A stretch of 64,000 nucleotides of DNA from Sideroxydans sp. GTDB lineage: Bacteria; Pseudomonadota; Gammaproteobacteria; Burkholderiales; Gallionellaceae. Below, one piece after another: positions 1 through 64,000 of the stretch. A program made the translations under genes and the position numbers. Numbering within the stretch: the first letter of the stretch is position 1; the number at the start of each line of letters is the position of its first letter. The notes below the pieces were generated by a model that worked only from the letters and a program-made list of their open reading frames with translations, was not told the origin of the DNA and did no database searches. The stretch spans positions 62,001-126,000 of the forward strand of contig JAQTTU010000006.1 of NCBI GenBank assembly GCA_028710605.1, given 5' to 3'.

Positions 1-693
1 CATTACAGCACAGCATTCGCTTTTTCCACCATCCTCTACCCACTGTAGTTTCGGATAACCTTGCGGTCATCTTTGTCCGTCTTACTGACCAGACACTACA
101 TTGGGCTTACCACGTTCCGCACAAGTAACAGAGTTGGGAAGGTTCCGCCTTTTCGCCGGTGATCGTATGTCAGCGTATTTGCACCAAGCAAACAAATAAC
201 CGATCACGTGCCATTTTGGCCAGAGCCCGATACTACAAGTTGCGTTTGGCTCTACAAGCTTGACGACGTTTAACAGCGGTTCACATTACGTTAACCATCC
301 AACTCAGCCTAGTGCCTCATCCGGGTGCAACTCCCGAAATCACACCAAACCCCTCGCGGGGCTTGATATACCCCGTAAGGTGGCTACATTGTCAGAGCGC
401 TTAGCACCCCACCGTCACCAGTGGCGCACTGCTCCTAGACTACGAGGGGCTGAACCCTCGGTTTTGTCCATCCCGATACAACCAAGAATGTCAAAACAAT
501 TACTTATGCAGCTTACGCCGCTATGCAGTTTCCACGATGTTATCGTGTACGCTGCTATTGGGTACTTCTTCGGTACTTCATTGACGTTTGCACGCCTTCT
601 GTTTATTTAGATTGGCCAGCCACCAATTCAGATTCTCTCGTTCTCAACGTGACGAGAAGGTTCTTAGCACCTTTAGCGACGGTCGTGTCGCAC
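1..693 (-). mobile_element. Group II intron, 5' portion (domains I-III), runs off the window
   Basis: Read on the minus strand, the intron starts at 693 with the canonical GTGCG. It carries typical group II ribozyme blocks, for example the stretch around 390-450 and a domain III-like GGAACGTGGTAAGCCC at about 103-118. EBS2 is AAGCTGC (complement of 508-514), matching IBS2 GCAGCTT in the tRNA exon. EBS1 is GCTTGG (complement of 184-189), matching IBS1 CCAAGC directly 5' of the splice site. The EBS2-EBS1 spacing of about 320 nt is longer than in textbook introns. No maturase reading frame is seen in these 693 nt; it and domains V/VI should lie left of the window. Plus-strand ORFs here have no coding support. 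Confidence 0.85.
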
Positions 694-732
694 GCTTGGG
701 AAGCTGCCGTTCTACCATTGAACTACACCCGC
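694..732 (-). tRNA. tRNA-Gly (CCC anticodon), 5' exon interrupted by the group II intron
   Basis: The minus strand from 732 reads as the first 39 nt of a tRNA-Gly: acceptor GCGGGTG, D arm GTTC/GAAC, anticodon stem GCAGC, loop TTCCCAA with anticodon CCC, then GC. The next bases (CGT...) are intron, so the break lies in the 3' strand of the anticodon stem, between nucleotides 40 and 41. The remaining half should follow the intron outside the window. Whether the tRNA is restored by splicing or is dead cannot be decided here; a tRNA-Gly(UCC) could read GGG codons by wobble. Confidence 0.85.
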
Positions 733-750
733 GTGTAGAATGCGGCGCGG

Positions 751-756
751 ATTCTA
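751..756 (-). promoter_or_regulatory. Candidate -10 box for tRNA-Gly
   Basis: The minus strand reads TAGAAT about 19 nt before the mature tRNA 5' end, a fitting distance for a short leader. No good -35 hexamer is evident. The site lies in the 44-bp gap shared with the divergent thiS gene. Confidence 0.35.
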
Positions 757-776
757 ACACGGGCAATTCAAGCAAA

Positions 777-980
777 GTGATCACTGTCATCATCAACGGT
801 GCAACTCGCCAATTTCAGCAATCAATCAACCTCGCCACACTCATCGAAGAGATGGGATTGGCGGGCAAACGCATTGCGCTGGAACGCAACGGCGAGATTG
901 TGCCGCGCAGCACTTATGCCAACCAGCAATTGTCGGACGGCGACAAATTGGAGATCGTCGTCGCAGTGGGCGGCGGTTAA
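777..980 (+). CDS. thiS: Sulfur carrier protein ThiS
   Basis: Ubiquitin-like sulfur carrier for the thiazole half of thiamin. Its C-terminal glycine is adenylated and thiocarboxylated, then feeds sulfur to ThiG. The 67-residue product ends in AVGGG, the expected diglycine tail. The GTG at 777 gives the family's usual length and starts directly at the first beta strand (VITVIING); longer readings of the frame run back through the tRNA gene and intron and are not credible. thiG follows 21 bp downstream. I see no THI-box (TPP riboswitch) in the short upstream gap, and no ThiF gene in the window. Confidence 0.9.
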   Translation: MITVIINGATRQFQQSINLATLIEEMGLAGKRIALERNGEIVPRSTYANQQLSDGDKLEIVVAVGGG

Positions 981-1001
981 TATTTATTCGGGAACAAGGT
1001 A

Positions 1002-1796
1002 ATGAACGACAAACTAATCATCGCGGGAAAAAGTTATTCATCCAGACTGCTGGTCGGCACCGGCAAGTACAAGGATTTTGCAGAAACCAAAGCCGCCATT
1101 GAAACCAGCGGCGCGGAAATCATCACGATCGCGATTCGCCGCAGCAACATCGGCCAGAACCCTGACGAGCCCAGCCTGCTGGAAATTTTGCCGCCATCCA
1201 AATACACGCTGCTACCCAACACCGCCGGCTGTTACACCGCCGACGATGCGGTGCGCACTTTGCGACTTGCACGCGAACTATTGGACGGTCACAGCCTGGT
1301 TAAACTGGAAGTGCTGGGCGACCCGCAATCGTTGTACCCCAACGTGATCGAGACCATTGCCGCCGCGAAGACGCTGGTGGCGGAAGGTTTTCAGGTCATG
1401 GTCTATACCTCGGACGACCCCATCGTCGCCAAGCAACTGGAGGACATCGGCTGTGTGGCCATCATGCCGCTGGCCTCTTTGATCGGTTCCGGCATGGGCA
1501 TTCTCAACCCGTGGAATCTGCAACTCATCATGGAGCGCGTGCAAGTACCGGTGATCGTCGATGCGGGCGTGGGTACGGCATCGGATGCCGCCATCGCCAT
1601 GGAACTGGGTTGTCACGGCGTGCTGATGAACACCGCCATCGCTGCCGCAAAAAATCCGGTGCTGATGGCCTCGGCCATGAAGAAAGGTGTGGAAGCCGGG
1701 CGCGAAGCCTTCCTTGCCGGACGCATGCCGAAGAAACTGTACAGCGCTAGCCCCAGTTCGCCAACGGCGGGCATCATCGCTTCGGCGCGCAGTTAA
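1002..1796 (+). CDS. thiG: Thiazole synthase ThiG
   Basis: Forms the thiazole phosphate of thiamin from deoxyxylulose-5-phosphate, dehydroglycine/iminoglycine and ThiS thiocarboxylate. The 264-residue TIM-barrel protein has the family's usual length. The Schiff-base lysine is visible in LVKLEVLGD (about K101), and the phosphate-binding part is recognisable in [13 protein letters not shown] and GVLMNTAIA near the C terminus. It follows thiS in a short operon and its TAA stop directly abuts the trmB ATG, so thiS-thiG-trmB are probably co-transcribed. Recognition is strong throughout. Confidence 0.97.
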
Positions 1797-2492
1797 ATGA
1801 CCGAAGCCGAAGACCTCAGCAAGCGGCATATCCGCAGCTTCGTGCTGCGCCAAGGCCGCGTATCGGTGGCACAGCAACGCGCTATCGACACCTTATTGCC
1901 GCGTTACGGCATCCCGTATATTGCGCGACCGCTAGACCTCGATCAGGCTTTCGGACGCGGCGCGCCCAAGATACTGGAGATCGGTTTCGGCATGGGCGAC
2001 AGCACCGCGACCATCGCGCAGGCGCATCCCGAAATTGATTACCTCGCGCTGGAAGTTCACACGCCGGGCGTGGGCAATCTGCTCAAGCTGATCGCCTTGG
2101 AACAGCTGAACAACATCCGCATCATGCAGCACGACGCGGTGGAAGTACTGCGCGACATGATCGGAGAAAACACGCTGGACGGCGTGCATATTTTCTTCCC
2201 CGACCCGTGGCACAAGGCGCGCCACAACAAGCGCCGCCTGATCCAGTCGCCGTTCATCGCGCAATTGGTGCAGAAGCTCAAACCCGGCGGTTACATCCAT
2301 GTCGCCACCGACTGGCAGGATTATGCCGAGCAAGTATTGGCGGTATTAAGCGCGGAGCCGCTGCTGGAAAACACCGCCGCCGATTACGCGCCGCGCCCCG
2401 CCTATCGTCCGCTCACCAAGTTCGAACAGCGCGGTATCAAACTCGGGCATGGCGTGTGGGACTTAGTGTTCCGCCGCAAGGAAAATCTCTAA
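1797..2492 (+). CDS. trmB: tRNA (guanine-N7-)-methyltransferase TrmB
   Basis: SAM-dependent enzyme making m7G46 in the variable loop of tRNAs. The 231-residue protein shows the SAM-binding motif [12 protein letters not shown] (about residues 59-70) and the TrmB signature [16 protein letters not shown]. The ATG begins immediately after the thiG stop, with no intergenic base, suggesting translational coupling. The 3' end overlaps the convergent hemW gene by 30 bp, so the two stop regions share sequence. Family length is normal. Confidence 0.96.
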
Positions 2493-3662
2493 TAGATCGT
2501 TGAGAAAACGTTGCCCCAGTTTAGTCGGGGCAATGCGTTGATGATCCTGCATTAGCAATCCCTTCGCTTCGGCTTCCGCCAATTCGCGGCGTATGGCAAG
2601 CAGCGGCAAACTGGTACGCTCGCTGAATAGCGTGCTGTCGAATCCGCCGTTCAGACGCAGTGCGTTCATCATGAACTCAAAGGCCAAGTCGTCGTGCGGC
2701 ACCTCGTGCCCCTCCTGCACCGGAGACAATTTCTTCACCGCATCCAGATAGGCCTGCGGCTGCTTGTACCTCATTTGGCGAATGACTTTATCGTGCAAAC
2801 TCAACTTGCTGTGCGCGCCCGCGCCAATGCCCAGATAGTCGCCGAACTGCCAATAATTCAAGTTGTGGCGCGAACGTTTTTTCGGCTGCACAAACGCCGA
2901 AGTCTCGTAATGCTCGTAGCCGTGCGCGGCAAGCAACGCCTCGATGGCTTGCTGCATGTCGCTGCTCGCATCCTCATCCGGCAACGGCGGCGGCTGGTGC
3001 GCGAACAGCGTATTCGGCTCCAGCGTCAGGTGATAACAAGACAGGTGCTGCGGTTTGAATTGCAGCGCGGTTTGCACATCCTGCAATGCCTCATCCAAGG
3101 ATTGATTCGGCAGCGCGTACATCAAATCGAGATTGATGTTGTCGAAATACTGCCGCGCGACGGCGATAGCTCGCTTCGCCTCATCGGCAGAGTGAATGCG
3201 CCCCAACGCCTGCAAATGGACATCGTTGAAACTCTGGATACCCAGCGACAACCGGTTCACGCCCGCATCGCGGAAAGCCGCGAATTTACTGGCTTCCACC
3301 GTGCCGGGATTCGCCTCCAGCGTGATCTCGGCATCGAGATTCAGCGGCAGCAACATGCGCACCTGGCGCAAAATCTCCGCCACACTTGCGCCGCTCAACA
3401 AACTGGGCGTGCCGCCGCCGAAGAACACCGAATACACCTTGCGCCCCCAGATCAACGGCAGCGCCAACTCCAGATCGCGCACCAGCGCCGCGACATATTC
3501 GCTTTCGGGGAATCCACCGCGCGCTTCATGCGAATTGAAATCGCAATACGGACATTTGCGCACGCACCACGGGATGTGGATGTACAGCGACAGCGGCGGC
3601 AGCGCCTGAAAATTCACCGATTGCGATTTGATGCCGACGGGATGGAGTGCATGAAGTGTCAT
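2463..3662 (-). CDS. hemW: Radical SAM heme chaperone HemW
   Basis: HemN-like radical SAM protein thought to insert heme into targets rather than to oxidise coproporphyrinogen. The [4Fe-4S] motif CVRKCPYC (C33, C37, C40) and the GGGTPSLL motif are present; the motif lacks the additional Cys that follows in true HemN, which supports the HemW assignment. The ATG at 3662 gives 399 residues, slightly long, with a weak ribosome site, so the exact start is uncertain. It is the last gene of a minus-strand run after rph, rdgB and the Fic gene, with only 20 bp separating it from the Fic stop. Confidence 0.93.
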
Positions 3663-3682
3663 GTTTTATCTATAGCAAAGAA

Positions 3683-4846
3683 TCACAGTGCCTCGCCGCC
3701 TTCATTCAAGATACTCAAATAACCATCGTAAACAAACACGCGATTGCGGCGTTGGCCGGTGAGTTCGCGCGCGATGCCGTGTTGGATCAGGGTTTGCATG
3801 ACTTTGCCGGCAGTGGGAAAGCTCATGCCTGTTTCCGCGCAAAGCAATTTGAGGGTGGCGACGGGGTGGCTGCGCAGGGCGTTGAGCGCGCGCAGGGCAT
3901 TGGCCGCGCCGCGCCCGGTATTCTGGATGCGTTGCGTATCTTGCTGAAACAGGGCAACCAAGCGCTGTGCGGTTTGCACTGCGCCTTGCGCGGTTTGCGC
4001 CACACCTTCGAGGAAAAAATCGACCCACGCTTCCCAGTCGCCTTGCGTGCGCACTCTGCTGAGCAGTTCGTAATATTCGGAGCGATGCTGCTTAAAATAC
4101 AGGCTGAGGTAGAGCAGCGGCTGCGTGAGCAGTCCACCTTGATGCAACAGCAGCGCGATCAGCAAACGACCGAGCCTGCCGTTACCATCGAGGAAGGGAT
4201 GGATGGTTTCAAATTGCACGTGCGCCAGCGCGGCCTTGACCAGCACGGGAACCGCATCGGCAGGCTGGTTGATGAATTGCTCCAGCGCCGCCATGCATTG
4301 CTCCACTTCGAGCGGAGGTGGCGGCACAAAGCGGGCATTGCCGGGACGGGTGCCGCCTATCCAATTTTGGCTGCGACGAAACTCGCCCGGTGCTTTGTCG
4401 CTGCCGCGACCACGCTCCATGAGGTGAACATGCATTTCACGCAAAAGCCGGTTGCAAAGCGGGAAATCTGCCCGCAGTCGAGCCATGCCGTATTCCAGCG
4501 CGGCGATGTAATTGGAGACTTCCACCACATCGTCAAACGGCACGCCGGGCACTTCGTCCAGCTCGAACAACAACAGGTCGGACAACGAAGATTGTGTGCC
4601 TTCGATTTGCGAGGACAACACCGCTTCGCGGCGCACATAGGCATATAAAAATAGCTGCGGGTCGGGCAGCAGCGCACTCACACTATCCAGCCGTCCAATG
4701 GCCAGCGTAGCGCGTTCAAGCAGGTGTTGCCGCTCGCCGGTTAATTCCAGCGGGGGTACTGGTGGCAAGGGATTCGGCACAAAGGCATTGACCATTTCGC
4801 CACCCGCCAGGCTGGCGCTATATCGTCCGGTGATGTCTCTGTGCAT
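3683..4846 (-). CDS. Fic family protein (class II, N-terminal inhibitory motif)
   Basis: Fic enzymes usually transfer AMP or another nucleotide moiety to a hydroxyl on a target protein. The catalytic loop HPFLDGNGRLGR (H216) is complete. The inhibitory motif SSQIEG (S78xxxE82G83) is present N-terminally, marking a self-inhibited class II Fic. The C-terminal 100 residues look like a winged-helix DNA-binding region. The 387-residue length is normal. It sits between rdgB and hemW, genes often adjacent in proteobacteria, so it looks like an insertion. A perfect inverted repeat lies 29 bp upstream and may be its operator. The target is unknown. Confidence 0.93.
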   Translation of the reverse strand: MHRDITGRYSASLAGGEMVNAFVPNPLPPVPPLELTGERQHLLERATLAIGRLDSVSALLPDPQLFLYAYVRREAVLSSQIEGTQSSLSDLLLFELDEVPGVPFDDVVEVSNYIAALEYGMARLRADFPLCNRLLREMHVHLMERGRGSDKAPGEFRRSQNWIGGTRPGNARFVPPPPLEVEQCMAALEQFINQPADAVPVLVKAALAHVQFETIHPFLDGNGRLGRLLIALLLHQGGLLTQPLLYLSLYFKQHRSEYYELLSRVRTQGDWEAWVDFFLEGVAQTAQGAVQTAQRLVALFQQDTQRIQNTGRGAANALRALNALRSHPVATLKLLCAETGMSFPTAGKVMQTLIQHGIARELTGQRRNRVFVYDGYLSILNEGGEAL

Positions 4847-4874
4847 GGTGCGCGCCCCTTTAATAAGAAAATGC

Positions 4875-4907
4875 GTTATTTAAATTTTAGCTTAATTTTT
4901 AAATAAC
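4875..4907. promoter_or_regulatory. Perfect inverted repeat upstream of the Fic gene, candidate operator
   Basis: Arms GTTATTTAAA (4875-4884) and TTTAAATAAC (4898-4907) are perfect 10-bp complements separated by 13 bp of AT-rich sequence. It lies just upstream of the Fic start in a promoter-like AT-rich stretch. The C-terminal winged helix of the Fic protein makes autoregulation plausible; this is inference. Confidence 0.55.
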
Positions 4908-5006
4908 AAGCCTGTTTTTAGCATCGCTTGCGCCATGCCCGGCTTTTCTTGATCGTTAAAATTGGAAATGTCGCCCCCTAAACAGGTCGGAGTGTGCTGC
5001 GCAGGT

Positions 5007-5600
5007 TTACGCTTTCAACTTCAATTTTTCCAGCAACCCATTCATTGCCTTGCCTCGATGGCTGATGGCGTGTTTTTCATCGTGGGTCAGTTCGGAACTC
5101 ATTTTGCCCAGGTCGGGCAGCCAGAACATCGGGTCGTAGCCGAAGCCGCCGTCGCCGCGTTCTTCGTGGGCGATCTCGCCGTGCCATTCGCCTTCGGCGA
5201 TGATGGGTTGCGGGTCGTCGGCATGGCGCACCAGCACCAGCACGCAGTAGTAGTGCGCGCGGCGGTCGGTGATTCCTTGCATGTCTTGCAGCAGTTTGTC
5301 GTTGTTGCGTCTATCGGATTTGGGATTGTCTCCGGCGTAGCGCGCCGATTGCACGCCGGGCGCACCGCCCAGCGCTTCGACGCAGATGCCGGAATCGTCG
5401 GCCAGTGCGGGCAGTCCGCTCGCGCGGCTGACGTGGCGCGCTTTGGCCAGCGCGTTCTCGACGAAGGTGCAGTGCGGCTCTTCGGCTTCGGAGATGCCGA
5501 GCTGGGATTGGGTTAACACTGTTATGCCCAGCGGCGCGAGCATCTTGTCGAACTCGCGCAGCTTGCCGGGGTTGTTTGAAGCGATGACCAACTTGTCCAT
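5007..5600 (-). CDS. rdgB: dITP/XTP pyrophosphatase RdgB
   Basis: House-cleaning enzyme that hydrolyses dITP, XTP and ITP to monophosphates, keeping deaminated purines out of nucleic acids. The 197-residue product matches the Ham1 family: IASNNPGKLREF at the N terminus, ALADDSGICVEALGG with catalytic acidic residues, and GFGYDPMFWLPDLGKM near the C terminus. It follows rph on the same strand, separated by about 227 bp of repeats, and precedes the Fic gene by a 160-bp gap holding the inverted repeat. Confidence 0.96.
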   Translation of the reverse strand: MDKLVIASNNPGKLREFDKMLAPLGITVLTQSQLGISEAEEPHCTFVENALAKARHVSRASGLPALADDSGICVEALGGAPGVQSARYAGDNPKSDRRNNDKLLQDMQGITDRRAHYYCVLVLVRHADDPQPIIAEGEWHGEIAHEERGDGGFGYDPMFWLPDLGKMSSELTHDEKHAISHRGKAMNGLLEKLKLKA

Positions 5601-5614
5601 GTGCGAATTTCCTT

Positions 5615-5700
5615 ATACGACCTTGAGCGCAAGCCAATAAATACGGGAGTCTTCATACACCGCATGGTGTAGATCGCCTATTGACGGGCGTTTCCGGGTG
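5615..5700. repeat. GCCTATTGACGGGC element (copy 1)
   Basis: One of five related sequences in the window sharing the core GATCGCCTATTGACGGGC and an upstream CGCAAGCCAAT block; others at 23810-23897, 40932-41014 (inside murG), about 61240-61290 and 62410-62455. It lies between rph and rdgB. Function unknown. Confidence 0.7.
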
Positions 5701-5718
5701 ATTGAAGAATCAAAAACT

Positions 5719-5822
5719 TTCACCACAGAGGCACAGAGAAAGGCAAAAACAAAACCAGAAACGTCATGGGCATTTTGTTTTCTCTGGGCTTTTCCTCTGT
5801 GTCTCTGTGCCTCTGTGGTGAA
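5719..5822. repeat. CCACAGAG palindromic repeat between rph and rdgB
   Basis: Begins TTCACCACAGAGGCACAGAG and ends with the inverse CTCTGTGCCTCTGTGGTGAA, giving a long imperfect hairpin with an internal non-repeated loop. The same family recurs at 23686, 37565, 40102, 41500 and 53728. Confidence 0.85.
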
Positions 5823-5827
5823 TGGTT

Positions 5828-6544
5828 TTAGCCTTTCAAAACCGCTTGCTGCTTTTCAATCAGTTGCCCGATGCCGCTCTTCGCCAGTTCCAGCAACGTG
5901 TCCATTTCTTCGCGCGAGAAAGCGTGGCCTTCCGCCGTGCCTTGCACTTCGACGAAGTGGCCGTTGCCCAGCATCACCACGTTCATGTCGGTATCGCAAG
6001 CGGAGTCTTCCACATAGTCGAGGTCGAGCACGGGCGTGCCCTGATAGATGCCGACCGAGATGGCGGCGATGGAATCCTTGAGCGGGGTTTCCTTGAGCAG
6101 ACCTTTACTCATCAAGCCGCTCACCGCGTCGTGCAGCGCGACGAACGCGCCGGTGATGCTGGCGGTGCGTGTGCCGCCGTCGGCCTGGATCACGTCGCAG
6201 TCGAGCTGGATGGTGCGTTCGCCCAGTTTTTTCAAATCCACCACGGCGCGCAGGCTGCGTCCGATCAGGCGCTGTATTTCCTGGGTGCGCCCGGACTGCT
6301 TGCCCTTGGCGGCTTCGCGCTGCATGCGCTCGCCGGTGGAGCGCGGCAGCATGCCGTATTCCGCCGTGACCCAGCCTTCGCCGCTGCCTTTCTTGTGCTG
6401 AGGCACGCGCTCTTCCACGCTGGCGGTGCAGATAACTTTGGTGTCGCCGCACTCGATGAGTACCGAGCCTTCGGCATGTTTGGTGTAGCGGCGGGTGATA
6501 CGGATAGCGCGGAGTTGGTCCGGCTTACGCTGGCTGGGACGCAT
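5828..6544 (-). CDS. rph: Ribonuclease PH
   Basis: Phosphate-dependent 3'-5' exoribonuclease that trims tRNA 3' ends and other stable RNA. The 238-residue sequence is a full-length family member, opening [20 protein letters not shown] and carrying the RNase PH core ([20 protein letters not shown] and the [16 protein letters not shown] block). A GAGG ribosome site precedes the ATG. It lies downstream of the PP2C gene, 59 bp away, and upstream of rdgB, an arrangement common in betaproteobacteria. Confidence 0.97.
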
Positions 6545-6603
6545 AATTAAAACCTCGGGGATGAATTAAAACGGCGCGGATTATAACTTGCGCGCAAGCG
6601 AAG

Positions 6604-7410
6604 CTAGATGGATGTCGAACGCTCGTCGAGCACCATGCACACCGGCATGTCGGTCCGATTTTCCTGCTCGGCATTTCCCAGACGGGCAATGACGGCGGTA
6701 GTGTTATCCGCGCCCTCGCCTTCGCGCGACAGCGCCCTATCGACCATTTCGATCAGGGCATCCTGCAAAGAGGGGGCGGCGCACAAGTCCCCCAACTCAC
6801 CATCCGTCAGCGGGCTCCAGAAGCCGTCGCTGCACAAGAGCAAGGTGTCGTTGTCACGCAATTCGATACCGGACGAGACCTCGACATAAAACATATCGTC
6901 CACGCCGCCCAGACAGTTGGTGATCTTGTTTCGATCCGGGTGGGTCTTCATTTCTGCCGGAGTGATGATTCCCCAGTCCGCCCACTGCTGTACCACCGAA
7001 TGGTCTTTGGTGACATTCGCCACCGCCCCGTCGCGCAGCAAATAGAATCTCGAATCTCCGGCATGGGCAAACCACAGTTGCCCGTCCTGCACCAGCGCGG
7101 CGACGCATGTGGTGCCCGGATGGCCGCCCAGTTGCTGTTCGCGCACATAGCGCGCGATCTCGTCGTGCCCGTCGCGCATGGTGAGGCGCAGGAATACTTC
7201 CGGCTCTTGCGCGCGGCCCCGCTCAAGATGGCTAAAGGCGCGCATGAACGTATTCACGGCGATCTGCGCGGCGATCTCGCCGTGCAAATGTCCGCCCATG
7301 CCGTCGGCCAGCACCAGCAACAGCGCGTCATTGGTATAGGAATAGCCCACCCGATCCTGGTTGTACTTGCGACCGCCGATGTGGTTTACCTGATGGACTG
7401 CGAACTTCAT
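6604..7410 (-). CDS. PP2C-family Ser/Thr protein phosphatase
   Basis: Metal-dependent phosphoserine/threonine phosphatase of the bacterial Stp/PrpC type. Visible motifs are the metal-binding LVLADGMGGH (about residues 33-42), HAGDSRFYLLRDG, KDHSVVQQW and the C-terminal GADNTTAV. The 268-residue length is normal and no membrane segment is seen, so it should be cytosolic. A GGGG ribosome site precedes the ATG. It is divergent from yicC. The natural partner would be a Hanks-type kinase; one starts at the far end of the window (63466), but no direct link is shown. Confidence 0.93.
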   Translation of the reverse strand: MKFAVHQVNHIGGRKYNQDRVGYSYTNDALLLVLADGMGGHLHGEIAAQIAVNTFMRAFSHLERGRAQEPEVFLRLTMRDGHDEIARYVREQQLGGHPGTTCVAALVQDGQLWFAHAGDSRFYLLRDGAVANVTKDHSVVQQWADWGIITPAEMKTHPDRNKITNCLGGVDDMFYVEVSSGIELRDNDTLLLCSDGFWSPLTDGELGDLCAAPSLQDALIEMVDRALSREGEGADNTTAVIARLGNAEQENRTDMPVCMVLDERSTSI

Positions 7411-7472
7411 TTTTCCCCTGATTTTTTGCGCGCCGGATTGTGTTCCGGGTCGGTGGCGGTATGCAATCGTAA

Positions 7473-7478
7473 TATAAT
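7473..7478 (+). promoter_or_regulatory. Candidate -10 box for the yicC operon
   Basis: A perfect TATAAT lies 41 bp before the yicC ATG in the 109-bp divergent gap with the PP2C gene. No convincing -35 hexamer is seen at the expected distance. Confidence 0.4.
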
Positions 7479-7519
7479 GCGCCGCATTCAGCCTGTGTAT
7501 TTTCTTTACTGGAGTCTCA

Positions 7520-8386
7520 ATGACCTACAGCATGACCGGCTTTGCCGTCGCCACCGCCGAATTCGATGGCGGTTCGCTCACCTTGGAACTGCGCTCGGTT
7601 AACCACCGTTATCTCGACCTGCAATTGCGCATGGCGGATGAATTGCGTTCGCTGGAACCCGCCTTGCGCGAAGCCATTTCCGCACAGATGACGCGCGGCA
7701 AAGTGGAATGCCGCATCGGCCATGCCGCGCGCCAGTCCGCGCAAAGCCCGGCGCGTCTCAACACGGCTCTGCTGCAACAATTGGCCTTGTGGAGCGAACA
7801 AGTGCGCGAAGTCCTGCCCAATGCCAGCGAACTTTCCGTTGCCGACGTGTTGCGCTGGAACGGCGTGCTGGAAAGCGCCGCGCTTTCTGCCGACACGTTG
7901 CAAGCCACGCTGCAACAACTGATGCAACAGGCCTTGCAGGAATTTGCCGCCTCGCGCCAGCGCGAGGGCGAGAAGCTCAAGCAGTTCATGCTGGAGCGCG
8001 TGGCGCAAATTGAAACCTTGCGCACCGGTGTCGCGCCGCGCATCCCGGCGGCCATCGCCGCTTACGAAACCAAGCTGCGCGCGCGCCTGCTCGAAGCGCT
8101 GGGCAGCGGAGACGACGAACGCGTGCGCCAGGAAATCACGCTGTACGCCAGCAAGGTCGATGTGGACGAAGAGCTGTCGCGCTTGCACACGCATCTCGAT
8201 GAAGTGAAGCGCGTGCTGGCCAAGGGCGGCGCGATCGGCAAAAGGCTGGATTTCCTGATGCAGGAATTGCACCGCGAGGCCAACACGCTGGGATCGAAAT
8301 CTGTGGATAGCGAAGTCTCGCGTTGCGCCATGGAAATCAAACTGCTCATCGAGCAAATGCGCGAACAAGTACAGAATATCGAATAG
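7520..8386 (+). CDS. yicC: YicC/YloC family endoribonuclease-type protein
   Basis: Conserved protein of the YicC family, members of which have been described as endoribonucleases affecting small-RNA turnover and stress survival. The 288-residue sequence opens MTYSMTGFAVATAEFDGGSL, the family hallmark, and ends with the conserved SKSVDSEVSRCAMEIKLLIE and EQMREQVQNIE. A GGAG ribosome site precedes the ATG. gmk follows after 9 bp and rpoZ after that, the classic yicC-gmk-rpoZ order. Function here is by family only. Confidence 0.95.
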   Translation: MTYSMTGFAVATAEFDGGSLTLELRSVNHRYLDLQLRMADELRSLEPALREAISAQMTRGKVECRIGHAARQSAQSPARLNTALLQQLALWSEQVREVLPNASELSVADVLRWNGVLESAALSADTLQATLQQLMQQALQEFAASRQREGEKLKQFMLERVAQIETLRTGVAPRIPAAIAAYETKLRARLLEALGSGDDERVRQEITLYASKVDVDEELSRLHTHLDEVKRVLAKGGAIGKRLDFLMQELHREANTLGSKSVDSEVSRCAMEIKLLIEQMREQVQNIE

Positions 8387-8395
8387 GAGAATTCC

Positions 8396-9016
8396 ATGTC
8401 CGGCAGTCTTTTCGTAGTCACCGCCCCCTCGGGCGCAGGCAAAACCACTCTGGTGCATGCCCTGCTCAACATCAATCCGCACATCAATCTGTCGGTGTCG
8501 TACACCACGCGCCAGCCGCGCGCGGGCGAAGTCAACGGCAAGGATTATCACTTCGTCAGCCGCGCCCAATTTCTGGAAATGGCGGCGCGCGGCGAGTTTC
8601 TGGAAAGCGCCGAGGTCTATGGCAATCTGTACGGCACTTCGCAAACCTGGATCACGCAGGAAATCGCCAAAGGCAACGACATCCTGCTGGAGATCGACTG
8701 GCAAGGCGCGGCACAAGTGCGCAAACTCTTCCCGGAATGCCTGAGCATTTTCATTCTGCCGCCGTCGCTGGAAGTGCTGGAACAGCGCCTGACCGGGCGC
8801 GGCAAGGACAATGCCGAGGTGATCGCCAAGCGCCTGGCGGCGGCGCACGAGGATGTGTCGCATGTCGCCGAGTTCGACTATGTTATTATCAACGACAACC
8901 TCAACGAGGCGCTGCGCGAGTTGAATGCAGTCGTGCTTGCCGCCCGTCTGCGAGGATCGCGCCAACTGGCAAGACATCAGCAACTCATCAACCAATTACA
9001 GAAACCGGAGAATTAA
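8396..9016 (+). CDS. gmk: Guanylate kinase
   Basis: Phosphorylates GMP to GDP with ATP, feeding GTP and (p)ppGpp pools. The P-loop is APSGAGKTT (about residues 10-18), followed by the GMP-binding SVSYTTRQPRAGEVNGKDY block and EIDWQGAAQVR. The 206-residue length is normal. An AGGAG ribosome site sits just upstream and rpoZ starts 3 bp after the stop. Linkage of gmk, rpoZ and a spoT-like gene is the standard proteobacterial order. Confidence 0.97.
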   Translation: MSGSLFVVTAPSGAGKTTLVHALLNINPHINLSVSYTTRQPRAGEVNGKDYHFVSRAQFLEMAARGEFLESAEVYGNLYGTSQTWITQEIAKGNDILLEIDWQGAAQVRKLFPECLSIFILPPSLEVLEQRLTGRGKDNAEVIAKRLAAAHEDVSHVAEFDYVIINDNLNEALRELNAVVLAARLRGSRQLARHQQLINQLQKPEN

Positions 9017-9019
9017 ATC

Positions 9020-9226
9020 ATGGCCCGCATCACCGTCGAAGATTGCATGAAGTACATCCCCAACCGCTTTGAGCTGACGCTGTCCGCCGCGTACCGCGCG
9101 CGCCAACTGGCCAACGGCGCTAGCCATCTGGTCGAAGCCAGCAAAGACAAACCCACCGTCGTCGCGCTGCGCGAAATCAGCGAAGGCAAGGTCGGCATCG
9201 AAATCCTAAATCGCGGCATGGCTTAA
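9020..9226 (+). CDS. rpoZ: RNA polymerase omega subunit
   Basis: Small core-polymerase subunit that assists beta' folding and forms part of one ppGpp site. The 68-residue product opens [20 protein letters not shown] and carries the conserved RARQLANGA region. A GGAG site overlaps the gmk 3' end. It is followed by a hairpin at 9234-9256 and then the bifunctional RSH gene. Confidence 0.96.
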
Positions 9227-9233
9227 ATTGTTT

Positions 9234-9256
9234 GCCGCCAATGCACCGTTGGCGGC
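9234..9256 (+). terminator. Hairpin between rpoZ and the RSH gene
   Basis: GCCGCCAA (9234-9241) pairs perfectly with TTGGCGGC (9249-9256) around a 7-nt loop. Only a weak T-tract follows, so it may attenuate rather than fully stop transcription. Confidence 0.4.
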
Positions 9257-9268
9257 TTCTAAAGTTTC

Positions 9269-11389
9269 ATGTCCCAAGCTGATGCTGACGCTCTTCTACA
9301 AGAGGTTTCCGCCTATCTGAAGTCAGAAGATGTGGCGCAGATTCAAGCTGCGCTGGATTTCAGCAGCAGCGCGCACCAAGGCCAGTTGCGCCAGTCGGGC
9401 GCTCCCTACATCACCCATCCCATCGCCGTCGCACGCATCCTCACGCCCTTGCATCTCGATGCGCAAGCCATCACCGCCGCCCTGCTGCACGACGTGGCGG
9501 AAGACACCAGCATCGGCATCGAACAAATTGCCGAACGCTTCGGCAAACCGGTAGCCGATCTGGTGGACGGCTTGAGCAAGCTGGACAAGCTGAAGTTTGA
9601 AACCAGAGAAGACGCGCAGGCGGAAAATTTCCGCAAGATGCTGATGGCGATGGCGCGCGATGTGCGCGTGATCCTCATCAAACTGGCCGACCGCCTGCAC
9701 AACATGCGCACGCTGGATTCGGTATCCAGGGAAAAAAGCCGGCGCATCGCGCATGAAACGATGGACATCTATGCGCCCATCGCCAACCGGCTCGGCCTCA
9801 ACGATGTCTTTCAGGAACTGGAAGATTTGTGTTTCAAGTATTTGCATCCGAACCGCTACGCGGTGCTGTCGAAAGCGCTGAAAGTGGCGCGCGGCAACCG
9901 GCGCGAGGTGGTGAGCAAAATTCTGGAAGCGATACGCGCGCGTTTGGACGGAAACAATATTCCCGCCGAAGTGCGCGGACGCGAAAAACATTTGTACGGC
10001 ATCTACCGCAAGATGCAATCCAAGTCGCTGGCCTTTTCGCAAGTGCTGGACATCTACGGCTTCCGCGTGCTGGTCAACGATGTGCCCTCGTGCTATCTGG
10101 CGCTGGGCGCATTACACAGCCTGTACAAACCGTTTCCCGGCAAGTTCAAGGATTACATCGCCATTCCCAAGGGCAACGGCTATCAATCGTTGCATACCGC
10201 GCTGTTCGGGCCATTCGGCACGCCCATCGAAGTGCAGATCCGCACCCACGAAATGAACCGTCTGGCGGAAAGCGGCGTGGCCTCGCACTGGCTATACAAA
10301 ACGTCGGAAACGCAAATCAACGAGTTGCATCAGAAGACGCACCAATGGCTGCAAAACCTGCTGGAGAGTCTGGCGCAAAGCGGCGATTCGGTCGAGTTCC
10401 TGGAACACCTCAAAGTGGATCTGTTCCCGGACGAGGTTTACGTGTTCTCGCCCAAAGGGAAAATCTACGCCATGCCGCGCGGCGCGACCACCGTGGATTT
10501 CGCCTACGCGGTGCATACCGACATCGGCAACCGCTGCGTGGCGACCAAGGTCAATTCCGAGCTGGTTCCGCTGCGCACCGAACTGCACAACGGCGACCGC
10601 GTGGAAATCGTCACCGCACCGCACGCCCACCCCAACCCGGCCTGGCTGGGTTACGTGGTCACCAGCAAGGCGCGCGGCGAAATACGCCACGCCCTGAAGA
10701 GCATGCACCTGAACGAATCGTCCAAGCTGGGCGAACGCCTGCTGTCGCAAGCCTTCAATTCGATCGGACAAAAACTGAACGAGGTGGACGACGCGCACTG
10801 GGAAAAACTGCTCAAGGAAACCGGCGCAAAATCGCGCCAGGATATTTTTGCCGACATCGGCCTGGGCAAACGCCTCAACATTGTGGTGGCGCGGCAGCTC
10901 GCCAGCATCAGCGACACCGTTTTCAGCGATGCCATGGGCAATGCCGTGGTCACCATCCAGGGCACCGAAGGCATGGCGGTGCAATTCGCCAAATGCTGCC
11001 GCCCCATTCCCGGCGACCCCATCATCGGTGTCATCAAAAGCGGACAAGGTCTGGTGGTGCACACCCACGACTGCCCGACCTTGCGCAAAGGTCGCGGCAG
11101 CGAGCAATGGCTGGATGTAGCATGGGACAAAAACATCACCCGCGCCTTCGATGTCAGCCTCAAACTCATCGTCGCCAACCGCCGTGGCGTGCTGGCCAAA
11201 GTCGCCTCGGCCATCGCCGAAGCGGAATCCAATATCGAAAACGTCAACTTCAGCAACGAAGGCGAATACACCGCCATCTACTTCACGCTACAAGTGAACA
11301 ACCGCATCCACCTCGCCAACATCATGCGCAACCTGCGCAAAATCTCGGAAGTCGTGCGCATCATCCGCGCCAAGAGCGCGGACAAATAG
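9269..11389 (+). CDS. spoT: Bifunctional (p)ppGpp synthetase/hydrolase (SpoT/Rel)
   Basis: Makes and hydrolyses (p)ppGpp. Domain order in 706 residues: HD hydrolase with intact LLHDVAED (H74 D75), synthetase around residues 230-350 with KFKDYIAIPKGNGYQSLHT (the basic RxKD-type motif of bifunctional enzymes), TGS near 390-450 (DLFPDEVYVFSPKG), a conserved Cys region FAKCCRPIPGD, and a C-terminal ACT domain ending near 706. It completes the gmk-rpoZ-spoT order. The window also holds a separate RelA at 59261, so both RSH types are present. Confidence 0.96.
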   Translation: MSQADADALLQEVSAYLKSEDVAQIQAALDFSSSAHQGQLRQSGAPYITHPIAVARILTPLHLDAQAITAALLHDVAEDTSIGIEQIAERFGKPVADLVDGLSKLDKLKFETREDAQAENFRKMLMAMARDVRVILIKLADRLHNMRTLDSVSREKSRRIAHETMDIYAPIANRLGLNDVFQELEDLCFKYLHPNRYAVLSKALKVARGNRREVVSKILEAIRARLDGNNIPAEVRGREKHLYGIYRKMQSKSLAFSQVLDIYGFRVLVNDVPSCYLALGALHSLYKPFPGKFKDYIAIPKGNGYQSLHTALFGPFGTPIEVQIRTHEMNRLAESGVASHWLYKTSETQINELHQKTHQWLQNLLESLAQSGDSVEFLEHLKVDLFPDEVYVFSPKGKIYAMPRGATTVDFAYAVHTDIGNRCVATKVNSELVPLRTELHNGDRVEIVTAPHAHPNPAWLGYVVTSKARGEIRHALKSMHLNESSKLGERLLSQAFNSIGQKLNEVDDAHWEKLLKETGAKSRQDIFADIGLGKRLNIVVARQLASISDTVFSDAMGNAVVTIQGTEGMAVQFAKCCRPIPGDPIIGVIKSGQGLVVHTHDCPTLRKGRGSEQWLDVAWDKNITRAFDVSLKLIVANRRGVLAKVASAIAEAESNIENVNFSNEGEYTAIYFTLQVNNRIHLANIMRNLRKISEVVRIIRAKSADK

Positions 11390-11724
11390 CGCTTCATGCA
11401 ACTTTGTCAGTTGCGAGACTTCGTTTTGGAAAAAACACTTGGAAATGAATGCCACGAAAATTTGTAGCGTCGAGCTGCTTGTGTAGGTGCGAATTTATTC
11501 GCACGAGCATTGAGTTATGTGCGAATGAATTCGCACCTACATATTGACAGAGCAAGCAGGTCGGATTGCACCCAAAGGGTACGAGAACCCCTGCGATGAA
11601 ACCCGATCTGCGAACCGCGATACAACACCTCGAAGATGCCCGTGTTTACTGGCTTTGCACGATGCAGCAGTAGAAGCTGACGGGTTGTGCGCTGCGTTTT
11701 ACCCAACCCGCGCAACTGCTATCG
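11390..11724. other. Intergenic region with a REP pair and degenerate sequence
   Basis: About 335 bp without a credible gene between two convergent genes. It holds the GTAGG repeat pair at 11483-11540 and, at about 11630-11655, a short stretch resembling sequences at about 14405-14435 and 31168-31195 (each near GCGT/CCGTGTTT..CTGGCTT). No tRNA or clear terminator was seen. Confidence 0.6.
11483..11540. repeat. GTAGG-type REP pair (REPIN-like)
   Basis: Starts GTAGGTGCGAATTTATTCGC and ends with the inverse-type GCGAATGAATTCGCACCTAC. Two hairpin-forming units in inverted orientation, each with a GTAG outer end, as in REP sequences. Confidence 0.8.
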
Positions 11725-12858
11725 CTATTTTTTGGATTCCTTGTCCTTGGATTTTTTGCCGTCTTTCTCTTCGCCATCATGTCTCATACGCTTGAGGACA
11801 TATTTCAAATCAAAATCCAGCACCCGTGCGGCAAGGCGATCAATGGTTAAGCGTTGCGTGTTGGTTTTTGGTTGAGCATTTTTGCCCTCGTTTTCTTCGT
11901 CATCCTCGCGATCCAAGTCCTTGTGATCGCGCCGGATCAGATCGAGCAGTATCTCGATGTGTTCTTTCGCCGCTTGCGGCTGGTTGGTGCGGTAGGCGTT
12001 GGCGGCAGCCTGCAAGTTCAGATCGAGCTGGGCGGCGAACGCGGCTTCCGCCAGCTGCTTGCCCGGCCAGGTGGCGACGTGGGCGCGGAGGTTTTCCAGG
12101 ACGGCGGCGGGGTCGAAGGGATTAGGCACGATAATCATCGGCGCTGCAACGTTGGCGGGCACAAAATCTTTCGCGGTAATATCCGCCATGATGCCCGCCA
12201 TTTCCGTATCACCGTAATATGGTCCCTCGCCAGCAAAATCGAATTCGTGGTATTTAACATTCCCGAAAAGCTGGGCAACAAAAATGCCGGGCAAATCCGG
12301 GCTGGCATACCAGAAACCCGCGAGAGAGGTTCCGGGTTGGATGCCGCGAGATGTGTCGTGGTTTTGTATGCTGTCATTCCAGCTCCGGCAATACCAACCA
12401 ATATTGAGCGACTCGCTGTTGCGCGCGCCCGTCCCTACCCACTTGCCCTCTGACGGCGAATGCATAGACGTTTCAAAAAATTCAAGCAGCACCGCATTGT
12501 CGCTTGCTGTAATAGGATCACTATCCAACAGACGGGCATTGATGGGTAGCCCATATAGATCAATGCTATGAATCGGCTGAATCGCTTTGGCAGCATTACT
12601 GAGTTTATATGCATAGCGCACATTCATGCCCCGAAAGAACGTAAAGGTCGAAAACACGGTCGGCTCGATTCTGGTTGCGGTATCAAGCACGGCGGTGGTT
12701 ATTCTTCCACCCTCGCCGTCGTCTTCCCAAAAGTGGGCGGTGTAGTTTCCTGTAGCCGGATCGCGTTCGACCCCTTCGCCGGGTCTGAGACCTGCCATGC
12801 TTTGCGCGGAAATCGTGAGCAGGATAAGGGCTGCTATGCAAGTAATTGTGCTTTTCAT
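11725..12858 (-). CDS. Secreted protein of unknown function
   Basis: The 377-residue product begins with a clear Sec signal peptide (MKSTITCIAALILLTISAQS, cleavage likely after SMA) and should be periplasmic or exported. I do not recognise the family. The body has no obvious catalytic motif; the C-terminal third is helical and very charged, ending in a Lys/Asp/Glu-rich tail (DGKKSKDKESKK). A GGAG ribosome site lies upstream, 3 bp after the stop of the metallopeptidase-like gene, so the two form an operon and probably act together. The pair looks accessory rather than housekeeping. Confidence 0.8.
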   Translation of the reverse strand: MKSTITCIAALILLTISAQSMAGLRPGEGVERDPATGNYTAHFWEDDGEGGRITTAVLDTATRIEPTVFSTFTFFRGMNVRYAYKLSNAAKAIQPIHSIDLYGLPINARLLDSDPITASDNAVLLEFFETSMHSPSEGKWVGTGARNSESLNIGWYCRSWNDSIQNHDTSRGIQPGTSLAGFWYASPDLPGIFVAQLFGNVKYHEFDFAGEGPYYGDTEMAGIMADITAKDFVPANVAAPMIIVPNPFDPAAVLENLRAHVATWPGKQLAEAAFAAQLDLNLQAAANAYRTNQPQAAKEHIEILLDLIRRDHKDLDREDDEENEGKNAQPKTNTQRLTIDRLAARVLDFDLKYVLKRMRHDGEEKDGKKSKDKESKK

Positions 12859-12861
12859 GTT

Positions 12862-14169
12862 TTACTCCTTCAGACGAAGATGGTAATGGCGGTTGCTGTC
12901 TAGCGTACCGTCCAGTTGGCTGGCGCAGTAGTTCTTGGACAACCGCTTGTGCTGGGGGGCCTTCGGATGTGTTTCGGGATTGGGGTCGGCGGTGCATTCG
13001 CGGAGAAACTTGCGATAATTTGGAATATTGGTGTTGTTAGTTAGAACCCTACGCAACACAACTTCAAAATCCTCGAATGCCGCAGCAGGAATCGCCCCGA
13101 AAGTATCATTGGCACGCAAATCAACACTTGCGCCGCGTTTGTGTTCCGCGTGAGATCCTGTCCAAGTGCCGGACAAGTCGAACTTGCCGCCCCATTCCAA
13201 ACTGGCATCGTTGACATACAACGGCAGTGGCGGCACTCGCTTGTTGGTGGCGTAGTTTAGAATCTGGAACTCTTGCTGGGTGTGATATTTCATCGCAATT
13301 TCCAACAACTCTTGCACTGCATTCGGTTTAAGGAAGTGGTTTTCAGAGTGCTTGTCAGTTTCCCCGATGTGTTTTGTTTGGCTCGGGCGATCTGGATCGG
13401 GCTCTTCAAGCGCATAAAAGGCCGACGAAGGAATCGGTATCAACCCATCCACCTTAACCGTCACCACCGCCGTTGCAGTCTGGTTCACGCACTGGTCGCA
13501 CTTGGCCGTGATGGTGTGCGTGCCTGAAACATCGGTCGATTTAAATTCGACTCCGAATACGTTATTGCCGGAAGTTGGAGAAACGCTGCCTTTGGGGCGT
13601 GACGAGTCGCCGTGGTCGTGCCCGCCGCTCTTGGGGTCAACCTTCACCTCGATGTTGACCGGGATAGACTCGCTCGGCAGTTTGAGGTCTTGATCCACCA
13701 CTATCGCGGTGAACAAAAATTGCTTGCCCGGTTCGATAGTGGCTTCTTTGGGAGTCAGTGCTAGTGTGTAGATTTTCTGAGCTTCGCGTTCGCACGTATT
13801 GGTGGCGGGGCGATATATATATGGCACATCAGGATTGACCTTGGGGACAGGGCAAGCATATTCAGACCAATAGATGCCTTGTTGCGCATAGACACCTCCG
13901 TGGTCAAAGAAGTTGGTCCATCTGCAATAAGTACCGTCATCTCCGATGTAAGTATGGGGTGAATAACCCCCTTGGATAACCAAATTATTGTAAAAGAACA
14001 GACAGGCTTCTGACTTGGAAGGCTGGTAAAAACTAATATTCCAAAGGGCATTTACGCCAGCCGCTACAGCCCACTTTTGTTCGGGCGGGACAGACTCCAC
14101 CGTAGCCAGCGCTTCACAAGATACCACTAGAGAAAGCACGACAAACAGCTTCGCCAGCCACTGTGTCAT
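12862..14169 (-). CDS. Secreted protein with an M15/MepA-like metallopeptidase signature
   Basis: Starting at the ATG at 14169 the 435-residue product has a signal peptide (MTQWLAKLFVVLSLVVSCEA). A middle region (about residues 130-240) reads like an immunoglobulin-like domain (TLALTPKEATIEPGKQFLFT). Near the C terminus EHKRGASVDLR (about 343-352) matches the HxxGxxxD zinc-ligand pattern of VanX/M15 enzymes, and HYHLRL at the very end resembles the HxHVRL of MepA. This suggests a zinc peptidase of the LAS group acting on peptidoglycan or another peptide; activity is inferred. The longer upstream reading (to 14283) lacks a signal peptide at its start and is disfavoured. Confidence 0.75.
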   Translation of the reverse strand: MTQWLAKLFVVLSLVVSCEALATVESVPPEQKWAVAAGVNALWNISFYQPSKSEACLFFYNNLVIQGGYSPHTYIGDDGTYCRWTNFFDHGGVYAQQGIYWSEYACPVPKVNPDVPYIYRPATNTCEREAQKIYTLALTPKEATIEPGKQFLFTAIVVDQDLKLPSESIPVNIEVKVDPKSGGHDHGDSSRPKGSVSPTSGNNVFGVEFKSTDVSGTHTITAKCDQCVNQTATAVVTVKVDGLIPIPSSAFYALEEPDPDRPSQTKHIGETDKHSENHFLKPNAVQELLEIAMKYHTQQEFQILNYATNKRVPPLPLYVNDASLEWGGKFDLSGTWTGSHAEHKRGASVDLRANDTFGAIPAAAFEDFEVVLRRVLTNNTNIPNYRKFLRECTADPNPETHPKAPQHKRLSKNYCASQLDGTLDSNRHYHLRLKE

Positions 14170-14558
14170 TCGATGTTTTGCATCCGAGCCTGTTGCCTGT
14201 TGCCTGTTGCCCAAAACAATAACGTACTCATCGCTACCCCTTTGGAATATTGAATGCCGATTATTTTTAGTTTCCTCCGCCAAGCGGGCGCACTGTCACA
14301 TGCTGGCTTGTGGGCTGTCAATGACCTTGAAGTTGTTGTGGCATTTCGGTTATTCAAAATACATAACTGCTTGGCAAGGCCCGTCGATAGGCGTTCTGCG
14401 CCATGCGTTGTTTGGAGAATGGCGTGTTTTCTGGCTTGCGAGTGAGTTGTATTTTCAAATTCACGCGACCAATTCCAAACCTCGTTATATTGCGTAAATA
14501 CAGCGATGCGCATTTCGAAGGCTAATAATTTTATTTCCTTGTGGTAAATTCGCACCCC
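14170..14558. other. Intergenic region between divergent genes
   Basis: About 390 bp separating the minus-strand metallopeptidase-like gene from lgt. A tandem CTGTTGC repeat lies near 14190-14208. Short ORFs on both strands have no recognisable family. It should contain the promoters of both flanking transcripts, but no convincing -35/-10 pair was found. Confidence 0.5.
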
Positions 14559-15350
14559 ATGTTGACCCACCCGCAATTCGACCCCGTCGCTATCCATCTC
14601 GGTTCATTCGGTATCCATTGGTACGGGCTGATGTATCTGCTCGGCTTTGCCTGTTTTATCGGGCTGGGCAGGCTGCGCTTGCATGCCCTGAACCGCACCG
14701 GATGGGACGATAAATTCCTCGACGATTTATTGTTCTTCGGCGTGCTCGGCGTGGTGCTGGGCGGGCGTTTGGGCGAGGTGTTGTTCTACAATCCGGCTTA
14801 TTACTTTTCGCATCCGCTGAAGATTCTCGCGGTGTGGGAAGGCGGCATGTCGTTCCACGGCGGATTTCTCGGCGTGTTGCTGGCGATGGTATTGTTCGCG
14901 CGCAGCCGAAATATTCAATGGCTGGCGTTGATGGATTTCATTGCGCCGCTGGTGCCGCCCGGTTTGGCTTTCGGGCGCATCGGCAACTTTATCAACGGCG
15001 AGTTGTGGGGACGGCCGACCGATGTGCCGTGGGCGATGGTGTTTCCGCAGGTGGACAGTATCCCGCGCCATCCTTCGCAGCTTTACGAGTTCGGGCTGGA
15101 AGGTGTCGCGCTGTTTGCTCTGCTCTGGCTTTATTCCGGCAAGCCGCGCCCGGTGGGAGCGGTATCCGGTTTATTCCTGATCGGCTACGGCAGCTTCCGT
15201 TTTCTCGGCGAGTTCACGCGCAATCCCGACGACGGAATTTTCGGTCTGATGACATTCGGCGTGAGCATGGGGCAATGGTTGAGCTTGCCCATGGTGGTGG
15301 CGGGTATCGCGCTGATGCTGTGGTCAAACCGCAGAGATACTTCGCGATGA
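14559..15350 (+). CDS. lgt: Prolipoprotein diacylglyceryl transferase
   Basis: Inner-membrane enzyme that transfers diacylglycerol from phosphatidylglycerol to the lipobox cysteine of prolipoproteins. The ATG at 14559 ([15 protein letters not shown]) gives 263 residues, the usual length; an upstream GTG at 14541 would add six residues. Several hydrophobic helices and the Lgt signature [17 protein letters not shown] (about residues 140-156) are present. Its TGA overlaps the pldA ATG, indicating coupling. The lipoprotein MltA encoded at 52515 would be one of its substrates. Confidence 0.96.
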
Positions 15351-16345
15351 GCCGAGCCAATACTCGGCTTCTGTTGACCGGTATTTCAACAGTATTGATT
15401 GCGCTCGCCAGCGCCGCTTGCGCGGCCAAGCCCAGTTTGAAGGAATGCGCCGACATGCTGAATGAAACCGCGCGCCTGGCCTGTTTCGACACGATCACCG
15501 GAACGCAATACACGCAGCGATCTTTTCTGACTCGCGCCTGGGATCTGGACGGCAACGGCAACCCGGACAGCGGCGGAGTGCGCCGCCTGGAACCGCACCG
15601 CAAAAACTATGTGCTGATTCACCATGTTTCCAGCATCAACGCCACACCCTCTTCGCCCGCCCCATTGCATGCGGTAACGACTCCCTACGATTACCAGCAC
15701 GACGAACTGAAATTTCAGTTCAGTGTAAAGTCGGAAGTCGGCAATTATCGCGGTATCCATTTTTTGAATTTCCAGAATTTCCGCTTGTGGGCTGCTTATA
15801 CCCAGCAATCCTATTGGCAATTGTTCAACTCGACAGTGTCTTCGCCTTTCCGCGAGACCAACTATGAGCCCGAACTGATAGGCACTTTTGGCTTGAACAA
15901 CGACAGAGGATGGAAAATGCTCAATCTGGGATTGGCGCATCAGTCCAATGGCAGACAGAATCCCGATTCGCGCAGCTGGAACCGCCTGTACCTGCAAGGC
16001 GGCTGGGAATGGGACGATGTCTATGTGTTGGGGCGCGGCTGGTGGCGCTTGCCCGAGTCCGCCGCTCAAGACGACAACCCGGACATTACAAAATATATCG
16101 GCGTGGCCGACATGGAAGCGCACTGGTCGCCGGACAGCGAAGACGAAGTAATACTGCTGTTGCGCAGCAACATGAATTTAGGGCGGCCTCGCGGCTATTT
16201 TGAACTGAACTGGTCAACCCCGGTGCATATCGCCCATCTGTCGCGGCTGAGCCTGCAATTCTCTTCCGGCTACGGGAGCAGCCTGATTGATTACAACTAC
16301 AATCAAACCGCATTCGGGGTCGGACTGACGTTCAGGGAATGGTAG
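15347..16345 (+). CDS. pldA: Outer-membrane phospholipase A (PldA)
   Basis: Beta-barrel phospholipase of the outer membrane that degrades misplaced phospholipids. The ATG at 15347 overlaps the lgt stop (ATGA). The 332-residue protein has a signal peptide ([19 protein letters not shown]) and the catalytic block GLAHQSNGR with the His-Ser pair and the SNGR signature. The C terminus ends in [10 protein letters not shown], an aromatic outer-membrane-protein end. A longer reading of the frame upstream overlaps lgt and is not credible. Confidence 0.93.
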
Positions 16346-16411
16346 TTGCGTTGACACTGCTCCCGCCCTTACCCGATACTCCACCCATCGCATTATTCTA
16401 GGCTGTTCGCT

Positions 16412-17701
16412 TTGGACGATTTCTCACTGGGCACGCTGTTCATCGCGCTGGTTATCATTCTGATATTTTCGGGATTTTTCTCTGCGTCCGAAACCAGCAT
16501 GATGGCAATCAACCGCCATCGCCTGAACCATATGGTGCGCAAAGGCAACAAGAGCGCCAAGCTCACTGCGCGCTTGCTCGCGCAAACCGATAAGTTGCTA
16601 GGCTCTATCCTGTTCGGCAATACACTGCTCAACGTGGCTGCTGCGACCTTGACTGAAATTATTGTTTTGCGCATGTTCGGACACGATAACAGTTCAGCTC
16701 TGCTGATCGGCTCGCTGACCATCACCTTCGCCATCCTTGTGCTCAGCGAAATCATGCCCAAAATCGTCGCTGCCAGCCATGCGGAACGCGTCGCCCTGCC
16801 TTCGAGTTACCTGCTATCTTTTCTCATCAAGTTGTTTTACCCGGTAGTTTTCATCGCCACTGCGCTGGTGCGCGGCATGTTGTGGCTGTTGCGCATCCAG
16901 ATTCAAACCGACCGTAGCCACCAGAAAATGAATCTGGAAGAATTGCGTTCTTTGGTTCTGGAAGCCGAAAATTTCCTGCCGCGTAAACACCAGAAAATGC
17001 TGCTGAATCTGGTTGATCTGGAACGCATCACCGTGAACGACGTGATGGTTCCCCGCAATCAAATCGAGGCGCTGGACATCAACGCCGATCCGGTCGAGTT
17101 ACGCCACCAGATCATCACATGTCACCACACGCTGTTGCCCGCTTATACCGATGCGCAAAGCAATATCGTCGGCGTGTTGCATATTAAACGCGTGCTGCCC
17201 CTGCTTCAGGAAACCGGGCTGGATGTGGCGCAACTGCGTGAAATTCTGTACGAGCCCTATTTCATTCCGTCCGACACGCCTTTGCTCAAACAATTGCAGC
17301 AATTCCAGGAACGCCATGCCCGCCTCGGACTGGTGGTTGATGAATACGGTGAATTGCTCGGACTGGTTACACTGGAAAATATTCTGGAAGAAATCGTCGG
17401 CGACTTCACCACGCAGTCGCCTTCCCAATCCGGAAAGTTTTTGCGCCAGAATGATGGCAGCATGTTGCTGGAAGGGAGTAGCAGTTTGCGTGAGCTGAAC
17501 CGCAAACTGGGTCTGCATCTGCCGGTCGGCGAAGCCAAAACGCTCAACGGCCTGATCCTCGAACATCTGCAGGATATTCCCGAGGCTGGCACCAGTTTGA
17601 AGATAGGCAACTATCCGATCGAAATCATCCAGACGCAAGACAGGGCGGTCAAGATCGCCCGTATCTTTCCCGCGCAAGTAAACAAAATCAACACCCCGTA
17701 G
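16412..17701 (+). CDS. HlyC/CorC-family protein (DUF21-CBS-CorC), possible Mg2+ transporter
   Basis: Membrane protein of the CNNM/CorC family, linked to Mg2+ or Co2+ export. Domain order in 429 residues: DUF21 with several membrane segments (about 1-180, including SGFFSASETSMMAINRHRL), a CBS pair (about 200-330, VMVPRNQIEALD and VVDEYGELLGLVTLENILEEIVGD) and a CorC_HlyC transporter-associated domain at the end. The start appears to be TTG at 16412; no better ATG lies in frame before the first membrane segment. It precedes pilC where many relatives carry pilB. Confidence 0.9.
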   Translation: MDDFSLGTLFIALVIILIFSGFFSASETSMMAINRHRLNHMVRKGNKSAKLTARLLAQTDKLLGSILFGNTLLNVAAATLTEIIVLRMFGHDNSSALLIGSLTITFAILVLSEIMPKIVAASHAERVALPSSYLLSFLIKLFYPVVFIATALVRGMLWLLRIQIQTDRSHQKMNLEELRSLVLEAENFLPRKHQKMLLNLVDLERITVNDVMVPRNQIEALDINADPVELRHQIITCHHTLLPAYTDAQSNIVGVLHIKRVLPLLQETGLDVAQLREILYEPYFIPSDTPLLKQLQQFQERHARLGLVVDEYGELLGLVTLENILEEIVGDFTTQSPSQSGKFLRQNDGSMLLEGSSSLRELNRKLGLHLPVGEAKTLNGLILEHLQDIPEAGTSLKIGNYPIEIIQTQDRAVKIARIFPAQVNKINTP

Positions 17702-17747
17702 GCCGCTTTACAGCAGCAACAATGACATGCATCATCCAATTAACATT

Positions 17748-17753
17748 TATAAT
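17748..17753 (+). promoter_or_regulatory. Candidate -10 box for pilC
   Basis: TATAAT in the 118-bp gap ahead of pilC; a -35-like ATGACA lies rather far (about 20 bp) upstream. A GAGGTAA ribosome site precedes the pilC ATG. Confidence 0.3.
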
Positions 17754-17819
17754 CTTGCAGAGTTGCTTCTGCATTCAACTGAAAGCACGCCATACCGGTA
17801 AATAAATCGAGGTAACAGA

Positions 17820-19037
17820 ATGGCTACCAATAGACCTACGGCAGTTGTTAAAGAGATTCAATACAGTTGGGAAGGCAAGGATAAGGCCGGAAAAATTGTC
17901 AAAGGTGAAACGCGCGGTGCGGGTGAGGCCAGCATTTCCGCCCATCTGCGCCGTCAGGGCATTACCGTTACCAAGATCAAAAAGAGCTCCAAAGGCGGCG
18001 GTCAAGTCACGGAAAAAGACGTTACCCTGTTCACACGCCAACTCGCCACCATGCTGAAATCCGGCGTACCCTTGCTGCAGGCCTTCGATATCGTAGGCAA
18101 AGGCCACGACAACCCGGCAGTTGCGCGTTTATTACTCGACATTAAGACCGATGTTGAAACAGGTAGCAGTCTGGAACAGGCCTTCCGCAAATTCCCGCTA
18201 TATTTTGATGAGCTGTTTTGCAACCTGATCGGAGCAGGCGAAGCAGCGGGAATTTTGGACAGCTTGCTGGATAGATTGGCAACCTATAAAGAAAAAATTC
18301 AAGCCATCAAGGGAAAAATCAAATCGGCGTTGTTTTATCCTATTTCCATCATCGTAGTTGCTTTTGTTATTACGGCCATAATCATGATATTTGTGATTCC
18401 GGCATTCAAAGACCTATTCAGCAGCTTTGGCGCTGATTTGCCCGCGCCAACGCTATTTATCATGAATATTTCTGATTTCGTCGTTGCATGGTGGTGGGCA
18501 ATTTTCGGGACAATCGGGGGGGGGCTATATTGGTTCTTTTATACATGGAAGCGAAGCAAAAAGATGCAGCGCGCCATGGATGTGCTGATGCTTAAACTTC
18601 CCATTTTCGGAGGATTGATTCGCAAGGCAACTATCGCACGCTGGACACGTACACTGTCCACCATGTTTGCCGCAGGTGTTCCCTTAGTTGAAGCATTCGA
18701 CTCGGTTGCCGGCGCTTCCGGTAATGCAGTGTATTACGATGCCACCAAACAGATTCAACGCGAAGTCACCTCCGGCAGTAGCTTGAATGCGGCCATGGTC
18801 AATTCCAACGTTTTCCCCAGCATGGTGCTGCAAATGGTCGCCATCGGCGAAGAATCCGGTTCTATCGACAGTATGTTGTCCAAAGTGGCCGATTTCTATG
18901 AGGCCGAGGTGGATGATGCAGTGGAAGCCTTATCCAGCCTGATGGAGCCGATTATTATGGTGGTGCTTGGCACATTGATTGGCGGCATGGTGGTTGCAAT
19001 GTACTTGCCGATTTTCAAGATGGGGCAAGTTGTTTAA
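17820..19037 (+). CDS. pilC: Type IV pilus inner-membrane platform protein PilC
   Basis: GspF/PilC-type polytopic protein at the base of the type IV pilus motor. The 405-residue product has a cytoplasmic N terminus, two repeated GspF-type domains (FTRQLATMLKSGVPLLQAFD near 70-90 and RWTRTLSTMFAAGVPLVEAFD near 275-295), each followed by conserved GEESG/GAGEAAG helices, and membrane segments near 170-195, 220-240 and 375-400. An intrinsic terminator follows. pilD is next downstream; the ATPase gene pilB is not in the window. Confidence 0.96.
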   Translation: MATNRPTAVVKEIQYSWEGKDKAGKIVKGETRGAGEASISAHLRRQGITVTKIKKSSKGGGQVTEKDVTLFTRQLATMLKSGVPLLQAFDIVGKGHDNPAVARLLLDIKTDVETGSSLEQAFRKFPLYFDELFCNLIGAGEAAGILDSLLDRLATYKEKIQAIKGKIKSALFYPISIIVVAFVITAIIMIFVIPAFKDLFSSFGADLPAPTLFIMNISDFVVAWWWAIFGTIGGGLYWFFYTWKRSKKMQRAMDVLMLKLPIFGGLIRKATIARWTRTLSTMFAAGVPLVEAFDSVAGASGNAVYYDATKQIQREVTSGSSLNAAMVNSNVFPSMVLQMVAIGEESGSIDSMLSKVADFYEAEVDDAVEALSSLMEPIIMVVLGTLIGGMVVAMYLPIFKMGQVV

Positions 19038-19055
19038 CTATCATTTTCCAATTCA

Positions 19056-19081
19056 GGCGCGGCTTAGTCCGCGCCTTTTTT
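19056..19081 (+). terminator. Intrinsic terminator after pilC
   Basis: Stem GGCGCGG (19056-19062) and CCGCGCC (19069-19075) with a 6-nt loop, followed directly by a run of six T. Confidence 0.85.
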
Positions 19082-19095
19082 ATAGGTAATTCCCG

Positions 19096-19956
19096 ATGCT
19101 GCTTTTACTCCAATCCTCCCCTCTGACCTTCGCCCTGTGTTCCGGCCTCATCGGCCTGTTGGTTGGCAGTTTTCTCAATGTCGTCATCCATCGTCTGCCG
19201 AAGATGATGGAACGCGAATGGCATGAGCAATGTGCCGAGTTGAATGAGAAAACTGTGGAACAAGCGCCGGTTTACAACCTGATCGTTCCGCGCTCCGCCT
19301 GCCCGCATTGCGGCCACGCCATCAGCGCGCTGGAAAACGTTCCGGTGCTCAGCTACCTGTTCCTGCGCGGCAAATGTGCGGGCTGCGCTGCCGCCATTTC
19401 GCCGCGCTATCCGATTGTCGAAGCGATCAGCGGCCTGTTGAGCGCCTACGCGGCCTGGCATTTCGGTTTCGGGATGGCCGGACTGTCCGCCATCATTTTC
19501 GTGTGGGCGCTGATCGCACTCACCTTCATCGACTTCGACACGCAGTTGCTGCCCGACAGTATTACCTTGCCCCTGCTCTGGCTCGGCCTGTTGTTCAACC
19601 TCAACGGCGCGTTCACCTCACTACCCAATGCCGTCGTCGGCGCGGTTGCGGGCTATCTGGTTTTGTGGAGCGTGTACTGGCTGTTCAAGCTGGTCACCGG
19701 CAAGGAAGGCATGGGCTACGGCGACTTCAAACTGCTCGCCGCCATCGGTGCGTGGCTGGGCTGGCAATTGCTGCCGCTGGTTATTCTGCTTTCCTCGCTG
19801 GTCGGTGCCGTGGTCGGTATCGCGCTCATCGTCATCGCCAAACATGGTCGCAACATCCCCATCCCGTTCGGCCCCTATCTGGCCGGAGGCGGACTGATCG
19901 CGCTGTTCTGGGGACAGACACTGACGCAAAATTATCTGCAACTGCTGGCCCAGTGA
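19096..19956 (+). CDS. pilD: Prepilin peptidase / N-methyltransferase PilD
   Basis: Membrane aspartyl protease that cleaves and N-methylates type IV prepilins and pseudopilins. The 286-residue protein has the N-terminal cytoplasmic zinc-type cysteines (CPHCGH and CAGC), about eight hydrophobic helices, and the two catalytic aspartates in FIDFDTQLLPD and GYGDFKLLAAIG. It follows pilC after a terminator, and its TGA overlaps the coaE GTG. Length and motifs are standard. Confidence 0.96.
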   Translation: MLLLLQSSPLTFALCSGLIGLLVGSFLNVVIHRLPKMMEREWHEQCAELNEKTVEQAPVYNLIVPRSACPHCGHAISALENVPVLSYLFLRGKCAGCAAAISPRYPIVEAISGLLSAYAAWHFGFGMAGLSAIIFVWALIALTFIDFDTQLLPDSITLPLLWLGLLFNLNGAFTSLPNAVVGAVAGYLVLWSVYWLFKLVTGKEGMGYGDFKLLAAIGAWLGWQLLPLVILLSSLVGAVVGIALIVIAKHGRNIPIPFGPYLAGGGLIALFWGQTLTQNYLQLLAQ

Positions 19957-20549
19957 ACCCGCTGATCGGATTAACGGGCGGCATCGGCAGCGGCAAAAGC
20001 ACAGTTGCCAAACTTTTCGCCGACCTCGGCGCGCGCATCGTCGATACCGACCTGATTTCGCACCAGCTCACGCAGACCGGCGGAACAGCCATTGCTGCGA
20101 TTCGAGCCGCTTTCGGCGACAACTTCATTGATGCCCAAGGCGCACTCGACCGCGCCAAAATGCGCGAACTGGCATTTGCCGACAGCGATGCCAAGCGCCG
20201 CCTGCAAGACATCCTGCATCCGCTGATTCTGGCGCAAGCCAAGGCGCTGGCCTCTGCCCCAAGCGATGCCCCCTACACCTTGATTGTCGTGCCCCTGCTA
20301 TTCGAAAGCACGCGCTACCGCGATTGGCTGCATCGCGTGATCGTGGTGGATTGCCCTGAACAGCAACAGATCGAACGAACCATGCAACGCAGCCATTTGT
20401 CCGAAGCTGCCGTGCGCGCCATCATGGCGCAACAAATGGATAGACAGCAGCGCCTGCAACTCGCAAATGACATTATCCTTAACGGCAGCGACATGGACAG
20501 CTTGCGCGCCCAAGTGAATAAACTGCACGAAAGCCTGATAAATCGCTGA
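19953..20549 (+). CDS. coaE: Dephospho-CoA kinase
   Basis: Last step of coenzyme A synthesis, phosphorylating the ribose 3'-OH of dephospho-CoA. The GTG at 19953 overlaps the pilD stop and gives 198 residues, the usual size. P-loop GLTGGIGSGKS lies at residues 6-16; the DTDLISHQLT substrate motif follows. A longer upstream reading of the frame overlaps pilD and is spurious. The pilD-coaE-zapD-yacG order is conserved in many beta- and gammaproteobacteria. Confidence 0.96.
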   Translation: MNPLIGLTGGIGSGKSTVAKLFADLGARIVDTDLISHQLTQTGGTAIAAIRAAFGDNFIDAQGALDRAKMRELAFADSDAKRRLQDILHPLILAQAKALASAPSDAPYTLIVVPLLFESTRYRDWLHRVIVVDCPEQQQIERTMQRSHLSEAAVRAIMAQQMDRQQRLQLANDIILNGSDMDSLRAQVNKLHESLINR

Positions 20550-20623
20550 ATTCCGATTGACGATATGCGGCACTGCCTATATCTTTCGCACCCAGTCAAC
20601 CCCAACAATCCAGTCAGGCGAGC

Positions 20624-21382
20624 GTGATCAATTACGAGTTTCCTCTCAACGAACGAGTACGCACCATGCTGCGTCTGGAGGATCTCTTCTCACGCATTTC
20701 CCGTTTCATCGCCAGCCCGGAAAGCGCCGACCACCACGCCGCGCTGAATGTTCTGTTCGAGATACTCGAAGTCGCCTGCCGCGCCGATCTCAAATCCGAC
20801 CTGCTGCAAGAGCTGGAACGACAGAAAAAAGTCCTCAACGCACTGCACAACAATCCTGAAATATCCGAAGATGCGCTGGATAGCCTGATGGCAAAAATTG
20901 AAAATGTCAGTGCCGCATTGTTAAGCATGAGCGGCAAAATCGGCCAACACCTGCGCGACAACGAATGGCTGATGGGCATCAAGCAGCGCACCAGCATTCC
21001 CGGCGGAGTCTGCGAATTCGATCTCCCCTCGTATCACTACTGGCAACACCAACACGAAGACCTGCGGCGCGCCGATTTGAATTTGTGGATACAACCCCTG
21101 CTGCCGTTAAGCGAGGCTATCGCCATCCTGCTCAACCTGCTGCGCGGAAGCTGCAAAGTCCATCACTTCGTCGCCCATCAGGGCATGTTCCAGCAAATGC
21201 AGGGCGGCCGTCTGGCACAGATGCTGCGCATCTCGCTCGACCCCGATCTGCCCTGCATCCCCGAGATCAGCGCCAATAAATACGCGCTCAACATCCGTTT
21301 CGTCGAAGCCAACTACACCGCCAAGACCACGCTCTACAACCGCGACGTGCCATTCGACCTGACCTTCTGTTCCATGCAATGA
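20624..21382 (+). CDS. zapD: Cell division protein ZapD
   Basis: FtsZ-associated protein that cross-links protofilaments at the Z ring. The 252-residue sequence opens with the family block INYEFPLNERVRTMLRLEDL and continues with helical segments and the conserved GGVCEFDLPSYHYW. The start is GTG at 20624. The last four bases overlap the yacG start (ATGA), so the two are coupled. The position after coaE supports the assignment. Confidence 0.94.
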   Translation: MINYEFPLNERVRTMLRLEDLFSRISRFIASPESADHHAALNVLFEILEVACRADLKSDLLQELERQKKVLNALHNNPEISEDALDSLMAKIENVSAALLSMSGKIGQHLRDNEWLMGIKQRTSIPGGVCEFDLPSYHYWQHQHEDLRRADLNLWIQPLLPLSEAIAILLNLLRGSCKVHHFVAHQGMFQQMQGGRLAQMLRISLDPDLPCIPEISANKYALNIRFVEANYTAKTTLYNRDVPFDLTFCSMQ

Positions 21383-21564
21383 GTAAACCGCTGATCGTCA
21401 CCTGCCCGCACTGCGGCAAAGAACATGTATGGGACACCAACAACCGCTTCCGCCCGTTCTGCTGCGAACGCTGCAAAATGATAGACCTCGGCAAATGGGC
21501 GAACGAGGAATATCGCGTCGAACAGCGCGAACAGGAATTGCCGGAAACCGATCACCACGCTTGA
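21379..21564 (+). CDS. yacG: DNA gyrase inhibitor / zinc-binding protein YacG
   Basis: Small zinc-finger protein that in E. coli binds GyrB and inhibits gyrase. The 61-residue product has both Cys pairs (CPHCGK and CCERCKMIDLGKW) and the acidic tail. It overlaps zapD by four bases and the convergent Nudix-ThiE gene by 13 bp. Confidence 0.95.
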   Translation: MSKPLIVTCPHCGKEHVWDTNNRFRPFCCERCKMIDLGKWANEEYRVEQREQELPETDHHA

Positions 21565-22535
21565 CGCATCAACGCAATACCGTGCGCGCCGTGCTGCCAC
21601 GCAGTCCGCAAATCCTTATGCACCAGACCGCCCAACGCATACACCGGAATAGACGCACCCGCCGCCATCGCGGCAAAATTCTCCCAGCCCAGATGATGTA
21701 CACCCGGATGCGATAGAGTCGGCAATACTGGAGACAACAACGCGAAATCGCAACCTAACGCTTCCGCACGACGCAGTTCTCCCACGCTGTGACAAGAAGC
21801 CGCGCACCAATCTATTGCGGGACGCTCGTAAATATCCGCGAGTTGCGCCGAGGTCAAATGTACGCCATCCACCCCGACTTCCTGCGCGAGCTCCACATCA
21901 CCATTGAGCAACACCTTCGCACCACACGCGTGAGCCATCGCCACCACGCGCAGCGCCAACTTGCGCAATGCTTCGCGGGATAGATTCTTTTCACGCAACT
22001 GCACCAGCCGAAGACCCGCACCCAGACTGGCTTGCAGCCTCATCAAGAACAGCTCTACGCCCAGCTCGGCGGCATTGCTGATGGCATACAAAGCGGGCAA
22101 CTCCAGTGCGCGCAAGATGGGGGCGTTGGCGGGAAGAATAGGGGCAACTGTGATCGGCTCCCTCGCCCACTTGTGGGAGAGGGTTGGGGAGAGGGAATTC
22201 TGCCAAGCAAACTGCTGCCCCTCATGCGGATGCAACTCGCCGCTCCACTCAGTCACCCGAAAAAAATTCAGGCGCACGGTGGCGTGCGGATAAGTGAACA
22301 CGCGGGTGAGCCACGGGTAGGCGGTTTGCACCGTGATGCCCAGTTCTTCTTTTAGCTCGCGTACCAGCGCATCGTGCGCGGTCTCGCCCGGCTCGATCTT
22401 GCCGCCGGGAAATTCCCAGTAGCCTGCCCAGATTTTATCGGGGGGGCGTTGGGCGAGGAGGAATGAACCGTCAGGGCGTTGCAGGACGGCGGCGGAGACT
22501 TCGACGATTTTGGTTTTTTCAGCGGGATGGCTCAA
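21552..22535 (-). CDS. Nudix hydrolase fused to a ThiE-like thiamin phosphate synthase domain
   Basis: Two-domain protein of 327 residues. The N-terminal half (1-130) is MutT-like, with the Nudix box GGKIEPGETAHDALVRELKE extended by ELGI, suggesting clean-up of oxidised nucleotides. The C-terminal half (about 150-327) is a ThiE/TenI-type TIM barrel (LRLVQLREKNLS, VLLNGDVELA, GVHLTSAQL). Such fusions occur in betaproteobacteria; whether the barrel makes thiamin phosphate is uncertain. A palindromic repeat at 22159-22195 is read in frame in the linker, coding SLSPTLSHKWAREP. Confidence 0.88.
   Translation of the reverse strand: MSHPAEKTKIVEVSAAVLQRPDGSFLLAQRPPDKIWAGYWEFPGGKIEPGETAHDALVRELKEELGITVQTAYPWLTRVFTYPHATVRLNFFRVTEWSGELHPHEGQQFAWQNSLSPTLSHKWAREPITVAPILPANAPILRALELPALYAISNAAELGVELFLMRLQASLGAGLRLVQLREKNLSREALRKLALRVVAMAHACGAKVLLNGDVELAQEVGVDGVHLTSAQLADIYERPAIDWCAASCHSVGELRRAEALGCDFALLSPVLPTLSHPGVHHLGWENFAAMAAGASIPVYALGGLVHKDLRTAWQHGAHGIALMRQAW
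22159..22195. repeat. Palindromic repeat inside the Nudix-ThiE linker
   Basis: CTCCCTCGCCCAC-TTGTGGGAGAG followed by GGTTGGGGAGAGGG. Same family as 29866-29904, 39059-39097 and 44037-44075. It lies between the two folded domains. Confidence 0.8.
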
Positions 22536-22558
22536 TGGTATCTCTTAAATTTTCCTGC

Positions 22559-22801
22559 GTAGGTCGGGCTTTAGCCCGACATGTCGGGTTGAAACCCGAC
22601 CTACCAATCAAAACCAAAACCGTCGGGGGTAGCCCGACAGCTAGTCACTTTCTTTTGCTTCGCCAAAAGAAAGTAACTTGCCGCCGGGCATCCCCGGCAA
22701 TCCAGCGGGCTTCGCCCATCCTTCGGCAAACTCAGGACGAACGGTATGGTGGTAGTTTTGATTGTTGGGTTACGCGATAAACCCGCTAACCCAACCTACA
22801 T
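22559..22801. repeat. Cluster of stacked palindromic repeats
   Basis: About 240 bp of consecutive elements with no gene: a GTAGG REP pair at 22559-22604, an inverted pair GTCACTTTCTTTTGC / CAAAAGAAAGTAAC near 22645-22679, a GCCGGGCATCCCCGGC hairpin near 22682-22697, and a TTGGGTTACGC..TAACCCAACCTAC element near 22764-22799. It separates the Nudix-ThiE gene from the DUF815 gene. Confidence 0.75.
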
Positions 22802-22815
22802 GTTCTACCGCCTCG

Positions 22816-23670
22816 CTACATCCTTCCGCACCAATCCCTCGCAAATTGCCCCGCCACTCGCCCACTGCGCGACCCCCGCATCAACGACCACTGCAGCGCC
22901 GCCGTTCGCACTTCATCCGTGAGTCCCTGCTTCCACCCGTGATGCGCTAACCAATGCGCGGCCACCGCCAGATATTCATCCTGCGTAAACGGATAGAACG
23001 AAATCCACAATCCGAAGCGCTCGGACAGCGACACTTTTTCTTCCACACTTTCTGCCGGATGCACTTCGTCACCGACGTGTTTGGTGGCGAGGTTGTCTTG
23101 CATGTAGTCCGGCATTAGGTGGCGGCGGTTGGAGGTGGCGTAGATCAGCAGGTTGTCGGAGAAGGCCACCAGATCGCCGTCCAATGCGGCTTTCAGCGAT
23201 TGGTAGCCAGGTTCGGCATCGTTGAAGGAGAGGTCGTCGCAATACAGGATGAAGCGCTCGGCGCGGCCTTGCACCAGACCGACGATGTGCGACAGATCGA
23301 TCAAGCCTTGCTTGTCGATCTGGATCACACGCAGACCTTGGTCGGCGTATTCATTGAGCAGCGCTTTAACCAGCGACGACTTGCCCGTGCCGCGCGCGCC
23401 GGACAGCAGCACATTGTTCGCCGTGCCACCGCGCACGAATTGCGACGTGTTCTGCTGGATGCGTTGTTTCTGGTCGGCTATGCCGAGCAGATCACTGAGC
23501 GCGATGCGCTGAAAGTTGGGCACGGGATGCAGCGTGCGTTGCTGGTGATCCCAGCGGAAGGCAGCGGCAGCTTGCCAATCGGGTGCTTGCGGCTGCGCGC
23601 CGGGCAACACGTTTTCCAAGCGGGCGAGCAGGCCTTCGGCGCGGGTGAAAAATTGGTCGAGTTTGTCCAT
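22816..23670 (-). CDS. DUF815 family AAA+ ATPase
   Basis: Predicted P-loop ATPase of the DUF815 family, cytosolic, role unknown. The 284-residue protein shows Walker A GARGTGKSSLVKAL (about residues 108-121) and a Walker B-like FILYCDDLSF. The family block FQRIALSDLLGIADQK precedes the P-loop. The C-terminal helical region resembles AAA lid segments. It lies between argJ and the Nudix-ThiE gene, a neighbourhood common in betaproteobacteria, flanked on both sides by repeats. Confidence 0.9.
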   Translation of the reverse strand: MDKLDQFFTRAEGLLARLENVLPGAQPQAPDWQAAAAFRWDHQQRTLHPVPNFQRIALSDLLGIADQKQRIQQNTSQFVRGGTANNVLLSGARGTGKSSLVKALLNEYADQGLRVIQIDKQGLIDLSHIVGLVQGRAERFILYCDDLSFNDAEPGYQSLKAALDGDLVAFSDNLLIYATSNRRHLMPDYMQDNLATKHVGDEVHPAESVEEKVSLSERFGLWISFYPFTQDEYLAVAAHWLAHHGWKQGLTDEVRTAALQWSLMRGSRSGRVAGQFARDWCGRM

Positions 23671-23685
23671 AGGTCAAAGGCATTC

Positions 23686-23777
23686 AGCCACAGAGTACAC
23701 AGAGTACACAGAGATCACAGAGAATAACAAAACACTCGAACAGGGTTCTCTCTGTGTGCTCTGTGATCTCTGTGGCT
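23686..23777. repeat. CCACAGAG palindromic repeat
   Basis: Opens AGCCACAGAGTACACAGAG and closes CTCTGTGATCTCTGTGGCT, able to form a long hairpin. It lies just upstream of the DUF815 gene and next to a GCCTATTGAC element. Confidence 0.85.
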
Positions 23778-23809
23778 AGATTGTTTTTGTGCAGATTGCA
23801 TATTTCACT

Positions 23810-23897
23810 TACGACCACTTGCCCGCAAGCCAATGGATTCGGCCATCTCCATCAAGTGCATGGTGTAGATCGCCTATTGACGCGCTTCTCAGGGCAG
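23810..23897. repeat. GCCTATTGAC element (copy 2)
   Basis: Contains CGCAAGCCAATGGATTCGG and the core GATCGCCTATTGACGCGC; closely related to 5615-5700 and to the copy inside murG at 40932-41014. It fills the gap before the argJ 3' end. Confidence 0.75.
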
Positions 23898-23911
23898 TTG
23901 TGCCTGAAAAA

Positions 23912-25129
23912 TCAGCTCCGATAGCTGGCGTTGATCTTCACGTAGTCGTAAGAAAAATCGCAGGTCCACAACGTGGCGTTCACCGCGCCACGATTGAGCA
24001 CGACGCGAATGGTGATGTCGCTTTGCCCCATCACGCGCTGGCCGTCTTCTTCCTGATAACTCGCGGCGCGTCCGCCGTTTTCGGCCACCAGTACGTCGTC
24101 GAGATACAGCTTCAGTTTCTCGACATCGAGGTCGTTCACGCCCGCATAGCCGATGGCGGCGAGGATACGCCCGAGGTTGGGATCGGAGGCGAAGAACGCA
24201 GTTTTGACCAAGGGCGAATGCGCGATGGCGTAGCCGATCTGTTTGCACTCGGCTTCGTCTTTGCCGCCTTCGATTTTAATGGTGATGAACTTGGTCGCGC
24301 CTTCGCCGTCGCGCACGATGGCTTGCGCCAGCAGGGTCGCCACTTCGGTGACGACGGCTTGCATCGCTGCGCGGTTCGATTCGTTGATAGTCACGCCGCT
24401 CTTGCCCGTGGCAATCAACATCAGCGCGTCGTTGGTGGAAGTGTCGCCATCCACCGTGATGCAGTTAAACGAACGGTTGGCGGCTTCGCTCACTATTTGC
24501 TGCAACAGCGGCTGCGCGATGGTCGCATCGGTGGCGATATAACCCAGCATGGTGGCCATGTTGGGATGGATCATGCCCGAGCCTTTGGACATGCCGGTGA
24601 CAGTGACGGTCGCACCATTGATCTGCACTTGCTTGCTCACGGCCTTGGCCACGATGTCGGTGGTCATGATGGCTTGTGACGCATCGAACCAGTTGTCAGC
24701 TTTCAGGTTGCTGATTGCTTGCGGCATTCCGGCGATTATCTTCTCCACCGGCAACGCTTCCATGATGACTCCAGTGGAATACGGCAGCACTTGTTCCGGC
24801 GCGCAGCCCAGCAACTTCGCCAGTTCGGCGCAAGTGGTGCGCGCGGCTTGCATCCCCTGCTCGCCGGTTCCGGCGTTGGCATTGCCGGTATTCACGATCA
24901 AGGCGCGGATGCCTCTATTCGCGGCCAGATGTTCTTTGGCCAACGTGACGGGTGCGGCGCAAAAACGGTTGGTGGTAAACACACCCGCAACGGTTGCACC
25001 ATCATCCAGCTTGATGACCAGCAGGTCCTTGCGCTCGGCGCGCTTGATGCCCGCTTCGGCAGTGCCCAAAGAAACGCCCGCAACGGGCAACAGATTTGCC
25101 GCGACGGGCGCAGAGAGATTCACCGGCAT
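23912..25129 (-). CDS. argJ: Bifunctional ornithine acetyltransferase / N-acetylglutamate synthase ArgJ
   Basis: Transfers acetyl from N-acetylornithine to glutamate in the cyclic arginine pathway. The 405-residue precursor should cleave itself before the threonine in the conserved [12 protein letters not shown] block, whose Thr becomes the nucleophile of the beta chain. Other family blocks are [12 protein letters not shown] and [15 protein letters not shown]. It starts 12 bp after the cyclic-nucleotide-binding gene and so is probably read from the secA side. Confidence 0.96.
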
Positions 25130-25141
25130 TGAAAAGTATCC

Positions 25142-25639
25142 TTAAAAACGTCCTTGGGTCTTGTAAATATAGTTCGTCATTTCCACCGACTGGGCATTCA
25201 TGCGGCGCACGATACCGTGGGTGTAACGCACGATGCCGCGCATCACGTAGTAAACGATGGCCGGATGGGTGTTCATCAGCGCTTCGAACCTGGAGCGCTC
25301 CAGCAGCAGCACCTTGCAATCGGTTTTTGCAACCACGGTGGCGCTGATTTGCGACACGTTGCCGCCAGAGAAAGTGATGATACCGGCCAGATCGCCGGGC
25401 AACAGAAGGTGCAGGGTGGCTTGTTCGCCGTTCAGTGTGGCGGTGGCTTCCACTTCGCCGCTGGCCAGCATGATCAGCGCATTTTTCAGCTTTTCTTCGC
25501 CCGGACGCAACAAGGCCTCGCCCTTCTTGAATTCCCTGACTTCAAAAATCTGGCCCAAAACATCTATCTCGGCATCGCGCAACTCTTCGGTCAGGGTCGA
25601 GTTGTGCAAAGTTTGCAAAATCAGATTATCAATCGGCAT
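25142..25639 (-). CDS. Cyclic nucleotide-binding domain protein without a DNA-binding domain
   Basis: 165-residue protein made almost entirely of one CRP-like cyclic-nucleotide-binding fold (about residues 25-145; GEALLRPGEEKLKNALIML, GDLAGIITFSGG). No helix-turn-helix follows, so it is not a classic Crp/Fnr regulator; it may sense a nucleotide and act through protein contact, or have lost ligand binding. It lies 28 bp after secA and 12 bp before argJ on the same strand. Function unknown. Confidence 0.85.
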   Translation of the reverse strand: MPIDNLILQTLHNSTLTEELRDAEIDVLGQIFEVREFKKGEALLRPGEEKLKNALIMLASGEVEATATLNGEQATLHLLLPGDLAGIITFSGGNVSQISATVVAKTDCKVLLLERSRFEALMNTHPAIVYYVMRGIVRYTHGIVRRMNAQSVEMTNYIYKTQGRF

Positions 25640-25667
25640 TACCTTCTCCCTTTTATAGTTGTTGGCT

Positions 25668-28382
25668 TCAATTCAATTTGCCATGGCACTGCTTGTATTT
25701 TTTTCCCGAGCCGCAGGGACAGGGGTCATTGCGTCCGACTTTCTCGTTCGTCCTAACGAAAGGTTTGTGCTCCTCTGCCGGCTTGTCGGTTGATGCCAGC
25801 GCCTCTTCGTAGTCGGCATGATGATACTGCACATTTTCCGGGGCGTGGGGCGCTTCCGCCGCCGCCACATCGGCCTCGCTGCGAATCTGCACATTCATCA
25901 GCGTCTGCGTCACATCGCGCTTGATCGCTTCCAGCATGGTCGAGAACAACTCGAACGCTTCGCGCTTGTATTCCTGCTTGGGATTTTTCTGCGCATAGCC
26001 GCGCAGATGAATGCCCTGGCGCAAATGATCCAGCGCCGCCAGATGCTCGCGCCAGTGCTGGTCCAGACTTTGCAGCATGACGATGCGCTCGTAGCCGTGC
26101 ATCACTTCGCCGCCGACCATGTCCACTTTCGCCTGATACTGCTGCTGCGCCGCCTCCAGGATGCGGGTTAACAAACCGTCCTGATCCAGTTGTTTGTCCT
26201 GCTCCATCCACCACACCAGCTCCAGATGCAACTGGAACTCCGCCGCCAGCGCTTTTTCCAGACCCGGCACATCCCATTGTTCTTCCATGCTGCCGCGCGG
26301 CAAATATTCGGCAAACATGTCGCCCAACAGCCCTTCGCGCATGGCGGTAATGGTTTCGCTGATGTCGGTGCTTTCCAGTAACTCAGAGCGCTGCTGGTAA
26401 ATCACCTTGCGCTGGTCGTTGGCCACATCGTCGTATTCGAGAATCTGTTTGCGCATGTCGAAGTTGCGCGCTTCCACTTTGCGCTGCGCGTTTTCGATAG
26501 CGCGCGTCACCCAGCTATGCTCGATGGCTTCGCCCTCAGGCAGCTTGAAGCGGTTCATGATCGCGGCCACGCGGTCGGAAGCGAAAATGCGCAACAGCGG
26601 GTCTTCCAGCGACAAATAGAAGCGGCTGGAACCAGGGTCGCCCTGACGGCCTGAACGTCCGCGCAACTGGTTATCCACGCGCCGCGATTCGTGGCGTTCG
26701 GTGCCGATGATGTGCAAGCCGCCGCTGGCAATCACTTGCTCGTGAATCGGCTGCCATGCGGCGCGCAATTCGGCGACGCGCGCCTCGCGCGTCGCCGCAT
26801 CCAGACTCTCGTCCATACGCACCAACTCGATGGGCTTCTCCACGTTGCCACCCAGCACGATGTCCGTGCCGCGACCGGCCATGTTGGTGGCGATGGTAAT
26901 CATCTTGGGACTACCGGCTTGCGCCACGATCTCGGCTTCGCGCGCATGCTGTTTGGCGTTCAGCACCTGATGCGGCAACTTGGCCTTGTCCAGCAAGCCG
27001 GACAGCAACTCGGAAGTTTCGATGGAAGTCGTGCCCACCAGCACGGGCTGGCCGCGCTCGTAACAATCGCGCACATCGGCGATCACCGCCGCATATTTTT
27101 CCTGCGCGCTGAGATAGACCTTGTCCATCATATCCTTGCGTATCGTCGGGCGATGCGGCGGGATGATGACTGTTTCCAGGTTGTAGATCGTCTGGAATTC
27201 GTAGGCCTCGGTATCCGCCGTGCCGGTCATGCCCGACAGCTTGTTGTACATGCGGAAATAATTCTGGAACGTGATCGAAGCCAGCGTCTGGTTTTCTTTC
27301 TGGATCGCCACACCTTCTTTGGCTTCCACCGCCTGGTGCAGACCGTCCGACCAGCGCCGTCCCGCCATCAGCCGTCCGGTGAACTCATCGACGATCACCA
27401 CTTCGCCGTTCTGGATCACGTAGTGTTGATCCAGGAAAAACAGGTTGTGCGCGCGCAACGCGGCGTACAGATGGTGGATTAGCGTGATATTGGCCGGGTC
27501 GTACAAACTGCCGCCTATGGGCAGCATTCCCGCTTGCGCCAGCAGTTTTTCGGCATTCTCGTGCCCCGTTTCGGAAAGCAAAATCTGATGGTTTTTTTCA
27601 TCGACATGGAAATCGCCGGGTGCATCTTCTGTCGCCTGACGCTTCAGACTCGGCACCAGTTTGTCCATGCGCAGATACACATCGAGATTGTCTTCCGCCT
27701 GGCCGGAAATAATCAGCGGCGTGCGCGCCTCGTCGATCAGGATGGAGTCCACTTCATCCACGATGGCAAAATTCAAGCCGCGCTGGAAACGTTCATCCGC
27801 CTGCGCCGCCATGTTGTCGCGCAGGTAATCGAAACCGAATTCGTTGTTGGTGCCGTAGGTGATGTCCGCGCCGTAGGCCGTTTGTTTGTCCGCATGCTCC
27901 ATGCTGGTCAGGATGACCCCGACCGACAGCCCGAGGAATCGGTACAAACGCCCCATCCATTCCGCATCGCGCGCCGCCAGGTAGTCGTTCACCGTCACCA
28001 CATGCACGCCTTTGCCCGACAAGGCGTTCAGGTAGGCCGGCAAAGTCGCCATCAGCGTTTTGCCCTCGCCCGTGCGCATTTCGGCGATCTTGCCGTAATG
28101 CAGCACCATGCCGCCTATCAACTGCACATCGAAGTGGCGCATTTGCAACACGCGTTTGCCGCCTTCGCGCACCACGGCGAACGCTTCCGGCAAAATCGCA
28201 TCCAGCGATTCACCTTTTTGCACGCGCTGTTTGAATTCTGCCGTTTTGGCCTGCAATTGTTCGTCCGACAAGGCCGAGATTTCAGCCTCCAGCGCATTGA
28301 TGCGCACTACGCTCTGGCGATATTGTTTAAGCAAGCGGTCATTACGACTGCCGAATACGGATTTCAACAATTTGGAGATCAT
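25668..28382 (-). CDS. secA: Preprotein translocase ATPase SecA
   Basis: Motor that drives unfolded proteins through SecYEG. The ATG at 28382 ([18 protein letters not shown]) gives 904 residues; the upstream extension of the frame runs into the terminator at 28414-28445 and is rejected. Walker A MRTGEGKT, the [17 protein letters not shown] block, the NMAGRGTDI motif and the C-terminal zinc/SecB-binding tail [14 protein letters not shown] are all present. It lies after the M23 peptidase gene, as in many betaproteobacteria. Confidence 0.98.
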
Positions 28383-28413
28383 GCTGTTATTTTCTTGGGC
28401 TGTTATTACGAAC

Positions 28414-28445
28414 AAATAAAAAAGGGTGAGGCACACACCTCACCC
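28414..28445 (-). terminator. Intrinsic terminator between the M23 gene and secA
   Basis: On the minus strand GGGTGAGG (28445-28438) pairs with CCTCACCC (28431-28424) around a short loop, followed by TTTTTTATTT. It would end transcription from lpxC/M23-side genes just before secA. Confidence 0.85.
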
Positions 28446-28465
28446 TGATTACGAAGTCAATCGCA

Positions 28466-29389
28466 TTAACTGGCTGCTTTTTGCAGAAAGCGTACCGGGT
28501 TTTGGGCGATGCCTTTGTATCTCACTTCAAAGTGCAAGTGTGGGCCGGTAGAGCGGCCCGTGCTGCCCGAGAGGGCGATCTCGTTTCCGCGCCGTACCAC
28601 TTGCCCGACCTTGACCAGCAATTTTGAAGCATGGGCATAGCGCGTGACAACATCATTGCCGTGATCAATCTCGATCATATTACCATATTGGGGATGGGTA
28701 TCCGCGAACACCACCACGCCGCTGGCCGAGGCATAGATGGGCGTACCCTGCGGCACCATATAATCCACCCCTTCGTGCATTGCACTCTTTCCGGTAAAAG
28801 GATCGAGACGCCAGCCGAAATTGGAGGAATACCAGGCGGCAGTGATCGGCGCAACAGACGGCAACATCTTCTTGTCAAGGCGATCCTGCTGCAGCAATGT
28901 TTCCAGCGCCACCAGCTTATCGCCGCGATCACTCAGCAATGCGCCCAGACCATCCAGCTGCTGCTGCATCGATTCCAATGAAATTTCTTTCTGGTTAGGG
29001 GCGGGAATAAACGGCCCCCCCTGCGAGGGCACTTGTCCGAAAGAAAAGTCTTCGGTTTTCATTCCAGTCAGCTTGGTCAAGCGTGCACCCAAACCATCCA
29101 GACGCTGGAGTTGCGCCTGCATCTGCCCAAGGCTGACCGCCATCGCATCCAGACTCTGCCGCAAATAGGTTTGTTGTTTCTCTTGCTCGGCCTCTTGCGC
29201 GCTCGCCAGCCAGACTTTCAGCTCATTGCTGATAGCGCCGGGCTGCAACCGCACAATGGCATACTGCGCACTCAATACAGCCGCAATAAACAGGACTAAC
29301 GCCAGCATTCCCGCCACCAGAACATGCGTTCCCGTCAACGTGACACTGCGTGCTTTTGCAAATCGATTCGAAACTAGAATAACATTCAC
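28466..29389 (-). CDS. M23 family metallopeptidase (LytM-type), membrane-anchored
   Basis: Predicted periplasmic peptidoglycan endopeptidase or LytM-type amidase activator. From the GTG at 29389, preceded by a GGGG ribosome site, the product has 307 residues: one N-terminal membrane anchor (about 20-42), a heptad-rich region (about 55-165) and a C-terminal M23 domain with SAMHEGVDYM and HLHFEV, which carry the usual zinc ligands. Longer starts in the frame overlap dciA on the other strand and are disfavoured. Its place between lpxC and secA is conserved in betaproteobacteria. Confidence 0.9.
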   Translation of the reverse strand: MNVILVSNRFAKARSVTLTGTHVLVAGMLALVLFIAAVLSAQYAIVRLQPGAISNELKVWLASAQEAEQEKQQTYLRQSLDAMAVSLGQMQAQLQRLDGLGARLTKLTGMKTEDFSFGQVPSQGGPFIPAPNQKEISLESMQQQLDGLGALLSDRGDKLVALETLLQQDRLDKKMLPSVAPITAAWYSSNFGWRLDPFTGKSAMHEGVDYMVPQGTPIYASASGVVVFADTHPQYGNMIEIDHGNDVVTRYAHASKLLVKVGQVVRRGNEIALSGSTGRSTGPHLHFEVRYKGIAQNPVRFLQKAAS

Positions 29390-29422
29390 GAACTTGCCCC
29401 TTTTAGAAGTCCTCAACTTACC

Positions 29423-29839
29423 GTGACACTTCGCCTGACTGCATTTCTGGAAACCAATCAAGGCCTGCGGCAACTCTCGCAACGAGCCAAGGTTTTGGCC
29501 GCAATGCAAAATCACTATCAGCAAATCGCCCCCGCCACGCTTATTCAAGCCAGCCGCGTGATGCAGTTGCACGGACAAACGCTGATTATCTCGGCAGACA
29601 ACGGCGCGGTGGCCGCGAAATTACGCCAAATCAGCCCGGAAATGATGTCCGCATTTGAAGCAAGGGGAATTCAGGTTACTGGAATTCAAATTCGCGTGCA
29701 AGTCCGCAGCCGTATTGCGCCCGTCATTCCGCCCCGCAGAACAGTAGGCAACAAGGGCAAAAAAGAGCTGGAAAATCTGGTTCTCAACTTGCAGGAAAGC
29801 CCGCTTAGAAACGCATTGCGCCGTCTGGCAAAACGTTGA
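29423..29839 (+). CDS. DUF721 / DciA-like protein
   Basis: Members of this family (DciA) load or assist the replicative helicase DnaB where DnaC is absent. The 138-residue protein starts with GTG at 29423 and shows the N-terminal DUF721 part (QGLRQLSQRAKVLAAMQNHY, IAPATLIQASRVMQLHGQTL). It is the only plus-strand gene in this stretch and is divergent from the M23 gene, 33 bp away. The helicase-loading role is by family only. Confidence 0.85.
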   Translation: MTLRLTAFLETNQGLRQLSQRAKVLAAMQNHYQQIAPATLIQASRVMQLHGQTLIISADNGAVAAKLRQISPEMMSAFEARGIQVTGIQIRVQVRSRIAPVIPPRRTVGNKGKKELENLVLNLQESPLRNALRRLAKR

Positions 29840-29865
29840 AGAAATTTCGCTCGGCGATTCGTTTG

Positions 29866-29904
29866 CCTCCTCGCCCGCTTGCGGGAGAGGATTGAGGTGA
29901 GGGA
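29866..29904. repeat. Palindromic repeat downstream of the DciA-like gene
   Basis: CCTCGCCCGCTTGCGGGAGAGG then ATTGAGGTGAGGG; same family as the in-frame copies in murC and murD. It lies between two convergent genes and may serve as a terminator. Confidence 0.75.
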
Positions 29905-29918
29905 AACGGGCATGCCCG

Positions 29919-30116
29919 TTAGACGAACACCCGCCAAGCCACCAAGCCGAACCTCTCCAGCAGATACAGCGCCGCAAACACCAACAACACATACAGAATG
30001 AATCTGCCGACCTGAATGGCCAGACGGAAATAGCGCGCGTCGCGGGTAAACAGGAAGGCCGCCAGCAATGCAGCGATGAGCAGCGCGGAAATCAACAGTG
30101 CAAATCGAATCAGCAC
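29919..30116 (-). CDS. Small membrane protein
   Basis: 65 residues with two predicted membrane helices (LIRFALLISALLIAALLAAF and FILYVLLVFAALYLLERFGL) joined by a short basic loop. It begins 12 bp after the lpxC stop on the same strand, so it is probably translated from the lpxC message. I do not recognise a family; size, helices and operon position argue that it is a real gene. Confidence 0.7.
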   Translation of the reverse strand: MLIRFALLISALLIAALLAAFLFTRDARYFRLAIQVGRFILYVLLVFAALYLLERFGLVAWRVFV

Positions 30117-30128
30117 CGGTTTGACTAT

Positions 30129-31040
30129 CTAGGCGGGTTGTAATTGCAGGCGCAGGAAGTCGGGAGCCTCTTCCGGCTTGCTGAATGTCTTCATCTCCCA
30201 CGCCGTCTCGTCATCCAGCAAGGCGCGGCACAAGGCGTTGTTCAGGGCATGCCCCGATTTGAAACCGGAGAATGCACCTATCAGTGGATGCCCGAGCAGA
30301 TACAAATCGCCGATGGCATCCAGCACTTTGTGTTTGACGAACTCGTCCTCAAAACGCAACCCGTCTGGATTGATGACGCGGTACTCGTCCATCACGATGG
30401 CGTTATCCAGATTGCCGCCCAAGGCCAAGCCCTGCGCGCGCATGTTCTCCACATCCTGCATGAAACCGAAGGTGCGGGCGCGGCTCACTTCCTTGATGTA
30501 GGAATGCGTGCCCAGATCAACCGTGACATTCTGCTTGGTATTGGCAAACACCGGGTGGGCGAAATTGATGGTGAAGCTCAGCTTGTAACCGTTGAAAGGC
30601 TCGAAGCGTACCCACTTGTCGCCGTCTTTCACTTCCACGACTTTTTTGATACGGATGAATTTCTTGGCCGCCGCCTGTTCGACGATGCCCGCCGACTGTA
30701 GCAGAAAGATAAACGTGCCCGCGCTGCCGTCCATGATGGGCAGTTCAGGGCTGGTCAACTCGACGATGGCGTTATCGATTCCCAGCCCCGCCATGGCCGA
30801 CATCAGATGCTCCACCGTCGCCACCCTGGCTCCGTGCGATTCCAGACACGTGGAAAGGCGCGTGTCGTTCACCGCATGTGCTTCGGCGCGGATGTCGGGT
30901 GAGTTCGCCAAATCGACGCGACGGAACACGATGCCGCTGTCGATTGCCGCCGGACGCAAAGTCAGATAAACCTTCTCGCCCGAATGCAGTCCGACCCCCG
31001 TCGCCTGCACCACCGTCTTTAATGTGCGCTGCTTGACCAT
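30129..31040 (-). CDS. lpxC: UDP-3-O-acyl-N-acetylglucosamine deacetylase LpxC
   Basis: Zinc-dependent, committed step of lipid A synthesis. The 303-residue sequence opens [20 protein letters not shown] and contains the zinc-ligand blocks [14 protein letters not shown] and [19 protein letters not shown] plus the [12 protein letters not shown] motif. In related genomes lpxC usually follows ftsZ directly; here a two-gene cassette lies between them, and lpxC may need its own promoter in 31041-31337. Confidence 0.97.
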
Positions 31041-31337
31041 TTACTATTACCTAACAATAACTGCATGGAGTTTAACATAGCAAGATTCGCCGCTTCTCTA
31101 TGCCCGCCCCGTTCGCCTGATCCGCAACGCCCGTCAAATCGCGATCTACAACTTGATACAGATGGAGAATGGCGTATTTACTGGCTTCAAACAAAGTGCT
31201 CCAGTAGGAACAATCAAATTCCGCGTTCTCACCTAACCTTCCGAAACACAAAAACCAACAACTCTAGGCTCATCGCTTTATGTTGGTACTGTATTGGATT
31301 ACATAAAACTCATTTTTCAACAAACGTGGTCAAATTT
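31041..31337. other. Intergenic region between tcmP and lpxC
   Basis: About 297 bp, AT-richer than its neighbours, with no supported gene; the plus-strand ORF crossing it has no recognisable features. It carries a stretch near 31168-31195 that resembles 14405-14435 and 11630-11655. It presumably holds the lpxC promoter. Confidence 0.5.
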
Positions 31338-32612
31338 TCAGATAAGTATTATTTGCCGGGACGGTTCGATCACATCATCAGCCCGATAAGTTTTAGAGGG
31401 ACGGCGTATGCTGCCATCCTTGGAAGCAACAACAATATCCTTTGACGAATGTAGTCGTCTGGTCGCGTCCATCAAGTGCGTTTCTGCTGCGGTAGATTGA
31501 CCCACACAACCCTGAAATAATTCTCCGACCCGAATGGGTTTTTTCAATGCAAATATTTGCCTCCCAAAATGTTCTCTTACACCCTCGATACATGCTTCCT
31601 TTGATTGCGGCTCACCAAACTCGAAAGTATCTTGCCCTGTATATTCGCCATCCTTGTTGGCGTTATAACCAAATTCAAAAATGCCCGGCTCCAATTCATG
31701 TCCAAAGTCAGTAGCATGTTCCCAATGAAGAGATTTCATTACTTCGTGTGCGCGGTAGTGATTTGATAAATGGATCAACCAATAGCCCCACGAGTTCGTG
31801 CCATGAGGCTTTACAAAGAACAGCGTCATAAACTCAGCCCCAGATTCGCACTTTATGCCATGAGCTAAATAGCGTTGCAAAATCCTTCGCCATTCTCTTT
31901 TTTGAGTAGCTTTAAGTGTTTTAATTTGCTCCCAGGGAACATAGTTATCGAGACCAATAGTTTCCAGCGGCTTACGGTTGGCGGCGTAATCTGACAAGTA
32001 CGTGGTAAGGTTATCGACATTGAAAGTCATAATGACTTCCGCACCTTTGAGAGTTTTCAAAATACCTGAAATCTCAGGGAAAGGAATGTCTTTGTAGCTG
32101 TACTGGTCAAGAACAAAAATGGCATGTTCGCCCTTTTTTCGCTTCTGAATTGTGTCAACAATTTTTGGAAGTTCCGCAAAAAAACTATTGGTGATTACTC
32201 TAGCTCTGTTGTAATCAAGAAGGTCAATTGCATTTTCTTGTTGCCGTGCAGCCAGCCAGTGACGCAAATGGTTGGTAGTGTCCTGCAAAATATCCACAAA
32301 TAAAAAATCGACGTTAATATTGCGAGGAATTCGGCGATCTTGATTAAGCAACATTCTGGCTTCACGTACCGCTCGCATCATCAACAGCGGCGAACCATCT
32401 GCTATGTCACCTGCTTCTGTTTGGTAGCATCCTCCACCACAGAATCCATCAATTAATGTCAATCGAAGCTCTGGAATGTTGGCCTGCGCCATCAGCTTCA
32501 GAACATAGCGCCTGACGTAATCTTCTACAATATTATGTTTGGTTTGACTGTGTCGATCCAAAATTGGCGGCGGTGAGCCAATTTGCCAAAGATATTTATC
32601 GTCAGATGCCAT
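31338..32612 (-). CDS. tcmP: Three-Cys-motif partner protein TcmP
   Basis: The TcmP family is named for its linkage to three-Cys-motif (DUF5131, Gp37/Gp68) proteins, and here it follows one by only 3 bp. The 424-residue protein has the family opening YLWQIGSPPPILDRHSQTKH and LIDGFCGGGCY, which resembles a nucleotide or SAM-binding turn, then FLFVDILQD and AIFVLDQYSYKDIPF. Biochemical function is unknown. The gene is AT-richer than the flanking dcw genes, consistent with transfer. Confidence 0.88.
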   Translation of the reverse strand: MASDDKYLWQIGSPPPILDRHSQTKHNIVEDYVRRYVLKLMAQANIPELRLTLIDGFCGGGCYQTEAGDIADGSPLLMMRAVREARMLLNQDRRIPRNINVDFLFVDILQDTTNHLRHWLAARQQENAIDLLDYNRARVITNSFFAELPKIVDTIQKRKKGEHAIFVLDQYSYKDIPFPEISGILKTLKGAEVIMTFNVDNLTTYLSDYAANRKPLETIGLDNYVPWEQIKTLKATQKREWRRILQRYLAHGIKCESGAEFMTLFFVKPHGTNSWGYWLIHLSNHYRAHEVMKSLHWEHATDFGHELEPGIFEFGYNANKDGEYTGQDTFEFGEPQSKEACIEGVREHFGRQIFALKKPIRVGELFQGCVGQSTAAETHLMDATRRLHSSKDIVVASKDGSIRRPSKTYRADDVIEPSRQIILI

Positions 32613-32615
32613 TGA

Positions 32616-33362
32616 CTATATGAACTGCTGTAAAGCTGGCATGTCGTCCCATGTGCGGCCATGCAACTGGCGACCATTTTGTTTCTTTGCGCGCTTCACG
32701 CCATCCGCTCCCCAGCCTCCCCATTGCTTGAAGAAAAATGCAGCGCCAGACTCTTCGCACTGCTGACGAATTGGATCAATCCACTCCGGCTTCATTGGTC
32801 GTGCCTTCGGCCCAGATTCGCCGCCAACTATTACCCAATGAATATCAGTCAGATTAACCTCGCCAATATCCTCAAGAAGTGGTTCTACCGACAGGAAGCG
32901 GATACTTGCATCAATCTCGCGCAGCTTGTCAATCCGAGGTACACCATCCTTACGATCCTCAACCGTCACGCCAAGCCACGCATTACGCGGCACTGCGCGA
33001 TTGCGGAAATAAATGGCCATGCGTTCCGCTCGTTTGGTCAACACTTGAAATGTGTGCTGTGGACTGCGCGCGATCACATCAAAAACTTGCTCTATGTATT
33101 CATCCGGTATGCTCTTGTGGAAGAGGTCTGACATAGAGTTCACGAAGTAAACTGTCGGCTTCTTGCGACGCATAGGCTCAGTCAAGCGATCAGGCAGCAC
33201 CGTCAACTTGAAGCCATGTTCATATCCAGATGTACCCATGGCATGTAAACGCACTGCCATTGCTTCTGCATAGCAATGCTTGCAGCCAGCAGAAATCTTG
33301 GTGCATCCCACCGTCGGATTCCATGTTGCTTCTGTCCATTCAATGCGACTGATTTGTGACAT
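32616..33362 (-). CDS. DUF5131 / phage Gp37-Gp68 family protein (three-Cys motif)
   Basis: 248-residue protein opening IEWTEATWNPTVGCTKISAG and continuing CKHCYAE, so that three cysteines (Cx6-7CxxC) lie near the N terminus; family members are thought to bind an iron-sulfur cluster and resemble radical SAM enzymes. Further blocks are VYFVNSMSDLFH and GGESGPKARPM. It heads a two-gene operon with tcmP inserted between ftsZ and lpxC. The family occurs on phages and islands; the substrate is unknown. Confidence 0.88.
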   Translation of the reverse strand: MSQISRIEWTEATWNPTVGCTKISAGCKHCYAEAMAVRLHAMGTSGYEHGFKLTVLPDRLTEPMRRKKPTVYFVNSMSDLFHKSIPDEYIEQVFDVIARSPQHTFQVLTKRAERMAIYFRNRAVPRNAWLGVTVEDRKDGVPRIDKLREIDASIRFLSVEPLLEDIGEVNLTDIHWVIVGGESGPKARPMKPEWIDPIRQQCEESGAAFFFKQWGGWGADGVKRAKKQNGRQLHGRTWDDMPALQQFI

Positions 33363-33432
33363 TTTAATGACCCTCTCTGTTTGCCCGGATCACGTTGCGG
33401 CCATGCCCAAAACCAACATAAGCGCACCGCGT

Positions 33433-33467
33433 GGGCAAACGATGACGCTGTTTACCCACCCTACGAA
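33433..33467. repeat. Small palindromic repeat before the DUF5131 gene
   Basis: GTGGGCAAACGATG then GCTGTTTACCCACCCTAC: inverted halves of a REP-like element in the 107-bp gap downstream of ftsZ. It may terminate the dcw transcript. Confidence 0.55.
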
Positions 33468-33469
33468 CT

Positions 33470-34630
33470 TCAATCCGCCTGTTTGCGCAAGAACGACGGA
33501 ATATCCAGCGTTTCGACCCCGGATTGTTTCATCGCTTCCACCGCTTCGCGGTGACGGCCAGTGCGGATTACGGCGGGCATATCCAGTTCGCTGTAATTCA
33601 CTGCCGGAGCGGCATCGTAGGTTCCGGTGCGTTGCTGCTTCTCGTATGCCAGCACTGGCTTCGGCTGTTTGCGTGCGAGCGGTGCGCCGAGACCGGTAGC
33701 GACGATGGTCACGCGCAATTCTTCGCCCATGGATTCGTCGAACACCGAACCGACGATCACGGTCGCTTCGCTCGCTGCAAACTGGAAGCAGTTCATCACT
33801 TCGTGCAGTTCGTCCAGAGTCAGATTGCTGCTGGAGGTGATGTTGACCAGCACGCCGCGCGCGCCGGACAGATCCATATCTTCCAGCAGCGGGCTGGCGA
33901 TAGCCTGCTCGGCGGCGCGCTGTGCGCGGCCTTCGCCGGAAGCGGAAGCCGCACCCATCATCGCCATACCGTTCTCGGACATCAGCGTGCACACGTCGGC
34001 GAAGTCCACATTCACCATGCCCGGCACATTGATGACTTCGGCGATACCGGCCACCGCGCCTTGCAGCACGCCGTTGGCCGCCTTGAACGCTTCCGGCAGC
34101 GTGGTCTTGCCGCCCAACACCTCCATCAGCTTGGCGTTCGGTACGATGATGAGCGAATCCACATGCACGGCCAATTCTTCGATGCCGGTCTGCGCCAGCG
34201 TCATGCGCTTGCCTTCAAACGCGAACGGCTTGGTGACGACCGCCACGGTGAGGATGCCCAACTCTTTCGCCACTTGCGCCACGATGGGAGCCGCGCCAGT
34301 GCCCGTGCCGCCGCCCATGCCGGCGGTGATGAACACCATGTGCGCGCCGCCGATGATCTCGGCGATGCGCTCGCGGTCTTCTTCCGCTGCGGCCTGGCCG
34401 ATCTCTGGCTTGGCACCCGCGCCCAGACCCCGGGTCAGGTTTGCGCCGATCTGCAACTGCACGCGCGCCTTGCTGCGGCGCAGCGCCTGCGCGTCGGTAT
34501 TGATCACGATGAACTCAACGCCCTGCACACCCTGCTCGATCATGTGATCCACGGCGTTGCCGCCGCAACCGCCCACACCAACCACTTTGATTACTGCGCC
34601 CTGCGGCTGTGCATCCATCAGTTCAAACAT
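33470..34630 (-). CDS. ftsZ: Cell division GTPase FtsZ
   Basis: Tubulin-like GTPase that forms the division ring. The 386-residue protein has the GTP-binding loop MGGGTGTGAAP (about residues 105-115), the T7 region and the conserved C-terminal peptide DIPSFLRKQAD that binds FtsA and ZipA. It is the last dcw gene here, 47 bp after ftsA. The downstream lpxC is displaced by the DUF5131-tcmP cassette. Confidence 0.98.
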   Translation of the reverse strand: MFELMDAQPQGAVIKVVGVGGCGGNAVDHMIEQGVQGVEFIVINTDAQALRRSKARVQLQIGANLTRGLGAGAKPEIGQAAAEEDRERIAEIIGGAHMVFITAGMGGGTGTGAAPIVAQVAKELGILTVAVVTKPFAFEGKRMTLAQTGIEELAVHVDSLIIVPNAKLMEVLGGKTTLPEAFKAANGVLQGAVAGIAEVINVPGMVNVDFADVCTLMSENGMAMMGAASASGEGRAQRAAEQAIASPLLEDMDLSGARGVLVNITSSSNLTLDELHEVMNCFQFAASEATVIVGSVFDESMGEELRVTIVATGLGAPLARKQPKPVLAYEKQQRTGTYDAAPAVNYSELDMPAVIRTGRHREAVEAMKQSGVETLDIPSFLRKQAD

Positions 34631-34677
34631 AGTATTTCTCCTTTAAAAATTGCAAAACAGAACCCGAACTGCCAATG

Positions 34678-35913
34678 TTAAAAATTGCGTTGAAACCACG
34701 TCTTCATATTTGCCAACACATCCTTGAACGATCCCGAATTGACCCGCGTCACTTCGTTGCGCTGGTACTGCTCCAGCCCGTACATCAACAAACCCACACC
34801 CGTGGCGTAACGCGGTGTCTTCACCACGTCGGACAAACCGCCGATATTGCGCGGCAAACCCAGCCGCACCGGCATGTGAAAAATCTCCTCGCCCAGCTCG
34901 ATCATGCCCTGCATGGCGCTGCTGCCGCCGGTGAGCACGATGCCGGACGACAGCAAATCCTCGAACCCGCTGCGGCGCAATTCCTGCTGCACCAGCGAAT
35001 ACAGCTCTTCCACGCGCGGCTCTATCACTTCCGACAGCGTCTGCCGCGACAAGGTGCGCGCGCTGCGTTCGCCCACGCCGGGCACTTCGATGGGCGCATC
35101 GTTGGCCAGTTGCCGCAAGGCGCAGCCGTATTTGATCTTGATGTCCTCGGCATCCTTGGTCGGCGTGCGCAACGCCATCGCGATGTCGTTGGTGATCTGG
35201 TCGCCCGCGATGGGGATCACCGCCGTGTGGCGGATCGCACCGCCGGTAAACACCGCCACATCGGTAGTGCCGCCGCCGATGTCGATCAGGCATACACCCA
35301 GCTCCCTTTCGTCGTCGGCCAGCACCGCCTTGCTCGATGCCAGCGGCTGCAAAATCATCTCGTTCACTTCCAGCCCGCAACGGTGTATGCACTTCAAGAT
35401 GTTTTGCACCGCCGACACCGCGCCGGTGACGATGTGTATTTCCACCTCCAGCCGCATGCCGCTCATACCCAGCGGCTTCTTGATGCCGCCCTGCCCGTCA
35501 ATGCTGAATTCCTGTTCGATGATATGCAGCATCTGCTGGTCGCCCGGCAGGCTGATCGAACTGGCGGTCTCGATGGCGCGCACGATGTCGGTGTGCGCCA
35601 CTTCCTTGTCCTTGATCTTGATCATGCCGTTGGCGTTGGAACTCCTGATGTGGCTGCCCGCGATGCCGGTGTAAACCTCCTTGATCTTGCAATCCGCCAT
35701 CAACTCGGCTTCCTCCAGCGCGCGCTGGATTGCGCCCACCGTCGCGTCGATGTTCACCACCATGCCCTTCTTCATTCCGGACGACTGGTGCATGCCCGCA
35801 CCGATCACTTCCAGCGTGCCTTCCGGCCTGATCTCGGCGACGATGCACGCAATCTTCGACGTGCCGATGTCCAGCCCAACGATCAAATGCTTGTTCTCTC
35901 GGTTCTTGCTCAT
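34678..35913 (-). CDS. ftsA: Cell division protein FtsA
   Basis: Actin-like ATPase that anchors FtsZ to the membrane and recruits later divisome proteins. The 411-residue sequence shows the phosphate-binding VGLDIGTSKIACIV at the start, the second block CLIDIGGGTTDVAVF, the IVLTGGSSAMQGM motif, and a C-terminal amphipathic helix (LANMKTWFQRNF). It follows ftsQ by 21 bp. Confidence 0.97.
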   Translation of the reverse strand: MSKNRENKHLIVGLDIGTSKIACIVAEIRPEGTLEVIGAGMHQSSGMKKGMVVNIDATVGAIQRALEEAELMADCKIKEVYTGIAGSHIRSSNANGMIKIKDKEVAHTDIVRAIETASSISLPGDQQMLHIIEQEFSIDGQGGIKKPLGMSGMRLEVEIHIVTGAVSAVQNILKCIHRCGLEVNEMILQPLASSKAVLADDERELGVCLIDIGGGTTDVAVFTGGAIRHTAVIPIAGDQITNDIAMALRTPTKDAEDIKIKYGCALRQLANDAPIEVPGVGERSARTLSRQTLSEVIEPRVEELYSLVQQELRRSGFEDLLSSGIVLTGGSSAMQGMIELGEEIFHMPVRLGLPRNIGGLSDVVKTPRYATGVGLLMYGLEQYQRNEVTRVNSGSFKDVLANMKTWFQRNF

Positions 35914-35934
35914 CGCTATTCCTTTACCACTTCA

Positions 35935-36645
35935 TCAAACATTGCCGCCCGGCAGATATGCCGCGAAGCCGTTGCGGTAGCGCAAATCCACGTGGTTGGC
36001 CGGACGCTCCATCGCCGCCAGACTGTAGGGATACACCGCGACAAAACGCGACAAACGCTGCTGCATCTGCTCGCGCCCCAGCTCCAGCACCATGCCGTTG
36101 TCCAGCTTCACCTGCCACGCAAATCTCGGCGACAAACTGATCTGCACAATTTGCTGCTGCATCGGTTGCAGCGCGGCATTCAATTCGCCATACACCTGCG
36201 CCACCTGCGCCGAAGTATCGGGCTGCCCGATAAAGGCGGGCAGCACCTGTTCCGTGCGCGCAACAAACACTTCGCCGTGCGTGTTCACCAACGCCATCGC
36301 GTTCCAGCGCGCCAGCGCCACCTGCTCTTCAATTTCAATTTCCAGACTCCACGGAAACTTGCGCCGCACGCTCACTTTGCGCACCCACGGCAATTGCTCG
36401 AACGCCTGCCGCGTGCGATCCAGATCGACCGTGAAAAAATTTCCGCTGATCTGCTCGCGCACAATTTTTTCAATCTGCTCCGTCGCCACGCGCTGCGGCG
36501 CGGCGACCAACTCCACCGCGCGCAACGGGAACACCGGCAAGCGCAACACGTAACGCACCGCGCCGTACAACACCAAGCCCAAGCTGATACCGAACAGCAG
36601 GTGGGTGATGTGTCGCAGCAGTGGCGTGTTATCCCACATGCGCAC
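35935..36645 (-). CDS. ftsQ: Cell division protein FtsQ
   Basis: Bitopic divisome protein linking FtsA-side components to FtsB/FtsL. The 236-residue product has a short cytoplasmic N terminus, one membrane helix (about 14-35), then a POTRA domain ([16 protein letters not shown]) and the FtsQ C-terminal domain. The start overlaps the 3' end of ddl by 17 bp, as expected for the cluster. Confidence 0.94.
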
Positions 36646-37549
36646 CTTCCAATATCTGCACCACCAGTTGCTCGAAACTGATGCCCGCCTGACGCGCCGC
36701 CATCGGCACCAGACTGTGGTCGGTCATGCCGGGCGCGGTATTTATCTCCAGCAGATACAGCTTGCCGTCTTCGCCGCGCAGGAAATCCACGCGCCCCCAA
36801 CCTTGTCCGCCGATCAGCGAGAATGCCCGCAACGCCAGGCGCTGCATCTGCGCTTCGTCCTCCTCGCTCAAACCGCTCGGGCAACGGTAGGTCGTATCGT
36901 CACGCAAATATTTCGCTTCGTAATCGTAGAACTCATTCGCCGGTTCGATCTTGATGACCGGCAGCGCGCGCCCGTTCAGAATGCTCGCCGTGTATTCGCC
37001 GCCGCCGACAAAACTTTCGGCGATCACCACCTTGTCGTGCTTCGCCGCTTCGGCATAGGCGGCGGGCAAATCTTCCACGGTCTTGACCTTGGTCACGCCC
37101 ACGCTGGAACCTTCGCTGCAAGGCTTGATGAACAAAGGCAGATCGAGGTGGTTCGCCACCGCGTCCCAGTCGGTGGGCGCGGTCAGCGCTTCGTAATCCG
37201 GGACAGGCAGCTCCGCCGCCTGCCAGATCAGCTTGGTGCGCCACTTGTCCATCGCGATGGCCGAAGCCATCACGCCGCTGCCGGTGTAGGGAATGCCCAT
37301 CAACTCCAGCGCGCCCTGCACCGTGCCGTCCTCGCCGAAACGCCCGTGCAAAATGATGAACACGCGGTCGAATTTTTCGTCGCGCAACTCATGCAAATCG
37401 CGCTGCGCCGGATCGAAGGCATGCGCATCCACGCCGCTGCGCTGTAACGCGGCCAACACCGCCGCGCCGCTTTTCAACGACACTTCGCGCTCGGCGGAAC
37501 GTCCGCCGAACAGCACAGCTACTTTTCCGAATTTTTTCATTTCATTCAT
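36629..37549 (-). CDS. ddl: D-alanine-D-alanine ligase
   Basis: ATP-grasp enzyme joining two D-alanines for the peptidoglycan stem peptide. The 306-residue sequence shows [19 protein letters not shown] at the N terminus, [33 protein letters not shown], and the metal-binding [21 protein letters not shown]. It is preceded by a CCACAGAG repeat that separates it from murB, and it overlaps ftsQ. Confidence 0.97.
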
Positions 37550-37564
37550 TCAACACCTCAAACC

Positions 37565-37638
37565 TGCCACAGAGGACACAGAGATCACAGAGAATGTGTG
37601 CAGATGATTTCTCTGTGTACTCTGTGGTCTCTGTGGCT
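37565..37638. repeat. CCACAGAG repeat between ddl and murB
   Basis: Opens TGCCACAGAGGACACAGAG and closes CTCTGTGGTCTCTGTGGCT. It touches the murB stop region inside the dcw operon. Confidence 0.8.
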
Positions 37639-38629
37639 AAATTGTTTTCTCTCCCAAGATGCGCACCTCGGGGTGCAAATCCACCCCCGTCTGCTGCAAC
37701 ACCGTCGCCCGTACTTCTTCTATCAAATTTTCAATATCCGCCGCTGTTGCGTCATTCACATTCACGATGAAGTTGGCATGCTTCTCCGACACCTGCGCGC
37801 CGCCTATGCGCTTGCCTTTCAGTCCGCAACCTTCGATCAACTTCGCCGCAAAACCTCCCGGAGGATTGCGAAACACCGAACCGGCATTCGGCAAATCCAG
37901 CGGCTGGCTGGCGTTGCGTTTTTCCAGCAATGCTTTCATTTCCTGCCGTGCAGCTTCGGCATCGCCCTGTTCAAAATGCAGCCATGCACCGACGAAAAAT
38001 TCTTGGTTAAGGGTTAAGGGAGAAGGGGGAAGGGTAAAACCTTCCTGCTGCGCAGCCTTCCCACCCTTCTCCCTTCCCTCTTCACCCTTCCCCAACAAAG
38101 CTACATGCCGATACCCCACCTCATACTCGGCAGGCATCCGTTCCAGCAATTCGCCCGTCCGCGTCAACACCTGCACGCGCACCACTTTCTGCCAGGTCTC
38201 GCTGCCGTAACACCCTGCGTTCATCGCCAACATGCCGCCCAGCGTGCCGGGGATGCCGCCAAAGAATTCCGCGCCGCACAAGTTATTCAAAGCGGCAAAA
38301 CGCGCCAGCTTTGCACCCGCCACACCGGCTTGCACGTAGATGTTTTCGCCCTCCATGCGCAACTCGGTCAGCGCGCCCACCATCAACAACACCGTGCCGC
38401 GATAACCGCCGTCGCGCACCAGCAAATTGCTGCCTTGTCCCACGGCGAGCAGCGGTTCGTCGGCGGGCAGCTGGTGCAGAAAATTCCGCAAGTCCTCCAA
38501 GTCGGCAGCCTGGTACATACGCTGTGCGATACCGCCCGCCCGCCACGTGGTGTAGCGGCGCATCTCGACATCGAAGCTCATCTCGCCCCGAAGTTCTTCA
38601 CTGAATTTCGCCGCTTCGCTCATTTTCAT
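37637..38629 (-). CDS. murB: UDP-N-acetylenolpyruvoylglucosamine reductase MurB
   Basis: FAD enzyme reducing UDP-GlcNAc-enolpyruvate to UDP-MurNAc. The 330-residue protein has the FAD-binding block [40 protein letters not shown] and the C-terminal [12 protein letters not shown]. Between [12 protein letters not shown] and [12 protein letters not shown] it carries about 30 low-complexity residues ([20 protein letters not shown]...) coded by a palindromic repeat at 38011-38093. Its ATG overlaps the murC stop by four bases. Confidence 0.95.
38011..38093. repeat. In-frame palindromic insertion in murB
   Basis: Purine-rich GGGTTAAGGGAGAAGGGGGA on one side and its pyrimidine inverse (CCACCCTTCTCCCTTCCC) on the other, around CTGCTGCGCAG. 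It codes roughly residues 180-207 of MurB without shifting the frame. A related element forms the 5' end of gph at 55035-55111. Confidence 0.8.
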
Positions 38630-40092
38630 TTTTGCGCCAACTGCTTCACCAGATTCGGCACGCCGCCGATGGAACCCGCACCCATGGTCAGCACCACGTC
38701 GCCGTCGCGCGCCATTTGCAAAATGGTCTGCGGCATGTCGGCGATGTTCTCCACGAACACCGCGTTGCTCTGTCCCGCCACGCGCAAGGCGTGCATCAGC
38801 GCGCGTCCGTCCGCCGCCACCAGCGGCGCTTCGCCCGCCGCATACACTTCCGCCAGCGCCAGCGCATCCACGCCGCTCAACACTTTCACAAAATCCTCGA
38901 ACAAGTCGCGCGTGCGCGTGAAACGGTGCGGCTGAAAGGCCAGCAGCAAACGCTTGCCGGGAAACGCGCCGCGCACCGCAGCCAGCGTGGCTTTCATTTC
39001 CACCGGGTGATGGCCGTAGTCGTCAATAAGAGTGAATCTGCCGCAGGCGGCGGCGTTCGTCCCCTCGCCCGCTGGCGGGAGAGGGTTAGGGTGAGGGTCC
39101 GCACTATGCAAAGCCGGAATCGCTATCTCTCCATACCGTTGCATGCGTCTTCCCACGCCCTCGAACTCGGCCAGCGCCGCGACAATGGCCGCTGGCGCAA
39201 CGCCGACTTCCAGACCGACCGCGATGGCCGCCAGCGAATTGAGCACGTTGTGCATGCCCGCCAGATTCAGCGTGACTTCCAGATCAATCGGCACGCTGTT
39301 ATGGCGGCACAAGGCGGTGAAACACATCTTGCCGCCCTCGTGGCGCACGTTCACAGCGCGGATTTGCGCGCCTTCGTTGAAGCCGTAAGTGGTAACCGGT
39401 TTGCTGATGCGCGGCAAAATCGAGCGCACGTTTTCATCATCCACGCACAGCATGGCGCGACCGTAGAACGGCAGGCGCTCGACGAAATCAACGAACGCCT
39501 GTTTCAATTTGTTGAAGTCGTGGTCGTAGGTTTCCATGTGGTCGGCATCAATGTTGGTGACCACGGCCAGAATCGGCGTGAGATACAAGAACGACGCATC
39601 CGACTCGTCCGCCTCGGCCACGATAAATTCGCCTGTGCCCAAACGCGCATTCGCGCCGCTGCTGTTCAGTCGTCCGCCGATGACGAAGGTCGGGTCGTAT
39701 CCGCCTTTCGCCAACACACTGGTAACCAGCGAAGTGGTGGTCGTTTTGCCGTGCGTGCCCGCCACTGCGATGCCCTGCCTCAAGCGCATCAATTCGGCCA
39801 GCATCACCGCGCGCGGCACCACCGGAATACGCTGTTCGCGTGCCGCGATCACCTCCGGGTTGTCCGCCTTCACCGCCGTGGAAACCACCACCGCATCGGC
39901 GTGCTGCAAATGCTGCGCGGCATGTCCCTGGTAAATCGTCGCGCCCAAACTTTGCAGACGTTGCGTCACCGCGCTGTCCGACAAATCCGAACCGCTCACT
40001 TTGAAGCCAAGATTCAGCATCACTTCGGCGATGCCGTTCATACCCGAACCACCGATGCCGACGAAGTGAATATTTTTGATTTTGTGTTTCAT
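38626..40092 (-). CDS. murC: UDP-N-acetylmuramate-L-alanine ligase MurC
   Basis: Adds L-Ala to UDP-MurNAc. The ATG at 40092 ([20 protein letters not shown]) gives 488 residues; the longer frame reads through the upstream repeat and is rejected. ATP motif [14 protein letters not shown] and [13 protein letters not shown] are present. Just before the latter, residues about 332-345 ([14 protein letters not shown]) are coded by a palindromic repeat. murB follows with a four-base overlap. Confidence 0.96.
39059..39097. repeat. In-frame palindromic insertion in murC
   Basis: CCCCTCGCCCGCTGGCGGG then AGAGGGTTAGGGTGAGGG. It codes the Pro/Gly-rich [12 protein letters not shown] in a loop ahead of the conserved DDYGHHP. 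Same family as 44037-44075 (murD). Confidence 0.8.
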
Positions 40093-40101
40093 ATAAAACC
40101 T

Positions 40102-40240
40102 TTCACCACAGAGACACAGAGACACAGAGAAAGGCAAACCAAGTCCACTCTCAAAACATCAGCCGCATGGTCGCCATCAACAAAACAGAACTCGGTTTTG
40201 TTTTTTGGTTTCCTCTGTGTCTCTGTGTCTCTGTGGTGAA
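40102..40240. repeat. CCACAGAG repeat between murG and murC
   Basis: Opens TTCACCACAGAGACACAGAG and closes with the inverse ending CTGTGGTGAA, enclosing about 80 bp of unique sequence. It fills nearly all of the 157-bp gap inside the dcw operon. Confidence 0.85.
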
Positions 40241-40249
40241 GGTTTTGAT

Positions 40250-41482
40250 TCACTCTGCCAACTCCCTGCAAACTTTTGCCACTTGCCCAGTCGCATCCGG
40301 CTTCGCCAGAGCACGCGCGGCTTGCGCCATTGCCAGCAATTTTTCCCGGCTCATTTCGCGCAGCAGTTGCGCCAGTTTTTTCGCATTCAATTCGGTTTGC
40401 GGCAGCAGCACCGCCGCGCCGTGCTCGCTCAAAAATCGCGCATTAAACGTCTGGTGGTCGTCCACCGCGAACGGGAACGGCACGAGCACACTGGCCACGC
40501 CCGCCGCCGCCAGCTCGGCGATGGTCAGCGCGCCCGCGCGACAGATCACCACGTCGGCATTGGCGTATTGCTGCGCCATGTCGTCGAGGAAGGGGCGGAT
40601 GTCGGCGCTCGCCCCGGCTTGTTTGTACAACTCCACCACGGAATCGAAATTCTTTTTGCCGGTTTGGTGCACAACATTGAACCCATGCTCTTCTGTAGGA
40701 GCGAGCTTGCTCGCGAATTTGTCAGTGGCTTTCGCGAGCAAGCTCGCTCCTACATGCAGCAACGCCAGCGCTTGCGGCAGCGCTTCGTTCAAAGCCTTTG
40801 CTCCCAGACTGCCGCCCACCACCAGCACATTCAACTTGCCGCTGCGCGCTGCGTAACGCAGTTGCGGTTCGGGCAATGCAGCGATGTCGGCGCGCACCGG
40901 GTTGCCGCACCAAATACGTTTTTCAGAAGCACTGCTCTTCGCCAAGCCAGTAGATTCGGGCTTCTCCGTCGCATCATTACGGAGATCGCCTATTGACGGG
41001 CGTTCGCGGGCAGGTGTCGTCAATTTTCCCGTTCCCAGCACACCGGGGAACCCGCTCAGCACGCGCGTCGCCAGTTTCGCCAACACTTTGTTGCTCATGC
41101 CCGCGATGGAATTCTGTTCGTGTATCACCAGCGAGCGGCGCAGCAACGCGGCCATCAATCCGCCCGGTATGGTGATGTAACCGCCCATGCCCAGCACCAC
41201 GTCGGGACGGTGGCGCAAGATCGCATCCGCACTTTGCCCCAGCGCGCGCAACAAGGTGAACGGCAAGGTCAGCAAACGCAGCACGCCTTTGCCGCGCACG
41301 CCGGAGAAATTCACCCACGCCACCGGATAACCGTGCTTGGGCACCAGCTCCGCTTCCATACTGTTAGGCGCGCCCAGCCACACCACGTGCCAGCCCTGCG
41401 CGCGCAACGCATCGGCCACCGCCAGTCCCGGATAAATATGTCCGCCCGTGCCGCCTGCCATGATGAGGATGGTGCGGTTCAT
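40250..41482 (-). CDS. murG: UDP-GlcNAc transferase MurG, with two repeat-coded insertions
   Basis: Glycosyltransferase converting lipid I to lipid II at the inner membrane. The N-terminal domain is typical ([36 protein letters not shown]) and so is the C-terminal donor site ([19 protein letters not shown]). At 410 residues it is about 50 longer than usual; the excess lies in two insertions, about residues 157-185 (40932-41014) and 244-263 (40695-40753), both palindromic-repeat DNA read in frame. Either MurG tolerates loops there or a second copy exists elsewhere. Confidence 0.95.
40695..40753. repeat. REPIN-like element inside murG
   Basis: A perfect 23-bp inverted pair at 40695-40717 and 40731-40753, starting GTAGGAGCGAGCTTGCTCGC, with a 13-bp spacer. 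Each arm also folds on itself (GCGAGCTTGCTCGC). It codes [19 protein letters not shown] in frame in the C-terminal domain. Confidence 0.9.
40932..41014. repeat. GCCTATTGAC element inside murG (copy 3)
   Basis: Contains CGCCAAGCCAGTAGATTCGG and GATCGCCTATTGACGGGC, as in intergenic copies 1 and 2. It is read in frame on the opposite strand, adding about 28 residues ([20 protein letters not shown]...) between the two MurG domains. Confidence 0.85.
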
Positions 41483-41499
41483 AATTCAAAACCTTTTTT

Positions 41500-41672
41500 A
41501 GCCACAGAGAACACAGAGTTCACAGAGAAAGTCTCTGCACTCGTTCTGTAATTTCTCCGAACATTGATACACAACCATTTTTCAGACTCATCGAATACAA
41601 ACCCATTTTTCGCAAACGCATAGCCAGTCAAATCCACTGCACTTTCTCTGTGCCCTCTGTGTTCTCTGTGGC
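41500..41672. repeat. CCACAGAG repeat between ftsW and murG
   Basis: Opens AGCCACAGAGAACACAGAG and closes CTCTGTGTTCTCTGTGGC, with about 130 bp between. It occupies the 202-bp gap inside the dcw operon. Confidence 0.85.
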
Positions 41673-41684
41673 AAATTTGTTTTT

Positions 41685-42848
41685 TCATACCGGCAATCCC
41701 CGCGCCACTCTGCGGTTCTCGTAGTCGATGCGCAGCAACACCGCCACTGCGATCAAATTCACCACCACGCCGCTGCCGCCGAAGCTGAGGAAGGGCAGGG
41801 TCAAGCCTTTGGTGGGCAGGATGCCCATGTTCACGCCGATGTTGATGAAGGCTTGCACGCCCAGCCACACCGCGATGCCCTGCGCCACCAGCGCTGCGAA
41901 CAGGCGCTCGGACATCGCCGCCTGACGGCCGATGGCGAAGGCGCGCACGATGAGCCAGGCGAACAGCAATACGACGGCGCACACGCCGACCAGCCCCAAC
42001 TCTTCCGCGATCACCGCCATCAAAAAGTCGGTGTGCGCTTCCGGCAGGTAGAACAATTTTTCCACGCTGCCGCCCAGCCCCACGCCCAACCATTCGCCGC
42101 GCCCGAAGGCGATCAGCGCGTGGCTGAGCTGGTAGCCTTTGCCGTAAGGATCGGACCACGGGTCCATGAAGCCGATGACGCGCTGCATGCGATATTCGGA
42201 AGAGAAAATCAGTGCGGCGAACAGCAGCGGCAACAGCACCAGCAAGCCGCCGAAAATTTTCACGTTGAAGCCGCCCAGCCACAGTGTGCACATGGCGATG
42301 GCGAGGATCACGCCGAACGCGCCCATGTCCGGTTCCAGCAGCAGCAGCCCGCCGACCAGACCGATCACCGCGAACATCGGCAGGAACGGTTTGAGCAAAT
42401 GGTCTTTCACCGCACCTTTACGCACGGCGTAATCGGCGGCGTACAGCACGGCGAACAGTTTCATCAGCTCCGACGGTTGCAGGTTGATGATGACCAGCGA
42501 CAGCCAGCGGCGGCTGCCGTTCACCGCGCGCCCCACGCCGGGGATCAGCACCAGAATCAGCAAGGCCACGCCGACGGCGAACAGGATGGGCGCATATTTT
42601 TGCCAGGTCTGCGTCGGTATCTGGAACGCGATCACCGCGCACACCAGCCCCACCGCGATGAACATGCCGTGGCGCAGCAAGTAATAGCTGGCCTGATGGT
42701 TGGTATATTTGCCCGCTTCGGCGGTGGCGATCGAAGCGGAATAGACCATCACCAGCCCGATGGATAACAGCGCGGTGACGATCCAGGTCAGCACCACGTC
42801 GTATTCCACCGCATTGCGGCGCGGCGCGTTCAGTGCGGGGCTGAGCAT
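41685..42848 (-). CDS. ftsW: Peptidoglycan glycosyltransferase FtsW
   Basis: SEDS-family polymerase that builds septal glycan with FtsI. The ATG at 42848 ([20 protein letters not shown]) gives 387 residues; the longer frame overlaps murD and is spurious. About ten membrane helices are evident, with the SEDS blocks [22 protein letters not shown] and [20 protein letters not shown]. The start overlaps murD by 19 bp. A repeat of about 170 bp separates it from murG. Confidence 0.95.
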
Positions 42849-44419
42849 GTCGCCTCCGTATCCAACTTCTTCACCGCCGCGATGAACACTTCCGCGCGGT
42901 GCAGATAATTTTTGTACATATCGAAGCTGGCGCAGGCGGGCGACATCAGCACCGCATCGCCGGGCTGCGCGATGCCGCTGGCGATATGCACCGCCTCGTC
43001 CATGTCGCGCGCATGCAGCACCGGCTTGCCGCATCCGGCAAGCGCTTTCTCGATCAGCGGCGCATCGCGCCCGATCAGCACCGCAGCGCGCGCATGCTGC
43101 GCCACCGCATTTTTCAGCGGCGAGAAATCCTGCTCCTTGCCTTCGCCGCCGAGGATGACCACGGCAGGCTTGCCCAGCCCGTTCAGCGCCGCTTCGGTCG
43201 CGCCGACGTTGGTGCCTTTGGAATCGTCGTAATACGTGATACCCGCGATCTCCGCGACTTTTTCCACGCGGTGCGGCAGACCTTTGAACGCGCGCAACGC
43301 GGCGACCAGCGGCGCAAGCGGCAAGTCGATGGCGCGGCACAAGGCCAAGGCCGCCAGCGCGTTCGCCACGTTGTGCAGGCCGCTGACTTGCAGCTCGTCG
43401 GCGCGCATGATTTTTTGCTCGCCCTGCATCAGCCAGATCACATCGCCTTCGCGGCTGATGCCCCAATCAACCCCAACCCACCCCAGCCCTCCCTTATCAG
43501 GGGAGGAGCCGTCCGCTCCTCCCCTGACTGCGGAAGGGTCGCTGCGAAGCAGCGGGGAACCCACCGGCGTACTCCTTGCGGGTGCAAGGGAAGGTTGGGA
43601 GGGGTTTGGTTTTCCGGGAGCATTCAAACCGAAACTGATGTGCCTGCGCCCCTCAACCAGCATCGCCGCACTCAGCGCATCGTCGCGGTTCACCAGTTGC
43701 ACGCCGTCGCCGTGGAAGATGCGCGCCTTGGCTTGGGCGTAGCCGCTCATGCCCTCGTAGCGATCCAGATGGTCTTCGGTCACGTTGAGCACCACGGCTG
43801 CATCGGCGTTCAGGGTATTGGTCGTTTCGAGCTGGAAGCTGGACAGTTCCAGCACCCAGATTTCCGGTTGCCTGTTGCCGCGCTTGCTCAGCGCATCCAG
43901 CACCGCAGGCGAGATGTTGCCCGCCACTTGCGTATCCAATCCCGCCGCCTCGCACATCGCGCCGACCATGCTAGTGACGGTGGTCTTGCCGTTCGCGCCG
44001 GTGATAGCAAGAATCAATGGGCGCTTCTCGCGTTCGCCCCCTCTCCCCTCGCGGGAGAGGGTCGGGGAGAGGGGGTAATCGCCAGCGGCGCGCGCGGCAT
44101 TAATCTGCTGCGCCAACAGCTCGATGTCGCCTTCGACCGCAATGCCGCGCGCGAGGGCGCGCTGCACCAGCGGCTCGGCCAGCGGCACGCCGGGGCTGAT
44201 GGCGATGCGGTCTATGCCTTCGAGCAATTCATCGCCGAATGCGCCGCAGCGCAACTCGACTTGCGGCAATTCCCTGCGCAATTTTTCGCTGCCGGGCGGA
44301 ACAGCGCGACTGTCGGCCACGCGCACCCGCGCGCCCTGCGCGCTCAACCAGCGCGCGAGCGACAACCCGGTCTCACCGAGACCGAGTACCAGCACAAATT
44401 GTTCGCTCAACAGTTTCAA
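42830..44419 (-). CDS. murD: UDP-MurNAc-L-Ala D-glutamate ligase MurD, with two repeat-coded insertions
   Basis: Adds D-Glu to UDP-MurNAc-L-Ala. N-terminal [20 protein letters not shown] site [13 protein letters not shown], and C-terminal [19 protein letters not shown] with [12 protein letters not shown] are intact. At 529 residues it is clearly longer than the usual 440-460. The excess is a Ser/Gly/Arg-rich stretch at about 115-130 ([14 protein letters not shown], repeat 44037-44075) and a Pro/Ser/Gly stretch at about 268-317 (repeat 43468-43611). Both are in frame. Confidence 0.95.
43468..43611. repeat. 144-bp in-frame insertion in murD
   Basis: AACCCCAACCCACCCC at one end and GGGAGGGGTTTGG at the other, with an inner AGGGGAGGAG/CTCCTCCCCT pair. 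It codes about 48 residues inside the central domain of MurD. Confidence 0.8.
44037..44075. repeat. In-frame palindromic insertion in murD N-terminal part
   Basis: CCCCCTCTCCCCTCGCGGG then AGAGGGTCGGGGAGAGGGGG. It codes [13 protein letters not shown] between the first and second domains. Same family as the murC and Nudix-ThiE insertions. Confidence 0.8.
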
Positions 44420-44433
44420 CGTTGCTCCTTGTT

Positions 44434-44479
44434 GTAGGTCGGGCTTTAGCCCGACTTGTCGGGTTGAAACCCGACCTAC
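44434..44479. repeat. GTAGG REP pair between mraY and murD
   Basis: GTAGGTCGGGCTTTAGCCCG then GGGTTGAAACCCGACCTAC, nearly identical to 22559-22604. It ends 6 bp before the mraY stop. Confidence 0.85.
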
Positions 44480-44485
44480 AAATTT

Positions 44486-45589
44486 TTATCTCAACTTCAA
44501 GGTTGCCAGCCCGATCAACACCAGCAACATGGTGATGATCCAGAACCTCACCACCACTTGCGTTTCTTTCCAGCCTTTTTGCTCGAAGTGATGGTGCAGC
44601 GGAGCCATCAGCAAAATGCGTTCGCCTTTGCCGTAGCGCCGTTTGGTGTATTTGAACCAGGACACTTGCAACATCACCGATACCGCCTCCACCACAAACA
44701 CGCCGCCCATGATGAACAGCACCAGTTCCTGGCGGATGATGACCGCCACCGCGCCCAGCGCCGCGCCCAAGGCCAACGCGCCCACGTCGCCCATGAACAC
44801 TTCCGCCGGATAGGCGTTGAACCAGAGGAAGGCCAGCCCCGCGCCGGAAATGGCGGCGCAGAAAATGGCCAGTTCGCCCGCGCCGGGGATGGACGGCTCG
44901 CCCAAATATTTGGAGAACTCGGCGTGACCAGCAACGTAAGCAAAGATCGCCAATGCGGCTGCCACCATCACCGTGGGCATGATGGCCAGACCGTCCAGAC
45001 CGTCGGTGAGATTCACCGCATTGCTGCTGCCGACGATGACCAGATACACCAGCACGATGAAGCCGACCATGCCCAGCGGCAGCACCAGATGCTTGAAGAA
45101 CGGCACGATGAGTTCGGTGTGCGCGGGCAGCGTGGCGTGCGTCCACAAGAAGAAGCCGACCGCCAACGCGATCAGCGATTGCCAGAACATTTTGGCTTTG
45201 GCGGAAAGTCCGTCCGGGTTGCGGTGCACCACTTTGCGGTAGTCGTCCACCCAGCCGATCGCGCCCACGCCCAGCGTGGTGAACAGCACCACCCAGATGT
45301 AGGCGTTGCTCAAATCGCCCCACAGCAAGGTGGTGATGGCGACCGAGGCCAGGATCAGCGCGCCGCCCATGGTCGGTGTGCCCGCTTTCACCAGATGCGT
45401 TTGCGGCCCGTCGGTGCGCACCGACTGGCCGATTTTCAGCGCGGTCAGTTTGCGTATCATCCACGGCCCGAGCATGAACGAAATGATGAGCGCGGTCATC
45501 GCCGCCATCACCGCGCGCAAGGTGATGTAGTTGAATACGGCGAACGTGCGCACGTCCTGCGCCAACCAGTGAGCTAATGCGAGCAGCAT
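44486..45589 (-). CDS. mraY: Phospho-MurNAc-pentapeptide translocase MraY
   Basis: Integral membrane enzyme forming lipid I from UDP-MurNAc-pentapeptide and undecaprenyl phosphate. The ATG at 45589 ([20 protein letters not shown]) gives 367 residues; longer frame readings overlap murF and are spurious. About ten membrane helices, the catalytic [13 protein letters not shown] and [17 protein letters not shown], and the C-terminal [13 protein letters not shown] are present. The start overlaps murF by 16 bp. Confidence 0.96.
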
Positions 45590-46968
45590 GATTCCTCCTT
45601 CTGCGCCGCGCACGCCTGCACGACGCGTTCCATCTTCATAAAGCGCGACCCCTTTATCAGTACCGTGGTCTGCGCATCCAGTTGTTGTTGTAATTCGGTT
45701 TGCAGTGCAGCAATGTCGGCGAAGTGCTGCGCGCCCGCGCCGAATTCGCTCACCGCTTCGGCACTCATGGTTCCCAGCGCGAACATTTGTTCGATGCCCA
45801 GTTCGCGCGCCGCGATGCCGATTTCCTTGTGGAACTGCACCGCGTCCGCGCCCAGTTCGCCCATGTCGCCCAGCACGAAAATGCGCTTGCCTGCGGCCTG
45901 CGCCAGCACTTGCAGCGCCGCGTTCATCGAGGCGGGATTGGCGTTGTAGGTGTCGTCGATCAGCGTCGCGCCGTTGATTGCCTGTTTGCGCTGCAAGCGT
46001 CCCGCCACGCCGCCGAATTTTTCCAGCCCGGATGCAATCACCGTGAGCGGTATTTGCACGGCCAGCGCGGCGGTTGTGGCCGCCAGCGCGTTGCGCGCGT
46101 TGTGTTCGCCCGGCACTTGCAGCCTCACCTGCAATTTGCCCTCTGGCGTATCCGCACGCAGCGTGCCGCCGTGCCCCTCGGCATGCCATTCGCCCAGCAC
46201 ATCGGCCGCGTGCGCAATGGCGAATTCGAAGATGCGGTGTGTGCCCGCCAGTTCGCGCCACAGCGCGGCATGCGCGTCGTCGCCATTGATGATCGCAGTG
46301 CCGCCCGACTTGAGCCCGGCAAAGATTTCCCCTTTGGCGCGCGCCACGTTTTCCACCGTGCCAAGACCTTGCAAATGCGCGCCGCTGGCGTTGTTGATGA
46401 GCGCCACATCGGGGCGCGCGATGCGCGTCAGGTAGTCGATTTCGCCGGGGTGGTTCATGCCCATTTCGATCACCGCGTAACGGTGAGTCGCGCGCAGCTT
46501 GAGCAAGGTGAGCGGCATGCCGATGTCGTTATTGAAGTTGCCCCGGGTGGCGAGCACCGCATCCTCATTGCCCGCCGCGATACGCAGAATTGCCGCCAGC
46601 ATTTCCTTCACCGTGGTTTTGCCGTTGCTGCCGGTGATGGCCACCAGCGGAATGTCGAACTGCTTGCGCCAGTGCGCGGCGAGTTGACCCAGCGCGAGAC
46701 GCGTGTCTTCCACCACTAGGATCGGGGATTGGGGATTGAGGATTGAGCGGATTCGCTCGTAACCTTCAGCGTTGACTACCACCGCCACTGCGCCCGCTTG
46801 CAATGCGTCCATGACGAACTTTGATCCGTCGAAATTTTCGCCTTTGAGCGCGATGAATAAATCGCCTGTCTGGATGCTGCGCGTATCGGTGGACACGGCG
46901 TTAAAACGCACATCTTCGCCATGCCTGTTTGCATGCAGTGCTTGTGCGGCTTGCGAGAGCAGCATCAT
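45574..46968 (-). CDS. murF: UDP-MurNAc-tripeptide D-Ala-D-Ala ligase MurF
   Basis: Adds D-Ala-D-Ala to complete the pentapeptide precursor. The ATG at 46968 overlaps the murE stop (ATGA) and gives 464 residues. ATP site [15 protein letters not shown], the N-terminal [19 protein letters not shown], and [17 protein letters not shown] are typical. Longer readings of the frame overlap murE and are rejected. mraY follows with overlap. Confidence 0.96.
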
Positions 46969-48461
46969 TGCGCGCCCTCCTGCAATTTCCACTCGCCCAA
47001 CGCGCGCTTGGCGATGGCGCTGTCCGAGAACGGATGGCGCACGCCGCCGATTTCCTGATATTCCTCGTGCCCCTTGCCCGCCAGCAACACGGTGTCGTTG
47101 GCGCGCGCCCGGGCGATGGCCTGCGTGATCGCGCAATCGCGATCCGCGATGACTTGATACTCGCCCTGCATGCCGGGGATGATGTCGTCAATGATCGCTT
47201 GCGGCTGTTCGCTGCGCGGGTTGTCGCTGGTGACAATGCGCACATCGGCGAGTTTGGACACCGCCGTGCCCATCATCGGGCGCTTGCCGCGATCACGGTC
47301 ACCGCCGCAGCCGAACACGCAGATGAGTTTGCCGCCGGAAGCGGCGGTCGCTTCGTGCAAAGTTGCCAGCACTTTTTCCAGCGCATCCGGTGTGTGCGCA
47401 TAGTCCACCACCACCGTCGGCCTGCCGTTGCCGCCCAGCGTCTGCATGCGTCCGGCCACGGCCTGTTGCATACCCAGTTCGCGCACGGCATCTGCCAGCG
47501 CCACTTCGCTGACCAGCAGCACCGCCAGCGCGCCCAGCAGGTTGGAGGCGTTGAAACGTCCGAGCATTGCGCTGCTCATCGTGCCCGCGCCCCAGCTGGT
47601 ATGCAGTTGCAGCGTCAAACCTTGCGCGTTCATTTGCGTGAGATCGCCATACACCATGCGCACACCCAGATTTTCCGCGAGCTTCAGCGACTCATCGTTC
47701 AGGCCGTAACCTATGACTTCAACCTCCGCATCCTGCAACTGCGCGGCCAGCTCCGCACCGAACGCATCGTCGAGATTGAGCACCGCATATTTGAGCGCTG
47801 TCCAGTCGAACAGGCGGCGTTTGGCGGCAGCATAGCTTTGCATATCGCCGTGATAATCGAGGTGGTCGTGGGTCAGGTTGGTGAGCAGCGCCACGTCGTA
47901 TTGCACGCCGTTGACGCGGCCTTGCGCCAGCGCATGCGAAGACACTTCCATCACGGCCACTGTTGCGCCTTGTTGCACAAAGTCCGCCAGCAAGCCCTGC
48001 ACCAGCAGCGCATCCGGCGTGGTGTTCGCGGTCGCTTGCAGCGCGCCGGGAAAGCCGTTGCCCAGCGTGCCCAACAGCGCGCTTTTTCGTTGCAGTTTGC
48101 TGAAGCTATCGGCGAGCCAGTGACTGATGGAGGTCTTGCCGTTGGTGCCGGTGATGCCCACCATCCACAATTTGTGCGAGGGCCGGCCGTAAATGTGATC
48201 GGCAATTATTCCGGCCTGATGGCGCAAATCATGCACCGCCAGATGCGGCACATGCCACGCGCTGTCCCATGCAAAATCATGCGCGTCCCAGATCACCGCA
48301 TTCGCGCCGCGCGCGATGGCTTGCGCGATGAAGCGCCGACCGTCCGCCTGCGCGCCGGGGTAGGCGACAAAGGTATCGCCGGGTTGCAGCGCGCGGCTGT
48401 CGGACACCAGCCGCGTGATGCTGACTCCGAGTTTTTTCAGGTCATCGGTGCGGAAGCTCAT
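46965..48461 (-). CDS. murE: UDP-MurNAc-L-Ala-D-Glu meso-diaminopimelate ligase MurE
   Basis: Adds the third stem residue. The DNPR motif in TSDNPRSEQP (near the C terminus) is the signature of enzymes selecting meso-diaminopimelate, as expected for a Gram-negative. ATP site VGITGTNGKTSISHWL and VDYAHTPDALEKVL are intact in the 498-residue protein. It overlaps ftsI upstream and murF downstream by four bases each, so translation is coupled. Confidence 0.96.
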   Translation of the reverse strand: MSFRTDDLKKLGVSITRLVSDSRALQPGDTFVAYPGAQADGRRFIAQAIARGANAVIWDAHDFAWDSAWHVPHLAVHDLRHQAGIIADHIYGRPSHKLWMVGITGTNGKTSISHWLADSFSKLQRKSALLGTLGNGFPGALQATANTTPDALLVQGLLADFVQQGATVAVMEVSSHALAQGRVNGVQYDVALLTNLTHDHLDYHGDMQSYAAAKRRLFDWTALKYAVLNLDDAFGAELAAQLQDAEVEVIGYGLNDESLKLAENLGVRMVYGDLTQMNAQGLTLQLHTSWGAGTMSSAMLGRFNASNLLGALAVLLVSEVALADAVRELGMQQAVAGRMQTLGGNGRPTVVVDYAHTPDALEKVLATLHEATAASGGKLICVFGCGGDRDRGKRPMMGTAVSKLADVRIVTSDNPRSEQPQAIIDDIIPGMQGEYQVIADRDCAITQAIARARANDTVLLAGKGHEEYQEIGGVRHPFSDSAIAKRALGEWKLQEGAQ

Positions 48462-50188
48462 GCGTCCTCCCCGATGATTTCTTTCGGCGCTTGCAGCACG
48501 TTGTTCAGCGGCGCATCGTAGGGAACATCCAGCGTGCGCAAGGCTGCGCCCATCACGTTGCTGAATGCGGGCGCAGCTACCAGTCCGCCGTAGTATTCGC
48601 TGCCTGCCGGTTCATCCACCATCACCGCCACGATCAGGCGCGGGTTGGAGGCCGGTGCCATGCCGACAAACGAGGCGACATACCTGTCCACATATTTGCC
48701 GTTCTGCAATTTGTGCGACGTGCCGGTTTTGCCCGCCACGCGGTAGCCCGCCACCTGCGCCAGCGGCGCGGTGCCGCCGGGCTTGACCACCAGTTCCAGC
48801 ATGTCGCGTACTTCGCGCGCCGTGGTTTCCGAATAGATCTTGATGCCCACTGCCGGGATTTCCTGTTTGAGCAAGGTGACCGGTTTCAGTTCGCCGCCGT
48901 TGGCAAACACGGTGTAGGCGCGCGCCAGTTGCAGCAGATTGACCGAGATGCCGTTGCCGTAAGACATGGTGGCTTGCTCGATGGGGCGCAGGGTTTTGTA
49001 ATCGCGCAACTTGCCCGTGGCCTCGCCCGGAAATTCGCTGCCGGTCGCCGCGCCGAAACCGTTTTCGCTCAGGCTGCGGCAGAAAATTTGCGGTGTCAGC
49101 GACAGCGCCATCTTGGCCGCGCCGACGTTGCTCGATTGCTGGATCACCTGCGCCACGGTGAGCGAGCGTTTCTGGTGCGTGTCGTGAATCTTGCGCCCGC
49201 CCACCGTCCACACGCCGTTCTCGGTATTGATGACGGTGTCCGGTTTGAATTTGCCGCCCTCCAATGCCGCCGCCACGGTGAACGGCTTCATGGTGGAACC
49301 CGGCTCGAACAAGTCGGTCACCGCGCGGTTGCGCATCAGGTTCAATGCCGGTTTGTTGCGGTTGTTCGAGTTGTAGGTCGGCCAGTTGGCCAGCGCCAGC
49401 ACTTCGCCGCTCTTCGCATCCAGCACCACGATAGAGCCCGCTTTGGCGTGATGCTGTTCGACCACTTGCTTGATTTCGCGGAAAGCGAGGAACTGGATTT
49501 TGCTGTCTATGCTCAAGGCCACATCGCTGCCTTCCTTGGGCGCGCGCAGGCTGGCCACGTCCTCGACGATATGCCCGCGCCTGTCCTTGATAACCTGCTG
49601 GCTGCCCGCTTTGCCGCCCAGTTTGGCCTGCAACGAAAACTCGATGCCCTCGCGCCCGTTGTCGTCCACATCGGTGAAGCCGAGCAAATGCGAGGTGACT
49701 TCGCCGCCGGGATAATAACGGCGGTATTCGCGTTGCAGCGATATGCCGGGAATGCCCAGCAGCGAAACCTGGCGTGCCTGTTCCGGGGGCAACTGGCGTT
49801 TCAGGAATACAAAATCGTGCGAGTCGTCGGACAGTTTTGCTTTCACTTCCGCGTCGCTCAAACCGACCAGTTGCGCCAATTGCTTCGCCTGTTTTGCCGT
49901 CATCTCGACATCCTGCGGGCTCGCCCACACCGACTCGACCGGCGTGCTGACCGCCAGCGGCTCGCCGTTTCGGTCGGTAATCATGCCGCGATGGGCGGGC
50001 ACTTCGATCACCCGACCGTAGCGCGCATCGCCTTTCTGTTGCAGGAAGTCATTGTGGATGCCCTGCAAATATACGGCGCGCGCCAGCAGCCCCGCCATGC
50101 CCGTCAACAACAGCACGTACAGCACGCGCGAACGCCAGGCTGGCAAAGCCTGCTGCGAAGAAGTCTGCGGTACAGTGGCGTAATTCAT
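48458..50188 (-). CDS. ftsI: Septal peptidoglycan transpeptidase FtsI (PBP3)
   Basis: Class B penicillin-binding protein that cross-links septal peptidoglycan with FtsW. The ATG at 50188 overlaps the ftsL stop and gives 576 residues; the longer frame overlaps ftsL and is rejected. One N-terminal membrane helix (about 23-42), the PBP dimerisation part, and the active-site motifs STMK (EPGSTMKPF), SSN and KTGT (AGKTGTSHK) are present. Confidence 0.97.
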   Translation of the reverse strand: MNYATVPQTSSQQALPAWRSRVLYVLLLTGMAGLLARAVYLQGIHNDFLQQKGDARYGRVIEVPAHRGMITDRNGEPLAVSTPVESVWASPQDVEMTAKQAKQLAQLVGLSDAEVKAKLSDDSHDFVFLKRQLPPEQARQVSLLGIPGISLQREYRRYYPGGEVTSHLLGFTDVDDNGREGIEFSLQAKLGGKAGSQQVIKDRRGHIVEDVASLRAPKEGSDVALSIDSKIQFLAFREIKQVVEQHHAKAGSIVVLDAKSGEVLALANWPTYNSNNRNKPALNLMRNRAVTDLFEPGSTMKPFTVAAALEGGKFKPDTVINTENGVWTVGGRKIHDTHQKRSLTVAQVIQQSSNVGAAKMALSLTPQIFCRSLSENGFGAATGSEFPGEATGKLRDYKTLRPIEQATMSYGNGISVNLLQLARAYTVFANGGELKPVTLLKQEIPAVGIKIYSETTAREVRDMLELVVKPGGTAPLAQVAGYRVAGKTGTSHKLQNGKYVDRYVASFVGMAPASNPRLIVAVMVDEPAGSEYYGGLVAAPAFSNVMGAALRTLDVPYDAPLNNVLQAPKEIIGEDA

Positions 50189-50469
50189 TGCAACCCCGTC
50201 ACCACACCGTTCGAGCGGATGTAGCGGATTTGATCGCTTTGCGGCATGTGCATCTGCAATTGCTGGCGAGCGAGACTTTCCACACGGCCGGGAGTCACCA
50301 GCGTGCTTTGCTCCAACTGCAATCGGCCCCACTCCACATCCATTTGCTGCGCCCGCTCTTTCTCGTTTTGCAGTTCCACAAATAACTTGCGCGCCTTGTG
50401 TTGCGAGGTCACAACACCTAACGCGCAAGCGATAGTCAAAAAAAGTAGCAGTGCATTCAACCTAGCCAC
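50185..50469 (-). CDS. ftsL: Cell division protein FtsL
   Basis: Small bitopic divisome protein that forms a complex with FtsB and FtsQ. 94 residues: an N-terminal membrane helix ([19 protein letters not shown]), then a coiled-coil stretch ([20 protein letters not shown]) and a short tail. Position between rsmH and ftsI, with overlaps at both ends, supports the call. Confidence 0.92.
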
Positions 50470-51403
50470 CGCCGCCCCCCAGCTTCTCAGCCACGCGCAA
50501 CACCGCGCTGCGCGCGCGAGGATTGACTTTCAATTCTTGCGCCGAGGCGTAGATCGGTTTGCCTATCAATTTCATTTTGCCTTGCGGCACATCGGCCGCG
50601 CGTATCGGCACGCTCTTCGGCAGTTTGTCGCCCTGCGCCATGTCGCGCATGAAGCGCTTCACGATGCGGTCTTCCAGCGAATGAAAGCTGATCACCGACA
50701 TGCGTCCGCCCGGCTTCAGATAATCCACGCACTGCGGCAGCACGTTCTCAAGCTCTTCAAGCTCACGGTTGAGATAAATCCGTATAGCCTGAAAGGTGCG
50801 CGTTGCCGGATTTTTGCCGGGTTCGCGCGTGTGTACTGTCTGCCCGACGATGTCGCTGAGCTGCTTCGTGGTGAGGATTTCCCGCTCCTGGCGCGCAGCA
50901 ACAATCGCCCTTGCAACCTGCCTAGCAAACCGTTCTTCGCCGTAATCACGTATCACCTCCGTCAGTTCACCTTCATCCGCGACTGCCAGCCACTCCGCCG
51001 CCGTCCGGCCGCTGCTGGTATCCATGCGCATATCCAGCGGCGCATCAAACCTGAAACTGAATCCGCGCTGCTCGTCGTCCAGTTGCGGCGACGACACGCC
51101 CAGATCCAGCAACACGCCATCCACCTTCTCCACACCGCATTGCCGCAACACCTCACCGAAATGCTCGAAGCCGCTATGCACCATCTGAAAACGCGCATCG
51201 CTTATCGCCTTGCCTGCCGCCACCGCCATCGGGTCTTTATCCAGCGCGATCAACCGGCCGCGCTCGCCCAGTTTTTCCAGAATCAAACGGCTGTGTCCGC
51301 CGCGCCCGAACGTGCCGTCCACATATACACCGTCAGCCTTTACCTGCAAGGCATCGACAGCTTCGTTCAACAGGACGGTTGCGTGAGCCAGAATCTGGCT
51401 CAC
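50462..51403 (-). CDS. rsmH: 16S rRNA (cytosine1402-N4)-methyltransferase RsmH
   Basis: Methylates N4 of C1402 in 16S rRNA at the decoding site. The 313-residue protein has [12 protein letters not shown] and the SAM-binding [16 protein letters not shown], plus [16 protein letters not shown] and the C-terminal [15 protein letters not shown]. It overlaps mraZ by four bases and ftsL by eight, second in the dcw operon. Confidence 0.97.
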
Positions 51404-51846
51404 AGCGTGAACCCCTCCAACTCGGGCGGTAAATTGTCCATGGAAATATCCGCAATCTTTTCGTTCTGCGACTTCCAGCGCGCCTCATCCCACAATTCGA
51501 ATTTGTTGCCCTGACCGACCAGCATCACATGCTTGTCCAGCCCGGCGTAACTGCGCAGCGTGGCCGAAACCAGTACGCGCCCCGCCGCATCCATCACCAC
51601 GTCTTCCGCATGGCCGACCAGAAAGCGCTGCAACGCACGGATAGTTGGGTTGAACGCGGAGAGTTGCATCAACTTGTCTCGAATGGGCAACCACTCAGGT
51701 TGGGGATAGAGCAACAGACAGCCGTCGGCATCCGCAGTCAGCACCAACTGGCCCGCGCAATGCGCCAGCAGCATGTCGCGATACCGCGTCGGTATCGTCA
51801 ACCTGCCCTTGCCATCCAAATTGAATTGTGTCGCGCCTTGAAACAT
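51400..51846 (-). CDS. mraZ: Transcriptional regulator MraZ
   Basis: AbrB-like regulator that binds repeated boxes in front of its own operon. From the ATG at 51846 ([20 protein letters not shown]) it has 148 residues with two tandem SpoVT/AbrB-type halves ([11 protein letters not shown] and [15 protein letters not shown]). An upstream in-frame ATG at 51879 lies inside the operator repeats and is disfavoured. It heads the dcw cluster. Confidence 0.96.
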
Positions 51847-51863
51847 AGAATCCCCGTGCAACC

Positions 51864-51899
51864 CCCCATTTATTCCCACTTATCACCACTAGTTCCCAC
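51864..51899 (-). promoter_or_regulatory. MraZ operator: four boxes at 10-bp spacing
   Basis: On the minus strand GTGGGA (51899-51894), GTGGTG (51889-51884), GTGGGA (51879-51874) and ATGGGG (51869-51864) recur every 10 bp just downstream of the -10 box. This matches the known GTGGG-type MraZ boxes, on one helix face, and predicts autorepression. Confidence 0.85.
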
Positions 51900-51926
51900 T
51901 ATATTGAAAATATTTGGGGTGGTCAA
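51898..51926 (-). promoter_or_regulatory. Sigma70 promoter of the dcw cluster
   Basis: Minus strand TTGACC (51926-51921), a 17-bp spacer, then TATAGT (51903-51898). The -10 box abuts the first MraZ box. Confidence 0.8.
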
Positions 51927-52143
51927 GCAAGAAAATGGAAATTATCTTTATACGACAAGGAGTTAGCGCGGAATGTTAAAGCCAAACAAACATGCTTATA
52001 AAGCAACAGGTTGGGCAAACAAGCTAAAGTTGTTTGTGATGGAAGGTCTATATATTTTGAGAGTTGACGCGCAAGGCGGGGCTGGATAGGGTGCTGGCAT
52101 TTCTCGCTCATTGTACCGTGCAACGTAAGGTAAAAAACCAACC

Positions 52144-52503
52144 ATGAAAGAGCTCATCGACGTGCGTCAAATCCCCGGCGAACCGAAGCGGCGCTGGTTT
52201 TCTTCCGAGCAGTTCGATCTGATTGTCTGGGTTTCCGACGAGATGGAGATGATCGGTTTCGAGTTGTGCTACGACAAGCACCACAACGAGCATTCCATCG
52301 TGTGGAGCAAGCTTGGCGGGTTCAGGCACATGGCGGTGGATGACGGAGAACAGCGTCCGGGCAAATACAAAGCGTCGCCTATCCTGATTCCTGATGGCGC
52401 TTTCGACACCGCGCGCATCCAATCGGCGTTTCTTGAAGTCAGCCACACTTTGCCGCATGAGGTTGCCCGCTTTGTGTGTCGGGCTTTTGAACTACATTCC
52501 TGA
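52144..52503 (+). CDS. Hypothetical protein
   Basis: 119-residue soluble protein starting MKELIDVRQIPGEPKRRWFS. It has an even mixed alpha/beta composition with no signal peptide or membrane helix and no motif I recognise. It looks like a conserved small protein rather than a chance ORF, because it lies alone in its gap, is preceded by AAGG-like sequence, and ends 11 bp before the convergent mltA. Function unknown. Confidence 0.65.
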   Translation: MKELIDVRQIPGEPKRRWFSSEQFDLIVWVSDEMEMIGFELCYDKHHNEHSIVWSKLGGFRHMAVDDGEQRPGKYKASPILIPDGAFDTARIQSAFLEVSHTLPHEVARFVCRAFELHS

Positions 52504-52514
52504 CTACCCGATCC

Positions 52515-53708
52515 TCAATTCAAGCCCGGCTCGTCACCGTGCGGGAACAGCACCCATAACCGTCCGCTCTGTTTCATGCGCCCCGCTTTGGCTGCGGCAA
52601 GTTCGCCGAAGCCCCAGAAGAAGTCGGCGCGCACAGCGCCCCGGATCGCGCCGCCCGTGTCTTGCGCGAACACCAGACGGTTGAGCGGTTCGCTGCTGTT
52701 GGGTTGGGTGGTGGAAAGAAACACCGGCACACCCAGCGGGATGCTGCGCGGATCGACGGCGATGCTGTATTCGTTGGTGAGCGGCACGCCCAGTGCGCCC
52801 AGCGGCGCGGAAAGGGTGTCCGGCAATTCGCGGAAGAACACGTAGCTGGGATTGTGTCCGAGTAACACGGGCAATTCTTCGGGATGGTTATCCGCCCATT
52901 TTTTGATGCCTTGCATGGAGGTTTCTTCCGCTTTGAGCTCGCCGATGTCGATCAGTTTTTTGCCGATGGAGGCGTAGGGATGACCGTTCTGTTCGGCGTA
53001 GCCGATCTTCACGCGCGTGCCGTCTTCCAACTCGATGCGCCCCGAACCTTGTATCTGCAAGAAGAATAATTCGACCGGATTTTCCACCCAGAATATTTCT
53101 CTCCCTTGCAGCGCGGGTGCTAGACCGTCATTGATTTCGGCGCGATTGAAATACGGCACGACGCGCTTGCCTTCCAACCTTCCGCGCACGATTTGCCCGC
53201 GAAATTGCGGGAACAGCGCACCCATATCCACTTCGAGCATGTCGTCCGGCGGCGCGTAGATAGGGTAAGCAAAGCGGGCGCTGCGCGTTCTGCTGCCTTT
53301 GAGCAGAGGCTCGTAATAGCCGGTGACCAATCCGGTATCGCTGCCGTCCGGGTTGAACACCTGATACGGCGTGAACCAGGTTTCGTAGAACGTGCGCTGC
53401 GCCAGCAAATCGTCGGCATCCACTTTTTTCGCCGCCGCGCAGATCGGCACCCATACCGGCCTGAATCGAAGCGCGTGGCAGCTTTGCAGCAACGCGGGCC
53501 ACGAAGCGGAAAGGTCTTGCGTCAACCAGTCGGGCAACGCCTCCCACTTGGCGGGCAGGAAGTCGGGGAATGGCTTGCTGACAACTTTGGGCTGTGGTGG
53601 CGGCACTTCAACCGGAGGCTTGGGCAGCGGAGTCGGACAACCGGCCAGCAACAGGCTCGTTGCCAGCAAGAGCAGAACGGAATAATGCGGGAATTTAATT
53701 TTCATCAA
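52515..53708 (-). CDS. mltA: Membrane-bound lytic murein transglycosylase A
   Basis: Outer-membrane lipoprotein that cleaves glycan strands to 1,6-anhydro ends. The 397-residue product has a lipoprotein signal with lipobox LLLAGC, then a Pro-rich linker. The MltA domain (FNPDGSDTGLVTGYYEPLL, GSGRIELEDG) and the C-terminal 3D domain with VFAQDTGGAIRG, which holds the catalytic Asp, follow. A CCACAGAG repeat lies upstream. Confidence 0.95.
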   Translation of the reverse strand: MMKIKFPHYSVLLLLATSLLLAGCPTPLPKPPVEVPPPQPKVVSKPFPDFLPAKWEALPDWLTQDLSASWPALLQSCHALRFRPVWVPICAAAKKVDADDLLAQRTFYETWFTPYQVFNPDGSDTGLVTGYYEPLLKGSRTRSARFAYPIYAPPDDMLEVDMGALFPQFRGQIVRGRLEGKRVVPYFNRAEINDGLAPALQGREIFWVENPVELFFLQIQGSGRIELEDGTRVKIGYAEQNGHPYASIGKKLIDIGELKAEETSMQGIKKWADNHPEELPVLLGHNPSYVFFRELPDTLSAPLGALGVPLTNEYSIAVDPRSIPLGVPVFLSTTQPNSSEPLNRLVFAQDTGGAIRGAVRADFFWGFGELAAAKAGRMKQSGRLWVLFPHGDEPGLN

Positions 53709-53727
53709 TCAACCTGAAAAAACATTT

Positions 53728-53855
53728 AGCCACAGAGTACACAGAGGCCACAGATGAAACAGCGGAATATTGAGAGTTATTCACCTTATGCACAAACCCG
53801 CGAAATACAAATGAGCTATTTCTTTCTCTGTGCGCTCTGTGATCTCTGTGGCTTA
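53728..53855. repeat. CCACAGAG repeat between apaG and mltA
   Basis: Opens AGCCACAGAGTACACAGAGG and closes CTCTGTGATCTCTGTGGCT with about 90 bp between. Confidence 0.85.
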
Positions 53856-53866
53856 AGTTTTGATTT

Positions 53867-54250
53867 TCAATGCAAGGTGCGCGGCACGCTCAATACGAAT
53901 TTCGGGATCGGTACGGAAAACTCGCCGCCGTCCACCACTTGCATGCGGTAGCTGCCGGACATGACTCCCACTTGCGTCGCCAGCACCGTGCCGCTGGAAT
54001 ATTCAAAGCTTTCCGCAGGCTTGATAATGGGCTGCTCGCCCACCACGCCTTTGCCTTTCACTTCCTGCACATGGTTGTTGGCATCGTTGATGATCCAGTG
54101 GCGGCTGAGCAATTGCACCGCATGCTCGCCTTCGTTGGTAAGCGTGATGGTGTAGGCGAACACGTGGCGGTTTTCGGCTTCGTTGGATTGGTCGGCAAGG
54201 TAACGCACTTGCACGGCAACCTGGATGCGGTATTGGGAGGTATCTTCCAT
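53867..54250 (-). CDS. apaG: ApaG protein
   Basis: Small fibronectin-III-like protein often linked with apaH and of uncertain role; this fold also occurs in F-box proteins. The 127-residue sequence contains the family blocks [40 protein letters not shown] and [20 protein letters not shown]. It is divergent from rpe, about 97 bp away, and lies upstream of mltA on the minus strand. Confidence 0.95.
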
Positions 54251-54347
54251 CGTTGCATTTCACCGTATTTTGCGCGGCGTGACAAGCCGCTTGAGTGTTT
54301 CGGGTAAAATGCGCGCCTCGAATTCAAAAACTTTAAGGATTAACACC

Positions 54348-55034
54348 ATGTATCAGATCGCTCCCAGCATCCTCTCCGCCAATTTCGCCAAGCTCGGCGA
54401 AGAAGTCGATAACGTGCTCGCCTCCGGCGCGGACATCGTGCACTTCGACGTGATGGACAACCATTACGTGCCCAACCTGACCATAGGTCCCTTGGTGTGC
54501 GAAGCGCTGCGCAAGCATGGCGTGACCGCGCCCATCGACGTGCATCTGATGGTGAAACCCGTGGATCGCATCATTCCCGATTTCGCCAAAGCGGGCGCGA
54601 CTTACATCACCTTCCACCCGGAATCTTCCGAACACGTTGACCGCACCATCGGCCTGATCAAGGAAAGCGGCTGCAAGGCCGGCCTGGTGTTCAACCCGGC
54701 CACGCCGCTGGACATTCTCGAATACACCTTGCCGAAATTGGACATGGTGCTGCTGATGTCGGTCAACCCCGGTTTCGGCGGACAGAAATTCATCCCTTAC
54801 GTGCTGGACAAGGCGCGCGCCGTGCGCAAGATGATTGACGCGGGCGGCTACAACTGCCGTCTGGAAATCGACGGCGGCGTGGGTCCGGCCAACATCAAGG
54901 AAGTGGCCGAAGCGGGCGTGGATACTTTCGTGGCTGGCTCTGCTGTGTTCGGCAAATTCAACGCCAGCGACAAGAACCACTACAACACCGTCATCAGCGA
55001 ACTGCGTGCCGAATTGGCCAAGGTCAAAGCGTGA
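54348..55034 (+). CDS. rpe: Ribulose-phosphate 3-epimerase
   Basis: Interconverts ribulose-5-phosphate and xylulose-5-phosphate in the pentose phosphate and Calvin pathways. The ATG at 54348, with AAGGA upstream, gives 228 residues. Typical blocks: [54 protein letters not shown] and [14 protein letters not shown]. Its stop overlaps the GTG of gph. rpe-gph-trpE is a common proteobacterial order. Confidence 0.97.
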
Positions 55035-55774
55035 AGGGTAAAGGGAACGCGCCTGCGGCGCTCAAGGGAGAAGGGGGCGTTACCCCCCTTCCCTCTTCCC
55101 CCTTCCCCCTTCCCATAAAAGCCATCGTTCTCGACCTCGACGGCACGCTGCTGGACAGCGCGCCGGAGCTGGCCGGGGCGGCTAACCGCATGTTGCACGA
55201 TATGGGACGGCCCGCCGCTTCGCAGCAACTGTTGATGAGCTACATCGGCAACGGCATTTCGTGGCTGGTGAAGCGCGCACTCACTGGCGACATGCATGCC
55301 GAGCCGGATGCGGCTTTGTTCGAACAGGCCATGCCCGTCTTTGAAAAGCATTACAGCGAACTGTTGCTGCAAAGCAAACCGTATCCGGGCGTAATGGATG
55401 GACTGGACGCGATGAAGCAAGCGGGTTTCCGTTTGGGCTGTATCACCAATAAAGCGACGCGCTTCACCACACCGCTGGTGCAAGGCAGCGGTCTGGCACC
55501 CTATTTCGAGATCGTGGTGTCCGGCGATACGCTGGCGGAAAAGAAACCGCATCCGCTGCCGTTGCTGCACAGCGCGCAGTTCTTCGGTGTGCCGGTGGAG
55601 AAAATGCTGATGATAGGCGATTCGAAGAACGACGCGCTTGCCGCGCGTGCTGCGGGCTGTCCGGTGTTCTGCGTGCCTTATGGTTATAATCACGGCAAAC
55701 CGGTGGATGGTCTGGATCTGGATGCCGTGATCGCCGACCTGCCCGCCGCTTTAAAACTTATCGAACGCATATAA
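55031..55774 (+). CDS. gph: Phosphoglycolate phosphatase (HAD family), repeat-coded N terminus
   Basis: HAD phosphatase removing phosphate from 2-phosphoglycolate. Motif I is [15 protein letters not shown], motif III includes KKPHPLPLL, and motif [18 protein letters not shown]. Starting at the GTG that overlaps the rpe stop, the first 30-odd residues before [10 protein letters not shown] (Gly/Lys/Pro-rich) are coded by a palindromic repeat at 55035-55111. No good start codon lies between repeat and motif I, so the extension is probably translated. Confidence 0.92.
55035..55111. repeat. Palindromic insertion at the 5' end of gph
   Basis: AAGGGTAAAGGG..GCGCCTGCGGCGC..AAGGGAGAAGGGGG and then the pyrimidine inverse CCCCCCTTCCCTCTTCCCCC. 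Related to the insertion in murB. Confidence 0.75.
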
Positions 55775-55817
55775 AAATGAAATTGAACAACCTCCTTTAT
55801 TGGCGATGGTGATAGTC

Positions 55818-55871
55818 GTAGGTCGGGATTCATCCCGACATGAGCCGCTGTCGGGATGAATCCCGACCTAC
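55818..55871. repeat. GTAGG REP pair between gph and trpE
   Basis: Perfect 23-bp inverted arms at 55818-55840 and 55849-55871, starting GTAGGTCGGGATTCATCCCG, with an 8-bp spacer. It ends about 22 bp before the trpE start, ahead of an AGGAGG ribosome site. Confidence 0.88.
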
Positions 55872-55892
55872 AAAAATCTCAGGAGGTTTTAC

Positions 55893-57380
55893 ATGCTGTC
55901 CCCCATCACCGAACAAGAATTCCTGTCTCTCGCCAAACAAGGCTACAACCGCATCCCGCTGGCCGTTGAGACTTTCGCCGACCTCGACACACCGCTGTCG
56001 CTGTATCTCAAACTTGCCAATAAACCGTTTTCTTATCTATTGGAATCGGTGCAAGGCGGCGAACGCTTCGGACGCTATTCTTTCATCGGCCTGCCCGCCG
56101 ACACGCGCATTTCGGTGCGCGGCAAACTCGTCACGCTGACCACGCCCGCTGGCGAGACCACACAGGAAGTCGCCAATCCGCTGGACTACATCGAGGAATA
56201 TCAGGCGCGCTTCAAAGTCGCGCCGCTATCCGGTTTGCCGCGTTTCACCGGCGGGCTGGCGGGCTATTTCGGTTACGACACGGTGCGTTATATCGAGCCG
56301 CGTCTTGGCAAGGCGGAAAAGAAAGATGTGATCGGCACGCCCGACATTCTGCTGATGCTCACCGAGCAACTGGCGGTGATAGACAACCTGTCCGGCAAGC
56401 TCACATTCATCGTGTATGCCGACCCGGCGCACGCGAATGCTTATCGCAACGCGACACAGCGTCTCGATACATTGCAACGCGCCTTGCGCCAGCCGGTGCA
56501 GATTCCCGACGCGCCGCAGATGCGCCGCTACGAGGCAAAATCGGAATTCGGCGAAGCCGCTTTCAAAGCCGCCGTGGTGAAAGCCAAGCAATACATCTTC
56601 GACGGCGACATCATGCAAGTGGTGTTGTCGCAGCGCATGTCACAAGCCTTCCCCGCGCATCCGCTATCGCTGTACCGCGCGCTGCGCAGCATCAACCCGT
56701 CGCCCTACATGTTCTATTACGACATGGGCGACCACCACGTGGTCGGCTCTTCGCCGGAAATTCTGGCGCGCCTCGAAGGCGACACCGTCACCGTGCGCCC
56801 CATCGCCGGCACGCGCCCGCGCGGCAAGACACCGCTGAAAGATGCCGAGCTGGCCGAAGAATTATTGGCCGACCCGAAAGAACTGGCCGAACACCTGATG
56901 CTGATCGACCTCGGCCGCAACGACATCGGGCGCGTGGCGCAGAACGGCACGGTCAAACTCACCGACAAGATGGTGATCGAGCGCTATTCGCATGTGATGC
57001 ACATCGTCTCCAACGTCGAAGCGAAATTGAAGGAAGGCCTCTCCGCGATGGACGTACTCAAGGCCACCTTCCCCGCCGGGACGGTTTCCGGTGCGGCCAA
57101 GGTGCGCGCGATGGAGATCATAGCCGAACTGGAACCCAGCAAACGCGGCATCTACGCGGGCGCGGTCGGCTACCTCGGCTTCAACGGCGACATGGATGTC
57201 GCCATCGCATTGCGCACCGCCGTGGTGAAAGACAAAACGCTGTACGTGCAAGCGGGCGCGGGCATCGTCGCCGACTCGGTACCGGAAAGCGAATGGCTGG
57301 AAACGCAGAACAAAGCGCGCGCCGTGCTGCGCGCGGCGGAGATGGTGCTGGACGGGCTGGATGCGCAGACCCACCGTTAA
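55893..57380 (+). CDS. trpE: Anthranilate synthase component I
   Basis: Converts chorismate and ammonia to anthranilate, first step of tryptophan synthesis. The 495-residue protein has the N-terminal Trp-binding part ([17 protein letters not shown]) and the chorismate-binding domain with [24 protein letters not shown] and [15 protein letters not shown]. An AGGAGG ribosome site lies upstream. trpG follows after 12 bp. No leader peptide or attenuator was seen. Confidence 0.97.
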
Positions 57381-57392
57381 GGAGACACAGAC

Positions 57393-57962
57393 ATGCTATT
57401 GATGATCGACAACTACGACTCCTTCACCTACAACCTGGTGCAATATTTCGCCGAGCTCGGCGCGGATGTGGTGGTTTACCGCAACGACGAGATTACGGTG
57501 GAGCAGATCGAAAAGCTGAACCCGCAGCACCTCGTGGTTTCGCCCGGTCCGTGTACGCCGAATGAAGCGGGCATTTCGGTGGCGGCGATCAAACATTTCG
57601 CGGGCAAGGTTCCGCTGCTGGGCGTGTGCCTCGGCCACCAGAGTATTGGTCAGGCGTTCGGCGGTCGCATCATTCATGCCAAGACGCTGATGCACGGCAA
57701 GACTTCGCAGATCCATCACCACGGCACCAGCGTGTTCACCGGCCTGCCCGATCCGTTCACCGCCACGCGCTACCATTCGCTGGTAATCGAGCGCGAGACG
57801 CTGCCGGATTGCCTGGAGATCACCGCGTGGACGGACGACGGCGAAATCATGGGCGTGCGCCACAAAACGCTGGCGGTGCACGGTGTGCAGTTCCACCCCG
57901 AATCCATCCTCACCGAACACGGGCACGACATGCTGAAGAATTTTCTGGAAGGAAAAAAGTAA
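57393..57962 (+). CDS. trpG: Anthranilate synthase component II (glutamine amidotransferase)
   Basis: Class I glutaminase supplying ammonia to TrpE. The 189-residue protein starts [19 protein letters not shown] and has the catalytic Cys in [17 protein letters not shown] and His/Glu in [14 protein letters not shown]. In some bacteria it also serves folate synthesis. A GGAGA site precedes the ATG. It is separated from trpD by a repeat. Confidence 0.97.
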
Positions 57963-57979
57963 ACCCGGAAAAGCTCTTG

Positions 57980-58089
57980 CCCGCAGATTACGCAGATTAA
58001 CGCAGATTATTTTTTGCGCATGAGGAATCAGGCAACATCTGACGGGTTTAGGTTCGGTTTAATCGGCGTTAATCTGTGTAATCTGCGGG
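57980..58089. repeat. CCCGCAGATTA palindromic repeat between trpG and trpD
   Basis: Opens CCCGCAGATTACGCAGATTA and closes TAATCTGTGTAATCTGCGGG around about 65 bp. It sits within the trp operon. Confidence 0.85.
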
Positions 58090-58122
58090 AAAACGTTTTT
58101 ATGTTTTAAGGAGAATTTATTC

Positions 58123-59142
58123 ATGATTACACCGCAACAAGCTTTGGTTCGCCTGATCGACCAACGCGAGATTTTTTACGACGAGATGTTGTCGCTGATG
58201 CGCAAGATCATGAGCGGCGATGTTTCGCCCACCATGATCGCGGCGCTGCTGGTCGGCCTGCGCGTGAAGAAGGAAACTATAGGCGAAATTTCCGCCGCCG
58301 CCTTCGTGATGCGCGAATTTGCCACCAAGGTGCCGGTGGCTCAACGCGACCATCTGGTGGATACCTGCGGCACCGGCGGCGATGCGGCGCACACCTTCAA
58401 CGTTTCGACGGCCAGCGCCTTCGTCGCGGCGGCGGCAGGTGCGCGCGTGGCCAAGCATGGCGGACGTTCCGTGTCTTCCACCTGCGGCTCGGCGGACGTG
58501 CTGGAAGCGCTGGGCGTGAACCTCAACCTGACTCCGCAACAAGTCGGCCACAGCATTGACCTGATCGGCATCGGCTTCATGTTCGCCCCGAATTTCCACG
58601 GCGCGATGAAATACGCCGCACCGGTGCGCAAGGAACTGGGCGTGCGCACCCTATTCAACGTGCTGGGGCCGCTGACCAATCCGGCGGGCGCGGAGAATCA
58701 AGTGATGGGCGTGTTCCATCCTGATCTGGTCGGCATCCAGGCGCGCGTGTTGCAACGACTCGGCAGCCGCCATGTGCTGGTGGTGAACGGCAGCGACGGG
58801 CTGGACGAGATCACCATCAGCGGCGCAACCAACGTCGCCGAATTGAAAGACGGGCAGGTGAACGAATTCACCGTCACACCGGAAGAGTTCGGTTTGAAAT
58901 CCGCGCCGCTGGATGCGATCAAAGTCGGCAATGCGGCAGAAGCCAAAGCCATGTTGCTGGGCGTGCTGGACAATCAGCCGGGTGCAGCGCGCGACATCGT
59001 GCAACTCAACGCGGGTGCGGCGATCTACGTGGCAGGACTCGCCGACACGCTGGCACACGGCGTGCAAAAAGCGGGCGAAGTGATCGCCAGCGGCGCGGCG
59101 AAGAACAAGCTGGCGCAGTTGGTGCAGGTTAGTAACGCCTGA
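58123..59142 (+). CDS. trpD: Anthranilate phosphoribosyltransferase
   Basis: Transfers phosphoribose from PRPP to anthranilate. The 339-residue protein has the PRPP loop [38 protein letters not shown] and [12 protein letters not shown]. An AAGGAG site precedes the ATG. trpC, which normally follows, is absent; another repeat and relA come next. Confidence 0.97.
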
Positions 59143-59160
59143 TAAAAAACAAACCCTTTT

Positions 59161-59229
59161 CCCGCAGATTACACAGATTACGCAGATTGGTTTTTGCTTT
59201 TAATCTATTTAATCTGTGTAATCTGCGGG
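59161..59229. repeat. CCCGCAGATTA palindromic repeat after trpD
   Basis: Opens CCCGCAGATTACACAGATTA and closes TAATCTGTGTAATCTGCGGG around a short T-rich loop. It may act as a terminator between trpD and relA. Confidence 0.85.
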
Positions 59230-59260
59230 CAAGATTTTAAGGTTTTACCTACGCCACCCA

Positions 59261-61225
59261 ATGGTCTCCATCCAACACCAATTCCCCCCGCTCGCCAGCA
59301 ATGACAGCGCCGACATCCAGAACTGGCTGTCCGCATTGTCCGGTGTGTTTGCGCCCGCCGAGATCGAGGTGATCCGCAACGCGTGCGAGTTCGCCGCGCC
59401 GCTGTATCACGACAAGGTTGAGATCACCGGCACGCCGCTGTTGCAGCACGCGCTGGGTTCGGCATCCATCCTGATCGGCCTGCACATGGATCACGAGACC
59501 ATCGCCGCCACGGCGCTGCATGCGGTGCCGAATTTCCTGGACGACTGGAACGAAGAACTGAGCAAGCGCTTCGGGCGCAATGTGACGGGCATGGTTGACG
59601 GCATTTCGCGCATGGAACACATCCGCCAGTTCAGCGAGATCCGCACGCCCAGCGCGAAAGACAAAAACGAAAGCGCGGAGCAGATCGAAAGCCTGCGCAA
59701 AATGTTGCTGGCGATGGTGGAGGACATCCGCGTGGTACTCATCAAACTGGCCGAACGCACGCAGACCTTGCGCACGCTTTCGGGTGCTGCGCCCGAGCAG
59801 CAGAAACAGATCGCGCATGAAACACAAAGCATCTTCGCGCCGCTGGCCAACCGCCTCGGCGTGTGGCAGATCAAGTGGGAGATGGAAGATTTGTCGGTGC
59901 GCTATCTGGAGCCGGTGCTGTACAAGCAGATCGCCAAGCTGCTGGACGAACGCCGCGTGGACAGGGAGCAATACATCAGCGATGTACTCGATCACCTGCG
60001 CAAGGCGTTAAAGAAAATCGGCATCGAGGGCGAAGTCACCGGTCGCCCGAAACACATCTACAGCATCATCAACAAGATGAAGCGCAAGCAGCTCGGCTTC
60101 GACCAACTGTACGACGTGCGCGCGGTGCGCGTACTGGTGGACGACCTGGAGCAATGCTACGCGGCGCTGTCGGTCGTGCACGAACTGTGGCACCCGATCC
60201 AGAAAGAGTTCGACGACTACATCGCGCGTCCCAAGCCCAACGGCTACCGTTCGCTGCACACCGCCGTGATCGGCCCGCGCGGCCTGTCGGTGGAAGTGCA
60301 GATCCGCACGCGGCAGATGCACCACGATTCCGAGCTGGGCGTGGCCGCGCACTGGCGCTACAAGGAAAACAAAAAATCCGAAAGCGGTGTGGATGACAAG
60401 ATCGCCTGGCTGCGCCAGATTCTGGCGTGGAAAGACGAGATCGCCGACGGCGGCGAATTGCAGGCGCAATTCAAAAACCAGCTACTGCAAGACCGCGTGT
60501 ACGTGCTGACCCCGCAAGGCAAAGTGATAGACCTGCCCAAAGGCGCGACCCCGGTGGACTTCGCCTACGTGGTGCACACCGACCTCGGCCACCGCACGCG
60601 CGGCGCGAAACTCGACGGCAGCATCGTGCCGCTCAACACCAAACTGCAAACCGGACAGCGCGTGGAAATTCTCACCACCAAACTGGGCGGCCCCAGCCGC
60701 GACTGGCTCAGCCCGAGGTTGGGATTTTTGCAGAGCGCGCGCGCCCGCGCCAAAGTGCGCCACTGGTTCTCCGAACAAAACCTCGACGACAGCGTGGCGC
60801 AAGGCCGCACCCTGCTCGACCGCGAACTGCATCGCGTCGGCGTGACCGACATCAATCAGGAGAAGCTCGCGCAGAAACTGCACTACAACAAACTGGACGA
60901 CCTGCTCGCCGCACTCGGACGCGGCGACATCACCCCGCGCCGCGTCAGCCTCGCCATCGTGCAGGAAACCCCCGCCGCCGCCCCGCGCAGCAATTCGCAA
61001 ACCGTGCAAACCCCGAACGGCAAAGTGCTGATCGAAGGTGTAGGCAACCTGATGATACACACCGCCAAATGCTGCACCCCGACCCGACCCGACCCCATCA
61101 TCGGCTACGTCACCCGCGACCGTGGCATCACCCTCCACCGCCGCGACTGCCCGTTCATGCAGCGCGTGCCGGAGGAGCGGGAAGACAGGTTGCTGGAAGC
61201 GGCGTGGGCGGTGAAAGAGGATTGA
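59261..61225 (+). CDS. relA: (p)ppGpp synthetase RelA lacking the C-terminal ACT domain
   Basis: Ribosome-associated alarmone synthetase. The HD-domain pair is replaced (ALHAVPNF where hydrolases have HDxxED), so it should not hydrolyse. The synthetase has EFDDYIARPKPNGYRSLHT, whose acidic EFDD motif is typical of monofunctional RelA. TGS (VYVLTPQGKVIDLPKGATPV) and the Cys region HTAKCCTPTRPDPIIG follow. At 654 residues it stops after AWAVKED, where an ACT/RRM domain of about 80 residues would follow. A repeat element begins just beyond the stop. Confidence 0.93.
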   Translation: MVSIQHQFPPLASNDSADIQNWLSALSGVFAPAEIEVIRNACEFAAPLYHDKVEITGTPLLQHALGSASILIGLHMDHETIAATALHAVPNFLDDWNEELSKRFGRNVTGMVDGISRMEHIRQFSEIRTPSAKDKNESAEQIESLRKMLLAMVEDIRVVLIKLAERTQTLRTLSGAAPEQQKQIAHETQSIFAPLANRLGVWQIKWEMEDLSVRYLEPVLYKQIAKLLDERRVDREQYISDVLDHLRKALKKIGIEGEVTGRPKHIYSIINKMKRKQLGFDQLYDVRAVRVLVDDLEQCYAALSVVHELWHPIQKEFDDYIARPKPNGYRSLHTAVIGPRGLSVEVQIRTRQMHHDSELGVAAHWRYKENKKSESGVDDKIAWLRQILAWKDEIADGGELQAQFKNQLLQDRVYVLTPQGKVIDLPKGATPVDFAYVVHTDLGHRTRGAKLDGSIVPLNTKLQTGQRVEILTTKLGGPSRDWLSPRLGFLQSARARAKVRHWFSEQNLDDSVAQGRTLLDRELHRVGVTDINQEKLAQKLHYNKLDDLLAALGRGDITPRRVSLAIVQETPAAAPRSNSQTVQTPNGKVLIEGVGNLMIHTAKCCTPTRPDPIIGYVTRDRGITLHRRDCPFMQRVPEEREDRLLEAAWAVKED

Positions 61226-61528
61226 TTTTCAGAATATACACATGATGGAGATCGCCTATTGACAGGCATCTTCAGGGCATCACATCAAAGCCATGTAGCC
61301 CGGATGGAGCGAAGCGCAATCCGGGAATCGCACTGTTCAACAAGCCCCGGATTTCATCCGTGCTACGCTGGCTGCCGTCATTCCGGCGCAGGCCGGAATC
61401 CAGATGCAGTTATCAAATATGCAGTTTGGTCTTGTTCCGCTTCGCGGAGTTTATTTAATTGCTGGATTCCGGCCTGCGCCGGAATGACGGAATAATGATT
61501 CCCGAAATTTATTCCACACCGCGATGAA
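61226..61528. repeat. Repeat-filled intergenic region between relA and the TA module
   Basis: No gene in 303 bp. From left: a GCCTATTGAC element (about 61240-61290); a GTAG REP unit from about 61296 (GTAGCCCGGATGGAGCGAAG) to 61375; and a large inverted repeat with arms GTCATTCCGGCGCAGGCCGG (from 61377) and CCGGCCTGCGCCGGAATGAC (to about 61488). Confidence 0.8.
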
Positions 61529-61861
61529 CTAAGCGTGTGCGTGACTTTCCGGCTCTACCGACAGGCGCATCCCCACCGTCTTTAACACTGCCAACAAAGT
61601 CTTCAAAGTCGGATTGCCCTTCGGCGACAACGAACGGTAAAGCGCCTCGCGGCTGATTCCGGCCTGAGCTGCGACCGCGCCCAAACCGCCGTAAGCCTCG
61701 GCCACATCGCGCAAGGCAAGCAGCCCTGCCGCGCGATTGTCTGGATCATCCAATTCCTCCAGCGCCGCTTTCAAATACTCGACGGCAAACTGCCGATCCG
61801 CGCGCAATTCCTTGATGGTTTCCTCGGCGTGCGACACCGATGCTTTCAATTTTCTTGTCAT
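61529..61861 (-). CDS. Antitoxin, HTH addiction-module antidote (HigA-like)
   Basis: Starting at the ATG at 61861, which overlaps the toxin stop by four bases (ATGA), the 110-residue protein has an N-terminal part (VEYLKAALEELDDPDNRAAG) and a C-terminal helix-turn-helix (GGLGAVAAQAGISREALYRS, then LSPKGNPTLKTLLAVLKTVG). This matches the antidote partner of Gp49-like killer proteins. It should bind the toxin and repress the operon. Longer upstream readings overlap the toxin gene and are rejected. Confidence 0.87.
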   Translation of the reverse strand: MTRKLKASVSHAEETIKELRADRQFAVEYLKAALEELDDPDNRAAGLLALRDVAEAYGGLGAVAAQAGISREALYRSLSPKGNPTLKTLLAVLKTVGMRLSVEPESHAHA

Positions 61862-62181
61862 GAATTCCTCCGTTTCCAATCCGCCCAATATGCCTTGGCA
61901 CATGCGATGTCGGCCTGCTGCGAACCTTTGTCGCCACCGCACAACAGAATCACCAATGCCTCGCCGTGCTTTCCAAAATACACGCGGTAACCCGCGCCAA
62001 CATCCACTCGCAATTCCGAAACACCTGTGCCCACCGGCTTACAGTCGCCGAAATTGCCCGCCGATACGCGCCGCAATCTGACCTCGATTTGTGCCCGCGC
62101 CCGCAAATCCCGCAACCCGAGCAGCCACTCAGTGACGGGAGCGCTTTCATCCTCCAGCTGGTATCGGCGCAATTCGATCAT
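61858..62181 (-). CDS. Toxin, RelE/HigB-type killer protein (Gp49-like)
   Basis: 107-residue protein of the phage-derived Gp49-like/HigB group, small toxins that cleave mRNA on ribosomes. Recognisable blocks: WLLGLRDLRARAQIEVRLRR, VGTGVSELRVDVGAGYRVYF and LVILLCGGDKGSQQADIACA. It precedes its antitoxin with a four-base overlap. The module lies between relA and a decayed second copy of the relA 3' end. Confidence 0.87.
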   Translation of the reverse strand: MIELRRYQLEDESAPVTEWLLGLRDLRARAQIEVRLRRVSAGNFGDCKPVGTGVSELRVDVGAGYRVYFGKHGEALVILLCGGDKGSQQADIACAKAYWADWKRRNS

Positions 62182-62233
62182 GTCTTATTGTAGTTTATAA
62201 GCCACAGCAATAGAAAGCTGTTTTTAAAATGGC

Positions 62234-62397
62234 GCGGCAAAGCCGCTGATCGAAAGTGTGAGCAATCTATCGTCGGCTACGTCACCCGAGACCGAGGCAT
62301 CACCCTCCACCGCCGCGACTGCCCGTTCATGCAGCGCGTGCCGGAAGAGCGGGAAGACAGATTGCTGGAAGCAGCGTGGGCGGTGAAAGAGGATTGA
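62234..62397 (+). pseudogene. Remnant duplicate of the relA 3' end
   Basis: 62234-62265 (CGGCAAAGCCGCTGATCGAA...) resembles relA near 61017-61050; after a deletion of about 50 bp the match resumes at about 62273 and continues, almost identical, through the stop codon (relA 61100-61225). It then runs into the same downstream repeats. It has no start and no reading-frame continuity. Confidence 0.85.
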
Positions 62398-62535
62398 TTT
62401 TCAGAATATACACATGATGGAAATCGCCTATTGACGGGCATCTTCGAGGCATCGAAATTTTGTAGCCCGGATGGAGCGAAGCGCAATCCGGGAATCGCTC
62501 CGTTCAACAAGCCCCGGATTTTATCCGGGCTATAC
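62398..62535. repeat. Second copy of the repeats that follow relA
   Basis: ATATACACATGATGGAAATC, GCCTATTGACGGGCATCTTC and a GTAGCCCGGATGGAGCGAAG REP unit repeat the order seen at 61226-61375. Together with the relA remnant this is a direct repeat of roughly 300 bp around the TA module. Confidence 0.85.
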
Positions 62536-62935
62536 TGGATGAGCCTAAGTACGGACAACTCACTATGGCAGAGACCCACGCGAAAGTGTAATCGACCAGC
62601 ATTTCCAAAGCCGCTAGAAATATTGGATCTGAGGGAGGAATCGGCGCCCCTAGATAAGACACGAGTCTAGGACAAATCTTCGCTGCCTTATCGTCTATCG
62701 CACCCTGATTGTGCAGTATGCAATTTCTTGTCTGGTTCAGTTCCTCAATTACGCTTGCTCGGTCAGCGGGATATTCCAACATAATGCCAAACACACTGAA
62801 GCTGGCTTTGTGAACTTCTACTACATAGCCCTTAGCCTTGTTCTTTGCGTTGGACTCCACTCTTTTATAAAGCTCTTTGGCCCATGCTTCTGTACCAACT
62901 GGGTGGCTGGAATCAATTTGGTTGCGACGGATCAT
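62504..62935 (-). pseudogene. HEPN-like protein, C-terminal piece (probably frameshifted gene)
   Basis: 143 residues containing VIEELNQTRNCILHNQGAID, whose RNxxxH matches the catalytic motif of HEPN ribonucleases found in defence and toxin systems. It is in the same frame as the piece at 62954-63265 but separated by stops, while the alternative frame between them (about 63030-62925) reads plausibly as LQALVYPGLVGAWAIVEAAF. Two compensating frameshifts in one ancestral gene of about 250 residues fit best. The last dozen residues are read from the repeat at 62462-62535. Confidence 0.6.
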
Positions 62936-62953
62936 TAACCATGATTTTCAGTA

Positions 62954-63265
62954 TTAGGCCATCAAATGCTGCTTCAACAATTGCCCATGCACCAACAAGA
63001 CCAGGATATACGAGGGCTTGCAACTGTGAAGATTGAATGCATCCGCGCCCATTTCCTGAGACTCATTAATCAGAACTGATAGCTCGCCAAGATAATCACC
63101 TGCTCCGTTGGCTCTTAATGATTCGCTGATTTTAGATAGATGGATTGGTAATTTAATTGTTAGTCCAAACATTTTGTATATTTTGAGCCAAGCATTTGCT
63201 TGAGCAGAAAGAGCCCGCCAAATCCCATCGAAGGGCATAATTAATCTTTCAGATGCATCTTGCAT
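62954..63265 (-). pseudogene. N-terminal piece of the HEPN-like gene
   Basis: 103 residues (MQDASERLIMPFDGIWRALS, helical, with KISESLRANGAGDYLGELSV) ending at a TAA at 62954. The last 20 residues are probably off-frame (see the downstream piece). AT-rich relative to the housekeeping genes, consistent with acquired DNA. If the breaks are real the gene is inactive; sequencing error is an alternative. Confidence 0.55.
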
Positions 63266-63465
63266 GAATTCCCTAATCTCATTTGTTGGTGCCTAGCGAG
63301 GCAAAATTTGGGGGGCGGGTTCGCAAGATTGTTCCACCCGCTTTTGCCTGCTCAATCTAACAGCAAACCCCGCAACTTTCCACGCGCAAGAATATATAGA
63401 CCCGCCGCTTTGCCCGCAGCAATGCCCATATAGACACCGCCCCCCGAAATCAGCAAGAATGCCCC

Positions 63466-64000
63466 ATGACAAATATCTCCCCCACCCAAATGCAAAACAT
63501 CGGCAATTACGAAATCATCCGCGAGTTGGGCAGGGGTGGTACCAGCACGGTTTATCTGGCGCTGAACCCGTTCAACAACCGGCAGGTCGCGATCAAGCAA
63601 TTCAATCTCGACACTTTGCGCGATCCCGCGCTCGCCAGGTCGCACCGCAAGCAGTTACAGACGGAAGCGTCTCTGGTGGGCAAGCTGTCGCACCCGCATA
63701 TTGTGAAAGTTTTTGATGCCGTGTTGAACGGCGACGAGAACTACATTGTGATGGAGTATATGGAAGGCAATTCGCTGGAGCATTACACCGATGCCTCGCG
63801 GCTGTTGCCGTTCCACACCATTGCGGAAATCATCTACAAATGCTGCAAGGCGCTGGAATACGCCAAGCAGCAAGGGGTGATTCACCGCGACATCAAGCCC
63901 GCCAATATTCTGATGAGCGTCCAGCACGACATCAAGATTTCCGATTTCGGCGCGGCGATTGTTTTGAGCCAGCAGACTTCGCAGATCATCGGCATCGGCT
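63466..64000 (+). CDS. Hanks-type Ser/Thr protein kinase, N-terminal part (runs off the window)
   Basis: The ATG at 63466 opens MTNISPTQMQNIGNYEIIRE and the frame is open to the window end (178 codons). Kinase motifs follow in order: Gly-rich loop LGRGGTSTVYLAL, VAIKQF with the ATP lysine, the catalytic loop VIHRDIKPANILM, and SDFGAAI. The rest of the kinase domain and any sensor region lie outside. A PP2C phosphatase is encoded at 6604-7410, but the two are 56 kb apart here. The short antisense ORF is a shadow. Confidence 0.93.
   Translation, partial: MTNISPTQMQNIGNYEIIRELGRGGTSTVYLALNPFNNRQVAIKQFNLDTLRDPALARSHRKQLQTEASLVGKLSHPHIVKVFDAVLNGDENYIVMEYMEGNSLEHYTDASRLLPFHTIAEIIYKCCKALEYAKQQGVIHRDIKPANILMSVQHDIKISDFGAAIVLSQQTSQIIGIG

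Follow-up and report, generated by a model that had tools for sequence, protein, structure and literature searches.

A group II intron in tRNA-Gly(CCC) genes that carries a complete tRNA-Gly(CCC) with a mostly altered target site

Where prophages and integrative elements use tRNA genes as insertion sites, they bring with them sequence that keeps the tRNA working, the 3' end being restored by site-specific recombination. Engineered home-and-rescue gene drives, which are man-made, CRISPR-based systems of insects, carry a working copy of the targeted gene that is altered at the target. Self-splicing introns in the anticodon region of bacterial tRNAs are described for group I, for example in cyanobacterial tRNA-fMet, and the part of the source used here mentions no carried tRNA for them (PMC3073962). 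In plastids, trnK is a tRNA gene with a group II intron and an intron-borne maturase, MatK; the system is organellar, its reverse transcriptase activity is lost, the spliced tRNA is the expected product and a spare tRNA goes unmentioned in the portion of the source that we drew on (PMC4424553). Most bacterial group II introns, according to that same portion, lie outside housekeeping genes (PMC4424553).

The intron described here resembles mobile bacterial group II introns in its ribozyme core, in its EBS1/EBS2 pairing with the exon and in its protein with reverse transcriptase, maturase and HNH functions, but it differs from them in holding a whole tRNA in domain IV, an extra insertion near its 5' end and a 3' end that reads CC. 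Unlike most bacterial group II introns, as they are portrayed in the portion of PMC4424553 cited above, it lies in a conserved tRNA gene. With the tRNA group I introns it shares its place in the anticodon region of a bacterial tRNA and a predicted capacity for self-splicing, although its ribozyme and its mobility mechanism are different. It is like the prophages and integrative elements in target and, probably, in tRNA upkeep, except that a whole separate tRNA lies here inside a retroelement, and like engineered drives in joining insertion in a target gene to a carried altered copy, except that it is a natural bacterial retroelement whose recoding is incomplete (22/25 copies). In the open literature on introns and tRNA and on gene drives, we found no bacterial group II tRNA intron that carries a tRNA; subscription papers lay mostly outside that search, so this is no proof of absence. 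We consider it likely that the element is a homing group II retroelement with a built-in rescue tRNA, mostly altered at the target site.

The interrupted gene and its intron

The window, a stretch of 64,000 nucleotides of contig JAQTTU010000006.1 from Sideroxydans sp. (G000:C8:62001-126000, G000 being the window's genome), opens within a group II intron on the minus strand. A first-pass annotation, made from the window alone, had placed this intron in the anticodon arm of a tRNA-Gly(CCC) gene, and matches to RF02012 and RF00029, the IEP and both tRNA halves bear this out. The 5' half of the outer tRNA-Gly(CCC), which is the 5' exon, lies at window 694..732 (-) and ends in TTCCCAAGC. Directly after window 694 the intron starts with GTGCG (GTGCGACACG), a junction that had been read correctly, but the tRNA part before it, put at 40 nt, proved to be 39 nt long. 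The first 693 nt of the 2,691-nt intron fill window 1..693 (-), and the remainder extends along the same contig beyond the left edge of the window (extended intron locus L003), where the intron ends at G000:C8:60003 (-) and the 35-nt outer 3' half, which starts with TGC, occupies G000:C8:59968-60002 (-). The gene is split in the 3' strand of the anticodon stem.

Read along the minus strand, the intron comprises the D1-D4 core, a complete tRNA-Gly(CCC), a 553-aa ORF and domain V/VI ending in TACCCTCC, after which the outer tRNA 3' half follows. The ribozyme domain I core was matched by Rfam group-II-D1D4-7 (RF02012) at window 313..461 (-) with 99.1 bits (gathering 34, E 1.5e-19), and domain V/VI by RF00029 at G000:C8:60003-60079 (-) with 68.8 bits (gathering 40). 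The IEP ORF at G000:C8:60098-61759 (-) encodes a group II reverse transcriptase/maturase with HNH (TIGR04416, 372 bits, cut-off 300), and its RVT_N, RVT_1, GIIM and HNH domains are all above cut-offs. The maturase, domain V/VI and a tRNA 3' half starting with TGC had been predicted to lie left of position 1, and all three were found there. Beyond the view of that annotation was the inner tRNA-Gly(CCC), detected by both ARAGORN and Rfam at G000:C8:61777-61850 (-), inside the intron and just upstream of the IEP ORF.

Group II introns usually end in A plus a pyrimidine, which is a consensus rather than a strict requirement. The 3' end of the present intron (L003 4004-4010, -) and of its homologues is CC in 25 of the 26 clade members with a placeable end, and AC in L108. 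Domain I of the tRNA-borne clade also holds, close to its 5' end, an additional insertion of variable length that is not seen in five tRNA-free relatives used for comparison (window 690-500, -, and homologues). The window's genome has a second reverse transcriptase gene, of 547 aa (L004 2735-4378, -, on G000:C15), which is no close kin of the intron protein.

A search for the uninterrupted gene in relatives, proposed together with the first reading of the locus, was positive. The joined outer halves make 74 nt, and 40 of 150 family genomes have this sequence without interruption and with 100% identity; some match to it is present in 145 of the 150 when half genes, inner copies and other alleles are counted. 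The uninterrupted gene was typed by ARAGORN as tRNA-Gly(CCC) at all 5 loci checked. The congener L140 offers an empty site, with the uninterrupted gene between both flanks of the window's locus (the upstream flank is 78% identical across 1,497 nt, the downstream flank 80% across 1,399 nt).

A second tRNA-Gly(CCC) inside the intron

An IEP search of the 150 family genomes picked out 9 genomes, among them that of the window, with identities of 86-100%; the arrangement is the same in all nine, and below these the identity drops straight to 58%. ARAGORN detected a tRNA at 0 of nine loci of such lower-class IEPs, and six longer stretches around lower-class introns held none. We then scanned one genome per species (84,980 species) with two peptide patterns, and since loci were collected through these patterns, clade members that do not have them could be missed. 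The scan gave 27 loci with IEP identities of 71-99% in Gallionellaceae, Rhodocyclales, Oxalobacteraceae and Methylocaldum, isolates included. A tRNA-Gly(CCC) broken after TTCCCAAGC and an inner tRNA-Gly(CCC) were both present in 25/25 testable elements, that is, the 27 loci minus L099, an N-gapped near-copy of L098, and minus L110 and L114, which are cut by contig ends, plus L003, with L109 scored through its other end, L172. The clade alignment likewise has 25 rows, but with L099 and without L172; scripted comparisons of inner and outer tRNA cover 24 elements, L172 having been compared by eye. In an IEP tree that left out L063, L064, L065, L066, L099 and L110, the 25 carriers formed one clade with support of 100/100 against 9 tRNA-free relatives. 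One carrier, L107 (Massilia sp. Bi118), has at 6675-9160 a second reverse transcriptase ORF of 605 aa between the IEP of the tRNA intron and the tRNA 3' half; its single domain V match lies at 9002-9097, and the locus may be a nested intron or one with a replaced 3' end.

An assembly artefact, or a chance tandem of two tRNA genes, would be the most trivial source of such an arrangement, and several carriers are indeed MAGs, while in L099 the join between the two tRNA repeats is N-gapped. The same order of parts nevertheless recurs on contigs of the strains Duganella alba FT9W, Massilia sp. Bi118, Methylocaldum sp. 14B, Azonexus sp. R2A61, Duganella sp. CF517 and the MAG chromosome CP054864.1, and we regard this explanation as extremely improbable.

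All 42 tRNA places of the window's genome were typed, and the inner copy is the sole intact CCC gene among them; the other glycine tRNAs are one TCC and two GCC. When 28 carrier genomes were searched with a CCC pattern, 25 had exactly one exact uninterrupted match, each of them the inner copy (24 were placed by coordinates on the locus itself and one in a split element). The remaining 3 had zero exact matches, and there the assembly is gapped or ends. Matches with 1-2 mismatches were mostly TCC tRNAs as judged by the anticodon loop, and one, in G162, was an intron-exon junction. In a wider order sample, 38 of 160 genomes had no exact match to the CCC tRNA pattern and may lack the tRNA or have divergent forms. 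The first-pass annotation had asked whether a functional tRNA is made by splicing of the outer gene, perhaps with maturase help. This is probably not the main point, because the intron carries its own intact tRNA-Gly(CCC), the genome's only intact CCC gene.

The fold of the inner tRNA is kept: across 12 distinct inner alleles and two relics, 97.6% of 294 cells are paired, and at 8 of 21 pairs both partners have changed. Covariation reached 0.333 in this set, whose rows are related; shuffling gave 0.110 and sliding no more than 0.077, and one of five pairing measures (further pair types) was not above shuffles. The standard 27-43 pair is absent in 5 of 14 inner or relic sequences, as it is in some native alleles. 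A simple scan upstream of the inner copy on the intron's strand found no promoter-like site.

In the 8 elements measured, 15-17 nt separate the end of the inner tRNA from the IEP start codon, and it is here that domain IV leads into the ORF in the relatives that have no tRNA. Such a position would suit a tRNA that serves the intron itself, either as a processing signal that frees a short-leader IEP message or as a binding site for the IEP in domain IV. However, neither processing nor binding needs a CCC anticodon, of the broken gene's own kind, and a copy that outlives its intron would be left unexplained. We hold a service to the intron to be quite unlikely as the reason for the inner tRNA, although it could be an added role.

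Guide pairings and the target site of the inner copy

EBS1, GCTTGG at window 184..189 (-), pairs with IBS1 CCAAGC, the final six nt of the 5' exon. It had been placed there from the window alone, and comparison upheld the choice: the EBS1 loop is TGCTTGGT in 25/25 rows of the tRNA-clade alignment, and homologous loops fit the exons of introns elsewhere, pairing (by eye) with their own IBS1 in L082 and L086 and with one mismatch in L083. The EBS2 proposed at the same time, AAGCTGC at window 508..514 (-), did not survive the clade comparison; the letters are present, but they belong to a small hairpin, as its 3' arm, and this hairpin changes from element to element independently of the exon. We placed EBS2 at window 255..261 (-), in the loop AAGCTTG, whose AAGC pairs with GCTT of the anticodon arm, because the homologous loop fits exons of introns at other sites. 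By eye, it matches the upstream exon of the related introns L082, L083 and L086 (loop/exon ACATT/AATGT, ACATAC/GTATGT and ATCAG/CTGAT, respectively), and within the tRNA clade its core AAGC is found in 25/25 rows. From the EBS1 and EBS2 loop matches it follows that the intron recognises GCTT-C-CCAAGC, which is the anticodon loop with its two closing pairs, and the intron sits immediately 3' of this sequence. Recognition of the 3' exon by EBS3-IBS3 is given as a group IIB feature in the portion of the literature source used (PMC4424553); a search for EBS3 by covariation in the clade found nothing clear.

The inner tRNA was identical to the outer one in 0/24 elements compared by script. The target core GCTTCCCAAGC with T at +1 is present in 24 of 25 interrupted outer genes, and in the remaining one, L103, position +1 is A. 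Among uninterrupted genes, the 3' side of the core (GC then T) was seen by eye in 108/120 native genes of the order sample, namely 124 rows minus the inner copies of G000 and G024 and the relics of G509 and G539, and in 85/88 genes of an Oxalobacteraceae sample, namely 91 rows minus the carriers G160, G161 and G166. The two samples share some genomes and were therefore counted apart, not pooled. Eight of the 12 native rows without the target core were inspected and had no intron; the rest are G549, G506, G511 and G547.

The target core was changed in 22/25 inner copies as against 12/120 native genes (Fisher 1.6e-14), and when distinct alleles were counted, 9 of 12 inner alleles were changed at the target (Fisher 1.9e-6). 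Eighteen of the changed copies differ solely at +1 and 4 in IBS1, which reads CCAACC, three of these having A at +1 too. This IBS1 form occurs in 4/25 inner copies and 0/120 native genes (Fisher 0.0007), and also in both relics. In L106 and L111 the inner and outer tRNAs differ by two positions that make up one base pair, and the 3' exon begins with the 3' partner of this pair; L108 has four differences, the IBS1 pair among them. Since a base pair located at the insertion point or beside it is different in most cases, the inner copy should usually be less well recognised, and its changed stem presumably lowers re-insertion. We do not claim strict immunity: of the 22 changed copies, 18 can still pair with EBS1 and EBS2, the inner copies of L100, L104 and L172 (3/25) have the whole target unchanged, and position +1 does not block insertion absolutely, because at the site of the L103 intron it is A. 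Some inner alleles also occur naturally in other taxa; therefore, the carried tRNA may have come from hosts in which the native gene makes a poor target.

Intron decay and the proposed spread and rescue

Two genomes of the order sample contain what is left of decayed introns. G509 retains the tRNA together with 175 nt of domains III/IV (78%, E 3e-34), and G539 retains the tRNA and 28 nt beyond it (100% identical to L101, E 2e-8), after which comes a 318-aa ORF, transposase-like by eye. In both genomes the former inner copy is the only exact CCC match.

The outer tRNAs of the carriers look intact or equal native alleles, which would also fit a spliced, working outer tRNA. A C-T stem mismatch had raised the idea of decay in the outer tRNA of L105 and L107; we rejected this, as the same stem is found in uninterrupted genes of relatives (5 of 6 loci: L153, L154, L156, L157 and L158; the 5' half of L155 is degenerate). 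If the outer tRNA worked through efficient splicing, the inner one could be a passenger, acquired a single time and since maintained by chance or through exchange with copies on the chromosome; different inner alleles are carried by close introns (L097, L100, L102, L103 and L113), as would be expected of such swapping. A mere passenger, on the other hand, would not be expected to stay tRNA-like in 25/25 elements whose IEP identity goes down to 71%, to be the sole survivor of two decayed introns, or to show so strong a bias at the target site. Taken together, these data make a working outer gene with a passenger inside it unlikely, and we return to the reading of the inner copy as a rescue tRNA.

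We compared introns with their flanks in ten pairs. The introns of L003 and L088 are 97.8% identical and their flanks 83% and 86%; those of L091 and L112 are 98.0% identical, with an upstream flank at 80% and a downstream flank that is unalignable; for L097-L102 and L100-L102 the introns exceed 91% and the flanks are unalignable. Because the introns are more alike than the flanks in the alignable pairs, this comparison suggests that the intron spread after host divergence. No plasmid record covered 80% of the intron's first 706 nt and no phage record covered 80% of the whole intron, weak partial matches being seen in both, and no viral contig encoded a relative by the patterns used.

From sequence we infer that the intron actively retrohomes and that the inner tRNA is transcribed, processed and used in translation. 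In the mechanism that we propose, the intron would home into tRNA-Gly(CCC) through pairing of EBS2 and EBS1 with the anticodon arm, its RNP inserting into an uninterrupted gene, and the tRNA-Gly(CCC) of domain IV, just upstream of the reverse transcriptase gene, would replace the gene thus broken. The outer tRNA promoter would probably drive read-through into the inner tRNA, which ordinary tRNA-processing enzymes would free for use in translation, with an IEP message of short leader as the by-product. Uncut transcripts could splice to give RNPs and perhaps an outer tRNA. The host would come to depend on the carried tRNA, so that the intron would be hard to lose, and on the death of the intron the replacement tRNA would remain as a host gene. 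On balance, and with less assurance than for the rescue tRNA itself, we favour a natural home-and-rescue lineage that spreads among proteobacteria, whose replacement tRNA is selected to escape the element's own targeting and stays when the intron dies.

It is also of note for annotation that the one intact tRNA-Gly(CCC) found in these genomes lies within an intron. The intron lineage seems to make up for its insertion in a conserved tRNA gene with a spare whose target is mostly altered. If this is true, it would be a precedent in nature for the rescue principle of engineered gene drives and a test case for splicing and tRNA processing competing over one transcript, and it would give a selfish element a route by which to replace a tRNA gene of its host.
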